Position numbers and translations under genes: made by a program
NCBI GenBank assembly: GCA_027450145.1
Contig: DAIDKH010000034.1
Location: 1 to 45,453 of the forward strand
DNA: 45,453 nt
Reading direction: 5' to 3'
Source: Chthonomonadaceae bacterium
Lineage (GTDB): Bacteria > Armatimonadota > Chthonomonadetes > Chthonomonadales > Chthonomonadaceae
In this document: positions 1-45,453 of the stretch, one piece after another
Layout of the letters: each line of letters begins with the position of its first letter
How positions within the stretch are numbered: the first letter of the stretch is position 1
The notes under the pieces: model-generated
What the model saw: only the letters and a program-made list of their open reading frames with translations
Database searches by the model: none
What the model was told of the DNA's origin: nothing

Positions 1-567
1 AACTACGCGGACAAACATCCACTCATGATTTGCGAGTATGGAGCGACACATTACGCCAAGTGTGAAGGACTAAACAAACCTGGGTGGGCAATTCAAAAGA
101 TTCTTGAGTTGTATGAGGCGATACCCAAGATATTCCCGCGCGTAAAAGCAATCAACTATTTTGATAGCAATAATATGAAGTTCGTGGCGGATGGCGTAAA
201 CGATTACTGTGTAACGAACCAACCACGGGTTTTGCGAGCTTACAAGAGCGCTATTTCCTCGCCGTTTTATTTAGGAACGCCCGATGCCACCTGTGATACC
301 GCTCCTGTACCGATCGCTCAGGATACCAAGATTGCAGGTACGGTGCACCTAAGTGCCACCACTCGATTTGCAGACACCACTGCATGGATTGTTTACACCG
401 TAGACGGTCACCCAATCTACAAGGCCTACCGCGAGGATGCCTGGGGCTGTCGGTGGAACAGTGCAACCGTACAACGCGGACGTCATAGGTTGGTACTGTG
501 GATTTACAATAGTGCGGGGCAGGTGCTTGCACAACATGGCGTCTGGATACGAACCACAGGCAAGTAG
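1..567 (+). CDS. glycoside hydrolase (GH26-like), C-terminal part
   Basis: The reading frame is open from the first base, so this is the 3' end of a longer gene. The first ~90 residues look like the end of a TIM-barrel hydrolase. MICEYGA has the form of the GH26 nucleophile strand (a Glu in an I-x-E-Y/F-G context), followed by a helix and then 'PRVKAINYFDSNN', the usual last barrel strand of GH26 mannanase-like enzymes. From about residue 100 a second, beta-rich stretch (AGTVHLSATTRFAD ... VDGHPIYKA ... RGRHRLVLWIYNSAGQVLA) has the pattern of a bacterial Ig-like module, a common accessory of secreted hydrolases. The substrate cannot be told. It converges on the exopolysaccharide operon, so it may act on polysaccharide, but that is inference. 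Confidence 0.6.
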   Translation, partial: NYADKHPLMICEYGATHYAKCEGLNKPGWAIQKILELYEAIPKIFPRVKAINYFDSNNMKFVADGVNDYCVTNQPRVLRAYKSAISSPFYLGTPDATCDTAPVPIAQDTKIAGTVHLSATTRFADTTAWIVYTVDGHPIYKAYREDAWGCRWNSATVQRGRHRLVLWIYNSAGQVLAQHGVWIRTTGK

Positions 568-689
568 CAACACAGCTGGTGTACACCGGCTAAAGGTTAC
601 TTGCCTGTGTCTGAAATCCTCACGCCATAATGTTATCCGATGCAGAAGAGCCACGGTACCGGCGATCGAATCTTGAAACCACTTTCAGG
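568..689. other. intergenic gap between convergent genes, with an 18-nt dyad
   Basis: This gap lies between the end of the hydrolase and the end of rfbB. Positions 574-591 form a loopless near-palindrome (AGCTGGTGTACACCGGCT, one mismatched pair). No U-rich tract follows on either strand, so a classical terminator is not visible. Confidence 0.35.
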
Positions 690-1721
690 CTAGAGGTCTT
701 CTCCCAAGTACCGGCCATAGTATCGCTCAATAAACTGCCGATAGTCATCGCGCGAAGTAATGGCACGCCACCAGTCCTGATTATCAACATACCACCGTAC
801 GGTATCTTCCAGCGCCTTGTCAAATTCGAATTCTGGCTGCCAACCAATAGACTGCAATTTACTTGCGTCAATGCTATACCGGCGGTCGTGCGAGCCACCG
901 CGGGGGTCTTCAATGAACTTTATCATTTCCATCGGTCTATCAAGTAATTCCAATAAACGCTTGGTAATCTCAAGATTGGTACACTCACCCCTAGACCCTA
1001 CGTTATACACCTCGCCGGCAAAGCCATGGAGCAACGCATGGTGTATACCGCTGCAATGATCGTCTACATATACCCAGTCTCGCACCTGGCTTCCATCGCC
1101 ATAGAGCGGAACCTTCTTGTGATCAAGCAGCCGTGTGATAAAAAAAGGAATGAGCTTCTCGGGGTACTGAAACGGCCCAAAGTTATTACCGCATCTGGTA
1201 ATCGTTACAGGAGTGTGGTAAGCGATGTGGTGCGCACGCACCTGCATATCGCCGCCAGCCTTACTGGCAGAGTAAGGAGTGTTTGGCGCCAAGGGCGTAA
1301 GTTCCGTAAAACTGGATTCAGTTGCAGAACCGTAAACCTCATCAGTCGATACATGCAACATCCGCTTAACGTTGTTACGTTGCACAGCTTCTAAGAGGGT
1401 AAACACGCCAGCCACGTCTGTCTGTATGAAAGCAGCCGCGTCCAATAGGGAGCGGTCATTGTGGCTCTCTGCTGCAAAATTCACTACTGTATCAACCGCT
1501 TGTGAACTAATGACGCCGTTTACGACAACCTCGTCTTGTATTTTGCCAGGAAAGAACCGGAATCGGCCAGTGGCTTCCAGGTCCTCCATGGTGCTGAGGT
1601 TGCCAGCATAGGTTAATGCATCCAAACCGCATATTGTAACATCCGGGTGTCGCTTTAGCACGTAGCGGCAGTAATTGCTGCCAATGAACCCCGCGCAGCC
1701 AGTAACTAACAGGGTCTTCAA
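690..1721 (-). CDS. rfbB: dTDP-glucose 4,6-dehydratase
   Basis: Converts dTDP-glucose to dTDP-4-keto-6-deoxyglucose in the cytoplasm using tightly bound NAD. The protein has 343 residues, normal for RmlB. Visible motifs: GxxGFIG dinucleotide binding at 8-14, the substrate loop TDEVYG at 126-131 (Thr-Asp-Glu), and the catalytic YxxxK at Tyr150/Lys154. The start is TTG, read from a TTGA overlap with the TGA stop of the gene before it, with GGAG about 9 nt upstream. It is the last gene of the exopolysaccharide operon. The C-terminal nucleotide-binding segment is slightly unusual (EDPRGGSHDRRYSID, where RmlB usually has a short RPGHDRRY stretch). No rmlD is in the window, so the final sugar is open. 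Confidence 0.93.
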   Translation of the reverse strand: MKTLLVTGCAGFIGSNYCRYVLKRHPDVTICGLDALTYAGNLSTMEDLEATGRFRFFPGKIQDEVVVNGVISSQAVDTVVNFAAESHNDRSLLDAAAFIQTDVAGVFTLLEAVQRNNVKRMLHVSTDEVYGSATESSFTELTPLAPNTPYSASKAGGDMQVRAHHIAYHTPVTITRCGNNFGPFQYPEKLIPFFITRLLDHKKVPLYGDGSQVRDWVYVDDHCSGIHHALLHGFAGEVYNVGSRGECTNLEITKRLLELLDRPMEMIKFIEDPRGGSHDRRYSIDASKLQSIGWQPEFEFDKALEDTVRWYVDNQDWWRAITSRDDYRQFIERYYGRYLGEDL

Positions 1722-2170
1722 AGCTTAAACTCCGAGTCGATCTCTTCATGTCGAATCTCGTCCACTGGTTCCTTTTTCCCCTTCCCCGCGTACAATTGGT
1801 TGGGGAAATTCAACACAGTTGCATCTGATTCGCCCACATTTTCGTAAGCGTGCACAACACCAGGCGGTACGATCATAAAAACAGGATTTGCCTCACCGCA
1901 CTCCAGCACCAGCTTTGTCTTTTCGCGCCCGGGCCTGTTTTCCCACAGAGTTACGCGAAAAGTGCCAGACAGGAATGCGAATCCATCGGTCTGATCGCGG
2001 TGTTCATGCGGACCACGTGCAATTCCGGGGTGCGTTAGCGATACATAGCCCATAACCGGAATAAAACCATCTGGAAGCTCGTCAGATCTAAACAGCTCGG
2101 TTAACCATCCCCGGCTGTCAGTATAGCGGCCGAGCGTGCGAATTACAACGCCAGGAATTTCAGTGGACAT
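1718..2170 (-). CDS. RmlC-like dTDP-sugar epimerase/isomerase (cupin)
   Basis: A 150-residue cupin of the dTDP-4-dehydrorhamnose 3,5-epimerase superfamily, about 30 residues shorter than typical RmlC. Visible: an N-terminal 'DSRGWLTELFR', the RG-x-H segment (ARGPHEHRDQTDGF, where the RmlC catalytic His would sit) and the second cupin strand 'VPPGVVHAYENV'. The RmlC C-terminal part carrying the catalytic Asp is missing or too divergent to see. A 3,5-epimerase, a monofunctional epimerase or a keto-isomerase are all possible. Its place between rfbA and rfbB supports a dTDP-sugar substrate. Its ATG overlaps the rfbA stop by one base, and its stop overlaps the rfbB start by four. Confidence 0.8.
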   Translation of the reverse strand: MSTEIPGVVIRTLGRYTDSRGWLTELFRSDELPDGFIPVMGYVSLTHPGIARGPHEHRDQTDGFAFLSGTFRVTLWENRPGREKTKLVLECGEANPVFMIVPPGVVHAYENVGESDATVLNFPNQLYAGKGKKEPVDEIRHEEIDSEFKL

Positions 2171-3054
2171 CAGCGCTCCTTCAAACGAGTTAGAAGATAT
2201 TTGCCATAGGGGGAATTGCCCATAGCTTGTGCTCGGTGTTCAATAATATCGCCAGTAAGCCATCCCTGCTCGTAGGCAATCTCCTCTAGACAGGCAACTT
2301 TCAATCCTTGCCGTTGTTCAATCGCCTGGATAAAATTGGACGCCTCGACCAGGCTATCATGGGTACCGGTATCTAACCACGCAAATCCACGCCCAAGACG
2401 CTCGGCGAAGAGCTTGCCGGCTCTTAGGTACTCTAAATTCAGGTCCGTGATTTCGAGCTCACCACGGGCAGATGGTTTCAGCTGTCCGGCTATATTGCAT
2501 ACATCCCGGTCATAAAAATAGAGACCAACCACGGCATTGTTCGATTTAGGGCGCAGTGGTTTCTCTTCAATAGAAATAACACGGTTACTGCTGTCGAGTT
2601 CCATCACGCCATATCTTTGGGGATCCCCAACATGGTAACCAAATATCGTTGCACCCTGTTCTCTTTCCGATGCTTGCGTCATCAGCTCGGGCAGCCCATG
2701 ACCGTAAAACAGATTATCACCCAACACCAGAGCGGACGGCGAGTCACTAACGAATTCCCTGCCAATGACGAATGCCTGAGCGAGTCCCTCTGGTCGCGGC
2801 TGTACGGCGTACGATAGTGAAATTCCAAAGGCGGAGCCATCGCCTAGTAGACGTTCAAAAAGTGGTGTGTCATGAGGAGTAGAAATCAAGAGGATGTCGC
2901 GAATTCCCGCTAGCATTAGGGTTGCCAACGGGTAGTAAATCATGGGCTTATCATAGACAGGCAGTAGTTGCTTAGAAACTGCCAGGGTGGCAGGGTAAAG
3001 TCGAGTACCACTACCACCCGCGAGAACAATGCCCTTCCTAACACTAAATGACAT
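2170..3054 (-). CDS. rfbA: glucose-1-phosphate thymidylyltransferase
   Basis: Makes dTDP-glucose from dTTP and glucose-1-phosphate, the first step of dTDP-deoxysugar synthesis. The protein has 294 residues, the family's usual length. The nucleotidyltransferase signature [20 protein letters not shown] lies at about residues 13-32, with the DKPMIYYPL strand after it, LGDNLFYG (metal-binding Asp) near residue 110 and 'EEKP' near 163. The C-terminal helix region (GWLTGDI...SPYGKYLL) is typical of RmlA. It overlaps the upstream ABC permease gene by 11 nt and the downstream rfbC-like gene by one, so the three are almost certainly translated from one message. Confidence 0.95.
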
Positions 3055-3907
3055 CTGCGAAGCGTCGTTCCATTCGCTTAAAGTTCACTGCCCCCACAAG
3101 GAAAACACCCACGGCCGCCAAGATGGAATAGGTAACATACTCCACAGGGAATGCACCAACTCCAAGCAGCGACCACCTAAATGCTTCCAGTAGACCGGAC
3201 AATGGATTTAACATAAAGAACGTGTAGGTATGCGGCGATACCTTTTCCTGTACCATCTGAAGCGAATACGCAACAGGGCTTGCATACATCAGAAAGTTAA
3301 GGAGAACCGGCACAATGTACTGCACGTCTCTATAAGATACCATAAGCGCACTGGTAATTAAGCCGCATCCCACTGCCAATAGCATGATAGCCGCTAGCCA
3401 CACTGGCAGAAGAAGCAGATGCAATCCAGGATGAACGTGGTAAGCAATAATTAGCACGACCATCATGGCCAAGGCGACGAGAAAATCTATTAGCGCTGAA
3501 AATATGGTGGATATTGGTAGCACTAGCCTCGGGAAATATACCTTGGAAACCAGCTGGGTGTTTTGTAGCAGGCAAGTACTTGCACGTGAAAAGACGCCGT
3601 TGAAGGCGCCCCAACCCAACTGCCCGGCGAATGCGAATACCAGGTATGGCAACCCACCAGGCGCAGTAAGGCCCGCAACCTTGCCAAACACGAACGTCAT
3701 AATGCCAGCTGCTAGCAACGGCTGTAGAACCACCCAGATGGCGCCGAGAGCAGTCTGGCGATACCGTAACTTCACATCGCGACCGGCAAGGGTGATCAGC
3801 AGGTCTCTAAACTGCCATATCTCCTCAAGGTGCAGGTTAGCCCAGCCAGTTTCTGGCTTTAGTGTGACTAACGACTTGGGTTCGTTGGAATTCAGGGCGA
3901 CTGTCAA
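3044..3907 (-). CDS. polysaccharide ABC transporter permease (Wzm/ABC-2 type)
   Basis: Inner-membrane subunit of an ABC-2 exporter for polysaccharide. The 287-residue protein shows a cytoplasmic N-terminus with the hallmark '[23 protein letters not shown]' before the first membrane helix (split here: LKYRQ-like box near 45, GAIWVVLQP near 54), about six hydrophobic segments, and 'NPLSG..EAFRW' near residue 235, as in Wzm/TagG proteins. It starts with TTG inside a TTGA overlap with the epsI stop; AAAGGAAAG lies about 8 nt upstream. The ATP-binding partner (Wzt/TagH) normally sits next to the permease but is absent from this operon. Confidence 0.9.
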
Positions 3908-4536
3908 CTACTCTTTCCTTTCGCCACCAGAGCATTAACATCTGGCATGATCTGGTTAATAAACGACTTCAACATAGGCACACTGGTCGGTGTATCGTCA
4001 GCTGTGAGGCGAACCACAAGCGAGCCTCCCTGCTCCCCGGTAATTAGACGGCGCAGTGCGTACATCTTTTCCAGGTAGGCAAGTCCCATTCTACTGCCGA
4101 GTGCGAACCCGCCGGGAAAAAAGTACATAAAATCCTGTTTGGCTCCATCTCGCTCCGCGGTAATGAAGCGGATCTGCTGGTGATCTTGATACCAGGCCGT
4201 CTCCTTCGAGAGCGTATAACCGTGGGCAGGAAAGCAGACATTTGGATCGTGGAAGTCTGCATAGCTTGGCCCAGTAATTAGGCACAGGAAAATCTCCTTG
4301 CCCGCTGGGTTTCGATATACCCTCTGCAGGAGTTTCGCGGTAGGAATAGCCTGCTGTATAACCGGATCCACTGGTACGTTCGCCCCCGATACCCACTGAC
4401 CAACAACCCTGGGGAATGTATCAATAGGCAGCGGCTTAGGATGCGCGTACTTAAGCCTGGGCAATGCGTGCTGCGCCGCAATACCACCTAATAGTGCAGC
4501 ACATACTAATCCTGAGAAAAGCGTGTCGTTTCGCAT
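3904..4536 (-). CDS. epsI: EpsI family exosortase-associated protein
   Basis: A 210-residue EpsI/DUF3485 protein. A longer frame continues upstream, but the ATG at 4536 has a strong GGAAGGAGAC 6-10 nt before it and begins a typical N-terminal anchor (MRNDTLFSGLVCAALLGGIAAQHALP). The rest matches the EpsI pattern: 'FPRVVGQWVSG', 'RVYRNPAGKEIFLCLITG', 'FHDPNVCFPAHGYTL' (the conserved His/Cys stretch) and a Tyr-Phe-Phe 'DFMYFFPGG' strand. EpsI proteins act with exosortases at the membrane in processing and surface attachment of sorted proteins; the exact reaction is not settled. The start overlaps the exosortase gene by 31 nt. Confidence 0.85.
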   Translation of the reverse strand: MRNDTLFSGLVCAALLGGIAAQHALPRLKYAHPKPLPIDTFPRVVGQWVSGANVPVDPVIQQAIPTAKLLQRVYRNPAGKEIFLCLITGPSYADFHDPNVCFPAHGYTLSKETAWYQDHQQIRFITAERDGAKQDFMYFFPGGFALGSRMGLAYLEKMYALRRLITGEQGGSLVVRLTADDTPTSVPMLKSFINQIMPDVNALVAKGKSS

Positions 4537-5435
4537 CCCAGTCTCCTTCCAACTGATACAAATAGAATGCACGAAAGAGCTATAACAAAATAATCGGCGT
4601 ATTCGTGCGCTACCGCCTCCACATGTGCGCCGTACCACGTGGCAAGCGCCACCAAACCGGCGATGCGCACGATGTTGGCAGCAAGTGCAATGGGGAAACT
4701 CACAAGGATTAGCAGCAGCCACTTACCCTTAGGCAGGTTGAAGAACCATCCGTAAAGAACGGCGAAGCAAAAGAATGCAATGAGCTTTTTAAAGCCGCTG
4801 CATGCTTCGGCAACGTTTAGTGCCATGCCTGGAACCTGCAGAACGCTACCTTCTCGAACGATAGCAAACCCGAAGAACTGCATAATCCACTGCGCCCCAA
4901 TTGTACTAATTCGTTGCGCCATCACGTCAGTTGGCGTCAAGATAGGCTCTGGAATCGGCGCAGCAAACAGCAGAAATGCAATGGGGAACCTCAGCTTACG
5001 CCACAATGGCTTACCGTGCAGGGCTATTACCGCCCCACTAATGAGAACTGGTAAAGCCGCCATGGCTATGAAGCGAATTCTCAGATACCAACCTGCCCAC
5101 TCGATCACTACGCCGGCGACTGCCAGCCAGAAGCCAATAATCGAAGGGCTTTTAGCAGTACAGCGCACCTGTTGGTGTAACAGTATGATAAGGCCCAAAC
5201 TAATCGGCCCTATCAATATACAAAAGGAGTAGGTCTCCTGAGAAAGCCAATATGGTATCGTCTCTGCAAGCACAGGAATATACAACAGAACGATCAAAGC
5301 CGCTACGAGCCAAGCAGTGGCCGGCCAAGCTCGAAGATCCTCTAAAATGGGCGCCAGCCACGACATAGCAGTGGGAGATTGTGGATGGATGGCTTGACCC
5401 AGGTCCTCTGGAACCCCTGCGTTATTACTGCTCAT
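4506..5435 (-). CDS. exosortase (transmembrane transpeptidase-like protease)
   Basis: A polytopic 309-residue membrane protein with the exosortase triad in order: Cys212 in EACSGFKKL, Arg257 in 'FPIALAANIVRI' and His277 in AHEYADYF. The preceding 'VREGSVLQVPGMALNVAEACSG' has the diagnostic G-x-x-L-x-V-x-A-C-S-G form. Exosortases recognise PEP-CTERM-type tails and process secreted proteins, and they often sit in exopolysaccharide loci, as here. The subtype is not clear by eye. No gene in the window shows a PEP-CTERM-like tail, so its substrates are elsewhere. It starts at an ATGA overlap with the glycosyltransferase stop. Confidence 0.9.
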   Translation of the reverse strand: MSSNNAGVPEDLGQAIHPQSPTAMSWLAPILEDLRAWPATAWLVAALIVLLYIPVLAETIPYWLSQETYSFCILIGPISLGLIILLHQQVRCTAKSPSIIGFWLAVAGVVIEWAGWYLRIRFIAMAALPVLISGAVIALHGKPLWRKLRFPIAFLLFAAPIPEPILTPTDVMAQRISTIGAQWIMQFFGFAIVREGSVLQVPGMALNVAEACSGFKKLIAFFCFAVLYGWFFNLPKGKWLLLILVSFPIALAANIVRIAGLVALATWYGAHVEAVAHEYADYFVIALSCILFVSVGRRLGCETTRFSQD

Positions 5436-6556
5436 TGAGGGTTAGTCCTATTTGTAAGTATTGCTTTATCACGGTCATTAAAATAATTATCGATTATCGA
5501 CATCATTTTTGAGCGAAATACCGATGTGTCAAACTGCTGAGCATGCGAGCGAATTAACTGGGGATTAAACCTTGTGCATTCAAGCGTCACCATAGCTTCG
5601 CACAGCGAATCAACTGTCTGTTCTCCAAAAAGTATTCCCGATATTCCATCCCGCTGAGAGTCGAGGGCACCGCCGGCACCGTATGCAATTACCGGTCTTC
5701 CGCAGGCGTTGGCTTCAACGGGTGAGATGCCAAAGTCTTCCTGGCCAGGCATAATATACGCCTTGCATTCGGCCATCAACTTCGTCAACTGACCATCGGG
5801 TACACGTCCCAAAAACTCCACAGTGGGACCAGCGAGAGACCTAAGGTATTCGTCCTGTCTCCCACTCCCCACAACCTTCAGTGGACGTTTTAGGGTATTG
5901 CATGCCTGTATGGCAAGATCCAGGCGCTTATAAGGAGCAAATCGCGCTGCCACCAAGTAGTATTCACCCACGGTATCTGAAATGTTGAAACGAGTAGTGT
6001 CAACGGGTGGATAGATGATGTCACAACTTCTACGATAGTACTTCTGTATGCGGTCTGCCACAATGGACGAATTTGCAATATGCATATCGACTCGCAGCTG
6101 AGCAACTGCATCCCACGTTCTAAGTTTATGCAGTGTTGGAGCGAGTAGAGTACGCAGAACTGTTGGCATGTTTTCGCGCTCAAGGTAAGCATGGTGCATC
6201 CAGCCATACCTCATAGGCGTGTGAACATAGCAGAGGTGAAGCGAGTCGGGTCGTGTAATTACACCCTTGGCGAACGCCGAGGAAGAGCTTATCACGAGGT
6301 CATACTCAGACATATCAAACGACTCAAATGCAAGCGGGTAGAGTGGCAGGGCAACGCGATGCGAGATTTTCTTTAGCGGAAGCTTCTGCATGAAACTGGT
6401 TCGAATATCCCAGCTTCTCATTGCGGCCGGCATGATTTCGGGTGAGTAAACGGACGTATAGATAGGGGCCTCCGGGAACATGGAATGGAATTCTTCCACC
6501 ACCTTCTCTGCCCCACCGTTCTGCACCAGAAAATCGTGTGCTATCGCAACTTTCAT
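5432..6556 (-). CDS. GT4 family glycosyltransferase (WbaZ-like)
   Basis: A cytoplasmic retaining glycosyltransferase with the GT-B fold, 374 residues. The true start is the ATG at 6556 (MKVAIAHDFLV), with GGAGAT 4-9 nt upstream; the frame's extra 10 residues upstream lie in a hairpin. 'NGGAEKVVEEFHSMFPEAPIYT' near residue 12 is typical of WbaZ-like mannosyl/rhamnosyl transferases. The donor-site motif is EDFGISPVEANACGRPVIAYG near residue 282, with both Glu of the E-x7-E pair. Acceptor and sugar are unknown. The dTDP-sugar genes of the operon suggest, but do not prove, a deoxysugar in the product. Confidence 0.92.
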   Translation of the reverse strand: MKVAIAHDFLVQNGGAEKVVEEFHSMFPEAPIYTSVYSPEIMPAAMRSWDIRTSFMQKLPLKKISHRVALPLYPLAFESFDMSEYDLVISSSSAFAKGVITRPDSLHLCYVHTPMRYGWMHHAYLERENMPTVLRTLLAPTLHKLRTWDAVAQLRVDMHIANSSIVADRIQKYYRRSCDIIYPPVDTTRFNISDTVGEYYLVAARFAPYKRLDLAIQACNTLKRPLKVVGSGRQDEYLRSLAGPTVEFLGRVPDGQLTKLMAECKAYIMPGQEDFGISPVEANACGRPVIAYGAGGALDSQRDGISGILFGEQTVDSLCEAMVTLECTRFNPQLIRSHAQQFDTSVFRSKMMSIIDNYFNDRDKAILTNRTNPQ

Positions 6557-6566
6557 ACAGATCTCC

Positions 6567-6603
6567 AATTTGCAGGCCGCGTACAACAGGCGGCCTGCAA
6601 ATT
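6567..6603 (-). other. 14-bp intercistronic hairpin in the EPS operon
   Basis: AATTTGCAGGCCGC (6567-6580) and its exact reverse complement (6590-6603) enclose a 9-nt loop. It lies between the export gene and the glycosyltransferase. The transferase's ribosome-binding site GGAGAT follows immediately on the minus strand, with no U-tract. It is probably a transcript-stability, processing or partial attenuation element and not a full terminator. Confidence 0.65.
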
Positions 6604-6614
6604 ACGGCTACGGT

Positions 6615-7853
6615 CTAGTAGTGGCCAGTTACCAGTCTGGCGGCTCCATCCAGTAGGTTCAATCCCGTAAGGGCGCCTAGTACGTCGGAGAGACCGAACT
6701 TATGGCCCCTCTTCGGAACGAAGATGACTTCACCCGGCTCCAGCAGAATATTCCCCTTGCCATCGCCCTTTTCGATGGCCTGGATGTTCACATACTGAAC
6801 GCTATATAGCTTCTTGTTACCGCTTACTTTCACGACGCGGATATTGGAAAGGTCAGCATCGTGCGATGGCCCCATCTGAGTCAGCGCATCTAGCAAGTGG
6901 TCACCTGGCTTAAGGTTGTAGTAACCAATGCGATTAACCTCACCAAGGAAGTACACTCTGTCCTTAACCTTAGGTATGAAGATACTATCGCCGGGCTGCA
7001 AAGTTACGTTATTGGCCAGATTATTCTCATGGTAGACGCCGTAAAGACTTAGTGGCCTTGTTTTACCGTCATGTGTTAGAGTGGCGTCCTGCAAGTCTGC
7101 CTTTTCACGATCAAAGTTTCCTGCGTCCGCAATAGCCTCCATTACGGTCATCTGCTCGTGATACTTGTAGGCACCAGGATTGATCACCTCACCGGTAACC
7201 TCCACCATCGAATGCCGCACGGGGAGGTACACATTATCGCCCTCCTGCAGCAGTATATTATCGGGAGATTGTGCCTTGTCTTCAGGATGGCTAAGGTCTA
7301 AAGTAACGGACTGCCCGTTGGCGTGCGTAACAACAACACGGGAGAGGTCAATGGTTCGCTGATCCCCACCTAAACGCGCCAAGGCATCAATAATATGAAG
7401 GCCAACTTGAGGATTGAGATTTCCACTTAGCGCCCCGTAGAAGGAGATAGGATGCTGGCTGCGCTTTTGAACAAGCGTTACCGTGAAGTCTGGATTCACA
7501 ACGAAATTGCTGTACTCGTGCTGCAGCAGCTTTGCAAGCTCATTAGTTGTCATGCCAACTACGCTAATGCGCTTGTTGATGAGTATAGGTGAAATAGTGC
7601 CGTCTGGAGGTATCACCATCTGCGCGGCATCAAACTGCGGAAAGCCAATGGATGTGATGGATATCACGTCACCAGGGGCTAATTGATACGGGCCAGCCTG
7701 GACGAGCGAGTCTGGTGGTAGATTTGTCGACGTCGTAGCAACGGGAGTAGCCGGCGCATTGGGAGTTGGCGCTGGCGTTGTCGTTTTGGGTTGTTGAGCG
7801 GCCACAGAACCGCCAATAACGCTGAGCAAAGCAAGTGCTGCGAACCATTTCAT
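6615..7853 (-). CDS. polysaccharide export protein (Wza-like, SLBB domains)
   Basis: A 412-residue secreted/outer-membrane export protein. Residues 1-19 are a signal peptide ending AAQQ, followed by a Thr/Pro/Ala-rich linker. The Poly_export domain starts at about 54 (AGPYQLAPGDVISI ... VIPPDGTISPILINKRISVVGMTTNEL). After it come about three SLBB-like units, visible as repeated 'G.V..PG.Y.....MTVMEAIADAG' patterns near 215, 300 and 350, each closed by an 'L.PGD.IFIPK'-type strand. The start ATG has GGAGG about 9 nt upstream. With the downstream permease and the upstream autokinase it forms the export machinery. There is no lipobox Cys, so anchoring may differ from Wza. Confidence 0.9.
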   Translation of the reverse strand: MKWFAALALLSVIGGSVAAQQPKTTTPAPTPNAPATPVATTSTNLPPDSLVQAGPYQLAPGDVISITSIGFPQFDAAQMVIPPDGTISPILINKRISVVGMTTNELAKLLQHEYSNFVVNPDFTVTLVQKRSQHPISFYGALSGNLNPQVGLHIIDALARLGGDQRTIDLSRVVVTHANGQSVTLDLSHPEDKAQSPDNILLQEGDNVYLPVRHSMVEVTGEVINPGAYKYHEQMTVMEAIADAGNFDREKADLQDATLTHDGKTRPLSLYGVYHENNLANNVTLQPGDSIFIPKVKDRVYFLGEVNRIGYYNLKPGDHLLDALTQMGPSHDADLSNIRVVKVSGNKKLYSVQYVNIQAIEKGDGKGNILLEPGEVIFVPKRGHKFGLSDVLGALTGLNLLDGAARLVTGHY

Positions 7854-7871
7854 ATATTACTGCCTCCAACT

Positions 7872-7901
7872 AGCCGCGCGAACCACAATAGCTGCGCGGC
7901 T
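7872..7901 (-). other. 8-bp intercistronic hairpin between wzc-type and wza-type genes
   Basis: AGCCGCGC (7872-7879) pairs with GCGCGGCT (7894-7901) across a 14-nt loop. It sits just upstream of the export gene's GGAGG. There is no T-tract. A stability or processing element is likely. Confidence 0.5.
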
Positions 7902-7917
7902 GGCAAAATCAAACTAA

Positions 7918-10104
7918 TTACGATGACTGGGCGTTTTCTGCGGATGCTTCAGCCTGTGCGGGGGCGGCTCCAAGCGCCTTCAATTTAAGGTTCTGGCCAG
8001 CGTAGCTTCCGTTGCTGCCATGGCCTGAGTAGTAGGTTGTGTACGACTTATTCGGCTCATCCGGCGATCTGTTAATGAAGTACACCATCTTAGCCGGATC
8101 CGCAGCTCGCAGCGCAGCAGTGGTTTCCAACGTAGTTGGCTGATCAGCCATGTCAAGGCTTACCACTTGCAAAATACAATCAGCTAGGGGAGCAAGCACC
8201 AGCGCATCCGCAACAAGTGAACAGGGCGGCGTATCTATAAAGATGATGTCCGCCTCGGCTCGCAACGCTTCCAAGATAGTAGCCATCGCCGGCCGCGCGA
8301 TGAGATCGGACGGATTGACCGATGGGATCCCACTGTAAAGAAGGGTAAGGTTATCCTGATCCGCACTAACCAATACATCGTCTAGGCTCATGGTGCCAGA
8401 CAACACCTCTGCCAAACCGGCGCGCTCATCCGTTCCAAACATTCCGTTCAACGAGGGGCGGCGCATGTCAGCCTCAATAAGGATCACCCGTTTACCAGCT
8501 CTTGCGGAGGACTTGGCAAGGGCAGCCGCTGTGACAGACTTGCCCTCCCCTGGCAGTGCGCTAGTCACCATTACAACGTGACTACCCTGACCTAAATTAC
8601 GCAGTGCTAGAGCCAAATTCGCACGAGCCAGGCTGTAAGACTCCGCTACGCGCCCTGTGCCGCTGCCTTCGAGTATCCCGCGAATCTGCTGTGGGTTCAC
8701 CCTAGGCAGTGCACCAATAACCGCGCCTGGCAACAGCCCCCTGGCATGTGTGGTGTTGCGAAGCCGCTGATCGGTCTGTTCTAGCAGGACGACCGTGGCA
8801 AGACCCAAAATGAGACCAATGACACCGCCAAACGCTAGGTTAGTATAAACGTTGGGATGCGATGGCGCATCGGGGAGCGCCGCCTTTTGAGCGATCTCGA
8901 CATTAAGTCGCGCACCAATCGTGCTTATTGCCGTTGCCATCACCTGCTGCTGCAACTGCTCGTAAAACTTCTGCTTGGCCTCCGCCGTAGTGACGAGTTG
9001 CTGGTATTTGCGCTCAATTGCCGGTAAACCCTTAAGGGCACGGTTCAACCTGTCCCTATCGTCAGTGGCAGATGCAAGCTGCGTTTGTGTCGCAATGAGC
9101 GTGTTCTGCGCAGTGAGTAGATTATCAGCCAAGCTGCTCTGCTGAGATAGTGTGGGGCGATTGCCCGCTATATTAGCAGTGAGCATACCGGCAATCTTAG
9201 CCTTGAGCTGCTGCAGGTGCTCCTTACGTTGAGGCATACCAGGGTAGTTTGGCAATAGCTTAAGGCGGTCCTGGTTATATGCTTCCAACTCGGTTTCGTA
9301 TTGTGCCTGAAGACTAGCAAGCACCTGGTCATCACGCACGGATTTGCTGGCAAGAATGGACTTATCCGCGGCGCGCACCTGGTTTTCAAGGCTGGTCACC
9401 TGCGCCTGCTGGGAAGCTACCTGAGCTTTCAGCTGCATCACGTTTGCCGTCGCAGACTCAAACTGACTAACCTGTGCTTCGCTCATAGCCTTTACTGCGG
9501 CAATATTGTGGCTCTCTTTAAAATTTTGGACAGCCAGATTGGCAGCAAGAAGCTCTAGGTGAACGGCAGCAAGGCGCTGCTTTAGGTCATGGGCGTTCTG
9601 GTTCAAATTCTCATGAACGATTTCCTTATTCCACGACATAAAAGCGTTACACACACCGTTGGCCAACTGTTGAGCACCCGCTGGACTTGGCCAATCAACC
9701 TTGACCTTAATTAGATTGCTCTCTTGAGGATTTTCAACGGTCATTGCATCCAAGAGATTGTCAGGGGTGAGATTGGCAAACTGAAAGGGAGCACCAGTGG
9801 TGTTCGCTTGGTTGCGAAGCCAGTCTATCGTGCGTTGCGCCATGTACTGCGATTTAAGCATCTGCATTTCGGTCGCCGACTGCGATTCAGATGCAGTTGT
9901 ACCAGTAGTATCGTTCGACGCATTTGAAGTGACCAACATGGCCGTCGCAGTCCACAACTTTTGTGTCTTCTTGGTAACCACTAAAGCTATGCCCACGGTA
10001 ATCGCCATGATGAGTATAACCACCCAACCTCTCCGCAACACCAGACGCATTACATCTCGCGTGCCAATAGAAGCGGAAGGTTCGATAGACGGATATGAAC
10101 TCAT
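7918..10104 (-). CDS. polysaccharide co-polymerase / tyrosine autokinase (Wzc-like)
   Basis: A 728-residue inner-membrane protein that sets polysaccharide chain length and controls export through its own tyrosine phosphorylation. Order: short cytoplasmic N-terminus, TM helix at about 26-46, long periplasmic Wzz-like coiled-coil region (about 60-410), second TM near 425-447, then a bacterial tyrosine-kinase domain. The kinase shows Walker A (SALPGEGKSVTAAALAKS), Walker A' (LIEADMRRPSL) and Walker B (IIFIDTPP). The C-terminal part has a Tyr cluster (SYTTYYSG...SYAGQ) as the likely phosphorylation target. It is the first gene of the operon; AGGGG lies about 12 nt before the ATG. Confidence 0.93.
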   Translation of the reverse strand: MSSYPSIEPSASIGTRDVMRLVLRRGWVVILIMAITVGIALVVTKKTQKLWTATAMLVTSNASNDTTGTTASESQSATEMQMLKSQYMAQRTIDWLRNQANTTGAPFQFANLTPDNLLDAMTVENPQESNLIKVKVDWPSPAGAQQLANGVCNAFMSWNKEIVHENLNQNAHDLKQRLAAVHLELLAANLAVQNFKESHNIAAVKAMSEAQVSQFESATANVMQLKAQVASQQAQVTSLENQVRAADKSILASKSVRDDQVLASLQAQYETELEAYNQDRLKLLPNYPGMPQRKEHLQQLKAKIAGMLTANIAGNRPTLSQQSSLADNLLTAQNTLIATQTQLASATDDRDRLNRALKGLPAIERKYQQLVTTAEAKQKFYEQLQQQVMATAISTIGARLNVEIAQKAALPDAPSHPNVYTNLAFGGVIGLILGLATVVLLEQTDQRLRNTTHARGLLPGAVIGALPRVNPQQIRGILEGSGTGRVAESYSLARANLALALRNLGQGSHVVMVTSALPGEGKSVTAAALAKSSARAGKRVILIEADMRRPSLNGMFGTDERAGLAEVLSGTMSLDDVLVSADQDNLTLLYSGIPSVNPSDLIARPAMATILEALRAEADIIFIDTPPCSLVADALVLAPLADCILQVVSLDMADQPTTLETTAALRAADPAKMVYFINRSPDEPNKSYTTYYSGHGSNGSYAGQNLKLKALGAAPAQAEASAENAQSS

Positions 10105-10134
10105 AGTGATACTTTTACCCCTGTTTTTGCAAAC

Positions 10135-10158
10135 GCCGATACAACAATGTACATCGGC
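10135..10158 (-). other. hairpin in the 5' leader of the EPS operon
   Basis: GCCGAT pairs with ATCGGC, and the helix continues with ACA/TGT after a 2-nt bulge, closing a 4-nt loop. It lies about 30 nt before the first start codon and downstream of the sigma-54 promoter, so it would be part of the operon's leader RNA. Its role is unknown. Confidence 0.4.
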
Positions 10159-10231
10159 CGCATGATACTGCCTGTGCGACCGTTTAAAATAAATTAACGG
10201 CCTGTACGACTTGCCTCAACAGATAAGTGAC

Positions 10232-10247
10232 TGCAAATTCCGTGCCA
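10232..10247 (-). promoter_or_regulatory. sigma-54 (RpoN) promoter of the EPS/exosortase operon
   Basis: On the minus strand the sequence reads TTGGCACGGAATTTGCA. It contains TGGCAC-N5-TTGC, an exact match to the -24/-12 core, with GG and GC exactly 12 nt apart. Predicted transcription starts about 12 nt downstream of the GC (near 10221), leaving a leader of roughly 115 nt before the autokinase gene. Sigma-54 promoters need an AAA+ activator; none is encoded in the window. Established link: in several PEP-CTERM/exosortase bacteria the RpoN-PrsK-PrsR system controls such loci. Confidence 0.75.
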
Positions 10248-10345
10248 AGCTAGAAATTTAGCATGCCTCAACCTCGAATGCAATTGTCGGCTTTAATAGA
10301 GCGGATTCTCATGATAATAATACGGTGCTTGGCTAGTATTAATCC

Positions 10346-11527
10346 TTAGAAAAGTCCTACACTCTCTGCGGCGCGTTTGAACGCACCTAGAGCATCTACC
10401 AGATCTTCGCGGGAATGCATTGCCGACGGCATGGTGCGAATTCGAGCCTTGCCTGCTGCAACCGTAGGGTACACAATCGCCAGCGCTAAAACGCCTTCGT
10501 TGAGAAGTGCTCGCTGAAACTTCATTGCGGTCGCCTCATCCCCTATCATTACTGGTGTGATTGGTGTTTCAGATACGCCAGTGTCAAAGCCCAGGCCTTT
10601 CAGACCACTCTTCCAGAATGCGGCGTTCTCCCAAAGCTTGTCCGTGAGCGAGGTATCTTTCTCCATGAGTTCGATGGCAGCCATTATAGCTGCAACGACC
10701 GGTGCGGGTTGTGCAGTACTAAACAGGAAAGGACGGGCGCGTTGGGTTAGCCAATCGATCAACGCTCTGCTGCCGGCAATGTAGCCACCCATTACACCTA
10801 CTGCCTTAGACAATGTTCCCAGTTGAATGTCCACGTCCTCGTGCACTCCAAAGTGATAGGCAGTCCCGCGGCCGCCACCCATAACTCCGGAACCGTGGGC
10901 GTCATCCACCATCACCGCAGCGTCATATGCTTTCGCCAGCTTAACCATATCCGGCAAGGGGGCTATATCCCCGTCCATACTGAAAACCCCATCTGTGATG
11001 ATGAGCCTCTTGGCGGCAGCCGCGGAGGCTTTCAATCCCTCTTCCAACGAGGACAAATCGCAATGCTTGTAAATCTTTCGCTGCGCTTTGGAAAGCCTAA
11101 CTCCATCAATTATGGAGGCGTGATTAAGTTCGTCGGTTAGGATGACATCATTTTCATCGGTAATCGTCGGTATGACACCCGCATTAGAGGTGAAACCAGA
11201 TTGGAAAACAAGCGACGCCTCTGTGTGCTTGAAAGCCGCAAGTTGCTTTTCTAGATCGACGTGTATCTGCAACGTTCCAGTTATTGGGCGTACCGCACCC
11301 GCGCCCGCACCCCATTTGCCAGCAGCTTCACAGGCAGCAGCAACAAGTTTGGGATGGTTTGCCAGGCCAAGGTAGTTATTGGAGGCTAGGTTAATGATGC
11401 CGGGTCTACCTGCAATAGTAATACGATTGTTACAGGGCCCTTCCAGGACAAGCTGTTCCTTGTAGAGGCTTTGTTCCTTAAGTTTGTCTATCTGGCTGGT
11501 GAGCCATCCGTTAAGTGTCGCGTTCAA
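10346..11527 (-). CDS. kbl: glycine C-acetyltransferase (2-amino-3-ketobutyrate CoA ligase)
   Basis: A PLP enzyme of the alpha-oxoamine synthase family, 393 residues. It cleaves 2-amino-3-ketobutyrate with CoA to glycine and acetyl-CoA in threonine breakdown. Visible: 'NNYLGLANHP' near 48, 'GAVRPITGT' near 78, 'DELNHASIIDG' near 132, 'VMVDDAHGSGV' near 205, and the Schiff-base Lys in GTLSKAVGVMGGY. The start is taken as TTG at 11527 because AGGAGG (11536-11541) lies 8 nt before it; the GTG at 11536 touches the Shine-Dalgarno and is too close. 8-amino-7-oxononanoate synthase is the main alternative, but no biotin genes are nearby. No tdh is adjacent. Confidence 0.85.
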   Translation of the reverse strand: MNATLNGWLTSQIDKLKEQSLYKEQLVLEGPCNNRITIAGRPGIINLASNNYLGLANHPKLVAAACEAAGKWGAGAGAVRPITGTLQIHVDLEKQLAAFKHTEASLVFQSGFTSNAGVIPTITDENDVILTDELNHASIIDGVRLSKAQRKIYKHCDLSSLEEGLKASAAAAKRLIITDGVFSMDGDIAPLPDMVKLAKAYDAAVMVDDAHGSGVMGGGRGTAYHFGVHEDVDIQLGTLSKAVGVMGGYIAGSRALIDWLTQRARPFLFSTAQPAPVVAAIMAAIELMEKDTSLTDKLWENAAFWKSGLKGLGFDTGVSETPITPVMIGDEATAMKFQRALLNEGVLALAIVYPTVAAGKARIRTMPSAMHSREDLVDALGAFKRAAESVGLF

Positions 11528-11535
11528 TCCCCGCA

Positions 11536-11541
11536 CCTCCT
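11536..11541 (-). promoter_or_regulatory. Shine-Dalgarno AGGAGG that decides the kbl start
   Basis: A perfect AGGAGG on the minus strand, 8 nt upstream of the TTG at 11525-11527. It overlaps the first base of the alternative GTG, so TTG is the better start. Confidence 0.7.
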
Positions 11542-11549
11542 ACAAGGTC

Positions 11550-11569
11550 ATGTGTTGCAACACATTATA
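11550..11569 (-). promoter_or_regulatory. kbl promoter (extended -10) overlapped by a 16-bp palindrome
   Basis: The minus strand reads TGCTATAAT: a perfect -10 (TATAAT, 11564-11569) with the TGn extension and no good -35. Directly downstream and overlapping it by two bases is a perfect 16-bp palindrome, ATGTGTTGCAACACAT (11550-11565), sitting over the predicted transcription start. That is the position of a repressor operator. Confidence 0.6.
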
Positions 11570-11592
11570 GCACTGCGCACTAACCTGCCTCG

Positions 11593-11622
11593 TTGACGGG
11601 TTCGTTTGGCATGGGGTAATCT
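11593..11622 (+). promoter_or_regulatory. possible promoter for the Doc-like gene
   Basis: TTGACG (11593-11598) is followed after 18 nt by a weak -10, TAATCT (11617-11622). Its start would lie about 35 nt before the gene. The -10 is poor, so this is tentative. Confidence 0.35.
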
Positions 11623-11662
11623 GTCAAAATAGATTGGCAAAAAACGCCGGGAGATACACCAC

Positions 11663-12112
11663 TTGCGCTGTCTTACAAATCACGATTTGGTATGGCTAAA
11701 CGCCGCCATTGTGGGAAAATCACAAGACTACGATTACTTCGCCGTAGAGAACTCCACGGCGGGGCAGTACGTTTACGGCAAAAACAACGATATTGTCGTT
11801 TCTGCGGCCACGCTATATGAGCGGTTGATGAAGGTGCTGCCGTTTGCCCGGGGCAATCGAAGAACTGCATTTGTAGCTATGGTTGCAATGCTCGCGGCCA
11901 ATGGCTGGCAACTGTCAGAAGAAGCCACGACAGTGTTGACGGCTCTCGCTAACCTGGAAAACCATACTACTGAAGCGAGATTAGTACTTGAACCTTTGGC
12001 ATCACCGATTGCGCCTACAGCGGGCCTGACATCCTACGGCATGCGTCAGATTGCCGCGTGGTGCATGAAGCGTCATGAACAGGCACTCAACCTATTGGCG
12101 TCTGCAGATTGA
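11663..12112 (+). CDS. Doc/Fic-like protein with degenerate active-site motif
   Basis: 149 residues, close to the size of Doc toxins. It starts with TTG (L/M-RCLTNHDLVWLNAAI, the normal Doc N-terminus) after GGGAG. The Fic/Doc core motif H-x-F-x-D/E-G-N-K/R-R-T appears as LPFARGNRRTAF at residues 59-70. The catalytic His is Leu59 and the acidic residue is Arg63, while the anion-binding GN-R-R is kept. The fold is therefore recognisable but kinase/AMPylase activity is not expected. No Phd-like antitoxin precedes it. It overlaps the next gene by four bases (TTGA), so it is probably co-translated with the oxidoreductase. It could be a regulatory or binding remnant. Confidence 0.7.
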   Translation: MRCLTNHDLVWLNAAIVGKSQDYDYFAVENSTAGQYVYGKNNDIVVSAATLYERLMKVLPFARGNRRTAFVAMVAMLAANGWQLSEEATTVLTALANLENHTTEARLVLEPLASPIAPTAGLTSYGMRQIAAWCMKRHEQALNLLASAD

Positions 12113-13020
12113 ACACGAGGTCATTAAGGATAGCAGCAGTTGGCTGCACTGATGTCGCCAGGCTCGCGGCATGGGCCCGCCTACCTAACGTCACCGTGGC
12201 AGCAGTTTGCGATGCCGCAGGGCCACTGGCAGCACGCACGGCCGCGCTATTTGGCGATTGTTCAGCATTCACAACGGTAGATGATCTCGTGGCTGCAGGT
12301 ACCTACGACATCGTAGACATTTCCTTGCCCGCATCACAACAGTTCGAGGTTTCGGCCAGGTGCGTCAAGAGTGGTCTCAATGTTCTATGCGCAGTGCCCT
12401 TCACAGGTAGCATGGCCTTGGCGCAGCTTATTGGCAAAGCCGCAGCCATCAATGAACGGCTGTTTGTTCCCTCATTTCCACTCAGGTTTCATCCCCTCGT
12501 GCAGGCGCTGAAGCAGGCCATTCTTGATGATGAACTCGGTGCAGTGGCACTGGTGGAAATCTTCTTGAGCGCAAGCCGACCGGCATCGCCTCCTGCGCTC
12601 GGCGCATCGCTGGTCTCGAATATCCAAGGGGTAGACCTCGCGCGCTATTTTGCCGGTGACCTGGAACTGTTACACGGGACAAAACGCATAACTGACCCTA
12701 CCTGGGAGGTGGATGACACATCTGCGCTCTTGCTGGAGTCTCACACTGGCATCGTCACCGTTACATCCCGCTGGGCTAGAGATACCTGTGGAAACCGGAT
12801 AACGGTATCGGGCTCAGCAGGTACCGCTGTCGTTGATCTTGACGCATCAGTCATGCGATACTCTACTGCATCGTGGCCGGAATGGCGAACGGCCCATGCT
12901 TCCGACGCGAGACCGCTATGGGAGATGACCACTCAATTTGCTGACGCGCTAGCGGCAAATCGAGAGCTACCGGTCTCTTTTAACGATGGCTATCAAGCCC
13001 TAAAGTTATGTAATTATTAA
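12109..13020 (+). CDS. Gfo/Idh/MocA family oxidoreductase, C-terminally short
   Basis: 303 residues. The N-terminal Rossmann half (RIAAVGCTDVARLAAWARLPNVTVAAVCD) and the family's second domain ('FPLRFHPLVQALKQAI..DELGAVALVEI') are clear. The EKP catalytic motif is replaced by 'VLCAVPFTG' near residue 101, so the usual Lys is gone. The protein stops at 'FNDGYQALKLCNY', where relatives go on for about 15-20 more residues of the last helix. The stop falls in an abrupt AT-rich stretch (TAATTATTAATTTTTAAG). The start is TTG in a TTGA overlap. Activity is doubtful; the gene may have been truncated by a rearrangement. Confidence 0.75.
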   Translation: MNTRSLRIAAVGCTDVARLAAWARLPNVTVAAVCDAAGPLAARTAALFGDCSAFTTVDDLVAAGTYDIVDISLPASQQFEVSARCVKSGLNVLCAVPFTGSMALAQLIGKAAAINERLFVPSFPLRFHPLVQALKQAILDDELGAVALVEIFLSASRPASPPALGASLVSNIQGVDLARYFAGDLELLHGTKRITDPTWEVDDTSALLLESHTGIVTVTSRWARDTCGNRITVSGSAGTAVVDLDASVMRYSTASWPEWRTAHASDARPLWEMTTQFADALAANRELPVSFNDGYQALKLCNY

Positions 13021-13143
13021 TTTTTAAGTCCAATTCTCTGATTTTGGGAACTGAATCATTAGCTTCTCTGTTTGTATCTTGTGAGCATTTCTGAAAAATC
13101 ACGGGTGAAGCTCAGCACATAAAGGTGTGAGGAGGCAGATCCA

Positions 13144-13746
13144 ATGGGGGGGTTCCCTGGAAGCCGGACAAATGCGGCTCCCGCGGTGACAACTTTTGTT
13201 ACTATTGGTTGGGGAATAGTTTCAGCTTTTACAATGTTTAGGGCGCTGTTTTTTGAACATTCTATTGCACTCGCCTTGGCATACATCATTGTTCTATTAG
13301 TGGTTTGGGCAGCACTTGGACGGAAACGGTGGGGAAGGTTAGCTCTACTCGGAATGAGTGTGGCAGTACCTCTAACTTTTGCTGTTTGCCTAGCCTATTT
13401 CGCTTATATACTCGGGCATGGAGTAGATCCGTTCATCAGCACGAGCAGCTCAGCAAGATGGATTACGAGCTTCTGTTGTGGGCCAACTCCAGCGGTAGGC
13501 CTCATTGTCGTATCCCTACTCGCCGGTCTGTGGCTGCAACATCCCGCTGCAGCAGCGGAATATAATCAAGGCAAGCATCGTAACCTGGCGTCGTCGCAGC
13601 GCGGTATTGCCGCGTTCTTCGTGGGACTTTGGCTAATATTAGTCTACAGTGGATCGCTAGGCGCGAAGCCTCTGCCTCAGCCGCGTCGGCTCGCAGCCCG
13701 CACAACACATAGAATACGATTACTGGCTGTCTCGGTTAAGCGGTAG
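13144..13746 (+). CDS. unknown integral membrane protein
   Basis: 200 residues, no family recognised. A good GGAGG lies 9 nt before the ATG (13144). Hydrophobic segments at roughly 15-36, 42-58, 65-91, 115-132 and 152-170 suggest 4-5 membrane helices. The last ~30 residues are basic and non-membrane (RRLAARTTHRIRLLAVSVKR). They are read from DNA that also encodes, on the other strand, the last 23 codons of glycerate kinase (overlap 13677-13746). The gene lies in an AT-richer block between a shortened oxidoreductase and glycerate kinase, which hints at an inserted or rearranged segment. Confidence 0.55.
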   Translation: MGGFPGSRTNAAPAVTTFVTIGWGIVSAFTMFRALFFEHSIALALAYIIVLLVVWAALGRKRWGRLALLGMSVAVPLTFAVCLAYFAYILGHGVDPFISTSSSARWITSFCCGPTPAVGLIVVSLLAGLWLQHPAAAAEYNQGKHRNLASSQRGIAAFFVGLWLILVYSGSLGAKPLPQPRRLAARTTHRIRLLAVSVKR

Positions 13747-14810
13747 GCGTTCTGTGTGGCATAATCCAACGACATCGGTCTATCGGTAATGGAGATGCAC
13801 GAGGTTAACCCAATGTCCCTAAGCGCATCCTCGGCATCTCTGTCTACCTTACCACCCAAGGCGATTATCGGCAATCCTAATTTCGCTCCCCTTCGGGCGA
13901 CCGCAGCGACGATCTTTCCCCTTATGGTCTGCCCGTCGATGCTGCCTTCTCCTGTTAGCACAACGTCGCACTCGCTACAGTACTGATCAAAATGGAGCAC
14001 GTTCAGCATTAATTCTGAGCCTGGCAAAAGCGTAGCCGAGCAGAACGATGCCAATGCAGCCCCCAATCCGCCAGCTGCGCCCCCTCCTGGCACCAATTCA
14101 GCCGGCAAGTCATTAACGAGAGGCATTAACCTGGCAAATGTCGACAAGCCATTTTCAAGCACCGCTACATCGTCATGAGAGGCTCCTTTCTGGGGCGCAT
14201 ATACGCTGGCTGCCCCGTTTGGCCCAAGTAAGGGGTTATCAACATCGCACGCTGCTTCGATTTTAATCTCGCTTGCAAGAGCCCACCCAGAGGTATCTAT
14301 CTTGTCTACGTCGGCTAGCGCCGATCCTCCCTCGCCTATTTCCTTCCCCTTACGATTAAAAAACTGAATGCCCAGTGCCCGCAGCATACCGGCTCCGGCA
14401 TCCGTTGTAGCACTACCCCCTAAACCAACAATAATATGCTTACAACCTACTTTAACCGCCTCCAAAATCAATTCGCCAACGCCGCGCGTAGTGGCGGTGA
14501 GCGGCGCGAGTGGATACGCGGATGCGAGATGCAACCCGGCACATTCCGCCATCTCAATAATTGCCGTTCCGGATTGGGTCACTGCCCAATTTGCTTTTAC
14601 CGGCTGCAGGTTCGGCCCGGATACCATAGAACTACGCAACTCACCGCCAGTGGCTGCGATCATGGATTTAAGAAAACCCTCACCACCGTCGGACAGCGGA
14701 AGCGTAACAGTCTCAAAGCCTGCCCGCGAAGCGCCAGCTGCCATGGCTGCGCATGCCTCCTCGGCGCTGAGCGAACCCTTAAAGCTGTTTGCACAGCAAA
14801 GTACTTTCAC
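13677..14810 (-). CDS. garK: glycerate 2-kinase
   Basis: Phosphorylates D-glycerate with ATP to 2-phosphoglycerate. The protein has 377 residues, normal for the GarK/GlxK family (PF02595). The start is GTG at 14810 (VKVLCCANSFKGSLSA), because GGAGG lies 9 nt upstream; a longer frame exists but its extra residues are not family-like. Visible: 'NSFKGSLSA' near 8, 'PLSDGGEGF' near 38, 'GLGGSATTDAGAGML' near 128, 'CDVDNPLLGPNGA' near 195, 'PGGGAAGGLGAAL' near 250 and 'LTGEGSIDGQTIRGK' near 290. It is divergent from pyrE, and its 3' end overlaps the membrane-protein gene antisense by 70 nt. Confidence 0.92.
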   Translation of the reverse strand: MKVLCCANSFKGSLSAEEACAAMAAGASRAGFETVTLPLSDGGEGFLKSMIAATGGELRSSMVSGPNLQPVKANWAVTQSGTAIIEMAECAGLHLASAYPLAPLTATTRGVGELILEAVKVGCKHIIVGLGGSATTDAGAGMLRALGIQFFNRKGKEIGEGGSALADVDKIDTSGWALASEIKIEAACDVDNPLLGPNGAASVYAPQKGASHDDVAVLENGLSTFARLMPLVNDLPAELVPGGGAAGGLGAALASFCSATLLPGSELMLNVLHFDQYCSECDVVLTGEGSIDGQTIRGKIVAAVARRGAKLGLPIIALGGKVDRDAEDALRDIGLTSCISITDRPMSLDYATQNAYRLTETASNRILCVVRAASRRG

Positions 14811-14979
14811 AAAGAGATTCCTCCATAATGTGCGGTGCCTATAATCGCTCACCATTACCGATCATATAGGGCATTTATTCTACCGGACTGCTCATCGCTC
14901 AGTATACCGGGATGCCACCTTGGTAAGGGTTTCGTATTGTTGTGTAGGTAAACGCTTTACAGTTGACCCGCAGTGTAAG

Positions 14980-15008
14980 TTGACGCCCGCTATGGCAGCG
15001 GCTATAAT
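14980..15008 (+). promoter_or_regulatory. sigma-70 promoter of pyrE
   Basis: TTGACG (14980-14985), a 17-nt spacer, then TATAAT (15003-15008). The predicted start (about 15015) falls on the GGAGG Shine-Dalgarno itself, so the leader is only about 13 nt long and earlier in-frame ATG codons are excluded. Confidence 0.8.
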
Positions 15009-15027
15009 GGAACTGGAGGTGTATTTC

Positions 15028-15606
15028 TTGTTAACTGAAGAACAGGTCCGTAATATTTTCATAGAGACCGATGCATTACGACAGGGTCATTTCCTGCTGT
15101 CGTCGGGTAAGCACAGCAACGAGTACTGGGAAAAATTCTGGGTACTTCAACATCCTAGACTGGTGACGCAACTCTGTACTGAAATCGCCAGACGCTTCGA
15201 AGGTACCGAAATTCAGGCAGTAATGGGTCCAACCACGGGTGGCATTCTACTGGCCTTCGAAACAGCTCGTATTTTGGGTACACGGGCGCTATATGCCGAA
15301 AAAGAGGGCGGTACACGGGCACTAAGACGCGGGCTTAAACTGGAACGCGGTACGCCCATCCTCATTGTTGATGATGTGATGACAACAGGCGGTGCTACAC
15401 GAGAGTGTCTTGAGCTTGCAGAACGGCACGGTGCTAAAGTTCAGGGCGTTGCGATTTTGGTCGACCGCAGCGGCGGAACTGTAGACCTGGGTATAAGGAC
15501 CGAGTCGCTGCTCAACGTTAAGGCTGCGGTCTATGAACCTGCACAATGCCCACTATGCGAAAGCGATTTGCCTCTCATTTCTCCCGGTACCACACATGAC
15601 CGTTAG
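15028..15606 (+). CDS. pyrE: orotate phosphoribosyltransferase
   Basis: Joins orotate and PRPP to OMP in pyrimidine synthesis. The start is set at TTG 15028 (LLTEEQVRNIF): GGAGG (15015-15019) is 8 nt before it, and the -10 box at 15003-15008 lies inside the longer frame. At 192 residues it matches the OPRTase family's usual length. Visible: 'ALRQGHFLLSSGKHSNEYWEKF' (split around the SGKHS orotate site), 'GPTTGGILLAFETARILG', 'YAEKEGG' with the PRPP-contact residues, and the PRPP signature ILIVDDVMTTGGAT. The C-terminus carries a CPLC pair (Cys-x2-Cys) seen in some PyrE proteins. The secreted-protein gene downstream overlaps it by 11 nt. Confidence 0.93.
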   Translation: MLTEEQVRNIFIETDALRQGHFLLSSGKHSNEYWEKFWVLQHPRLVTQLCTEIARRFEGTEIQAVMGPTTGGILLAFETARILGTRALYAEKEGGTRALRRGLKLERGTPILIVDDVMTTGGATRECLELAERHGAKVQGVAILVDRSGGTVDLGIRTESLLNVKAAVYEPAQCPLCESDLPLISPGTTHDR

Positions 15607-16954
15607 TCCGACGAGCCTGCGAGCGGCATTAGTAGTCTGTGCGCTGGTGAGTTTAGGTGTCCACGCCGAGGGCGTCGCAAAATCTCCGAGCGAAAAGCCA
15701 GGCCCGATCTTGTTGCACCTAGAGCGCGATCAGTGCCCGGTACGGCTGGGCGGGGTCTTTTTGTGGGGCTTGGGTGACCACTCCAACGCTCTGTATGATT
15801 CAGCCACAAACAGCGAAAAGCTCTCCAAATCCAATAGACAGTGGATTGCGGAAAACTGTGATGTTACCGCCATTCCGTCGGTGTGCCTCTCAACCGCAGA
15901 CTATCCGTGGATCGTAACGAAGTACCCAGCATTCACCGGTTTGATTTACCTTTACGCCTCCTGTCTTTATAGCAAACCACGCTTTGGCAGCGCAGGTACC
16001 TACACTCCTTCCATGGCCAAGTTTACGCTTAGAACATCCGATGGAAGGGAAGTTCCGTACCCAGACGCGAATGGGCATTGGATGGATTTTGGGAGCCGGC
16101 GGTGGGCTACATACTGGAAACAGGAGGCGGCCTCTCAGTGCGCAAAATTCGGAGCACAAGGCACTGTAGTCGCTGAACTCCCGGTCAATAACACGTTCGT
16201 GCAAATACCCAAGCAATATGCCAAGTTCAACGAGCGTGCCGATGCAACTACTCGCTGGCTTGAGGCTGCTCACGACCCTATGCGCACACTTCTTGTTCCA
16301 GCTGCACTAGACTTTGAGAGACCTGCTGATACTGCACCATTACCGCCCGCTATTATGGAACCACATCTGCAGGGGACTTTGTGGGACGAGTACTACCCAC
16401 TGATTGACGGGGCTTGGCTCGAGGGATTCGTCCGGCCCTACTGGAATGACGAGCCACTTAATTCGCGCCAGTGGGAAATACAGTTAGAGGCCATGGACAG
16501 ATATGCAGAAGCTGGGCAGGTGTTTATAGCTATGGCTGCATATAAAAACGCCAATGAATTAGAGAGTGACTTAGCCTCCTACCTGCTAGTTGTACATCAC
16601 CAGGGTAGAGCAGTATTCCAGCCAATGCCGCTTACTATTAAAGGTCATCCGGATGCTGGGTACAGCCTGACTATTATGCGAGAGCAGGTAAAGCTATATC
16701 CTGGGTACTTCAATGTTCCACTTGGCAGACCCGTGCAGACTCGACACATGGTTCCTGACGGTAAGTTGAACGTATGGGTACGCAAATTTCAACATGGAGT
16801 GGTCTATTTCAACTCGGCAGACTCTGGTTCCCTTACGGTGAACCTGGGCGCACCAATGAGAAGAATGAATGGCTCCCTAACCAGACGTGTCCTACTACCG
16901 CCAATGACGGGCGCGGTCCTACTCTACTCCTCCGGGCCTCTGGCCGCAGAATAG
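15596..16954 (+). CDS. secreted glycoside-hydrolase-like protein of unknown specificity
   Basis: 452 residues from the ATG at 15596, which begins a signal peptide (MTVSPTSLRAALVVCALVSLGVHAEG). The mature part reads like a TIM barrel: 'LERDQCPVRLGGVFLWGLGDH', 'ASCLYSKPRFG', 'WMDFGSRRWATYWKQEAA', 'GTVVAELPVNNTF' and 'EYYPLIDGAWLEGFVRPYWND' (acidic residues at strand ends). It ends with an all-beta C-terminal region (VYFNSADSGSLTVNLGA). The layout resembles the 'hypothetical glycosyl hydrolase family 15' (GHL15) type, but I cannot confirm this by eye. It follows pyrE with an 11-nt overlap, so it shares the pyrE promoter. A strong terminator lies 33 nt downstream. Confidence 0.6.
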   Translation: MTVSPTSLRAALVVCALVSLGVHAEGVAKSPSEKPGPILLHLERDQCPVRLGGVFLWGLGDHSNALYDSATNSEKLSKSNRQWIAENCDVTAIPSVCLSTADYPWIVTKYPAFTGLIYLYASCLYSKPRFGSAGTYTPSMAKFTLRTSDGREVPYPDANGHWMDFGSRRWATYWKQEAASQCAKFGAQGTVVAELPVNNTFVQIPKQYAKFNERADATTRWLEAAHDPMRTLLVPAALDFERPADTAPLPPAIMEPHLQGTLWDEYYPLIDGAWLEGFVRPYWNDEPLNSRQWEIQLEAMDRYAEAGQVFIAMAAYKNANELESDLASYLLVVHHQGRAVFQPMPLTIKGHPDAGYSLTIMREQVKLYPGYFNVPLGRPVQTRHMVPDGKLNVWVRKFQHGVVYFNSADSGSLTVNLGAPMRRMNGSLTRRVLLPPMTGAVLLYSSGPLAAE

Positions 16955-16987
16955 AGCTATTTGGCGTGAACTGTACCCAAAACGTGA

Positions 16988-17030
16988 AGAGGGGTCCCAC
17001 CCGCGTGGGACCCCTCTGGTTCGCTTTTTT
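16988..17030 (+). terminator. strong intrinsic terminator
   Basis: A perfect 13-bp stem, AGAGGGGTCCCAC / GTGGGACCCCTCT (16988-17000 and 17005-17017), with a 4-nt loop CCGC, followed by GGTTCGCTTTTTT. It ends the pyrE transcript. Confidence 0.92.
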
Positions 17031-17549
17031 GCAGCTACTATCCGCACTCAAACTTAGCTGCGGAGACGTTCGCGGTATACGGCTGAGTATTTAATGCGCG
17101 GTTACGTCGCGCGTTGCGTTTCGTACGTTGGGCCATTTAGCCAGGTCACGCTACGCAGTACACCCACTACTCAGCGGTATTATGCCTCGTCATATAGTCC
17201 GGTGGCGTCATTCACAAACTCCTTCGAGAGAACCTGACCACAATACCAAACCATAAGGTGGTAACATACTATGTGTCTTCCTCCCTCCTCAGAAATTTCG
17301 TCCGACCTGTCACCCAGAGGCTGCCTAACAAACACACCTACCTGGCAGTCCTTCGCGTGATTGTTGCGGTACACCAAACCGAACACCACACCAACCCGAA
17401 CTACCGCTTACAACCACTCGGTTATTCCATGTTTTACTGTGTGTCTGCACTTATATTGACGACTCCTTGCGGCGCATAAGTTCCCGCAAAATAAGGAGAT
17501 TTTTTGTACATCTACTGCCATCTCCATGCTATGGTTACTCTGGTTTATA
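17031..17549. other. gene-poor region upstream of mntR
   Basis: I find no convincing gene here. A 17-codon frame (TTG at 17504, stop at 17557) has a neat AAGGAG 5 nt before it and could be a short leader peptide or nothing. Other frames of up to 73 codons lack ribosome-binding sites and look composition-random. Confidence 0.4.
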
Positions 17550-17582
17550 CAGGGTAAAGAATAAAATTAACCCTGGTATAAT
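17550..17582 (+). promoter_or_regulatory. mntR promoter with overlapping inverted repeat
   Basis: An extended -10 (TGGTATAAT; TATAAT at 17577-17582) has no clear -35. The inverted repeat CAGGGT-N14-ACCCTG (17550-17555 and 17570-17575) covers the -35 region up to the -10. Its position fits autoregulation, perhaps by MntR itself. The sequence is not an obvious match to the published MntR boxes. Confidence 0.5.
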
Positions 17583-17671
17583 ATAGTTATAAACTAGCGT
17601 ATAGATTGATGGTTACTGTTAATTGAATCTATTCATAAACGTCGGTATAGCTTAAAGCAAGGTTAGGTTAA

Positions 17672-18334
17672 ATGGCAACTCCTTCTGTTGAGGATTATCT
17701 CAAGGCAATTTATAAGGTCGAACTCGAAGCTGATGCGGTCACCGCCCAGGACATTGCCGCAAAACTTCAGGTCTCTGCAGCAGCGGTTAGTAAGATGCTA
17801 AAGCGACTTCAGGAGTTGAGGCTCGTTGACCATACACCCTATCAGAATATCACCCTAACTTCAAGTGGTCGTAAGATGGCACTGGAGATTGTGCGACACC
17901 ACCGGCTGCTAGAGTTGTACCTAGTAGAGGCATTGGGATACAGCTGGGATGAAGTACATGTGGAAGCCGAACGGCTGGAACATCATATTAGTGAAGAATT
18001 TGAACAGAGAATTGACACATTAATGGGCCATCCCACTCGTTGTCCTCATGGCGATCCAATACCCGACAAGGAAGGAAATGTCGCCTCCATCACGCGCTCG
18101 ACGCTTGCCACCGAATCACCTGGACGGCTCGTGGTAAGTCGCGTGAGCGATGCCGATGCTTCACTTCTCCGCTTTCTGAAAAACGAAGGATTGTTTCCAG
18201 GTACTGATATCGAGTTAATCGAGCAGGAACCGTTTGGTGGCGCATTTTTAGTACGCTTGGAAGATCGCATCGTCCGCATTGCTCCCGATGCAGCAAGGCA
18301 GATATTTGTCGAGCCTGCAGAGGTGTCACGATGA
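17672..18334 (+). CDS. mntR: DtxR/MntR family metal-dependent transcriptional regulator
   Basis: 220 residues in three parts. The first is a winged helix-turn-helix (about 1-70; PSVEDYLKAIYKVE, 'SAAAVSKMLKRLQ' recognition helix). The second is a dimerisation/metal domain (about 75-140; 'RHHRLLELYLVEALGYSWDEVHVEAERLEHHI', then 'CPHGDPIPD'). The third is a C-terminal FeoA/SH3-like domain (about 145-218). Asp8 and the His/Glu residues of the second domain match known metal ligands. Mn is inferred from the Nramp gene that overlaps its stop by four bases. Iron (IdeR-like) is the alternative, because the third domain and the Cys-x-His-Gly stretch resemble DtxR/IdeR more than the short MntR of Bacillus. 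Confidence 0.85.
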   Translation: MATPSVEDYLKAIYKVELEADAVTAQDIAAKLQVSAAAVSKMLKRLQELRLVDHTPYQNITLTSSGRKMALEIVRHHRLLELYLVEALGYSWDEVHVEAERLEHHISEEFEQRIDTLMGHPTRCPHGDPIPDKEGNVASITRSTLATESPGRLVVSRVSDADASLLRFLKNEGLFPGTDIELIEQEPFGGAFLVRLEDRIVRIAPDAARQIFVEPAEVSR

Positions 18335-19668
18335 GTAACAGCCAGCGCGATCAGTCGGAGTTGCTGCTCCAAACGCCCGAAGGGCACACTTTGAGCCTTG
18401 CCGACGTTCATGGCACAATAAGTGTGCATAATTCGGGGACGTTTTTTAAGCGATTGTTGTCCTTCGTAGGGCCAGGGTATCTTATTGCGGTTGGTTACAT
18501 GGACCCTGGGAACTGGGCCACAGACATCGCAGGAGGAGCGCAGTACGGGTACCTGCTGCTCTCTGTTGTAATGATGTCTAGCCTTCTAGCAATCTTTCTG
18601 CAGGCACTCTCCGCAAGATTGGGTATCGCAGCTCGTCGTGACCTGGCACAGTGCTGCGCACAAGCGTATTCAAAGCCAATACGTAAGTTTCTATGGATTT
18701 CAGCAGAAATTGGGATTGTTGCCTGCGATATTGCTGAAGTTTTAGGCGCAGCAATTGCGCTCAATCTCTTATTTCACATTCCGCTAATCGTGGGTGTCGT
18801 AATCACCTCACTGGATGTGTTACTTGTACTGGCGCTTCAAAACCGAGGTTTCCGCTGGATTGAGGGTCTTGTCATACTGCTTATTGGTGTGATGGTCGTT
18901 GCCTTTTCAGCGGAGATCTTCATGGCTCACCCTGCTTTAGGGCAGGTGATTGCGGGCTTTATGCCCCACTGGCAGATTGTAAGGAACAGCGCCATACTCT
19001 ATCTTGCACTCTCCATACTAGGTGCTACGGTAATGCCGCACAATCTGTACCTACATTCTGCACTGGTGCAAACTCGAAAGGTAGAGGATTCTGATCAGGC
19101 GCGTAAGGACGCGGCGCGCATGGTTGGCGCGGATAACTTCATTGCACTTATGATTGCTCTCTTCGTGAATGCGGCCATCTTAGCGCTTGCTGCTGCCACC
19201 TTCTATCCCGGTCACAAAGACATCGGTGACATACAGTCTGCCTTTAAGATGCTCACACCTATCTTGGGAACATCACTTGCTGCCCCACTATTCGCCGTAG
19301 CATTACTTGCCAGCGGCCAAAATTCGACGCTGACGGGCACTTTGGCAGGACAGGTAATTCTGGAAGGTTTCACTTCCTTTCACATCGCGCCCTGGTTGCG
19401 AAGGCTTATCTCCCGTCTGCTAGCAATCGTGCCGGCCATCGTTGCGATTGCACTATGGCAAAGCGATGGTTTAGACAAATTGCTCATATTCAGCCAGGTT
19501 GTGTTGAGCATTCAACTGCCGATGGCCCTCATTCCTCTGGTTCAATTCACAGGCGACAAAAAAATCATGGGTCCGCTGGTAGTAAATGACTGGGTGAAAT
19601 ATGCTGGGTGGTTAACTGCAATAGTCATTACTGGTCTGGACGTCTACATGGTGATCACATCTCTGTAA
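18331..19668 (+). CDS. mntH: Nramp family divalent metal (Mn2+) transporter
   Basis: A proton-coupled Mn/Fe importer of the inner membrane with 445 residues and about 11 TM helices. Diagnostic motifs: DPGN at 58-61 in 'YMDPGNWATDIAGGAQYGY' (metal-binding Asp/Asn of TM1) and 'GATVMPHNLYLHSALVQTR' near 235 (the MPH of TM6). The first ~45 residues are a soluble extension longer than in E. coli MntH. The ATG lies in an ATGA overlap with the regulator gene, so import and its repressor come from one message. The gene ends before a bidirectional terminator. Confidence 0.93.
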   Translation: MSNSQRDQSELLLQTPEGHTLSLADVHGTISVHNSGTFFKRLLSFVGPGYLIAVGYMDPGNWATDIAGGAQYGYLLLSVVMMSSLLAIFLQALSARLGIAARRDLAQCCAQAYSKPIRKFLWISAEIGIVACDIAEVLGAAIALNLLFHIPLIVGVVITSLDVLLVLALQNRGFRWIEGLVILLIGVMVVAFSAEIFMAHPALGQVIAGFMPHWQIVRNSAILYLALSILGATVMPHNLYLHSALVQTRKVEDSDQARKDAARMVGADNFIALMIALFVNAAILALAAATFYPGHKDIGDIQSAFKMLTPILGTSLAAPLFAVALLASGQNSTLTGTLAGQVILEGFTSFHIAPWLRRLISRLLAIVPAIVAIALWQSDGLDKLLIFSQVVLSIQLPMALIPLVQFTGDKKIMGPLVVNDWVKYAGWLTAIVITGLDVYMVITSL

Positions 19669-19704
19669 CCAAGAGGTTGGCGACTACCTGCATAGTATCA
19701 AACA

Positions 19705-19742
19705 AAAGCACGATGTCGCTACATAGGGCGACATCGTGCTTT
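19705..19742. terminator. bidirectional terminator between mntH and tRNA-Lys
   Basis: A perfect 15-bp stem, AAAGCACGATGTCGC (19705-19719) / GCGACATCGTGCTTT (19728-19742), with an 8-nt loop. A-rich sequence lies on the left and T-rich on the right, so it can stop transcripts from both sides. Confidence 0.85.
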
Positions 19743-19755
19743 CAATTCCGAAAGA

Positions 19756-19828
<73 letters not shown>

Positions 19829-19841
19829 GCAACATCGATCA

Positions 19842-19871
19842 ATTTTACCCTGATGAACCACCTATCGTCAA
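19842..19871 (-). promoter_or_regulatory. promoter of tRNA-Lys
   Basis: On the minus strand TTGACG (19866-19871), an 18-nt spacer, then TAAAAT (19842-19847). The predicted start is about 7 nt before the tRNA 5' end. Confidence 0.65.
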
Positions 19872-20072
19872 GGTAGTCCGCGCGGCATTTAATGATGTCG
19901 TTGGTCGTTGCGATGCAGCAAACTGTATCGCTTGCGTATGACTAAGTCCAGTACTGGCACGGATATTGTGAGACATCCACCGATTTATCAGGATCCGCGG
20001 TCTCTTACCCTTGGAGTGCACGGTAGTAGCTGGCTGTCTCCACAATACACTCACCATCCGGACTACCCCTGG

Positions 20073-20987
20073 CTACTCAGCCGGCTTTTCGCCCACTTGG
20101 TCAAGGCGGCGCTTCGCCTCCGCATAGATGTCGGCAGAGAGCGGCCCGCGTTCGCTTATTGCGATGTTCTCGTGAAGGTGCTCGGGAATTAGCGTACCTA
20201 CAATTGTAGTGTGAATATGCGGGTGGGAGAGCAGGAACCGCAGAAGGAAAGCCGTTCGGCTTTCACCTTCGCTGCGAAGCTCATCGAGCTTTGCGCGCTC
20301 AAAGGCCGCCCATCTGTCCGTACTACCCAAACCAGAACCTGGCTCACCGCGTGCCACTCCACCTCGATCAATTACTCCTGCCCCCGCGGTTGCGGCTTTC
20401 GTTATCACGTCCTCGTGGGCACGCTCAAGAGCCGAATACGGAATCTGGAAGGTGTCAAAAATTCCCGATTTAATGTACGTATCAATATGGGGAAGTGTGG
20501 AAGAAATACCAATCCAGCGCACCTTGCCCGCCGACTTCATTTCCTTCAGAACATCCGCAAGGTCTCCACTCTCAAACTGTTCGACGGTAGGGTTGTGAAG
20601 TTGCATTATATCAATGTAATCAGTCTTGAGGCGTGTAAGGCTCTCGTTCAGACCACGAAGGAGATTTTCTCTGGTCCACACGTGCGGCGTGTCATCCGTC
20701 GTCTCATCTCTACGAACGACGGTGCAACCACATTTAGTGGCTAGGTAGTATTCACTTCGCCGGTGTGAAATATACTTACCTATGAACTCCTCGCTGCGGC
20801 CATAGTCGTTTGAAGTGTCTATAAAATTAATGCCAGAATCAAGCACTGCATTGAGGATCGTTTCCGCTTGACCGTCGGTCACAGGTCGCCCACCCCATAT
20901 GCGGCTACCTCTTATCTCCATAGCACCGTAACCCAGGCGGGACACCATGAGCCCTGTACGACCGAGCTGACTTTCCTGTAATTTCAT
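20073..20987 (-). CDS. aldo/keto reductase
   Basis: A cytoplasmic NADPH-dependent oxidoreductase of 304 residues. The catalytic tetrad is visible: Asp57 and Tyr62 in FIDTSNDYGRSEEFIG, Lys85 in YLATKCG, and His in 'MQLHNP' near 131. An N-terminal 'GRTGLMVSRLGYGAMEI' and a C-terminal 'HPHIHTTIVGTLIPEHLHENI' (cofactor-site loop) complete the family pattern. Two Cys follow the catalytic Lys (KCGC), an oddity for the position. The start ATG has AAGGAG 8 nt upstream. It stands alone between the tRNA and a zinc-ribbon gene, so its substrate cannot be inferred. Confidence 0.92.
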   Translation of the reverse strand: MKLQESQLGRTGLMVSRLGYGAMEIRGSRIWGGRPVTDGQAETILNAVLDSGINFIDTSNDYGRSEEFIGKYISHRRSEYYLATKCGCTVVRRDETTDDTPHVWTRENLLRGLNESLTRLKTDYIDIMQLHNPTVEQFESGDLADVLKEMKSAGKVRWIGISSTLPHIDTYIKSGIFDTFQIPYSALERAHEDVITKAATAGAGVIDRGGVARGEPGSGLGSTDRWAAFERAKLDELRSEGESRTAFLLRFLLSHPHIHTTIVGTLIPEHLHENIAISERGPLSADIYAEAKRRLDQVGEKPAE

Positions 20988-21066
20988 AACGGGCGTCTCC
21001 TTTGGCGCATCACGATCACCACATTCTACTCGAGTGGCCGAGCAACAATGGGTGACGCAAATAAAA

Positions 21067-21100
21067 ACAGAGGCAGAAACTTCATCAGTTTTGCCTCTGT
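21067..21100 (-). terminator. terminator of the zinc-ribbon gene
   Basis: ACAGAGGCA (21067-21075) pairs with TGCCTCTGT (21092-21100), and the inner bases AAAC/GTTT extend the stem. On the minus strand a TTTTTAT tract follows. Confidence 0.82.
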
Positions 21101-21106
21101 GTTGAT

Positions 21107-21427
21107 TTATTCTTCTTTAATTAGACGAGGGATTGACCCGAGATCTTCTAGTGCATGATGAAAATCACGCATTTCGGTTATAGTGATTGGCCCGAGCGTT
21201 TGGAACGCGAGCCTCTCTGGCTCTGAGGAGTCAAAGGTCACCTCACTTAGAAGGTTATCGGACCACTCATCTTGGCGAACAAACATCTCGCCTAGTTTCT
21301 TGCAGTTGGAACAACGGTAACGCAGATAAATATAACTGGGTCCGAACTGTCGTTCGTAATACCGTTGCCTCATAACGTCGCGCTGCAGAATACGACGACC
21401 ACACTGGCACTTCAGGCTGGTCTTCAT
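21107..21427 (-). CDS. small zinc-ribbon-like protein of unknown function
   Basis: 106 residues, no named family recognised. Four Cys are spaced as a zinc ribbon: Cys7-x-Cys9 and Cys39-x2-Cys42 (KCQCGR ... YRCSNCKK), followed by an acidic C-terminal half (SEVTFDSSEPERLAFQ... ITEMRDFHHALEDLG). Such small proteins can bind nucleic acid or act as adaptors, but nothing here shows which. The ATG has a strong GGAGGTGAAG upstream. The gene has its own extended -10 promoter, a structured leader and its own terminator, so it is an independently controlled single-gene unit. Confidence 0.8.
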   Translation of the reverse strand: MKTSLKCQCGRRILQRDVMRQRYYERQFGPSYIYLRYRCSNCKKLGEMFVRQDEWSDNLLSEVTFDSSEPERLAFQTLGPITITEMRDFHHALEDLGSIPRLIKEE

Positions 21428-21437
21428 TCCGTCTTCA

Positions 21438-21545
21438 CCTCCGACCGCGGCACCTAGCTACGCTGTCCGTAAGCCTGTGCAATGCGACCCTATCGCGGAA
21501 TGGGAGGAAACTAATTCCGCGGGCTTTGCAGCCGACCCGGCTTAC
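21438..21545 (-). ncRNA. structured 5' leader RNA, possible cis-regulatory element
   Basis: Read on the minus strand from the predicted start. An outer helix CTGTAAGCC/GGCTTACGG (21546-21538 with 21475-21467) encloses a hairpin GGCT-GCAA-AGCC with a GNRA-type loop (21533-21522) and a hairpin CGCGGAAT/ATTCCGCG (21521-21514 with 21501-21494; GU/strand order as drawn) with a 12-nt loop containing TTTCCTCC. That loop is complementary to the gene's own GGAGG Shine-Dalgarno (21442-21438), so a translation-blocking pseudoknot is possible. It does not match any riboswitch class I know by sequence. Confidence 0.45.
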
Positions 21546-21549
21546 AGGT

Positions 21550-21555
21550 ATTATA
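21550..21555 (-). promoter_or_regulatory. extended -10 promoter of the zinc-ribbon gene
   Basis: The minus strand reads TGGTATAAT, a perfect -10 with a TGn extension. The -35 is poor. Transcription would begin right at the outer helix of the structured leader. Confidence 0.6.
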
Positions 21556-21631
21556 CCACGTTGCACCAAAAATCGTTGCAATATGACGACTTCCTCCTTC
21601 TAATCCTGCCCAATTCAACCAATAGGGCATC

Positions 21632-21660
21632 ACGATGGTAAACTGATAATGTGCCATCGT
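21632..21660 (+). promoter_or_regulatory. inverted repeat before argC
   Basis: ACGATGG (21632-21638) and CCATCGT (21654-21660) flank a -10-like GATAAT. It is a possible operator or leader hairpin 38 nt before the argC start, with no clear match to the ArgR box. Confidence 0.35.
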
Positions 21661-21697
21661 TAATTCTCCCGTGGCATGAAGTTTCAAGGATAGGCTG

Positions 21698-22747
21698 ATG
21701 AATTCCGAACATTCTCTGTTAAATGTCGCTGTTGTTGGTGCGTCCGGATATGGTGGTGGTGAACTACTTCGGCTGTTACTCGCGCACCCCCGCGTTAAGT
21801 TGAGTTGTGCCGTGTCTCAAACCTATGCAGAACAGCCACTTTACCACGCGTGGCCCGGCTTGGCACACGTTACCAAGATGACGTTTTCTCGCGAACTTGG
21901 TGACGCGAGCTACGATGTTGTATTTCTGGCTCAAGAAAACGGAAAGGCGATGAAAGATGCGGCGGCGCTATTGTCTCGCGGCTGCAAAGTAATAGATCTA
22001 TCGGCAGATTTCCGATTTAAAAACAGTGACGTGTATGCCCAGTGGTATTCTAAGCATTCATCACCGGAACTTGCTGCGGAGGCGGTATACGGCCTACCGG
22101 AGCTTTTTCGGGAGGACATTCGCGGTGCGCGTCTAGTTGGCAACCCTGGATGCTATCCTACTGCTTCCATTCTTGCACTTGCGCCTTTACTGAAGACCAG
22201 CACAATCGACACCTCATCTATTATCATTGACGCCAAATCTGGTGTATCTGGTGCAGGCAGGGCGAAATTCGGCTTAGACTATCATTATCCCGAGGTCGAA
22301 AGCAGCGTTTCCGCCTACAAAATTGCCGGAACTCACCGGCATACACCTGAAATTGAGAATGTTTTGAGTTCGCAGTGCGGCGCGCAGATAACTCTCTCAT
22401 TCACCCCTCACCTTATGCCGATGTCACGAGGAATTCTTGCAACCTGTTACGGCAAACTAACTCGCTCACTAGATACCCGGGAACTACTTGACCTCTATAC
22501 CGAAGAGTATGCCGACGACCCGTTTGTAGTCGTGTGCTCGGATAGACTCCCGGCAACCAAACACGTGTTGGGTACAAATGCGTGCCATATCGGCTTAAGT
22601 GTTGATACTCGTACTTCTAGAGTTACGATTGTTTCAGTAATCGATAATCTTACTAAAGGCGCTGCTGGTCAGGCTATTCAGAACATGAATCTTATGACCG
22701 GACTTGATGAGACAGAAGGGTTGCTTGGTGGCGGTTTGTGGCCGTAA
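21698..22747 (+). CDS. argC: N-acetyl-gamma-glutamyl-phosphate reductase
   Basis: The third step of arginine synthesis: NADPH-dependent reduction of N-acetylglutamyl phosphate to the semialdehyde. The protein has 349 residues, standard length. Visible: NADP-binding GASGYGGGELLRLL at 14-27, the catalytic Cys152 in VGNPGCYPTAS, 'AKSGVSGAGR' near 183, 'HRHTPEIE' near 211 and 'FTPHLMPMSRGILAT' near 235. The loop usually reading ALPHG is AQENG here (78-82), an unusual change. AGGA lies 8 nt before the ATG. No other arginine genes are adjacent. Only two bases separate its stop from the convergent kinase gene, so the ends lack room for a terminator. Confidence 0.92.
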   Translation: MNSEHSLLNVAVVGASGYGGGELLRLLLAHPRVKLSCAVSQTYAEQPLYHAWPGLAHVTKMTFSRELGDASYDVVFLAQENGKAMKDAAALLSRGCKVIDLSADFRFKNSDVYAQWYSKHSSPELAAEAVYGLPELFREDIRGARLVGNPGCYPTASILALAPLLKTSTIDTSSIIIDAKSGVSGAGRAKFGLDYHYPEVESSVSAYKIAGTHRHTPEIENVLSSQCGAQITLSFTPHLMPMSRGILATCYGKLTRSLDTRELLDLYTEEYADDPFVVVCSDRLPATKHVLGTNACHIGLSVDTRTSRVTIVSVIDNLTKGAAGQAIQNMNLMTGLDETEGLLGGGLWP

Positions 22748-22749
22748 GC

Positions 22750-25023
22750 CTAGGAAGTTGACGTATCTAATAGAGTGCGGATCGTATCCGACAGGTCACT
22801 TGGAAGGTATGGCTTAAGCAGCGTCGGAATTCCCTCAAGAATGCTGTCGTCGCTATCTGCATTGTAACCGGTTGTGATGAGTATGCGCAACCGAGGATCT
22901 ATTCTCAGCAGGGCAGCAATTAGATCGCGGCCTCCCATTTCCGGCATTACCATATCGGTAACCACCAGCGATATTTTACCAGTGTGCTGTAAAAACCGTT
23001 CTACAGCCTCCTTACCGTTTGCCGCGTCTATCACACGGTAACCGCGGGTTCGTAACGCTCGAACTGCCAGATCGCGCACCAGTGGTTCGTCCTCGACAAC
23101 CAAAATAGTCTCGGAGCCTGGCCGCGGGGCTTTCGTTGCAGAGGCTTCGGCAACGGAGGGGTTGTCAGCAGCCATGGGTAGTTGAATACGAAAGGTCGCA
23201 CCAGGTTTCTCGTCATTTTCATAACGGATCTGGCCGCCCATCTGCATGATCAAACCATAACTAGTAGCCAATCCCAAGCCTGTACCTTCCCCCACAACTT
23301 TGGTGGTAAAAAACGGTTCAAAGAGATGCTCTACTGCCTCAGAGCTTAGGCCCGGGCCAGTGTCATGAACGACTAGTTCGACCCATCGATCGTTCGGATC
23401 ACCCGGTGCGTCCTCGGCTCCCATGGGTCGTTCAATTACGCTTGTAGAAATAAAAATCGTACCGCCGTTGGGCATGGCGTCACGTGAGTTAATGGCGAGA
23501 TTGACAAGTATCTGGGTCAGTTGGGTACTGTCTCCCAGGACCATTGTCACGGCAGGATCCAGACTGGTGACCAGCTCAATGTGCTCTCCAATTAGCCTTC
23601 TCAACATGTCAATCGTGTCGGCAATAACCGCGTTCAGGTTGACGTGGCTAATCGAAACCGTAGTTTGCCGCGCAAATGCTAAAAGGCGCGCGGTAAGCGT
23701 GCCAGCCCGCTCTGCCGCACTCATGGCCCGATCTAAATGCTTCTGAACAACCGCGTTGTCTCGTACCTCGTCCATCGCAAGTTCTGTATAGCCCATGATT
23801 GCTGTAAGTAGATTGTTAAAATCGTGTGCAATACCGCCTGCCAACTTACCTACAGACTCCATTTTCTGGTTCTGCAGCGTTCGTGCCTCATTCTGTCGTC
23901 GAAGTGTCATATCCCTAAAAACAAGTACCGCACCTATTACATCGCCACAGTCGTTACGAATCGCTGCAGCACTGTCATCAATAGGGATTTCATGACCCAC
24001 TTTAGAGACAAGAAGTGTATGGTTTGCCAGCCCCACAGTGACTCCCTCACGCAGTACACGGTCTAAGGGATGCAGAGCCGGCAGGCGAGTTGCCTCACTT
24101 ATAATGTTGAATACTTCGTGGTAATGCACGCCAATTGCATCAGCGCTACTCCAACCTGTCAGTTGCTCTGCAACTGGGTTGATGAGGGTGAGCATGCCCT
24201 GCTTATCAGTGACTATGACGGCGTCACCAATAGACTGCAAGGTTGTATAAAGTTGCTGCTCGTTACGGTGAACTTGGAGCTCAAGGTTTTTTCGGTCGGT
24301 ATCATCGTTAAATGTTATGGAGGTGCGATCACCGAACGGGTGGATCGACACGCGCATCCAACGCCCCAGGATTTCAGACCAGTTATCGAATCGAACAGTA
24401 GCGCCGGACTCCTTTGCAGCGAGGTAGCGCTGCATGAATTCCGATTGCACCACCCCAGGAAAGACCTCTTGCAGCTTCTTCCCAATGACGTCGTCATTCG
24501 ATAACTTAAGGAGTTGCTCGGCATGACCGTTCATATACATAATAGTTTCTGTGCCGTCGAGGCTAATAACGCAATCCTGAAAGGACTGCAGAATATCTGC
24601 CAGGCGATATTTTTCTGCAACCTCGTTGTCCAGAAAGACTGCCAATGATGCAAAAGGCCTGTTCTCATCGTCAAACACAGGCACTACATTCACGTGCTGA
24701 AACAACCGCTTTCCGTTGGTATCAATCACGCTGACAACCCTGTTGTACATCGGCTCACCGGTAGAAATCACTCTGTAAATGGGCCACTGCTCCTGCGGAA
24801 GCGGTTTTCCATCCTCGTCCAGCACCTGATAAGACCCTGAATCACTAGGACTGGCCGTCATACGGGCGAGCATCTGCTGGGCACGGCTGTTTTCCACCTG
24901 CAGGCCGTAGTCGGCAGTGGCTGTAACCACTGCATAGGGCACAATTTCCATGAGCGCAGCACGTAGCGCGCGTTCCCTTAAGAGTTCACCTTTTAGCTTA
25001 ACAATCTCGTCGGTAGGATCCAT
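22750..25023 (-). CDS. soluble PAS-domain hybrid histidine kinase with C-terminal receiver
   Basis: 757 residues with no membrane segment. Three PAS-like domains (about 20-135, 141-250 and 258-378) are followed by a HisKA helix pair with His400 in GKLAGGIAHDFNNLLTAIMGY, and a HATPase domain showing 'NLAINSRDAMPNGG', 'HDTGPGLSS' and 'GEGTGLGLATSYGL'. A receiver domain follows with Asp690 in VVTDMVMPEMGG and Lys737 in LLKPY. This layout, with the receiver at the C-terminus, fits redox or ligand sensing in the cytoplasm and relay to an unlinked partner. No cognate DNA-binding regulator is in the window. Possible operators lie upstream at 25169-25201. Confidence 0.92.
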   Translation of the reverse strand: MDPTDEIVKLKGELLRERALRAALMEIVPYAVVTATADYGLQVENSRAQQMLARMTASPSDSGSYQVLDEDGKPLPQEQWPIYRVISTGEPMYNRVVSVIDTNGKRLFQHVNVVPVFDDENRPFASLAVFLDNEVAEKYRLADILQSFQDCVISLDGTETIMYMNGHAEQLLKLSNDDVIGKKLQEVFPGVVQSEFMQRYLAAKESGATVRFDNWSEILGRWMRVSIHPFGDRTSITFNDDTDRKNLELQVHRNEQQLYTTLQSIGDAVIVTDKQGMLTLINPVAEQLTGWSSADAIGVHYHEVFNIISEATRLPALHPLDRVLREGVTVGLANHTLLVSKVGHEIPIDDSAAAIRNDCGDVIGAVLVFRDMTLRRQNEARTLQNQKMESVGKLAGGIAHDFNNLLTAIMGYTELAMDEVRDNAVVQKHLDRAMSAAERAGTLTARLLAFARQTTVSISHVNLNAVIADTIDMLRRLIGEHIELVTSLDPAVTMVLGDSTQLTQILVNLAINSRDAMPNGGTIFISTSVIERPMGAEDAPGDPNDRWVELVVHDTGPGLSSEAVEHLFEPFFTTKVVGEGTGLGLATSYGLIMQMGGQIRYENDEKPGATFRIQLPMAADNPSVAEASATKAPRPGSETILVVEDEPLVRDLAVRALRTRGYRVIDAANGKEAVERFLQHTGKISLVVTDMVMPEMGGRDLIAALLRIDPRLRILITTGYNADSDDSILEGIPTLLKPYLPSDLSDTIRTLLDTSTS

Positions 25024-25168
25024 CTAACCTGCCATTTCCGCAAAAGTTATGGGCAAAGTTCACCACGACGCATGGAACACAACTAACTACGTAGATATCC
25101 CGTGAGCCTCTTAAAATGGTGTCGGCACGGGAAAGCACAGGAGCGTAATTGATGTTAGTATTTTACAC

Positions 25169-25201
25169 TTCATTTATGAAAACCAAGGTGTCATTTATGA
25201 C
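25169..25201 (-). promoter_or_regulatory. paired operator-like palindromes upstream of the histidine kinase
   Basis: TTCATTTATGAA (25169-25180) and GTCATTTATGAC (25190-25201) are two 12-nt palindromes with a shared TCATTTATGA core, 21 bp centre to centre (two helical turns). They lie just upstream of a minus-strand TAAAAT -10 candidate, on the kinase side of an AT-rich 256-nt gap. Confidence 0.5.
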
Positions 25202-25279
25202 TTATTTTTCAAATTAAGTAAGAATGTCAGCATCAGACCGAAATTATTACATATCGCGCTCCCACCGGTAGTTCAACAA

Positions 25280-26770
25280 CTACTCGCTGGACGACCGAAT
25301 AAGGTATTCACCTTCGGTATTTGGTCCTTTAGGTGAGGGGCGCAAAAGGTCGTTGGGGCCACCGGTTTCGGGTTGAGACATTCTCAGCAGAGTACTGCTG
25401 GCCGTATTCGCGGCCGCAACCTGTGGCAAAAACAACAAGCAGTGTTTGGCTGCATCACTAACGCGCCGTTGTACTACGCTGCTGGGGTTAAGGGCTGCAA
25501 GCTGCTCTACCGGTAGCAGCGCGCTTTCATCACCCACCTGCTCCAGGCACTTCAAGATAGCTATTATCAGTTCATGGTAGTTCGGAACCAACTGCGGCTT
25601 AAGGAATCCCAATAACTCTGCCTGCTGCTCGGCACTCAAAAATCGCCTGTCTCGTGTTTTCAATTTGGGCAACAGGGTAATTAGGCCCTCAATTGCAACG
25701 TTACGACAATGAATATCTGGCCAACTGAGGGCGTCCACCAGGTGCCCAACGTTCTCGGGTTTTCCCTGTGACGAAAGTTCCTGAATTCGGCCAACATCAT
25801 CTGGCCGCATCGTCACACGGAAAATTACAGCAGGAATAACTGCCACAACAAGGGAAAGTCCAGCGGCGATCCAATTTGCCGTGGCCCCATACTTTACTGC
25901 GCTATAAAGACCAAAAGGAACAAACGTAACAATCGAGGCACACAAAAAACCGGATCGCACGTTCCTAACCGTTGAAGCTGCTTCAGACACAGAGTTATCC
26001 CGCTGCTCGTCGATTGGGGCAGGGTCGGGAGCGAATACTTCAGATGCAGACTCGTCTGCTGGTACGGCGTTCCTCGGGCGTATATACGCAGGTGCCGAGA
26101 GCTGATCATAGCATTGTCTAGCGGCATTGAATACCGATGGTCTAAGGTTTAAGCGTAATAGTTTCGGCAGGTATGGCAGTGCCTCCACATCACCCATTCG
26201 CGTGTACATCTGCAATAGAGCGATTACGAGAGTAGGAAATTGAAGTGCGTTGAGTGGGGTTAGTAGGCCTGCCAGCATCGCACTATGGCGCTGATCGATG
26301 AATGTATCGTGCTGTCCTGGTCCGATGTCTCGCACTAGCCGTAAAAGGTGGTATCTTGCCAACAGTCGAAGGTTAGGCTCTGGCCAAAAAGCTAGTTCGA
26401 TCATCGGGTTCAGCCGATCAAATCCCACGTAAGAACTCATAAACGCATGCTCCGCGACACGGGTGCGGCGTAGAGTCCTCGCCCATCCGTACTCCAATAA
26501 CAACAACACTAATGCGAGTGGAGTTAATTGTGTCATATTGAACGGCTGATAAATCAATTTGACCAGGAGTACCGTCACTGCGGATAGTTGAAACAGCAGA
26601 TGGGCAGTATGGCCGCCGGTGAGCGGACGCTCGGCTTGCAGATCTGATACTAGTGCTAATACGGATGACCGCGTAACAGCAGATTGGCCGGATTGGGGCT
26701 CGACATCCGCCTCCGATTGATGCGCTTCAGGATACTGCGACTGCGAAAGAATCGCGTTGTTATCATTCAT
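25280..26770 (-). CDS. four-TM HEAT-like membrane protein with C-terminal (T/D)LLRP repeats
   Basis: 496 residues, unknown function, paralogous to the protein encoded at 29429-30910. Layout: hydrophilic N-terminus, two TM helices (about 55-73 and 80-97), an alpha-helical HEAT-like stretch (110-230), two more TM helices (about 275-295 and 302-322), then a second helical stretch. There 'VGHLVDALSWPDIHCRNVAIEGLITLLPKL' aligns with 'VGELIDVLQWPDEHILRMVTSSLCRLLPSC' of the paralog. The tail carries three copies of a short motif: TLLRMS, DLLRPS and YLIRSS at about 460, 474 and 489. It is the third gene of the ECF-sigma operon, starting in an ATGA overlap. Confidence 0.75.
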   Translation of the reverse strand: MNDNNAILSQSQYPEAHQSEADVEPQSGQSAVTRSSVLALVSDLQAERPLTGGHTAHLLFQLSAVTVLLVKLIYQPFNMTQLTPLALVLLLLEYGWARTLRRTRVAEHAFMSSYVGFDRLNPMIELAFWPEPNLRLLARYHLLRLVRDIGPGQHDTFIDQRHSAMLAGLLTPLNALQFPTLVIALLQMYTRMGDVEALPYLPKLLRLNLRPSVFNAARQCYDQLSAPAYIRPRNAVPADESASEVFAPDPAPIDEQRDNSVSEAASTVRNVRSGFLCASIVTFVPFGLYSAVKYGATANWIAAGLSLVVAVIPAVIFRVTMRPDDVGRIQELSSQGKPENVGHLVDALSWPDIHCRNVAIEGLITLLPKLKTRDRRFLSAEQQAELLGFLKPQLVPNYHELIIAILKCLEQVGDESALLPVEQLAALNPSSVVQRRVSDAAKHCLLFLPQVAAANTASSTLLRMSQPETGGPNDLLRPSPKGPNTEGEYLIRSSSE

Positions 26771-28452
26771 CGCGAACCTCCTTTTGAACTGCTCGGCGCA
26801 GGGCTCGGCCTTAACGCTTCACTCCTTACTGCCCTAGAGCCGCGCCTTCGAATTGTAAGGTGGTGCTCTCCCAAAGACCGGTTGTAACGACCAGGCAACG
26901 GACTCTCCACATGCATAAAACGCTGCGATGAAAAACGTGGAATGCCTCCAAAAAACGGTATTAACCTGGCATTAAATGTGGCCGGTGAGGCCTGAGGATA
27001 CATAGATTTGAGCCACGACGGAACTTTACCGGTTTTCGTTATATACGCCGAAGCCTTTAGCGACAGTACAGCACTACGTATCCAGTGATGCATACCGTCG
27101 ATATCATTTTGCAGCAGTGCCCCACAGTTAGGATCATAAGCCTCAATCGCAATTGGGTCCGACCGCCGGAATTTCAAATTTGTACTCTGCCCGCCTATTG
27201 TCCTGGGGAACAGCGGTATATCGGCGGGGCCTTCGCTACGGGCAAGAACGGACATGTTGTAATCGTAATCAGCTAGTATTCGGTTCTTACTTAACACCAG
27301 TGATTGAAGTATCCGCTGAGGCAGACTGATTTTCTCAACCGCTCCGGACAATGACTCGCTGTACGAGTTACGGCTATTTGAGCGCCAGATCATCATTGGC
27401 GTAAGAACGTTTTGCGACAGATAACGTTGCAGCCTATAGCGATTGTTAGCCATATCCGCCATCATAAGCACTTTGAGGGCGGGTATGGAATTATCGATCC
27501 GTGTCAAACCATTTATTAATTTATAAAAATCGCGACTACTCACCTTGGGCGCCAGTGCGACTAAATCTCTCAAGGCACGTACTACCGTAATTACACCGTA
27601 ATTTCCGATCCCGTTTCGCGGCGCGTTCAAACTGTAAACGATGAGCCGAACCCGCTGTAGCGCATCCGCGGCAGCGACGTCATACTTTCCATTTTTAGCG
27701 GCGACATAAGTACGCGCCCAAAGTGCACGATTAAGGAAGGGTTCTACTTGCTCAATTTCAGTTTGAGGATCTAGTTTAGAACCACCTTTCAGGGCATGGC
27801 CAAAAGTTGGGTTGGGCATCATTAACCCCTCGCCGGTAGAAACAACAAGCTCACCACGGTAGGGTCTTCCAAGGTTGTTAGAGACAATCCAGAACGGCTG
27901 ACCTTGGGGTTCCACTTCTACACTTCCAGGGACCGGCGGACGCCACGGCTGCTGAAGGCTATTATCAACTAGCTGATAGAACTGCCGGTTATCTGCGACA
28001 AATCTGGAAATGCTGTTAGATGTTCTAAGGAGCTGTGCTGGCATCGGCCGCCCATCAGCAGCGTCCTTTATAGATAACCCATTCTTGCCATGCACTAACA
28101 ACCACCAGGGTGTACTTGAGCGGGGAACCATTAATTTGGTGTCCGCATTAAGCCATTGCGCAAGCGTCGAAGAAGAATTATCGGCGGTGACTGGCGGAAC
28201 GGAGGGCAATGGCGAGTTCGCCCACAACGTGTGCCCCGCTGCGAGTACCACGACAGAACAAATCGTCATCAATTTTGCTCGATTGCCCAGCCGCACCCGT
28301 CGTTGATAATCTGCCGCAGGATAAATAGACCAGCATTCCTGCACGGCGTTCATTACGGCGGAACGGTTAGGTAGATCTGCCTGCATGCTGGCAATACCAC
28401 GTTGGAGTTTGTTGGCATTGACCAAATCCTGATTATCGATAGAAACGTTCAT
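26767..28452 (-). CDS. single-pass membrane protein cotranscribed with an ECF sigma factor
   Basis: 561 residues, no family recognised. About 60 cytoplasmic residues are followed by one TM helix (about 62-80, KLMTICSVVVLAAGHTLW) and a ~480-residue extracytoplasmic part. That part has beta-rich segments first (GRPYRGELVVSTGEG) and helical ones later (TYVAAKNGKYDVAAADALQRVRL). Its position directly after the sigma gene (ATGA overlap) and its topology are those of anti-sigma factors, but the zinc-binding HxxxCxxC anti-sigma motif is absent. Alternatives are a sensor partner or a target of the sigma factor. The C-terminal tail is Ser/Pro/Arg-rich (RPSPAPSSSKGGSR). Confidence 0.7.
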   Translation of the reverse strand: MNVSIDNQDLVNANKLQRGIASMQADLPNRSAVMNAVQECWSIYPAADYQRRVRLGNRAKLMTICSVVVLAAGHTLWANSPLPSVPPVTADNSSSTLAQWLNADTKLMVPRSSTPWWLLVHGKNGLSIKDAADGRPMPAQLLRTSNSISRFVADNRQFYQLVDNSLQQPWRPPVPGSVEVEPQGQPFWIVSNNLGRPYRGELVVSTGEGLMMPNPTFGHALKGGSKLDPQTEIEQVEPFLNRALWARTYVAAKNGKYDVAAADALQRVRLIVYSLNAPRNGIGNYGVITVVRALRDLVALAPKVSSRDFYKLINGLTRIDNSIPALKVLMMADMANNRYRLQRYLSQNVLTPMMIWRSNSRNSYSESLSGAVEKISLPQRILQSLVLSKNRILADYDYNMSVLARSEGPADIPLFPRTIGGQSTNLKFRRSDPIAIEAYDPNCGALLQNDIDGMHHWIRSAVLSLKASAYITKTGKVPSWLKSMYPQASPATFNARLIPFFGGIPRFSSQRFMHVESPLPGRYNRSLGEHHLTIRRRGSRAVRSEALRPSPAPSSSKGGSR

Positions 28453-29021
28453 TGCTGTATCTCTTTCGCCAGCCGTGTCTTAACCTGATCATCGTTCGCG
28501 GCTTCTGCGGAATCAAAATGGAGTCGCAGCTTGGTACGCGCGCTAAACAGCCGCGATTTTACCGTGCCCTCGGGAATCTCCAGCGCACCGGCAGCCTCTT
28601 TAACCGAAAATTCCTCAACTGCTACCAGGAGAAAAGTAACTCGAAGGTCCTCCGGAAGCATGCTAATTGCAGCTTCCAGGGCAACACGATCGGTTGAATC
28701 GTTCAATTCCACCGGTTCATGAACACCATCGCCGATGGGCATATCGTTTGGAAGCTCTCTCCGCCAATGGAGATATTCACGATAAGCGATACGGCGCACC
28801 CAGGTGGTAAACGAACACTCGCCCCGAAATAGAGGAAGCGACTGCCATGCACGACTAAATGACTGCTGGGTAATATCCTCCGCAGCTTCCCGCCTGCAAG
28901 TAAGGTGCAGTGTCATGCGATAAACAGCAGGATAGGTTTCTTCTATGAGCGCCTGTGCAGCACGATGGTCACCTGCTAACACTCGCCTAATAAGTGCCCT
29001 GTTCTTCATTATAGTGCTCAA
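28449..29021 (-). CDS. ECF-family RNA polymerase sigma factor
   Basis: 190 residues. Region 2 shows 'LIEETYPAVYRMTLHLTCRREAAEDITQQSFSRAW' with the usual D-I-T-Q-x-x-F core, then 'FTTWVRRIAYREYLHWRR'. Region 4 shows 'LPEDLRVTFLLVAVEEFSVKEAAGALEIPEGTVKSRLFSARTKLR' with its helix-turn-helix. The start is TTG at 29021: AAGGAG lies 7 nt before it, while the ATG four codons on is too far. A membrane protein gene overlaps its stop by four bases, the usual arrangement of a sigma factor with its regulator. Possible own promoters lie at 29040-29115. Its targets are unknown. Confidence 0.93.
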   Translation of the reverse strand: MSTIMKNRALIRRVLAGDHRAAQALIEETYPAVYRMTLHLTCRREAAEDITQQSFSRAWQSLPLFRGECSFTTWVRRIAYREYLHWRRELPNDMPIGDGVHEPVELNDSTDRVALEAAISMLPEDLRVTFLLVAVEEFSVKEAAGALEIPEGTVKSRLFSARTKLRLHFDSAEAANDDQVKTRLAKEIQQ

Positions 29022-29428
29022 GCTGTGGCTCCTTATTAATCTAGAGCAGGAATCAACTTGGTCGGTTCAACCCTCAACGAACAATTTATAAAATGAGGTA
29101 ACCATTAAGTTTCAAAGAAGGAACGTGACTCATCCCCGCCAAAGGAGCGAGGAAATTGCGTTACGACTGACATGGAGCCTTGCAGGTGACATTGACGTGA
29201 TCAATTTAGCGGCGAAATTAGACTGATGATCTGAACGAGACCGCGCAAATTCTTCTTTTTCGTTCGGGTAATCTAGAACGTCGATTGTTTGCCAAATCTA
29301 TCCATGCGTATTTCACGATCTCGACCCACAACTTGGTTAACGGAGTGAGGCCCGGAGACCAGCGATACAATTTTAACGAGTGGGCACCATCACACTTCGC
29401 CAATTCGTAAGGCAAATTCCCTCGCATT
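29022..29428 (-). promoter_or_regulatory. ECF operon promoter region, no gene
   Basis: A 407-nt gap. On the minus strand TTGAAA (29110-29115) and TTATAA/TATAAA (29085-29091) lie 18-19 nt apart and could be a housekeeping promoter. Nearer the gene, TGAACC (29064-29069) and TCTAGA (29040-29045), 18 nt apart, resemble an ECF-type promoter (GGAAC..TCTNA) and could be autoregulatory, though the spacing is slightly long. A 123-codon frame here is a shadow. Confidence 0.4.
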
Positions 29429-30910
29429 CTAGCGCAACGGCCGAAGTAGGTCATCCTCCACGTGCAATCCATGACCGGTAGGCCGCAACAGTGTGCCCTC
29501 GGCGTCCGCCGCGCTTCGTAAGCCATATAGCTGCTCCAGGCAGTGCTCAGCGGCTGCCTGTAAGTATAACTGGTCGTTGCAGGCTGCATTCAAATTCGCA
29601 ATATCTTCCAGCAGTGGAATTGCTGCCAGGTCCGGAGATCGCTCGAGGCACTGTATGACCGTCAATATAAAGCGAGTGGCATCAGAAGCGATCAATGTTT
29701 CATCCACGGCGAAAGGGTTGAGGTCATAGTTTAGCGGTACCTTGTTCCGCGTTGAAGGCAGGAGTCGACGCACTCGGTTATAGATTAGCCAGCGCTGGTT
29801 GCTCGTTAATAATGCTAATTGGCTCGCTTCACAGCTTGGTAGCAAGCGACATAACGAGCTCGTGACCATTCTCAATATGTGCTCGTCCGGCCACTGCAGT
29901 ACATCAATCAATTCCCCGACTCGACCGCAATCGCGCATTCTGCATAACTGTAACACTTGGGAGGAGCGGTTGGACCATAATGTGTACCGTGCCAGCACAA
30001 GCGGAGCTGCCGCCACAAGCATGTAGAATGGTATCTCCGCAGGCGACGAAGACCGGGCCAGCAGTGCACCTACCACACCATAAGGTACGAAAACGATTGA
30101 TGCTGCAATGAAATAATGCCTCCTTACAGTAGGACTTGTGGCTCGACTATGTGATTCTGGTAAGGCCCTGCTTTCAACTTCGGGCGCAAGTGATACTGCG
30201 GCAACTGGCCCAGCATCCACAGTGCGCAAATATGCCGCTCGTGCACGATTGCGCTGCTCCTCTCTAAGCGCAGCAGCTTTTTCGCGTTCACTCGGCAGTA
30301 TCCGCGATACCACAGACTGCAGAAGGTTAGGAACGCAATCCAACTTACGATGCGCCCGTACTTTGCGCATGAACCCTGTCAATTCGCGTTCGAACCTGGT
30401 TATGACCCAAAATCGCTTAGACTGGCAAGTTTCAAGTATCGCTAATTGAGAATAGGATAGCTGCGAGATTAGTGGGTCGTCTACTGCCACAAGAGGAAAT
30501 AGACGTGCAAGACGTAGCCGGGCCACTGCCTGTACCTGACGATCAGCACTATCCAACAACATAATGAGAATGGGAATATCGGCAGTGCACAAATCCGAGG
30601 TCGCTTGATACCCTTTCAAAACATCGGCGCGAGGGAAGAAAACCGAATTTGAATAGTAAACGACCATCAGTATCACTACCAGCTTCCACGAGATAAATTC
30701 AAACACCAAAGTGAAACCCACAATCGACAACAGCGCGCGGGAAATCGTAAATTTTGCAGACGCCTTCTGCACCTGCAATATGCGCTCATACAAGTCCAGT
30801 TCACGCTCCTGAGGGGACAAACCAGGTTCACGGGGCGGGTCTTTGACCACATTATAGTTAGTAGCAATTTCGGCAGGATCGTGATTAATTCCAGTATCTG
30901 CATGTTTCAT
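29429..30910 (-). CDS. four-TM HEAT-like membrane protein, paralog of 25280-26770, with (T/D)LLRP tail
   Basis: 493 residues from the ATG at 30910 (AGGGGAC 5-11 nt upstream; the frame extends 20 residues further without a better start). Same plan as its paralog: N-terminal soluble part, TM pair at about 58-78 and 82-98, helical stretch rich in Leu/Arg, TM pair at about 265-285 and 292-310, and a second helical stretch (ELIDVLQWPDEHILRMV). The last 21 residues contain TLLRP and DLLRP exactly 14 residues apart, matching the spacing in the paralog. It is separated by 407 nt from the sigma gene, so it may be transcribed apart from it but belong to the same system. Confidence 0.72.
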   Translation of the reverse strand: MKHADTGINHDPAEIATNYNVVKDPPREPGLSPQERELDLYERILQVQKASAKFTISRALLSIVGFTLVFEFISWKLVVILMVVYYSNSVFFPRADVLKGYQATSDLCTADIPILIMLLDSADRQVQAVARLRLARLFPLVAVDDPLISQLSYSQLAILETCQSKRFWVITRFERELTGFMRKVRAHRKLDCVPNLLQSVVSRILPSEREKAAALREEQRNRARAAYLRTVDAGPVAAVSLAPEVESRALPESHSRATSPTVRRHYFIAASIVFVPYGVVGALLARSSSPAEIPFYMLVAAAPLVLARYTLWSNRSSQVLQLCRMRDCGRVGELIDVLQWPDEHILRMVTSSLCRLLPSCEASQLALLTSNQRWLIYNRVRRLLPSTRNKVPLNYDLNPFAVDETLIASDATRFILTVIQCLERSPDLAAIPLLEDIANLNAACNDQLYLQAAAEHCLEQLYGLRSAADAEGTLLRPTGHGLHVEDDLLRPLR

Positions 30911-31232
30911 AATATGTCCCCTACTAACGAGGTCCAACTTACAGGTCGCACGCAGCCTACTACCTGGCATGTAGAAATACTGCGAAGCGGCACGCGGCTG
31001 TCGTTACCCATTGTGCAACCCGCGCCATAAGTAACCATCCTAAAAATATCAAATAGGCGGTATTTTGAAGCGTGCTACACCTAGAGCCAGAAAACCATGG
31101 GAGTCGCTCCGTTTTGCATCAGCCTAACTTGTATAACGTTTTTTCATTGCCTGCATATCGGGATACAGCCGGGAATCACTGCGCAGCAAAGGCTCCTCGT
31201 TTCGGCTAAACTAAATCAGGTTAAATATTAAT
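30911..31232. other. divergent intergenic region
   Basis: 322 nt between the HEAT-like gene (minus) and tilS (plus). It must hold promoters for both, but I see no clean -35/-10 pair or strong repeat. The tilS side is AT-rich (AAATCAGGTTAAATATTAAT) and lacks a good Shine-Dalgarno. Confidence 0.4.
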
Positions 31233-32723
31233 ATGACGCCATTTAAGCATGACGCGGCACAATTGTCGCCATATATTTCCCACTTACGGTCGTTTTCTGA
31301 AACAAATGGGCTATGGACTCCAGGCAATACGTTGCTAGTTGGTCTTTCCGGCGGCCAGGACTCCGTGGCAATGTTGTTACTCTTGGCGACGCTTCGGGAA
31401 ACGTACGACCTCTACATCCATGCAGTTCATGTGCACCACGGCATACGCGGCGTGGAGGCGGATGGCGATGCCCAGTTCTGCAAGGACCTGTGCGCTGAAT
31501 ACAACATACCTCTCTCCTTGAATTATGTGAACATTCCCGAGATCTGCCAAAGGATGCGCCTGGGGACCCAGGAGGCCGCGCGCATCGAACGGCACAGGGT
31601 ATTACGAGGCGCAATGCTTGAGGTAGGAGCATCAGCTATCGCCCTCGCACATACCAGCGATGACCGAGTTGAGACGCTTTTATTCAACCTCCTGCGTGGC
31701 TCCGGTGTTGCAGGTGCTGTCGCAATGCAGGCTGTCAGCCCACCAATCATTCGGCCTATCCTCTCGCTTAAGCGCGCACAAACCATGGAGATCTGCAATC
31801 ACTTCGGCATACAACCTCGATGCGACGCAAGCAACCTGGATGCGCACTATACCAGGAATCGCATTCGAACGGAACTGCTGCCGGGTTTGAGGGCGTACTA
31901 CAATGAAGGCGTAGATGACGCTCTCCTTCGGTTTGCGGACGTATTGCAGGCAGAAGAGGAAGTTATCGCTTCACTGGCTCGTCAATCCTTTTGCCAATGT
32001 GCAGACTTGACCGAAAGTCGTGTCAGGCTTCCAATACCACTTCTTCGGCAGCATCCAATTGCACTGCAGCGACGGATGATACGCCTTGCAGTGGAGTTCC
32101 TAGCAGGATCGCTGGTCGATGTATCGTTTTCAACTGTGGACGGCGCTCTTCGCGCTATGAGGAGCCAAAAGCATTTTGGAGAGGATCTTCCCGAGCACAA
32201 GGGAGCAACGCCCTTAAGAATAGTTGTTAATGCCGACAGTATTTCCGTAGTGCCAAAGGTGGGTAGTGCAGAGTCAGTGCCCCTCAACGTCTGGAGTATA
32301 ACCGCTATGGTTCCCGGTACAACCTACCTACCGGGCGGCTCCTCAATCATCACGGCACTTGCGGAGACAAAGGACGAACTGTATTCGTCATTAATAAAGG
32401 TAATTAGCTCAACCCAGTCTGCGTATTGCGTTGCAGTTCCAAAGCGGCTTGTACAAGGCGCCTTGGTGGTGAGGTCGGGTCTACCTGGCGATAAAATAAG
32501 TTGCATGGGCATGCGAGGAACAAAGCGTGTAAAAGAGATCTTGCGTCTTGCTGGTGTGCTACCCAGCCTTCGCTCCGCTGTCCCGATTGTAACTACCCCA
32601 GAGGGAACAGTCCTAATTGTGGGTACCTTCGCTCACTCCGCCGACTGTTCACCAATGAGTTCGTTACGGAACGCGACCGCCGAGGAGTACGTCGGCGTGG
32701 TTGTAGTTCCGAAAGGTTTGTGA
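31233..32723 (+). CDS. tilS: tRNA(Ile)-lysidine synthase
   Basis: Adds lysine to C34 of tRNA-Ile(CAU), so that it reads AUA as Ile; essential in most bacteria. 496 residues. The N-type ATP-pyrophosphatase domain has the P-loop SGGQDS at 39-44, then 'HAVHVHHGIRG' and 'ALAHTSDDRVETLLFNLLRGSGVAGA'. The middle region and a C-terminal TilS domain (RSGLPGDKISCMGMRGTKRVKEIL, near 410) make it a full-length type. The ribosome-binding site is weak (AGG 13 nt upstream). It is followed by ftsH, a conserved neighbour pair in many bacteria. Confidence 0.95.
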   Translation: MTPFKHDAAQLSPYISHLRSFSETNGLWTPGNTLLVGLSGGQDSVAMLLLLATLRETYDLYIHAVHVHHGIRGVEADGDAQFCKDLCAEYNIPLSLNYVNIPEICQRMRLGTQEAARIERHRVLRGAMLEVGASAIALAHTSDDRVETLLFNLLRGSGVAGAVAMQAVSPPIIRPILSLKRAQTMEICNHFGIQPRCDASNLDAHYTRNRIRTELLPGLRAYYNEGVDDALLRFADVLQAEEEVIASLARQSFCQCADLTESRVRLPIPLLRQHPIALQRRMIRLAVEFLAGSLVDVSFSTVDGALRAMRSQKHFGEDLPEHKGATPLRIVVNADSISVVPKVGSAESVPLNVWSITAMVPGTTYLPGGSSIITALAETKDELYSSLIKVISSTQSAYCVAVPKRLVQGALVVRSGLPGDKISCMGMRGTKRVKEILRLAGVLPSLRSAVPIVTTPEGTVLIVGTFAHSADCSPMSSLRNATAEEYVGVVVVPKGL

Positions 32724-32729
32724 TATACT
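32701..32729 (+). promoter_or_regulatory. ftsH promoter inside the end of tilS
   Basis: TTGTAG (32701-32706), a 17-nt spacer ending at the tilS stop, and TATACT (32724-32729). A second TATACT follows at 32731. This gives ftsH a start independent of tilS. Confidence 0.55.
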
Positions 32730-32794
32730 TTATACTCTCTGCGTTTGCAGGTTAGCTGCCTACCATCTGGTTGGCGGCACCGCAGGAGGTTGCT

Positions 32795-34759
32795 TTGAAG
32801 ACAGGCACAAGTGTCATCCGTTATGTTTTGGTAATTCTGATCGTTGGGCTCGTTTTAGCAGTTCTATTTAAGCCAGGTATATTCTCCGCATTCGATGGCG
32901 GTTCGCCTAATATGCCGTATTCGCAATTTCGCGCCGATGTCACCAGCGATCCTCAAAACATTAAGAGCGTGGTCATCGACAAAAGCGGAAACGATATGCA
33001 GGTCACCTTCCGCACGCCAACGGTGCCAGGCCGACCAGTTGATCAGAACATCATCCTGCCGGACGCCGCGCAGACTCGCAATGAACTTTACAATGCGATG
33101 CAGCAAAACGGCGTAACCTACAGCTTTACAAGGCCATGGCTCGGTGAGTTCGCACAGACCATTTTATCTGTACTACTGTTCCCGCTTGCGATTTTTGTAA
33201 TGTTCTATTTCCTGTTCATCCGCCAAGCTCAGAACGGCGGTAATCAAGCGATGAATTTCGGAAGAGCACGTGCAAAGCGCCTCACGGATTCGGTGCCGAA
33301 AATCACCTTTGAAGAAGTAGCTGGCGTCGACGAGGCAAAACAGGAACTGGCAGAGATTGTAGAATTTCTCAAAAACGCCAAGAAGTTTATGGCCCTCGGC
33401 GCGAAGATTCCGAAAGGTGTGCTACTTCTCGGACCTCCAGGCTGTGGTAAGACGATGTTAGCCCGAGCCGTTGCAGGTGAGGCTGGAGTGCCATTCTTCC
33501 ACATCTCCGGCTCAGATTTCGTAGAGATGTTTGTGGGCGTTGGCGCCAGTCGCGTACGCGATCTTTTCGAAACTGCAAAGGCTAACCGCCCAGCGCTTAT
33601 CTTTATTGATGAGATCGATGCTGTGGGTCGGCAGCGCGGAGCAGGCCTGGGCGGTGGACACGATGAGCGTGAACAGACGCTCAACCAGTTGTTGGTTGAA
33701 ATGGATGGGTTTGACCCTAACTCGGGTGTCATCATGATTGCGGCCACAAACCGTCCCGATGTTTTGGATCCTGCCTTGCTGAGGCCCGGGCGCTTCGACC
33801 GCCGAGTGGTAGTGGATGCTCCCGATGTTGTTGGCAGGAAGGCGATTTTTCAGGTCCATCTTCGTGGCAAACCCATGGAAAATGATGTAAACGTCGAGAC
33901 CTTGGCAAAGCTAACACCAGGATTTACCGGCGCCGATATCATGAACGTTGTCAACGAGGCGGCAATTTTAGCCGCTCGACGAGACAAAGACAAGATTTCC
34001 ATGCTGGAATTCGACGAGGCGCGCGATCGCGTATTAATGGGTCCAGAGCGCAAAACCCGAATGAATTCCAAGAAACAGCTCGAAATTGTTGCTTATCATG
34101 AGCTCGGACATGCAATCGTTGCCGCCAGGTTGCCTAAAGCCAATCAAGTTTACAAGATTACCATTGTGCCGCGAGGAACTAGCGCTGGCGCTACATGGTT
34201 CCTTCCTAAGGAAGAGGGCCTACGCAGCAAACAAGATATGCTTGACGAGATCACGTGCTCATTGGGCGGACGCGTAGCTGAGGAATTGGTGTTTAACGAC
34301 ATCACAACCGGTGCTTCCCAAGACCTAAATGAAGCAACCGATCTTGCCCGAGGAATGGTGTGCGAATATGGCATGAGCGAGCGTCTGGGTATGGTGCGCC
34401 TCGGAAGGCGCCACGGAAACCCCTTCCTTGGTCGAGACCTGATGGAAGATCGTGACTACAGTGAGGATGTTGCCAGGGCCATCGACGAAGAGGTGCGCGC
34501 GTTCATTGACCAGGGCTACTCCAGAGCTCGTGACATCATAACCGAATATCGCGTCAAGATGGATGAGATTGCGGAAATTCTCCTGGAAAAGGAAACCCTT
34601 ACCAGAGATGAGTTCATGGGCCTAATGGATGGAACCATTAGTGCTGACGACATTCGTAATGGCATGAACACTCCACCACCGACGACGGGAACTCCTCAAT
34701 CTGTGGCTGGGCCCGAACCTCCGCGCATTCACACTAGATTGCGACCGGAACCAGCGTAA
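32795..34759 (+). CDS. ftsH: ATP-dependent zinc metalloprotease
   Basis: A membrane-anchored AAA+ protease that degrades misfolded membrane and short-lived regulatory proteins. The start is TTG at 32795: AGGAGG (32784-32789) is 5 nt upstream, and an earlier in-frame TTG lies before that site. At 654 residues it is standard. Order: TM helix 1 (about 8-28), periplasmic segment, TM helix 2 (about 122-142), AAA domain with Walker A GPPGCGKT near 213 (Cys where most have Thr), Walker B '[12 protein letters not shown]', SRH '[20 protein letters not shown]', and the protease motif HELGH (mostly HEAGH) with third ligand in '[13 protein letters not shown]'. Confidence 0.96.
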
Positions 34760-34791
34760 ATACTCTCTGGTTCGTGTGTGCATAAATTAGA

Positions 34792-34825
34792 AAAGGTGTA
34801 CCTGCTCCTGGGCGGGTACACCTTT
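34792..34825 (+). terminator. terminator after ftsH
   Basis: AAAGGTGTACC (34792-34802) and GGTACACCTTT (34815-34825) form an 11-bp stem with a 12-nt loop. The T-run is short (TTTGCATTTG), so efficiency is uncertain. Confidence 0.65.
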
Positions 34826-35074
34826 GCATTTGCCAGGGCTTATCCAGTTAGAAGTACTTGATCCTACAGATTGAGAACTTGCACTATGATTGCGAACAGA
34901 ATAATGTACGCACCCAGCATTACGCTCACCTTCGCTCATCCTTACTCATCACCAGCGAGAGTCAGGTGACCAACTAGGCATATTAGCAGTATCTCGGATT
35001 TTATGCCAGTACTTAGACCTGCCCCAACAGGTGGGTTAAACGCAGTTTCTAACTAGATTGGTATTTGTATTAAA
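34826..35074. other. intergenic region between ftsH and citrate synthase
   Basis: About 250 nt between convergent genes. I see no gene or clear signal here apart from the terminators on each side. Confidence 0.5.
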
Positions 35075-35113
35075 AGGGAGGACTAAGGTCCAAATATGAC
35101 CTCAGTCCTCCCT
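35075..35113 (-). terminator. terminator of citrate synthase
   Basis: AGGGAGGACT (35075-35084) pairs with AGTCCTCCCT (35104-35113). After one mismatch the stem goes on with AGGTC/GACCT. On the minus strand it is followed by TTTTAAT. Confidence 0.88.
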
Positions 35114-35151
35114 CAAATTGCACGAGCGACTTACACTACCAGATCCGTCGG

Positions 35152-36321
35152 CTATCGCTTCTCGATTGGAGTATATGACTGATCACGCGGTCCTACGTAC
35201 TCCGCACGTGGACGAATGATACGCTTGAACGTTATTTGTTCCATCATATGAGCGCACCACCCACTAATCCTACTGATAGCGAAGAGCGGCGTAAACAGGC
35301 GCGTCGACAGGTTCATTTCGTAATAACACGAGGCAGAGAAGCAGTCGACGTTCGCATAGATTGGCTGCTTACCAGCGGCTAGTCTGTCCGGAGTATTACT
35401 AAGCTCATCTACCTTCTTCTCGATGGCTGTTGTCATCTGGAACCACCGGGTGTCACCATGAAGTTCGCCCAGCCTTCGGCTCATTTCCCGCAGGTGAGCC
35501 GCGCGAGGATCTGGTGCTCGATACACAGCATGACCAAAACCGGGTATAGCAACGCGCTTTTCACCAGTTAGCCGAGACGTTACGTACTCGTCCACGCCTT
35601 CCAAGGTTCCAATGGATAACAGCATCTCCATCGTCTCCTCGGCCGCTCCGCCATGTTTTGGCCCCGAAAGTGTGCCGATACCACTAACTGCGCCAGAGTA
35701 GAGATCGGCACCCGTCGCCACAGTTACACGCGTTGCGAACGTAGAGGCATTGATCTCGTGGTCCGCATGAAGGATAAAGTCAATATCCAATGTTCGCGCG
35801 TACAGAGGATCCGGTTGCCCGTCACGAAGCATATAAAGGAAGTTACCTGCCAGGTTAAGATCAGACTTGGGAGCAACGGGTTCTTTGCCCTCTCGCAACC
35901 GTTCAATGGCTGCAACGATGGTAGGCATCTTGGCAATGAGCCGTTCCGATTTTCGGAGATTGGCTTCGTGAGACTGATTTCCGCCATCCGGGTCCCACAT
36001 GCCGAGCGCAGAAACTGCCGTCCGCAGAGCATCCATGGACTGAGCACCGGCAGGAAAACCTCGTAATAGAGCCGCAAGCTCAGGTGAAAGCGTGCGTTCG
36101 TGAACCAACCGTGCGTTAAATTCCGAAAGCTGATTAGCAGACGGTAGATTTCCGTATAAGAGAAGGTAGACCACTTCCTCGAAAGTAGAGTGGCTTGCCA
36201 AATCGTGGATATCGTAGCCTCTATAAAAGAGCCGCCCGGATGCCTGAACGTCGCAGATCTCTGAAGGACCAATAACGACATCACGGAGACCGTCGGCCGC
36301 GGGAGGTGCAGTAGTGGACAT
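35152..36321 (-). CDS. gltA: citrate synthase
   Basis: Condenses oxaloacetate and acetyl-CoA to citrate; 389 residues. The start is the ATG at 36321 (MSTTAPPAADGLRDVV), with GAGGT 8 nt upstream; the longer frame adds 26 unlikely residues. Visible: 'LFYRGYDIHDLASHSTFEEVVYLLLYG' near 33, catalytic His in 'ILHADHEINASTF', 'GTLSGPKHGGAAE' near 200, second His in 'PGFGHAVYR' and catalytic Asp in 'NVDCFSASCYYEM'. The size and the short N-terminus fit the type II/Gram-positive-like dimeric enzyme. 2-methylcitrate synthase is the close alternative, but no methylcitrate genes are nearby. Confidence 0.93.
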   Translation of the reverse strand: MSTTAPPAADGLRDVVIGPSEICDVQASGRLFYRGYDIHDLASHSTFEEVVYLLLYGNLPSANQLSEFNARLVHERTLSPELAALLRGFPAGAQSMDALRTAVSALGMWDPDGGNQSHEANLRKSERLIAKMPTIVAAIERLREGKEPVAPKSDLNLAGNFLYMLRDGQPDPLYARTLDIDFILHADHEINASTFATRVTVATGADLYSGAVSGIGTLSGPKHGGAAEETMEMLLSIGTLEGVDEYVTSRLTGEKRVAIPGFGHAVYRAPDPRAAHLREMSRRLGELHGDTRWFQMTTAIEKKVDELSNTPDRLAAGKQPIYANVDCFSASCYYEMNLSTRLFTPLFAISRISGWCAHMMEQITFKRIIRPRAEYVGPRDQSYTPIEKR

Positions 36322-36428
36322 ACAACAATACCTCGTAGAGCGAAATTGATTGCTGCACCAACGCAGCACGCAGTAATTGTACCCTCTATTGTGCTCCAAA
36401 CTTAAACCGAACGGTAGGCCGGGGCAGG

Positions 36429-36434
36429 TATAAT
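36429..36434 (+). promoter_or_regulatory. -10 element before the secreted helical protein
   Basis: A perfect TATAAT about 25 nt before the gene's TTG start. I see no convincing -35. Confidence 0.4.
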
Positions 36435-36458
36435 TCGCAAAAAAGGGCTAGACTTGTC

Positions 36459-36986
36459 TTGAGACTTTCATACACATTAGTCACAGTTATCTTACTAAGT
36501 ACTTGTAGTTGCATGGTGTGTTTTGGTGAAACGCCAGCAGCTCTACAGCGCGACATCAATCGTCGTGCTGCAGTAGTCGACTCGCTACGCCATAGTTTAC
36601 TAGACGGCCCGGGGGAGCGCACTCCAGGGGAATCTGTACAGCAATATCTAACGGGATTCGTAAAACTTCGCGCCAAGGAGACGTCAGCAGCCTACCGTAA
36701 ACGCGTCAAATACTATGTTACAGCAGCCCTTAACACCTCGACCGTTCTCAAGGGCTTGGCTATACCAGCACCTGGGGCACACGATGAACCCTACAGTACT
36801 GCTGCCTGGAAGGAGATTGTTAAGCTACAGCAATTCCTTCCTCGAAGTGCAAAGCGACTGGGAAGCGCCTTCAACTTAACTGCGCATACGGGCAGGCCCC
36901 TCTCTCCGGCGCCGCTGATAACGTTAATCAACCTGGAACTAGCGGCCTACCAGGCATTACGTGATGCACGACCCAACTTAGGGTGA
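36459..36986 (+). CDS. small secreted protein of unknown function
   Basis: 175 residues starting with TTG (AAAAGGG about 12 nt upstream, which is far). A signal peptide is plausible: LRLSYTLVTVILLSTCSCMVCFGETPA, with three Cys in its h/c region but no standard lipobox. The mature part appears all-helical (ALQRDINRRAAVVDSLRHSLLDG ... VQQYLTGFVKLRAKETSAAYRKRVKYYV ... AWKEIVKLQQFL) with a C-terminal 'LITLINLELAAYQALRDARP'. I do not recognise a family. It is divergent from citrate synthase and 350 nt upstream of the repeat-protein genes. Confidence 0.6.
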   Translation: MRLSYTLVTVILLSTCSCMVCFGETPAALQRDINRRAAVVDSLRHSLLDGPGERTPGESVQQYLTGFVKLRAKETSAAYRKRVKYYVTAALNTSTVLKGLAIPAPGAHDEPYSTAAWKEIVKLQQFLPRSAKRLGSAFNLTAHTGRPLSPAPLITLINLELAAYQALRDARPNLG

Positions 36987-37336
36987 ACCTTCTGAGGAAT
37001 AACTGCTACTAAATTACAGCGTACAAATTGAATTACCGGCTCATTGAATGCCAAACATTGGACGACATCTCCCAGGCATATTCGCGTCCTGTGCACCGCG
37101 GTAAGATGCAGTGATTGGGAGCACGGGCTAAGTGCGTAGGAACAGGTGCACATTGGGTGACTGACTATCGGCGTGCATGCATTGCTTAGAGTAGTCATGC
37201 GTCTCTTTCCAATTGAGCCGATGAGTGATTCGAGCAGGGATTTTAGAGACCTTTGGCGTATAATATACCGGTCAGCCTGTGACAGCACGAAGCTTGCAGG
37301 TACATTTTATGGAGCAATCACTCTCAGGAGGCGAGA
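36987..37336 (+). promoter_or_regulatory. region upstream of the Gly-Met-Pro repeat genes
   Basis: 350 nt without a convincing gene. TATAAT at 37259-37264 sits inside GTATAATATAC, a short palindrome, and would give a ~65-nt leader to the repeat gene. No good -35 is visible. Upstream sequence shows nothing clear. Confidence 0.4.
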
Positions 37337-38146
37337 TTGACAATGCGAAGACGTTCATTTTGGGCGAGTGGCGCCATGCTAGCACTATGTATGTCGGCTT
37401 CTACTGGCTCGGTATTGGCGCAGTCACCAACCAAACGACCAGAAGTAGGGCTGCTTGGAGTGCCGCTCCTTTCTACGTTCCGCACAGTACTTAAGAAGTT
37501 TGGGCAGCCTAACATCATTCAGCCAGGTGTTCCGAATGCATCCGCACTTCCTGCCCCCCCGACATCGCAAAACAACGGGGCCTACGGGCGCAGAGGCGGC
37601 GGCCTCCCGGGCTTACCGGGGATGTCCGGTATGCCTGGTATGCCTGGTATGCCCGGAGGACCTGGGAAGCGCATGCCCGGCATGCCCGGTATGATGGGTC
37701 CTGGTGGGCCGGGAATGATGGGTCCAGGGGGTCCTGGGATGATGGGTGGTCAAGGTGGTTACAACGGTATGAGCGGTTCGCTCAATACCGATGAAGCACC
37801 CAACCTCACCACCTGGTGGTATAACTTCCCTCAGCAGGGCATCCACTACTCGTTCCTCTTCAACCAACAAGGACGTGTGATCCAGATCCAGGCGTATGGG
37901 GATAAGCCACAACCGCATATGGTAAACCCACGAACCGCTGAGGGAATAACTTTTGGCTCCACATTAGGCACCGTTGTTAAGAGATACGGTTGGAGCAACA
38001 GCGGCACAAACAATGGATCTTACGTGCAGTTGGAGTATGGTTTACACAACCGCATCGCCTTCCAGTTGAGCGATAACCACGTAGTGGGTATTGTCCTGGG
38101 GGTAGTGGAAACTCAAAAGCCCCAATACAGCACGAACAACGGCTGA
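37337..38146 (+). CDS. secreted Gly/Met/Pro-repeat protein, shorter paralog
   Basis: 269 residues with a signal peptide (MTMRRRSFWASGAMLALCMSASTGSVLAQ). AGGAGG (37326-37331) is 5 nt before the TTG at 37337 and 11 before an in-frame ATG at 37343; either may be used. A globular half-repeat (GLLGVPLLSTFRTVLKKFGQP, near 38) is followed by a low-complexity block (about 88-140: LPGMSGMPGMPGMPGGPG then GMMGPGGP units), and then a beta-rich part whose end repeats the first motif (GITFGSTLGTVVKRYGWS, near 203). So one repeated domain is split by the Gly/Met/Pro block. The function is unknown; the next gene is its paralog, 50 nt downstream with no terminator between. Confidence 0.75.
   Translation: MTMRRRSFWASGAMLALCMSASTGSVLAQSPTKRPEVGLLGVPLLSTFRTVLKKFGQPNIIQPGVPNASALPAPPTSQNNGAYGRRGGGLPGLPGMSGMPGMPGMPGGPGKRMPGMPGMMGPGGPGMMGPGGPGMMGGQGGYNGMSGSLNTDEAPNLTTWWYNFPQQGIHYSFLFNQQGRVIQIQAYGDKPQPHMVNPRTAEGITFGSTLGTVVKRYGWSNSGTNNGSYVQLEYGLHNRIAFQLSDNHVVGIVLGVVETQKPQYSTNNG
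37590..37755 (+). repeat. Gly/Met/Pro coding repeat, block 1
   Basis: Tandem GMPGMPGM units turn into three copies of a 24-nt repeat encoding MMGPGGPG. Copies are nearly identical at DNA level (CC-T-GG-T-GGG-CC-... variants at third positions). Confidence 0.85.
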
Positions 38147-38196
38147 TATTCTTGTTCGGTGCCTGCCTGGTGTAGCCACCGATGTAGGAGAGAGAC

Positions 38197-39483
38197 ATGC
38201 AGAACGGAACGCTCATATTCGGGAGTGCCGCCTCAGCCGTGCTGATGTTGGCAGCAAGTATAGGACCGGCTTCGGCCGTCGCGCCACACGGTAAATGGCG
38301 CCACGCGCCCACTCACCGCAAATATGCGTCTCACCGCTACGTTAGCCCTATTGAGAAGAGCCTGTTGGGCATTCGCGTCCTCGACACTTATCGCGCAGTG
38401 CTAGACAGGTATGGTGAGCCGTACAGAATATATCGCGCAGGTGAAATGCCTGTGCTCCAGTATGCCTACAACAACTTAGGTGAGAATACCGGAGCGGTTA
38501 CTGGCGTTGGAAACTCCGCCGGCCAAAATTCCGGAACGTTCGGTGCACCCGGCAAAGGGGGCAACTACGGCCGTCCAGGAGCGCCCGGCATGATGGGCCC
38601 AGGTGGGCCTGGAATGATGGGACCAGGTGGACCAGGTATGATGGGCCCGGGTGGACCAGGTATGATGGGACCAGGTGGGCCTGGGGGCCCTCCAGGTATG
38701 GGCAACTATGGCAGCAGCATGCCGGGTATGCCTGGTGGACCGGGAATGATGGGCCCAGGTGGGCCTGGTATGATGGGTCCAGGTGGTATGGGCGGTTACG
38801 GCAACCGAATGTCTGGTATGCCCGGTGGCCCGGGTATGATGGGCCCGGGTGGACCAGGTATGATGGGTCCGGGCAGCAAGGGGGCGCGATTCCCGGGCAT
38901 GGGTGGCGGCCTGAGTGCAAATGGAGCCAACAACCAACAGCCAACATTTGCCGAATCCGGTGGCTTCCAGTGGGTATATTACTACCCCAAACAACAGAGA
39001 GCGTGCACCATTCTCTTCAACAAAGACAAACGAGTAATCCTCATTGCCGAGAGTGGGCGCGACAACGGAATTCCTACCAGCCGGGGTGTCAACCTGGGCT
39101 CGCCGGTAATGCAGGTTTACGAAAAGTACGGCTGGCCGGATAGCATTGAGCAGCAAGGGGATACTATTGCACTGCGGTACAATCTGACGCGACATGCGCA
39201 ATTCAATATTCTTTCGCGCACTAATCGCGTTGTTGATATCACGGTGTTCCTCACCGAAAACCAATTCATTACATTTGAGGCCACATCTGGCGCCGGCATG
39301 GCCGGCCGCTCTGGAATGGGGCCCGGTATGATGGGACCAGGCGGGCCCGGTATGATGGGTCCAGGTGGGCCCGGTATGATGGGACCAGGCGGGCCCGGTA
39401 TGATGGGACCAGGCGGGCCTGGTATGATGGGTCCGGGTGGCAGAGGTATGATGGGTCCTAACGCGGGTGGTGGCGGTGACTAG
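38197..39483 (+). CDS. secreted Gly/Met/Pro-repeat protein, longer paralog
   Basis: 428 residues; signal peptide MQNGTLIFGSAASAVLMLAAS...ASA; GGAGAG 5-10 nt before the ATG. After a basic, His-rich stretch comes the first half-repeat (LLGIRVLDTYRAVLDRYGEPYRI, near 57). A long low-complexity region follows (about 118-235) with eight GPGGPGMM-type units in three clusters, then the beta-rich part (WVYYYPKQQRACTILFNKDKRVILI) and the second half-repeat (GVNLGSPVMQVYEKYGWP, near 297). A C-terminal tail of about seven more units runs nearly to the end. The first protein lacks this tail. The period is 8, not 3, so it is not collagen. It is secreted and possibly surface or matrix material; the function is unknown. 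Confidence 0.75.
   Translation: MQNGTLIFGSAASAVLMLAASIGPASAVAPHGKWRHAPTHRKYASHRYVSPIEKSLLGIRVLDTYRAVLDRYGEPYRIYRAGEMPVLQYAYNNLGENTGAVTGVGNSAGQNSGTFGAPGKGGNYGRPGAPGMMGPGGPGMMGPGGPGMMGPGGPGMMGPGGPGGPPGMGNYGSSMPGMPGGPGMMGPGGPGMMGPGGMGGYGNRMSGMPGGPGMMGPGGPGMMGPGSKGARFPGMGGGLSANGANNQQPTFAESGGFQWVYYYPKQQRACTILFNKDKRVILIAESGRDNGIPTSRGVNLGSPVMQVYEKYGWPDSIEQQGDTIALRYNLTRHAQFNILSRTNRVVDITVFLTENQFITFEATSGAGMAGRSGMGPGMMGPGGPGMMGPGGPGMMGPGGPGMMGPGGPGMMGPGGRGMMGPNAGGGGD
38574..38874 (+). repeat. Gly/Met/Pro coding repeat, block 2
   Basis: Eight near-identical 24-nt units (encoding GPGGPGMM) in clusters of four, two and two, separated by GNYGSS and GGYGNRMSG spacers. Slippage-prone. Confidence 0.88.
39310..39465 (+). 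repeat. Gly/Met/Pro coding repeat, block 3
   Basis: About six to seven tandem 24-nt units encoding MMGPGGPG at the 3' end of the longer gene, more uniform than the other blocks. Confidence 0.88.
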
Positions 39484-39508
39484 TCACAACCTGCAGTAGT
39501 GAATAATG

Positions 39509-39549
39509 AAGGATGTTCCGCAACTAAGTTGTTGTGGAACATCCTTTTT
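39509..39549 (+). terminator. intrinsic terminator after the repeat-protein genes
   Basis: AAGGATGTTCC (39509-39519) and GGAACATCCTT (39536-39546) form an 11-bp stem, followed by TTTTTG. Confidence 0.92.
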
Positions 39550-39917
39550 GTATTCGAACGTTTGACTAAACGTTCCTGCGTCCAACAGCAATTGCTCGCG
39601 GTCCGTAATTCCAATTAGTTCGGGCCAGTGCTCAAATCATCTGTCCACATACCATGGGTTTCATTCGTCGTGGGGCGGCTGTTCGCGACGCACTTCGGTT
39701 GGGCATGTGAAACGTAGGCTTTGTGTAGGCTACACGCGTGACGATGAAATGTCCCTGACTCCACGCTCAGTAATTGCATTTGGAACGGGTCCGAACGTGC
39801 AGTACATTTAGTCGAGGATTCATACCGCAACATTGAGGGACTGAGATTTCTAGTAATGACGCAATGGCACGGGGCAGATCTTTCACAAATCTAGAACCGC
39901 TACTTCAAGGTGCACCA
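39550..39917. other. intergenic region, includes an 8-bp palindromic hairpin
   Basis: 368 nt between convergent units. GAACGTTT-gact-AAACGTTC (39556-39575) is a perfect 8-bp hairpin right after the terminator, perhaps a backup stop or a binding site. A 72-codon minus-strand frame lacks any coding sign. Nothing else is seen. Confidence 0.45.
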
Positions 39918-40976
39918 CTATTTTATCTCCGATCCGTCGGCGTGAAGGCTAATATGCCCCAGGTGGATTGCGCCAACTGATTGCGTTGTTCGTAGTGTTG
40001 TTCGAATGCCCAATACGCCTCGTTTGCAGTCCAGTTTTTCAAGAATACCTAGTGCAAGCAGCGATTGATTATGCGAAACGAGTCCTACAAGCTTATTCTT
40101 CAGCATAGGGGCCAGAATGCAGTGCACCTCTGTTGTTTTAGTTGCACTTCGTATGGATTGTAGTGCGGGGGACTTTGCGAGTGGTTCTGCGCTTACCAGC
40201 AATCCTAGTTGGTTACCCCAGTATTCGGCATGATATAAGCGGATGGATGGAGCAAGCGCCTGCTTGATGTATGCATATAGGTGGGACGGTACAGCATTCC
40301 CCGTCCCCAGCCAGGTTGGAACCAACGGTGTGGCAGCGAAATCGAATTCTAAGAGCGACGACGGGTTCAACGCTGCAGAAAATCTCATTCGCCGCCGCTG
40401 GCTGCGGTATTCACGTGACTTGACCTGCAGATTGTTCGGGAGCAACGGCGCATGAACGGCGACATTCGGCAGCAGTCGCAGCATGCGCTCCAGTGGTGCA
40501 GCTTCATTTGCACGCTGCAGGAGGACAATGTCGGTGGGGCGAATTGCAGCTGCTAAGCACATAATCTGCTGCCACGCCTCGGATCTTAGGGCATAGCCTC
40601 CCGTATCTAGAATGCAACGTGGCCCTGAAACCGCGTTGAGTACCTGCAACAACGCCTTGACCATTGAGGCGGTTACAGCAGCAGGGGAGACTGCGCCAAC
40701 AAACGAGCTGTACAAAACCGATGCCTGGGACATGGTGGACATTCCGTGGTCGAAGATTCCAGCGGAAATGCAAGCCGGTGGGCCGATCTCGGATTGTCCC
40801 AAGTCAGCGTCAATAATTACCACAGATCCATTCAACGATGTTCGCCTAGCTGCTAGCAACGTGGTGAACGTCGTTTTCCCACAGTCCACAGGACCAACAA
40901 TCAACACGTGTCCGGCGGCTGCGGAAGTCTTTGCCAGTACCTCCTTCCATTCTGCAGGCATCTCATCCGAAGTCAC
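39918..40976 (-). CDS. Clp1/Grc3-like polynucleotide kinase family protein
   Basis: 352 residues. The P-loop is the distinctive Clp1/Grc3/Nol9 form: VGPVDCGKTTFTTLL (G-x-x-D-x-G-K-T, residues 28-36), then 'VIIDADLGQSEIGPPACIS' near 53, which matches the D-x-D-x-G-Q-S-x-I/E-G-P-P signature of the family. 'ILDTGGYALR' near 125 corresponds to the next conserved strand. The C-terminal ~150 residues (beta-rich, LVGLVSHNQSLLALGILEKLD) fit the family's C-terminal domain. Known members phosphorylate 5'-OH ends of RNA or act in rRNA/tRNA processing; the role in bacteria is unclear. GTG start in a GTGA overlap with the upstream gene. Confidence 0.75.
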   Translation of the reverse strand: MTSDEMPAEWKEVLAKTSAAAGHVLIVGPVDCGKTTFTTLLAARRTSLNGSVVIIDADLGQSEIGPPACISAGIFDHGMSTMSQASVLYSSFVGAVSPAAVTASMVKALLQVLNAVSGPRCILDTGGYALRSEAWQQIMCLAAAIRPTDIVLLQRANEAAPLERMLRLLPNVAVHAPLLPNNLQVKSREYRSQRRRMRFSAALNPSSLLEFDFAATPLVPTWLGTGNAVPSHLYAYIKQALAPSIRLYHAEYWGNQLGLLVSAEPLAKSPALQSIRSATKTTEVHCILAPMLKNKLVGLVSHNQSLLALGILEKLDCKRGVLGIRTTLRTTQSVGAIHLGHISLHADGSEIK

Positions 40977-41731
40977 TGAGACGATGCCTTCACGGTCCAG
41001 CGGCTTACATCGACCGCGCCCTCCAATGTAAGAGCCTGGGGTGATGTGATTACTGTTTGAACATTCATTGGCAGGTTCAGAGACGAAAGATCCACCGCAG
41101 ATCTTAAGTGCCGTGCCAGGAAGCTAACCACAAGTTCTGGTATGGGCAGGCCCACGATACGCGCTTCATCTGGCATAAATTGCACGGAATTACCAGGTGA
41201 AAGGGCAACGCTGCCGGTGAGACTAAATGGAACGCCAACACCAAGTACGATACGCTTCCCCGTAATGTTGATGACGTTTCCAGCGTACAAATTGAGATTG
41301 AGATCCTCAAGATGCTCGCCTGGCGGCGACAACCCTGCAAATGCAAGGTTTAGGCTGTCTTGGTCGATCTGTGCGCGAAATGTAGTATTAGCTACACTTA
41401 CCAACTGGCGCCGGTGAATGTCATACACAACTCGGTGCAGGTCAAGGTGTAGGTGGGCCAGTAAAAGCCCGCTAGGCAGCATGAGGTCGGTTGCGTCTAT
41501 TCGCACACGAGCAAGTCTGCCATGCACCGTGTTGTAGGGATCGCCATCCACACGGACCTGATACTTACGTGCAGAGCCAAGCAGCTGCGGCAGCGCCTCG
41601 CGAATATGGCGCTCCGCGGTACGATTGATGGGACGCGCACAACCCGTGCACAGGAGAGAAGCTGCTGCCGCCCATAGCGCGAGCAGCCAAACTCGTTTGG
41701 TGTTCAGCCGGGACTGTACAAAGTTATACAT
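40973..41731 (-). CDS. DUF2993/LmeA-like lipid-binding envelope protein
   Basis: 252 residues from the ATG at 41731, which overlaps the stop of the upstream oxidoreductase by 8 nt; the longer frame is unlikely. An N-terminal membrane/signal segment (KRVWLLALWAAAASLLCTGC) ends in a Cys31 that resembles, imperfectly, a lipobox. The rest is a beta-rich chain typical of LmeA/DUF2993 proteins: repeated 'RVRIDATDLMLPSGLLLAHLHLDLHRVVYD', 'TFRAQIDQDSLN' and 'VQFMPDEARIVGLPIPELV'. Relatives bind phospholipid in the envelope, and in mycobacteria LmeA affects lipomannan elongation. The function here is inferred only. Confidence 0.75.
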   Translation of the reverse strand: MYNFVQSRLNTKRVWLLALWAAAASLLCTGCARPINRTAERHIREALPQLLGSARKYQVRVDGDPYNTVHGRLARVRIDATDLMLPSGLLLAHLHLDLHRVVYDIHRRQLVSVANTTFRAQIDQDSLNLAFAGLSPPGEHLEDLNLNLYAGNVINITGKRIVLGVGVPFSLTGSVALSPGNSVQFMPDEARIVGLPIPELVVSFLARHLRSAVDLSSLNLPMNVQTVITSPQALTLEGAVDVSRWTVKASSQ

Positions 41732-43022
41732 GGTAGCCGTTAAAGAACCGTGGATGAACGATCGACTCCACCTCCGGTGCATTACGGGTGCGCATACGCG
41801 CGGCATCCCACTCTATAGGTTTGCCATCGGCCCAAACTGCCAAATTGCCCAGTACAACAGTTTCGGCAAGCGGACCTGCGTAGTTGGGGAAGTTGGAATA
41901 AGCAGGTTCACCGCCCTGACAAGCGCGTATGAACTCTTCGAAATGGCCAGGCGACACTGGAAAGTCCACTGGACCCACATCAATACCACCAATGTACTGG
42001 ATGGTGTCTCCATAATCGCCAGGTGAATATAGCACTCCATGAGAGCCAATCATTAACGAACCACTGGACGAAAACTTTGTACCAGGCAGCAACTCTTCAG
42101 AAGGAAGCCGGCCGCCGTCATACCAGTACATTGCTACCGCGCCGCGGTGTGCATTGGGTGCGAAGTCATAACGTATTTGCGACCAACTGGGATAGCTTTC
42201 ATGATTGTTGCCACTGGTTTTCGCCTGGATTCGTACAGGGTCGCGAAGATCGAGAGCCATGTAAGGAAGGTTCATTGTATGACATCCCATGTCGCCCAGC
42301 GCACCACAGCCAAAATCCCAGAAACCTCGCCATGAGAACGGATGCAGGCCAGGCTCGTACGGGCGATAGCGCGCAGGCCCTATCCAGTCATGCCAGTGAA
42401 CGTTTGCAGGCTTAGGTGCGGGGGCCGGATACGCAATTCCTTGAGGCCATATCGGCCTGTTCGTCCAGACATGCACTTCGATCACTCGCCCTATCGAACC
42501 CTTCCGCACCTGAGCGGCTGCTCTGCGAAGGTTGCTGGACGCGGTTCCCTGATTACCCATTTGGGTAGCAACTTTCTTCTCGCGCGCAATCGTCTCTAAT
42601 CGTCGCACTTCATAGACACTGTGCGCTAGCGGTTTCTGGCAGAAGCAATGCTTTCCTAAATCCATCGCCATCGCGGCAGCCGGGCCGTGACTGTGATCTG
42701 GAACACTCACTGTAACCGCATCGATGCTGCCGTGCATTTCTTCCAGCATGCGCCGGTAGTCGTGGTATTTCTTTGCTTTCGGAAACTGTGCGGCCTTGCG
42801 CGCCAGGCTGTTATCGTCAATATCGCATATTGCGACTACCTCTCCAAGGCGCCCAGCATCGTTGCTGTCGCTGTCACCCTTCCCATTTACGCCAATACAC
42901 GCTATCCGTAACTTCTGGTCGGTAGAAAGGTGCAGCAAATCTTCGGCATGTGCTGCCGCTGCCAGGCCAACCGTACCAAGTGCCCCGGCTACCACCTCCC
43001 GTCGACTAGATCTCAAAGCCAT
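41724..43022 (-). CDS. Tat-exported Gfo/Idh/MocA family oxidoreductase
   Basis: 432 residues with a twin-arginine signal (Arg7-Arg8 in SSRREVVAGALGTVGLAAAAHA). The NAD-binding domain begins 'LRIACIGVNGKGDSDSND' and has 'VAICDIDDNSLARKAAQFP'. The catalytic motif reads QKPLAHS (family EKP), followed by the second domain with 'HWHDWIGPARYRPYEPGLHPFSWRGFWDFGCGALGDMGCHTMN', the metal/active-site loop of the 'GFO_IDH_MocA bacterial type, C-terminal' proteins that sugar-degrading planctomycetes and relatives encode in great numbers. AGAAGGAG lies 6 nt before the ATG. First gene of a three-gene operon. The substrate is probably a sugar derivative, unknown. Confidence 0.92.
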   Translation of the reverse strand: MALRSSRREVVAGALGTVGLAAAAHAEDLLHLSTDQKLRIACIGVNGKGDSDSNDAGRLGEVVAICDIDDNSLARKAAQFPKAKKYHDYRRMLEEMHGSIDAVTVSVPDHSHGPAAAMAMDLGKHCFCQKPLAHSVYEVRRLETIAREKKVATQMGNQGTASSNLRRAAAQVRKGSIGRVIEVHVWTNRPIWPQGIAYPAPAPKPANVHWHDWIGPARYRPYEPGLHPFSWRGFWDFGCGALGDMGCHTMNLPYMALDLRDPVRIQAKTSGNNHESYPSWSQIRYDFAPNAHRGAVAMYWYDGGRLPSEELLPGTKFSSSGSLMIGSHGVLYSPGDYGDTIQYIGGIDVGPVDFPVSPGHFEEFIRACQGGEPAYSNFPNYAGPLAETVVLGNLAVWADGKPIEWDAARMRTRNAPEVESIVHPRFFNGYHV

Positions 43023-43311
43023 GGGTTAACTCCTTCTATAAACAGCGCGGTAAATTCACGGTGTACATTAACCCATCTATTCTGTTGCCGCGTGTGGTAA
43101 TCCTGCACAATTTTGCAGGCCACGCGTGCCCTCTGTAAGAACGATGAACTGGTGCGGTCCAATTAAATAGCGTTTCGTAGCCACAAGTGGTTTGCTGTTC
43201 TGTGGCCATGAATAAAACTTCTAAAACCTTCCTCTATGTTCTGTCGTCTCTACTGCGTGTATGCAATTTGGTAAGCTACGATTTCTTAATTACGCAGTTA
43301 TGAGGTGAGCA
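43023..43311. other. divergent intergenic region
   Basis: 289 nt between the exported oxidoreductase (minus) and a small gene (plus). Sequence is AT-rich near the small gene; I see no clear -35/-10 pair. GTGGCCACGAATTA-like repeats are not convincing. Confidence 0.35.
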
Positions 43312-43557
43312 ATGAAATGGGAATTTCTGGGTGTGCAGCACCTTACCGAAATTAAAGGGGAACACCGCGGTTACACCTACAACATTAACGTTTGGCGCTC
43401 GAAGGTGCCCGGTGGGTGGCTCCTCATGAGTATGAATGAACGCAGCCAGGACCCTCAAGGAATGATGGCGTTCTACCCTGACCCAGACCATGTTTGGAAT
43501 GGCCACGACGAACCGCAGTACGACGATTTGCTGAGACCCTTGGGGACAACGGTTTAG
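43312..43557 (+). CDS. small orphan protein with C-terminal DLLRP motif
   Basis: 81 residues, no family recognised. GAGGTGA lies 5-11 nt before the ATG, a good ribosome-binding site. The protein is rich in aromatic residues (MKWEFLGVQHLTEIKGEHRGYTYNINVWRSKVPGGWLLMSMNE) and looks beta-rich, with no signal peptide. Its last 11 residues are DDLLRPLGTTV, matching the DDLLRPLR tail of the membrane protein encoded at 29429-30910. It is a single-gene unit convergent with the beta-helix gene. Confidence 0.6.
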   Translation: MKWEFLGVQHLTEIKGEHRGYTYNINVWRSKVPGGWLLMSMNERSQDPQGMMAFYPDPDHVWNGHDEPQYDDLLRPLGTTV

Positions 43558-43580
43558 ACTTTCGGGTAGCCATCCATATC

Positions 43581-43610
43581 CAGTGGAAATGTCGCAAGGC
43601 ATTTCCACTG
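43581..43610. terminator. hairpin between convergent genes
   Basis: A perfect 11-bp stem, CAGTGGAAATG (43581-43591) / CATTTCCACTG (43600-43610), with an 8-nt loop. There is no clear T-run on either side, so it is a probable but not classical bidirectional terminator. Confidence 0.6.
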
Positions 43611-43624
43611 CGAATCTACTCGAT

Positions 43625-45453
43625 TTAGTGCGAAGCGGTTTCGCGGCCTTCCAGGTTGGATTTTGCGAGCGTCCATTGCTGGGCTGGTGTACCGATCCAA
43701 GGCAACAGGCTGACGACTGGGCCCGACGCCGTGTTCGATACTTGAAGTGCAAGCGCTGCATCGTATACAGGAGATAACCGGTATTTTCCGGTGCTGCACT
43801 TTGTAAGCAGCCATCGCCGACTCTGCACGCCTATTTTATTGCTGGCTAACGCTTGCACGCTGTTTGCACCTGGTTGGCTTGAGCATACTAGGTAGACCGT
43901 GGTAGCTGAAATGCTGGAGAATGTCACAGTTCCATCCGCGTGAGGGGAAACCAGCCATGGATAACCCTGCTTACGGTTGACATGTTTTAATTTGACTTTT
44001 TCACCCTGTGCGGCAAGCTCGTCATCGCTATTTGCTGGTGCAAGGGAATAGAGATCGCGGCTTATAGTTTGTTGATAGCTGCGGCTCTCACCGTTCACCA
44101 CAACGTTGCGGTTCCCCCTGCCTGTTTGAACCACAGGAGCCGCGATACTCTCGGATGGCGCCAATACGCGATTCGTGTTGGCGATAACGTTGCTGCACTC
44201 CGCAAGGTAAATCGCATCACGGAGAGTGTCCTGGTAATAGTCGTTCACTGGTTGCCAGGCGTTCATGAGTCGGTGGGCGGCATAGGGATGTGCGATAACA
44301 TTGCCCGTAATCTGGACTTCGTTAGCATTGCTCATGCAAATGGCTGCACCGCCGCATCCGTTAATGTGATTACCGGTAATCGTAATGTTATATAGCGGCA
44401 GGGAGTAACGCAGGTAGTTTCCTGCAGGCACCATGCCCGCATATATCAGCCCACGAACTCCTGACCATTGAGGTGTTAGCCCCATATCACAGTCGTCCCA
44501 CCGATTGTCTTCTATAGTGATATCGTGGCAGAATGCCCCCTCTAGGTAGTACCAACTCTCCATATGAAGGCAAGTCCCATACTCTACGTTTCGCCAAATA
44601 TTGCGGGTCACAACACCATTGCAGGCGCCGTTAAGCAGCAAACACCGCCCCGACGAGTCGTGGAAGTAGCAGTTCTTAATGATAAAGTCCGCGGCCTGGT
44701 TGGTGTGCGTATTCATCAGTGTACCGGGTCTACAAGCGACGGAAGAGTTCGTAGTCACCGTGCGCAAAGGCCCGGCCGGCAAGATAATGTGGAGACGGTC
44801 TGCAAGGGACCTGGCAGCCACGTTATCAGCATTCACATTATCTGTAGTAACCGACACCACAGTTGTTCTCGCAATAAGCGATGCCTGGTGAAACTTGTAC
44901 AGGGAGAGCGACTGCCCCGGTTGAATACGCTGACCGGCATACGACGCAACGACCAGGCGGTTAGGGGCCTCCTGCCGCACTACGAGAGCGAAGTAGCCGT
45001 GAAGATTGATGATGTCATCACCATTGCACGAAATCTCACAGTTTTCAATGGTCGGTCCATGCTCGGTAAGGCGACTGTGGATTCCATCAGCGCAACAGGC
45101 ATACAGCCGGTTAGTACCCGGCCGCCGCACAATGCGCACATGGTCGTATACATTGTGCCCTGCGCCACCATCCTCCAGAATCCCCATTCCAGGAGAATCG
45201 TATATCCCCACGTGTTCAACGTGAACTCTACTACAATTAGACACGTTCAACGCCCATGCGGTTCTATAAGGCAGTACCACACAATCGCCTGTATGAAAGA
45301 AGTCGTGATATTTCCATACAGAGTGATTAAGTGGGCTGAGATCATCGGTTAAATCGCCCTTATCCATGGTAATCGCAACCTGACGAAGGAGGGGATTGGT
45401 CACCTCGGCATGTTGCGCGATAAAGAGGCCTGTAGGGAAGCGCGGGATATACC
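43625..45453 (-). CDS. secreted right-handed beta-helix protein with ricin-like C-terminal domain, 5' partial
   Basis: The frame is open to the window edge, so the N-terminus is missing (609 codons present, including those beyond the GTG at 45403). Most of it is a beta-helix with PbH1-type turns (Asn/Cys/Asp ladders such as 'SNCSRVHVEHVGIYDSP', 'ITITGNHINGCGGAAICMSN', 'NEVQITGNVIAHP'). 'CNGDDIINLHGYF' preceded by 'DGIHSRLTEHGPTIENCEIS' recalls the active-site D-D-x-x-N-x-H-G region of GH110 alpha-1,3-galactosidases. The C-terminal ~100 residues look like a ricin-type trefoil unit (LALQVSNTASGPVVSLLPWIGTPAQQWTL, with the QxW motif). A polysaccharide-acting enzyme with a sugar-binding module is likely; GH110 is a guess. 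Confidence 0.7.
   Translation of the reverse strand, partial: YIPRFPTGLFIAQHAEVTNPLLRQVAITMDKGDLTDDLSPLNHSVWKYHDFFHTGDCVVLPYRTAWALNVSNCSRVHVEHVGIYDSPGMGILEDGGAGHNVYDHVRIVRRPGTNRLYACCADGIHSRLTEHGPTIENCEISCNGDDIINLHGYFALVVRQEAPNRLVVASYAGQRIQPGQSLSLYKFHQASLIARTTVVSVTTDNVNADNVAARSLADRLHIILPAGPLRTVTTNSSVACRPGTLMNTHTNQAADFIIKNCYFHDSSGRCLLLNGACNGVVTRNIWRNVEYGTCLHMESWYYLEGAFCHDITIEDNRWDDCDMGLTPQWSGVRGLIYAGMVPAGNYLRYSLPLYNITITGNHINGCGGAAICMSNANEVQITGNVIAHPYAAHRLMNAWQPVNDYYQDTLRDAIYLAECSNVIANTNRVLAPSESIAAPVVQTGRGNRNVVVNGESRSYQQTISRDLYSLAPANSDDELAAQGEKVKLKHVNRKQGYPWLVSPHADGTVTFSSISATTVYLVCSSQPGANSVQALASNKIGVQSRRWLLTKCSTGKYRLSPVYDAALALQVSNTASGPVVSLLPWIGTPAQQWTLAKSNLEGRETASH

Follow-up and report, generated by a model that had tools for sequence, protein, structure and literature searches.

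Why should two membrane proteins and a small soluble protein encoded elsewhere on the same contig end in the same short motif? The window analysed here, meaning the whole 45,453-nt stretch of DNA, makes up contig C34 of a genome of 4.14 Mb assigned to a Chthonomonadaceae bacterium, and that genome was covered by profile searches and sampled stretches. The first-pass annotation had described spaced xLLR motifs at the C-termini of the two membrane proteins and one such motif in the small protein, and translation bears this out. Protein A (25280..26770, minus strand, 496 aa) consists of two units, each a transmembrane (TM) hairpin plus a HEAT domain, and a predicted disordered tail that ends in ...STLLRMSQPETGGPNDLLRPSPKGPNTEGEYLIRSSSE and holds TLLRMS (residues 460-465; 25376..25393), DLLRPS (residues 474-479; 25334..25351) and YLIRSS (residues 489-494; 25289..25306), all on the minus strand and spaced 14 and then 15 residues apart. 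Its paralog protein B (29429..30970, minus strand, 513 aa), with TM segments, a HEAT domain and a two-copy tail, ends in ...GTLLRPTGHGLHVEDDLLRPLR and holds TLLRP (residues 493-497; 29480..29494, minus strand) and DLLRP (residues 507-511; 29438..29452, minus strand), so the 14-residue spacing of the first two copies is indeed the same in both. The 81-aa soluble protein (43312..43557, plus strand) belongs to a small family with the signature VPGGWL...FYPDPDHxW that is unrelated to A and B, and ends in ...YDDLLRPLGTTV with a single DLLRP (residues 72-76; 43525..43539, plus strand).

The C-terminal ~270 residues of A and B are homologous (28% identity, E 4e-21), so the tail common to both reflects in part their common descent. 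The earlier description of the carriers as having different cores therefore fails for A and B, and holds instead for the 81-aa family and for a 90-aa carrier with a single TM segment. Orthologs of A occur in genomes G001 (54% identity) and G002 (46%), and the B ortholog in G001 (49%) carries TLLRA as its first copy and NLLHP as its second. As context only, A closes a minus-strand gene run (26767-29021) that has 4-base overlaps at both joints: an ECF sigma factor at its head (28449..29021, minus strand; Pfam Sigma70_r2 and r4_2) is followed by a 561-aa protein that seems to have a single TM segment (26767..28452, minus strand), which overlaps the start of A and may be an anti-sigma factor. This gene order is kept in G001 (L109) and is absent around other carriers.

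Two copies are common to A and B, as had been noted, but the full form of the tail has three. Among 98 distinct carriers listed, one of them a chance match in a control genome, 87 had three copies, a statistic conditioned on the motif because the carriers were gathered with patterns and profiles that require it. In the listed carriers, copies 1 and 2 are mostly 14 or 13 residues apart and copies 2 and 3 mostly 15, 14 or 16. Each copy has its own signature: [QA]-T-L-L-R-[AP]-[SA] for the first, [ED]-x-L-L-R-P-A for the second, with E or D two residues ahead of the motif in 68/87, and P-x-E-[QE]-L-L-R-[PA] for the third; H may replace R, as in LLHP. Beyond the LLR-like core and the residue after it, the flanks were left free by the search pattern; the copy-specific signatures there thus count as independent evidence and suggest that all three copies share one origin as parts of a composite unit. 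Docking of phosphothreonine onto FHA domains through TLLR is unlikely, since threonine is found in 46/87 first copies and is not usual in the second and third.

The last copy lies within 30 residues of the C-terminus in 94/98 listed carriers, and a median of 7 residues follows the last motif. Exceptions occur in the window's own genome (L092 4047-5288, minus strand) and in L106 (3079-4281, minus strand) and L077 (1236-2492, minus strand), where the triple array is internal and is followed by a HEAT-like stretch of ~60-90 residues, so a free C-terminus is dispensable. On two contigs of G028 (L255 on C52 and L256 on C239), four to five HEAT carriers lie in head-to-tail clusters; their bodies have diverged and their tails are near-identical (ARLLRPAESPGAP...LLRPAGSATxVPEEQLLRPS), which suggests gene conversion or a tail under very strong constraint.

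Could such arrays arise by chance, or persist through inheritance alone? Single LLR[PA] motifs in the last 40 residues showed no general enrichment among 387 proteins of the window's own genome and 380 of Chthonomonas calidirosea, whereas shuffling 97 carrier tails left an in-register pair in only 0.02 tails on average against 95/97 observed, a contrast inflated by selection of that set for the motif. The proposed genome-wide enrichment over shuffled tails thus applies, in the window's genome and its relatives, to the spaced array and not to lone motifs, and a defined set of proteins bears this array. When A was aligned with 24 relatives (21-51% identical to it), L461, L462 and R463 of the first copy and L475 and R477 of the second were invariant, L490 and R492 of the third were kept in at least 90%, and the residues between copies varied freely.

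Further evidence comes from seven sets of same-genus orthologs, which, like the 81-aa family gathered through its core, are largely free of motif-selection bias. Their LLR residues were 92% identical, compared with 38% for the linkers and 71% for the adjacent upstream HEAT region, and 77% of the identical LLR residues were encoded by a changed codon. The LLR amino acids have stayed fixed despite codon change, which indicates selection on the motif residues and not recent copying. This bears on the idea that the tail has no function of its own and was simply kept by descent within an expanding HEAT paralog family. That most carriers are HEAT paralogs, some in tandem clusters with near-identical tails (L255, L256), fits such a history, yet it does not account for synonymous change at LLR codons beside linkers that have otherwise diverged, nor for unrelated cores that carry the tail and whose orthologs are conserved across genera. 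The codon-level test refutes inheritance alone, unless the ortholog sample is misleading, and we consider it scarcely credible. Taken together, these sequence comparisons provide strong evidence that the motif is conserved for a function, and the orthologs of A, B and the 81-aa protein do retain it, contrary to the refuting outcome named in the first-pass annotation.

The 81-aa family offers a separate line of evidence because its members were found without reference to the tail. Nine orthologs, drawn from the window's genus and from six further genera, were picked by their core alone; all nine end in [LM]LR[PA], compared with 0.04/9 when shuffled; each has one or two terminal copies, and 4/9 have two. 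Conversely, a tail profile containing no row from this family recovered the 81-aa ortholog from a different genus with E 6.8e-6. A same-genome paralog on contig C7 and relatives outside the order, in other Armatimonadota families, lack the tail (L056 1501-1707; L051, L052), so the tail was probably gained within the order. Neither the 81-aa protein nor its family matched Pfam or NCBIfam, and a PDB sequence search with the family gave no significant match. No signal peptide is apparent in the sequence, and a single-sequence AlphaFold2 model was of low confidence (mean pLDDT 56).

To map the tail across Armatimonadota we used profile A4, built from 33 tails, and a broader profile, A8; the two superseded a DNA pattern for the tandem motif whose counts lay near control level and were mostly noise. 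A4 reached E-values down to 1e-15 in carrier genomes, while its best match in six control genomes of other families had E 0.03. At E <= 1e-4 it matched 27/111 Armatimonadota genomes, most of them metagenome assemblies that include two same-genus relatives of the window's genome: 17/17 in the window's family, including that of C. calidirosea T49, 10/12 in a sister family, 0/2 in a third family of the order and 0/80 elsewhere in the phylum. The two tail-less genomes of the sister family, G020 and G025, belong to one genus; they have neither the TM-HEAT subfamily nor a tail match and represent a natural loss. Relatives of A are confined to the same two families of one order, and the TM-HEAT subfamily and the tail are jointly absent in G017, G019, G020 and G025. 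Carrier genomes had 2 to 39 A4 matches; in the 4.3-Mb genome G008, A8 gave 40 below 1e-3, of which a few are truncated where a contig stops. The window's own genome has about nine carriers, namely A, B, the 81-aa protein and proteins on contigs C2, C6, C16, C21, C28 and C55.

The majority of carriers are HEAT-repeat proteins, ranging from soluble solenoids of 630-690 aa to membrane proteins that have one, two or four TM segments. Pfam assigned HEAT_2 or HEAT_PBS to most of the divergent carriers tested; A itself had no Pfam match and is placed among them by its modelled solenoid and weak ARM/HEAT matches. Other carriers do not fit this pattern. L245 (90 aa) joins a single TM segment to the complete triple tail through a short linker, and L243 is similar; L286 (152 aa) has no Pfam match and no evident HEAT repeats; and the C. 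calidirosea membrane proteins L142 and L143 are unlike the others, the one tested having no Pfam match. None of ten HEAT proteins picked with a HEAT profile from the window's genome and C. calidirosea has the tail, so the tail labels a subset of HEAT proteins. With most carriers being HEAT paralogs, much of the sharing reflects descent, and independent acquisitions were few.

AlphaFold2 modelling of A with four relatives gave two units, each a TM hairpin and a helical solenoid, and left residues 461-496 disordered. Tail pLDDT was below 50 and most of the HEAT part scored 70-90, with a mean of 66.9 from only five aligned sequences; the best PDB fold matches were ARM/HEAT proteins, weak and poorly superposed. 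Basic residues flank both hairpins on the solenoid side (RTLRRTR behind the first hairpin and FRVTMRPDDVGR behind the second), which places the HEAT domains and the tail of A most likely in the cytosol. The tail follows likely cytosolic HEAT domains, occurs on a soluble protein too and is sometimes internal, all of which make a signal for export or membrane sorting unlikely. Of the docking or sorting role first proposed, the better supported part is a shared, spaced signal of the docking type.

The main rival to a separate receptor is self-assembly, in which the tail would bind HEAT grooves of the same protein class in trans, the carriers' own HEAT domains acting as receptors in a membrane-associated network and the small tail-only proteins joining as clients. 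HEAT domain and tail are paired in nearly all carriers, HEAT/ARM grooves are known to bind short motifs, as PP2A-B56 binds LxxIxE (PMC7108865), and genomes have either both the TM-HEAT subfamily and the tail or neither, although shared descent would give the same co-occurrence. The HEAT domains of carriers have diverged to an extreme degree, unlike the tail, and genomes without any tail are rich in ordinary HEAT proteins. In the monomer model of A the tail was not docked in cis on its own HEAT domain, which, as far as the shallow alignment allows, speaks against self-assembly. We regard it as unlikely, with perhaps a minor share of the probability.

Position and disorder also recall degradation tags, and the tail could mark proteins for regulated turnover, to be recognised by an AAA+ protease or by an adaptor of it; its three copies would then set the degradation rate or act as a tether. 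In G015, clpC lies 17 bases downstream of a gene for an A-like carrier (L221 1644-3111, plus strand), but this adjacency was found in that genome only and was not seen at the related loci searched. A degron needs no array of three distinct copies, the arrays of L092, L106 and L077 are internal with a further HEAT segment behind them, and proteases are universal while the tail is not, leaving turnover improbable. The co-occurring partner or protease that the first-pass annotation proposed to look for did not emerge from the gene neighbourhoods of carriers, which were diverse and without a common theme. An operon partner was likewise rejected, since the run of ECF sigma factor, 561-aa protein and A is kept within the genus and other carriers have unrelated neighbours.

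Multivalent short peptides would also fit a repetitive lattice, and the tail might then be a cargo or localisation tag for a known scaffold, whether through an encapsulin shell, a bactofilin filament or mimicry of the FtsZ C-terminal peptide. Encapsulin cargo in Myxococcus is loaded via targeting peptides. The encapsulin family PF04454 was found in 0/10 genomes of the order, with control genomes positive as expected, and a cargo peptide of this kind was rejected. Bactofilin (PF04519) was found in 1/10 genomes, which rejects recruitment to it as a general explanation. FtsZ proteins of the order end in the ordinary DIPxFLR peptide in a single copy (DIPTFLRKQ, DIPAFLRRR), unlike the xLLR[PA] arrays, and the non-carrier G017 has such an ending as well; mimicry was also rejected. 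A known scaffold of this sort is thus very improbable, and an unnamed lattice acting as the receptor is possible and compatible with a docking array.

A disordered segment with several copies, fixed core residues, freely varying linkers, differing host proteins and restriction to one clade points to a docking array of short linear motifs. We favour, with moderate confidence, a portable, disordered, cytosolic array that recruits its carriers to one putative shared receptor. Three short linear motifs, spaced ~14 and ~15 within ~40 residues, would each place an L-L-R in one of the receptor's repeated sites, and the three together would bind by avidity; carriers, mostly HEAT scaffolds anchored in or close to the membrane together with a few small proteins, would in this way be gathered onto the same receptor. 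Support for docking as the mode of action is good as far as comparative sequence analysis reaches, and from it we infer protein binding, in the cytosol, by a putative receptor common to all carriers. More tentatively, and somewhat short of an even chance, the three-site LLR tail on up to ~1% of proteins may constitute a lineage-specific intracellular tagging system in which HEAT scaffolds and small clients assemble on a dedicated, undescribed hub and so build a membrane-associated compartment or scaffold of a new kind.

A conserved tag on ~9 proteins here and ~40 in relatives suggests that this little-studied phylum has an organising system so far overlooked. Because the carriers include the cultured C. 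calidirosea T49, its receptor can be sought directly, and presence and absence across the order, with two natural losers in a carrier family, enable phylogenetic profiling for it. The form of the motif appears undescribed, as first supposed: no Pfam or NCBIfam entry covers the tail, its motif strings were not found in a relevant sense in a search of mainly open-access literature, and a defence-system library gave no relevant match.

Among known systems, the FtsZ C-terminal conserved peptide DIPxFLR has a hydrophobic-Leu-Arg core and binds several partners. It resembles the LLR tail in that core, and differs in being single copy with an acidic-Ile-Pro lead. HEAT_2 (PF13646) and HEAT_PBS describe the core of most carriers, whereas ordinary members of these families lack the tail. 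The eukaryotic motif LxxIxE, read by the HEAT-repeat PP2A-B56 subunit (PMC7108865), is likewise a short hydrophobic and charged motif in disordered segments with a HEAT solenoid as its reader; the motif itself is different, and a receptor role for bacterial HEAT domains would be an analogy. Encapsulin cargo-loading peptides such as those of EncB and EncC in Myxococcus (PMC8229669) are terminal peptides that bring different proteins to a repetitive receptor, although their motif differs and many LLR carriers are membrane proteins.

In its distribution the tail resembles the C-terminal sorting tags of the PEP-CTERM/exosortase (PMC1569441) and MYXO-CTERM/myxosortase (PMC11980579) systems. Those tags combine a C-terminal TM helix and a basic cluster with an invariant Cys or PEP and serve export, whereas the LLR tail is a disordered array of three copies, most likely cytosolic and borne by proteins that are already membrane-anchored or soluble. 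No hydrophobic stretch, and so no TM helix with a basic cluster, follows the motif in the tail ends of carriers, and without these defining features of PEP-CTERM the LLR tail is not a member. Carrier genomes nevertheless hold from a few to ~40 proteins, mostly HEAT but with unrelated cores among them, that have a common C-terminal region, and phylogenetic profiling is the approach described for PEP-CTERM and EpsH (PMC1569441). As in PEP-CTERM and MYXO-CTERM, a short C-terminal region is found on dozens of proteins per genome within a restricted clade, implying a dedicated partner.

Follow-up and report, generated by a model that had tools for sequence, protein, structure and literature searches.

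Paired exported proteins with repeat-rich loops in a DUF4309/CAP_assoc_N-like fold, members of a family widespread in the Armatimonadota

Two neighbouring paralogous genes encoding exported proteins, P1 and P2, were confirmed as open reading frames in the window (the whole stretch of 45,453 nucleotides of Chthonomonadaceae DNA that was analysed), and each carries a long, predicted disordered Gly/Pro/Met insert within a conserved globular domain. Judged from sequence and models, we lean, tentatively and short of holding it probable, towards P1 and P2 being exported non-enzymatic scaffold or adaptor proteins whose disordered loops would cross-associate with matching loops of other envelope proteins. 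A search for the globular half-domain in other genomes, proposed in a first-pass annotation of the sequence, found the family in 222 of 251 Armatimonadota genomes (171 of the 179 good genomes); it has no name in Pfam or NCBIfam. A contig scan with one short pattern, which reaches close relatives only, returned 18 loci, and all titles naming a taxon were Armatimonadota or Chthonomonad.

P1 (267 amino acids; 37343..38146, forward strand, as are all features below) probably starts at the ATG at 37343 rather than at the alternative TTG at 37337. The secretion proposed for the pair agrees with a signal-peptide-like stretch at the P1 N-terminus, MRRRSFWASGAMLALCMSASTGSVLAQ, judged by eye, and the gene is further supported by orthologues. 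P2 (428 amino acids; 38197..39483), whose end at 39483 was confirmed, is supported by its reading frame, an AlphaFold2 model and the tree. An intrinsic-terminator-like hairpin (39508..39547; 17 pairs followed by a T run) lies 25 bases past the P2 stop codon, one such hairpin having been found against 2.2 expected in shuffles. Upstream of P1, an exported protein of 175 amino acids (36459..36986) is a neighbour conserved in the window's family (9 loci), with no match in Pfam or NCBIfam.

AlphaFold2 predicted the P1 core with pLDDT above 90 and the order H-E-[insert]-E-E-E-H-E-E-E-E, that is, two alpha-beta4 repeats. The half-domain motif was found twice in both proteins, as first described, the second P1 copy ending in YGWS, without Pro. 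The low-complexity block had been taken to separate the two half-domains; the model instead places it inside repeat 1, between beta1 and beta2. The first part of P1 repeat 1 (37448..37525; helix 19-26, strand 31-34, pLDDT above 90) precedes the insert (37541..37795; residues 40-124, pLDDT below 50, with TRF arrays at 37628-37653 and 37684-37747), followed by the rest of repeat 1 (37808..37897; strands 129-135, 140-146 and 151-158) and by repeat 2 (37964..38101; helix 181-188, strands 193-196, 201-205, 211-216 and 219-226). P2 has the same plan, with an extra beta-hairpin, absent from P1, in the first part of repeat 1 (38389..38511; helix 35-42, strands 47-50, 56-61 and 67-75), the insert at 38515..38937 (residues 77-217, pLDDT below 50) and the remainder of repeat 1 plus repeat 2 at 38962..39249 (strands 226-233 to 314-321). 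The second block annotated as a tail of the longer protein was recovered at the C-terminus of P2 only (39259..39480; TRF and AlphaFold2); among complete pairs, C-terminal tails measured 48–83 amino acids in 11 of 11 P2 and 3–15 in 11 of 11 P1.

The closest structures to the P1 model in VIA-align were 4ygt (Z 12.1), 4ifa (Z 11.3) and 4h0a (Z 11.2), and an independent P2 model returned the identical top three (Z 11.2, 10.5 and 9.9). The first of these, Bacillus subtilis YjgB of the DUF4309 family (PF14172), shares the two alpha-beta4 repeats (rmsd 4.0 over 125 aligned residues; Foldseek E 1.3e-4), but identity is 17% and the 4ygt entry title mentions no long Gly-rich insert. The other two represent CAP_assoc_N (PF14504) from Bacillales CAP/SCP proteins and have the same fold; P1 and P2 differ in having the long insert in repeat 1 and no CAP domain, a CAP/SCP domain having been sought in both proteins with no match. 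The DUF4309 profile matched 3 of 44 family members (best E 0.01) and the CAP_assoc_N profile weakly matched 7 of 44 (best E 0.012), the PF14504 score of 11.3 bits lying under the curated cut-off of 29.3 bits. Because the profile matches fall below the curated cut-off, P1 and P2 are regarded as fold relatives of DUF4309/CAP_assoc_N and not as counted members. BLIP-type beta-lactamase inhibitor proteins, also built of tandem alpha-beta repeats, overlapped partially with the P1 model (Z 4–6), usually over one repeat only, and these Z values are too low for a claim of kinship. P0001 and P0002 gave weak, chance-like matches only against NCBIfam and PHROGs, profile A1 searched against PDB sequences gave a match of doubtful meaning to 7txx (E 0.003), and a plasmid search gave no match.

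The block described as GPGGPGMM was confirmed by counting an exact degenerate 24-nt unit: the 4.14 Mb genome has 11 copies, none of them outside P1 and P2, and no copy of the reversed-pattern control. Two of these units lie in the P1 insert (37697..37744), five in the P2 insert (38596-38667, 38752-38775 and 38842-38865) and four in the P2 tail (39334-39429). TRF reported 24-nt arrays at 37684-37747, 38575-38681, 38734-38786 and 39319-39458 with 82–94% matches, and the only Gly-rich low-complexity stretches of at least 30 residues among 36 greedy open reading frames in the window were those of P1 and P2. The near-identity of the units holds for the peptide and not for the DNA, where variation at third codon positions is free; the count of third positions (53 against 8 and 8) says little, because the units were chosen by peptide likeness, and the comparison of congeners is the fair test. 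The predicted length variation was found between species, the P1 insert having 95 amino acids in the window and 134 and 146 in the two congeners. The period of eight was said to break the collagen register; this is so in the 8-mer part only, because P1 contains 8 Gly-X-Y triplets in a row as well (the longest such run in P2 being 9). That P1 and P2 are collagen-like fibre proteins is nevertheless very improbable and was rejected: 12 of the 63 inserts had Gly-X-Y runs beyond those of shuffles (p ≤ 0.01), with a maximum of 13 triplets, but the other 51 showed no triplet excess, the main unit has a period of eight, and the long unbroken Gly-X-Y tract of collagen-like proteins is lacking from both.

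Outside the window's family, the family gene lies directly 5' of dnaG-rpoD at 28 of 31 loci, occupying the slot just before dnaG in the macromolecular synthesis operon (rpsU-dnaG-rpoD). Gene content ahead of dnaG is known to vary between groups (PMC2824700); at these loci the slot holds the gene of an exported protein. In the window's family the gene is no longer in the dnaG-rpoD operon. A TPR-polysaccharide deacetylase gene was found immediately upstream at 13 of 41 loci, which speaks for a connection with the cell envelope. Locus L028 was left out as a duplicate of L054, and L035, in which the motif was unmatched, was left out of the insert table and of the tree.

Within the window's genus, comparison of two genomes (G000 and G001) showed the P1 core to be identical at 97 of 97 residues despite a synonymous pS of 0.84; the most conserved of seven compared neighbours, FtsH, was 97.9% identical. 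The inserts were 79–92% identical (pS 0.66–0.73), with dN/dS of 0.026–0.132 where computable and saturated synonymous sites. The Met residues were retained at 11 of 13 and, in the P2 insert, 22 of 22 positions, and at 11 of 12 in the tail, the corresponding values for Gly being 26 of 29, 61 of 62 and 26 of 27; Met conservation is thus on a par with that of Gly and Pro and not better. The paired Met residues at a fixed step had been suggested to bind Cu(I) or Ag(I) or to scavenge oxidants. The full retention of Met in the P2 insert and the recurrence of Met-rich loops in a distant lineage (f16, 21% Met) would agree with such a role, but across genera orthologues keep the globular domain and the Gly-rich insert while replacing Met, which the first-pass annotation had named as an observation that would speak against its proposal: 21 of 63 inserts contain 5% Met or less, four contain none, and two congeners of another genus (G007 and G014) share aligned insert Met at 2 of 16 and 2 of 7 positions. 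Conservation of Met across orthologues, as would be expected of Met-rich copper proteins, is lacking in P1 and P2, where Met is kept within the genus only, and no copper gene was recognised by eye among the neighbouring open reading frames of the window. Metal binding as a general role was rejected and the soft-metal or oxidant-sink proposal appears highly unlikely; a Met-dependent property confined to the window's genus may exist, because Met is as conserved there as Gly and Pro.

The words of the inserts are genus-specific, yet within a genome they recur in P1, P2, PilN, PilO, PilP and an exported PKD-like protein. Sharing of 5-mers between P1 and P2 was 0.18 within genomes and 0.02 between genera (8 genera), and own-genome sharing was matched by 0 of 10000 permutations in one test and 1 of 10000 in another. 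The analyses of P1–P2 sharing, tail length, shared DNA and four-fold sites covered 11 of the 17 genomes of the window's family, those excluded having truncated or missing partners or not being taken in; the sharing tests with Pil, PKD and Sec1, one permutation and the shuffles used one genome per genus in 8 genera (PilQ 5, Sec1 7, PKD 7). Sharing of the pair with PilN, PilO, PilP and PKD was about 2–4 times the between-genera level in the own genome and mostly above dipeptide-preserving shuffles, P2–PilP being marginal (8 of 300 at k=5, 40 of 300 at k=7). Weak P1–P2 sharing was seen in some genomes (0.02 in G009, 0.08 in G006 and 0.07 in G014), and the sharing of independent duplicates in two f3 genomes (0.059 and 0.042) did not exceed that between genomes. 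PilQ and a second secretin-like protein (Sec1), both exported and Gly-rich, showed no clear word sharing with the pair, so the dialect is no rule for all exported loops.

Recent gene conversion was rejected as the general cause of the P1–P2 likeness. Four-fold sites of shared peptides were near random expectation in most genomes, so that recent DNA copying fails to explain the sharing; the exception is G016 (four-fold identity 0.85, expectation 0.39), where recent DNA exchange is visible, with mild signs in G007 and G002. The longest exact DNA shared by P1 and P2 was 10–45 nt (median 13), compared with 13–16 nt to other genera. The likeness of loops within a genome could reflect mutational habits that they have in common, or gene conversion long ago. 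The inserts may, somewhat doubtfully, be nearly neutral spacers, shaped in permissive exported loops by slippage and, at times, gene conversion, and alike within a genome through shared mutational and compositional habits; their widely varying length (53–207 amino acids) and motif, the frequent indels even between congeners (8–54 gap columns), the exchange in G016 and the presence of such loops in many exported proteins of the genome are consistent with this, but the low dN/dS of insert peptides in the window's genus, word sharing above composition and dipeptide shuffles, and the lack of sharing by PilQ and Sec1 of the same genomes argue against it.

The words that PilN and PilO have in common with the pair in the same genome sit in inserts of their periplasmic parts and as tails, and in G005 the sole match of the motif outside the pair was in pilN, which would suit P1 and P2 as periplasmic accessory parts of a type IV pilus machine, linked to PilN, PilO and PilP by matching loops. 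We consider this quite unlikely, as pilMNOP(Q) is found on a different contig or at a great distance in the compared genomes, P1 and P2 are unlinked to pil genes, and the ancestral neighbour of the family is dnaG-rpoD, not pil. A role in the pilus only is further weakened because the PKD-like protein and a 547 amino acid exported protein, with no known pilus role, also carry the dialect (Pil loops being compared within the window's family).

In the scaffold or adaptor reading, which would place P1 and P2 in the periplasm or at the cell surface, the globular domain would dock onto a partner, and the loops would act as flexible spacers, weakly self- and cross-associating, whose partners may include the corresponding loops of further envelope proteins, for instance PilN and PilO, which are type IV pilus alignment proteins. 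GPGGPGMM would then be the local loop dialect of this genus, maintained by selection on the peptide, and P2 would combine the same domain plan with a disordered tail. The extended matrix first proposed for the blocks is possible and lies close to the scaffold reading. A bolder and, in our view, unlikely extension is that the loops of at least 5–6 envelope proteins (P1, P2, PilN, PilO, PilP and PKD-like) are alike within a genome and change jointly between genera through low-complexity contacts that depend on sequence; these would build a matrix in the periplasm or at the surface, with P1 and P2 as its most repeat-rich, phylum-wide parts.

An unnamed protein encoded in nearly all good Armatimonadota genomes, beside dnaG-rpoD, represents a gap in the biology of the phylum, in which Chthonomonas calidirosea and Fimbriimonas ginsengisoli are cultured relatives. 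If the dialect does reflect protein contact, the family would offer a natural test of sequence recognition among bacterial disordered loops, with many genera as replicates.

P1 (37343-38146) and P2 (38197-39483) lie on the forward strand with 50 bases between them, and a terminator-like hairpin of 17 pairs is found 25 bases 3' of P2. Inspection by eye indicated a signal-peptide-like stretch without a lipobox at both N-termini. Of 11 exact GPGGPGMM units, P1 contains two and P2 nine; the degenerate DNA unit encoding this repeat is absent from the rest of the assembly (168 contigs, 4.14 Mb). The looser pattern MMGPG resulted in 27 matches genome-wide, 15 of these in the pair and the others in pilN (five), a 547 aa exported protein (four), a PKD-like exported protein (one), an 84 aa membrane-like protein (one) and, by chance, an enzyme (one). 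The 547 aa protein (contig region L196, 2623-4263, minus strand) contains a MMGPGGMPGAPGGY-rich block near its C-terminus and has an orthologue in L200. The sole metal genes recognised by eye among the ORFs of the window were a DtxR/MntR-like regulator and, after it, an Nramp-like transporter (17672-19665), approximately 18 kb from the pair.

The AlphaFold2 model of P1, based on 19 sequences from the window or from a short-pattern contig scan, has a confident core of helix, strand, 85 low-confidence residues and three strands, then a helix and four strands. That of P2, based on a thinner alignment of nine sequences, follows the same plan, with a hairpin added ahead of the insert and with a tail that is disordered. 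The first-pass annotation had the GPGGPGMM block separating two repeats; in both models the insert instead splits the first repeat. VIA-align placed YjgB/DUF4309 (4ygt) first for P1 (Z 12.1, rmsd 4.0, 125 aligned residues), followed by the CAP_assoc_N-bearing secreted proteins 4ifa (Z 11.3) and 4h0a (Z 11.2), all well above most lower rows, with one further row at Z 8.1 (9j9w). The same three structures were top for P2 (Z 11.2, 10.5 and 9.9), with Escherichia coli yfeY (2qzb) fourth (Z 9.6), and 4ygt was the single Foldseek match at E <= 1e-3. The predicted fold of P1 and P2 is thus common to DUF4309 and CAP_assoc_N. Membership in either family is not claimed because sequence matches were far below the cut-offs, both for CAP_assoc_N, the most frequent (7 of 44 members, best E 0.012), and for DUF4309 (3 of 44).

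The family is widespread in Armatimonadota. P1 alone as query matched 49 of 61 relatives, and a 44-row profile matched 222 of 251 genomes of the phylum at E 1e-5, among them 171 of 179 good genomes; the matches cover 131 of 146 genera and number mostly one per genome. Inserts, measured in 63 of 64 proteins, were 53-207 aa long (median 135) and contained 16-61% Gly (median 35%), 7-24% Pro and 0-21% Met (median 10%); Met made up 5% or less in 21 of the 63 and was lacking entirely in four. Gly-rich disorder, and not Met, is therefore the constant feature of this site. Within the window's genus, identity is 94-100% in the P1 core, 90-98% in the P2 core and 74-92% in inserts and tail, while synonymous sites have reached saturation (pS 0.66-0.92). 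Insert dN/dS, where computable, is 0.026-0.132, and Met is conserved to the same degree as Gly and Pro. Between genomes G007 and G014 of another genus, insert identity is 52-57% at a dN/dS of 0.25-0.34, with 2 of 16 and 2 of 7 Met residues retained. These comparisons of sequences therefore indicate strong insert constraint in the window's genus and looser constraint in the other.

Cores and inserts of P1 and P2 point in opposite directions. Among 11 genomes with complete pairs, median core identity was 50% for P1-P1 between genera, 43% for P2-P2 and 35% for P1-P2 within a genome, suggesting that the two proteins parted long ago. However, the inserts shared more 5-mers within a genome (P1-P2 median 0.155, mean 0.216) than between genera (P1-P1 0.029). 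With one genome per genus, mean sharing was 0.180 versus 0.022 (reached by 0/10000 and 1/10000 permutations in two runs), and at word lengths of 4-7 the own P2 was the best partner of P1 in 7-8 of 8 genera; sharing was absent in G009 and slight in G006 and G014. In other genomes of the window's family, a local motif was confined to the pair in G011 (5/5 matches) and G016 (4/4) and nearly so in G005 (4/5), with no match in G013. Outside the window's family, one of three further duplicated loci shared words (G031, 0.242; shuffles reach at most 0.152), and those in G029 and G024 were not above between-genome values. The shared peptides differ in codons. Four-fold identity in the window was 0.32 (0.26 expected), and observed/expected values in four other genomes were 0.31/0.28, 0.35/0.27, 0.30/0.29 and 0.28/0.44; it was raised in G016 (0.85/0.39), G007 (0.58/0.44) and G002 (0.45/0.35). 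Old conversion followed by constraint is a possible source of the shared words.

The fifth G005 motif match falls in pilN, within the pilM-N-O operon. Across pil operons from 13 genomes, PilN combines a tail with a Gly-rich insert located in the periplasmic part, and PilO and PilP have tails; in the window's genome, PilN, PilO and a PilP-like lipoprotein (L183, 4728-5735, 3837-4721 and 3057-3830, minus strand) have Met/Gly/Pro-rich inserts and tails. Sharing in the own genome/another genus (permutations of 5000 reaching it, 28 protein pairs, uncorrected for multiple testing) was 0.089/0.022 (0) for P1-PilN, 0.089/0.030 (5) for P2-PilN, 0.065/0.024 (47) for P1-PilO, 0.094/0.040 (2) for P2-PilO, 0.054/0.015 (1) for P1-PilP, 0.081/0.024 (0) for P2-PilP, 0.050/0.021 (8) for P1-PKD, 0.078/0.028 (11) for P2-PKD and 0.179/0.041 (1) for PilN-PilO. 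PilN and the PKD-like protein were picked via motif matches in G005 and G000, which are non-independent for these two, the other genera being independent. Dipeptide-preserving shuffles (k=5) reached the own value in 0/300 cases for P1-P2, P1-PilN, P2-PilN, P2-PilO, P1-PKD and PilN-PilO, in 3/300 for P2-PKD and in 8/300 for P2-PilP. The PKD-like protein (367 aa; L199, 1798-2898) has an insert of the same kind; its gene neighbours, viewed by eye, are presumably RNase Y- and YmdB-like.

As the chief alternative to association between loops, exported proteins may have tolerant loops that drift in concert. Gly-rich stretches occurred in 54 of 107 proteins with an N-terminal hydrophobic stretch versus 24 of 148 without, in fetched regions that were selected for Gly-rich proteins and are no census; by eye, most of the 24 were pair proteins or Pil proteins whose start had been missed, and cytosolic PilM has a short Gly-rich stretch. 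No clear signal was obtained for PilQ (3334/5000 permutations with P1; 230/5000 with P2, 0.037 versus 0.016) or for Sec1, a second secretin-like, Gly-rich exported protein (4320 with P1, 2501 with P2 and 4040 with PilN, of 5000). That two Gly-rich proteins lack word sharing speaks against a purely mutational cause, as does peptide conservation despite saturated synonymous sites.

Gene order was examined in 41 loci, 10 in the window's family and 31 outside it, of which 20 were selected by us from profile matches to span different families and three came from one genus. Outside, dnaG directly follows the family gene on the same strand in 28 of 31 loci (L050, L052-L055, L057, L059-L061, L111-L114 and L116-L130; spacing of -6 to 171 bases), and rpoD comes next in nearly all of them. 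In L056 rpoD is in the expected place and dnaG was not detected; L058 and L115 lack both. No dnaG was present in the fetched flanks of the 10 loci of the window's family, and in G003 it lies at 0.72 Mb versus 2.21 Mb for the pair. A TPR-polysaccharide deacetylase (PdaB/NodB-like) gene immediately precedes the family gene in 13 of the 41 loci, and the order deacetylase-family gene-dnaG-rpoD is seen in four loci (L053, L055, L059, L060); the window's genome lacks a close copy, with domain matches of 34-36% only. In the tree, a single P1/P2 split predates the genera of the window's family (support 100/98), with separate duplications in L059/L060 and L057. The plainest history is an old deacetylase-gene-dnaG-rpoD order, after which the gene transposed and was duplicated in the window's family. 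Beside the pair, a 175 aa exported protein (36459-36986 in the window), without a match in Pfam or NCBIfam, is conserved in nine loci of that family, and a NIF3-like gene lies 3' of the pair in three genomes (L048, L049, L051).

Gene content upstream of dnaG is reported to vary between groups (PMC2824700). Passages of the genome paper on Fimbriimonas list dnaG along with three rpoD genes and do not mention the family gene (PMC4072686). Among the papers listed by searches on the dnaG-rpoD operon in Armatimonadetes and on DUF4309/CAP_assoc_N, none dealt with this operon. In the open-access literature searched, no paper was found on GPGGPGMM, by itself or together with methionine-rich sequence, or on low-complexity sequence plus type IV pili in Armatimonadota, and two unrelated plant papers were listed for Armatimonads and glycine-rich sequence. 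We suggest that P1 and P2 may reside in the envelope as a non-enzymatic scaffold, in which loops would associate with loops.
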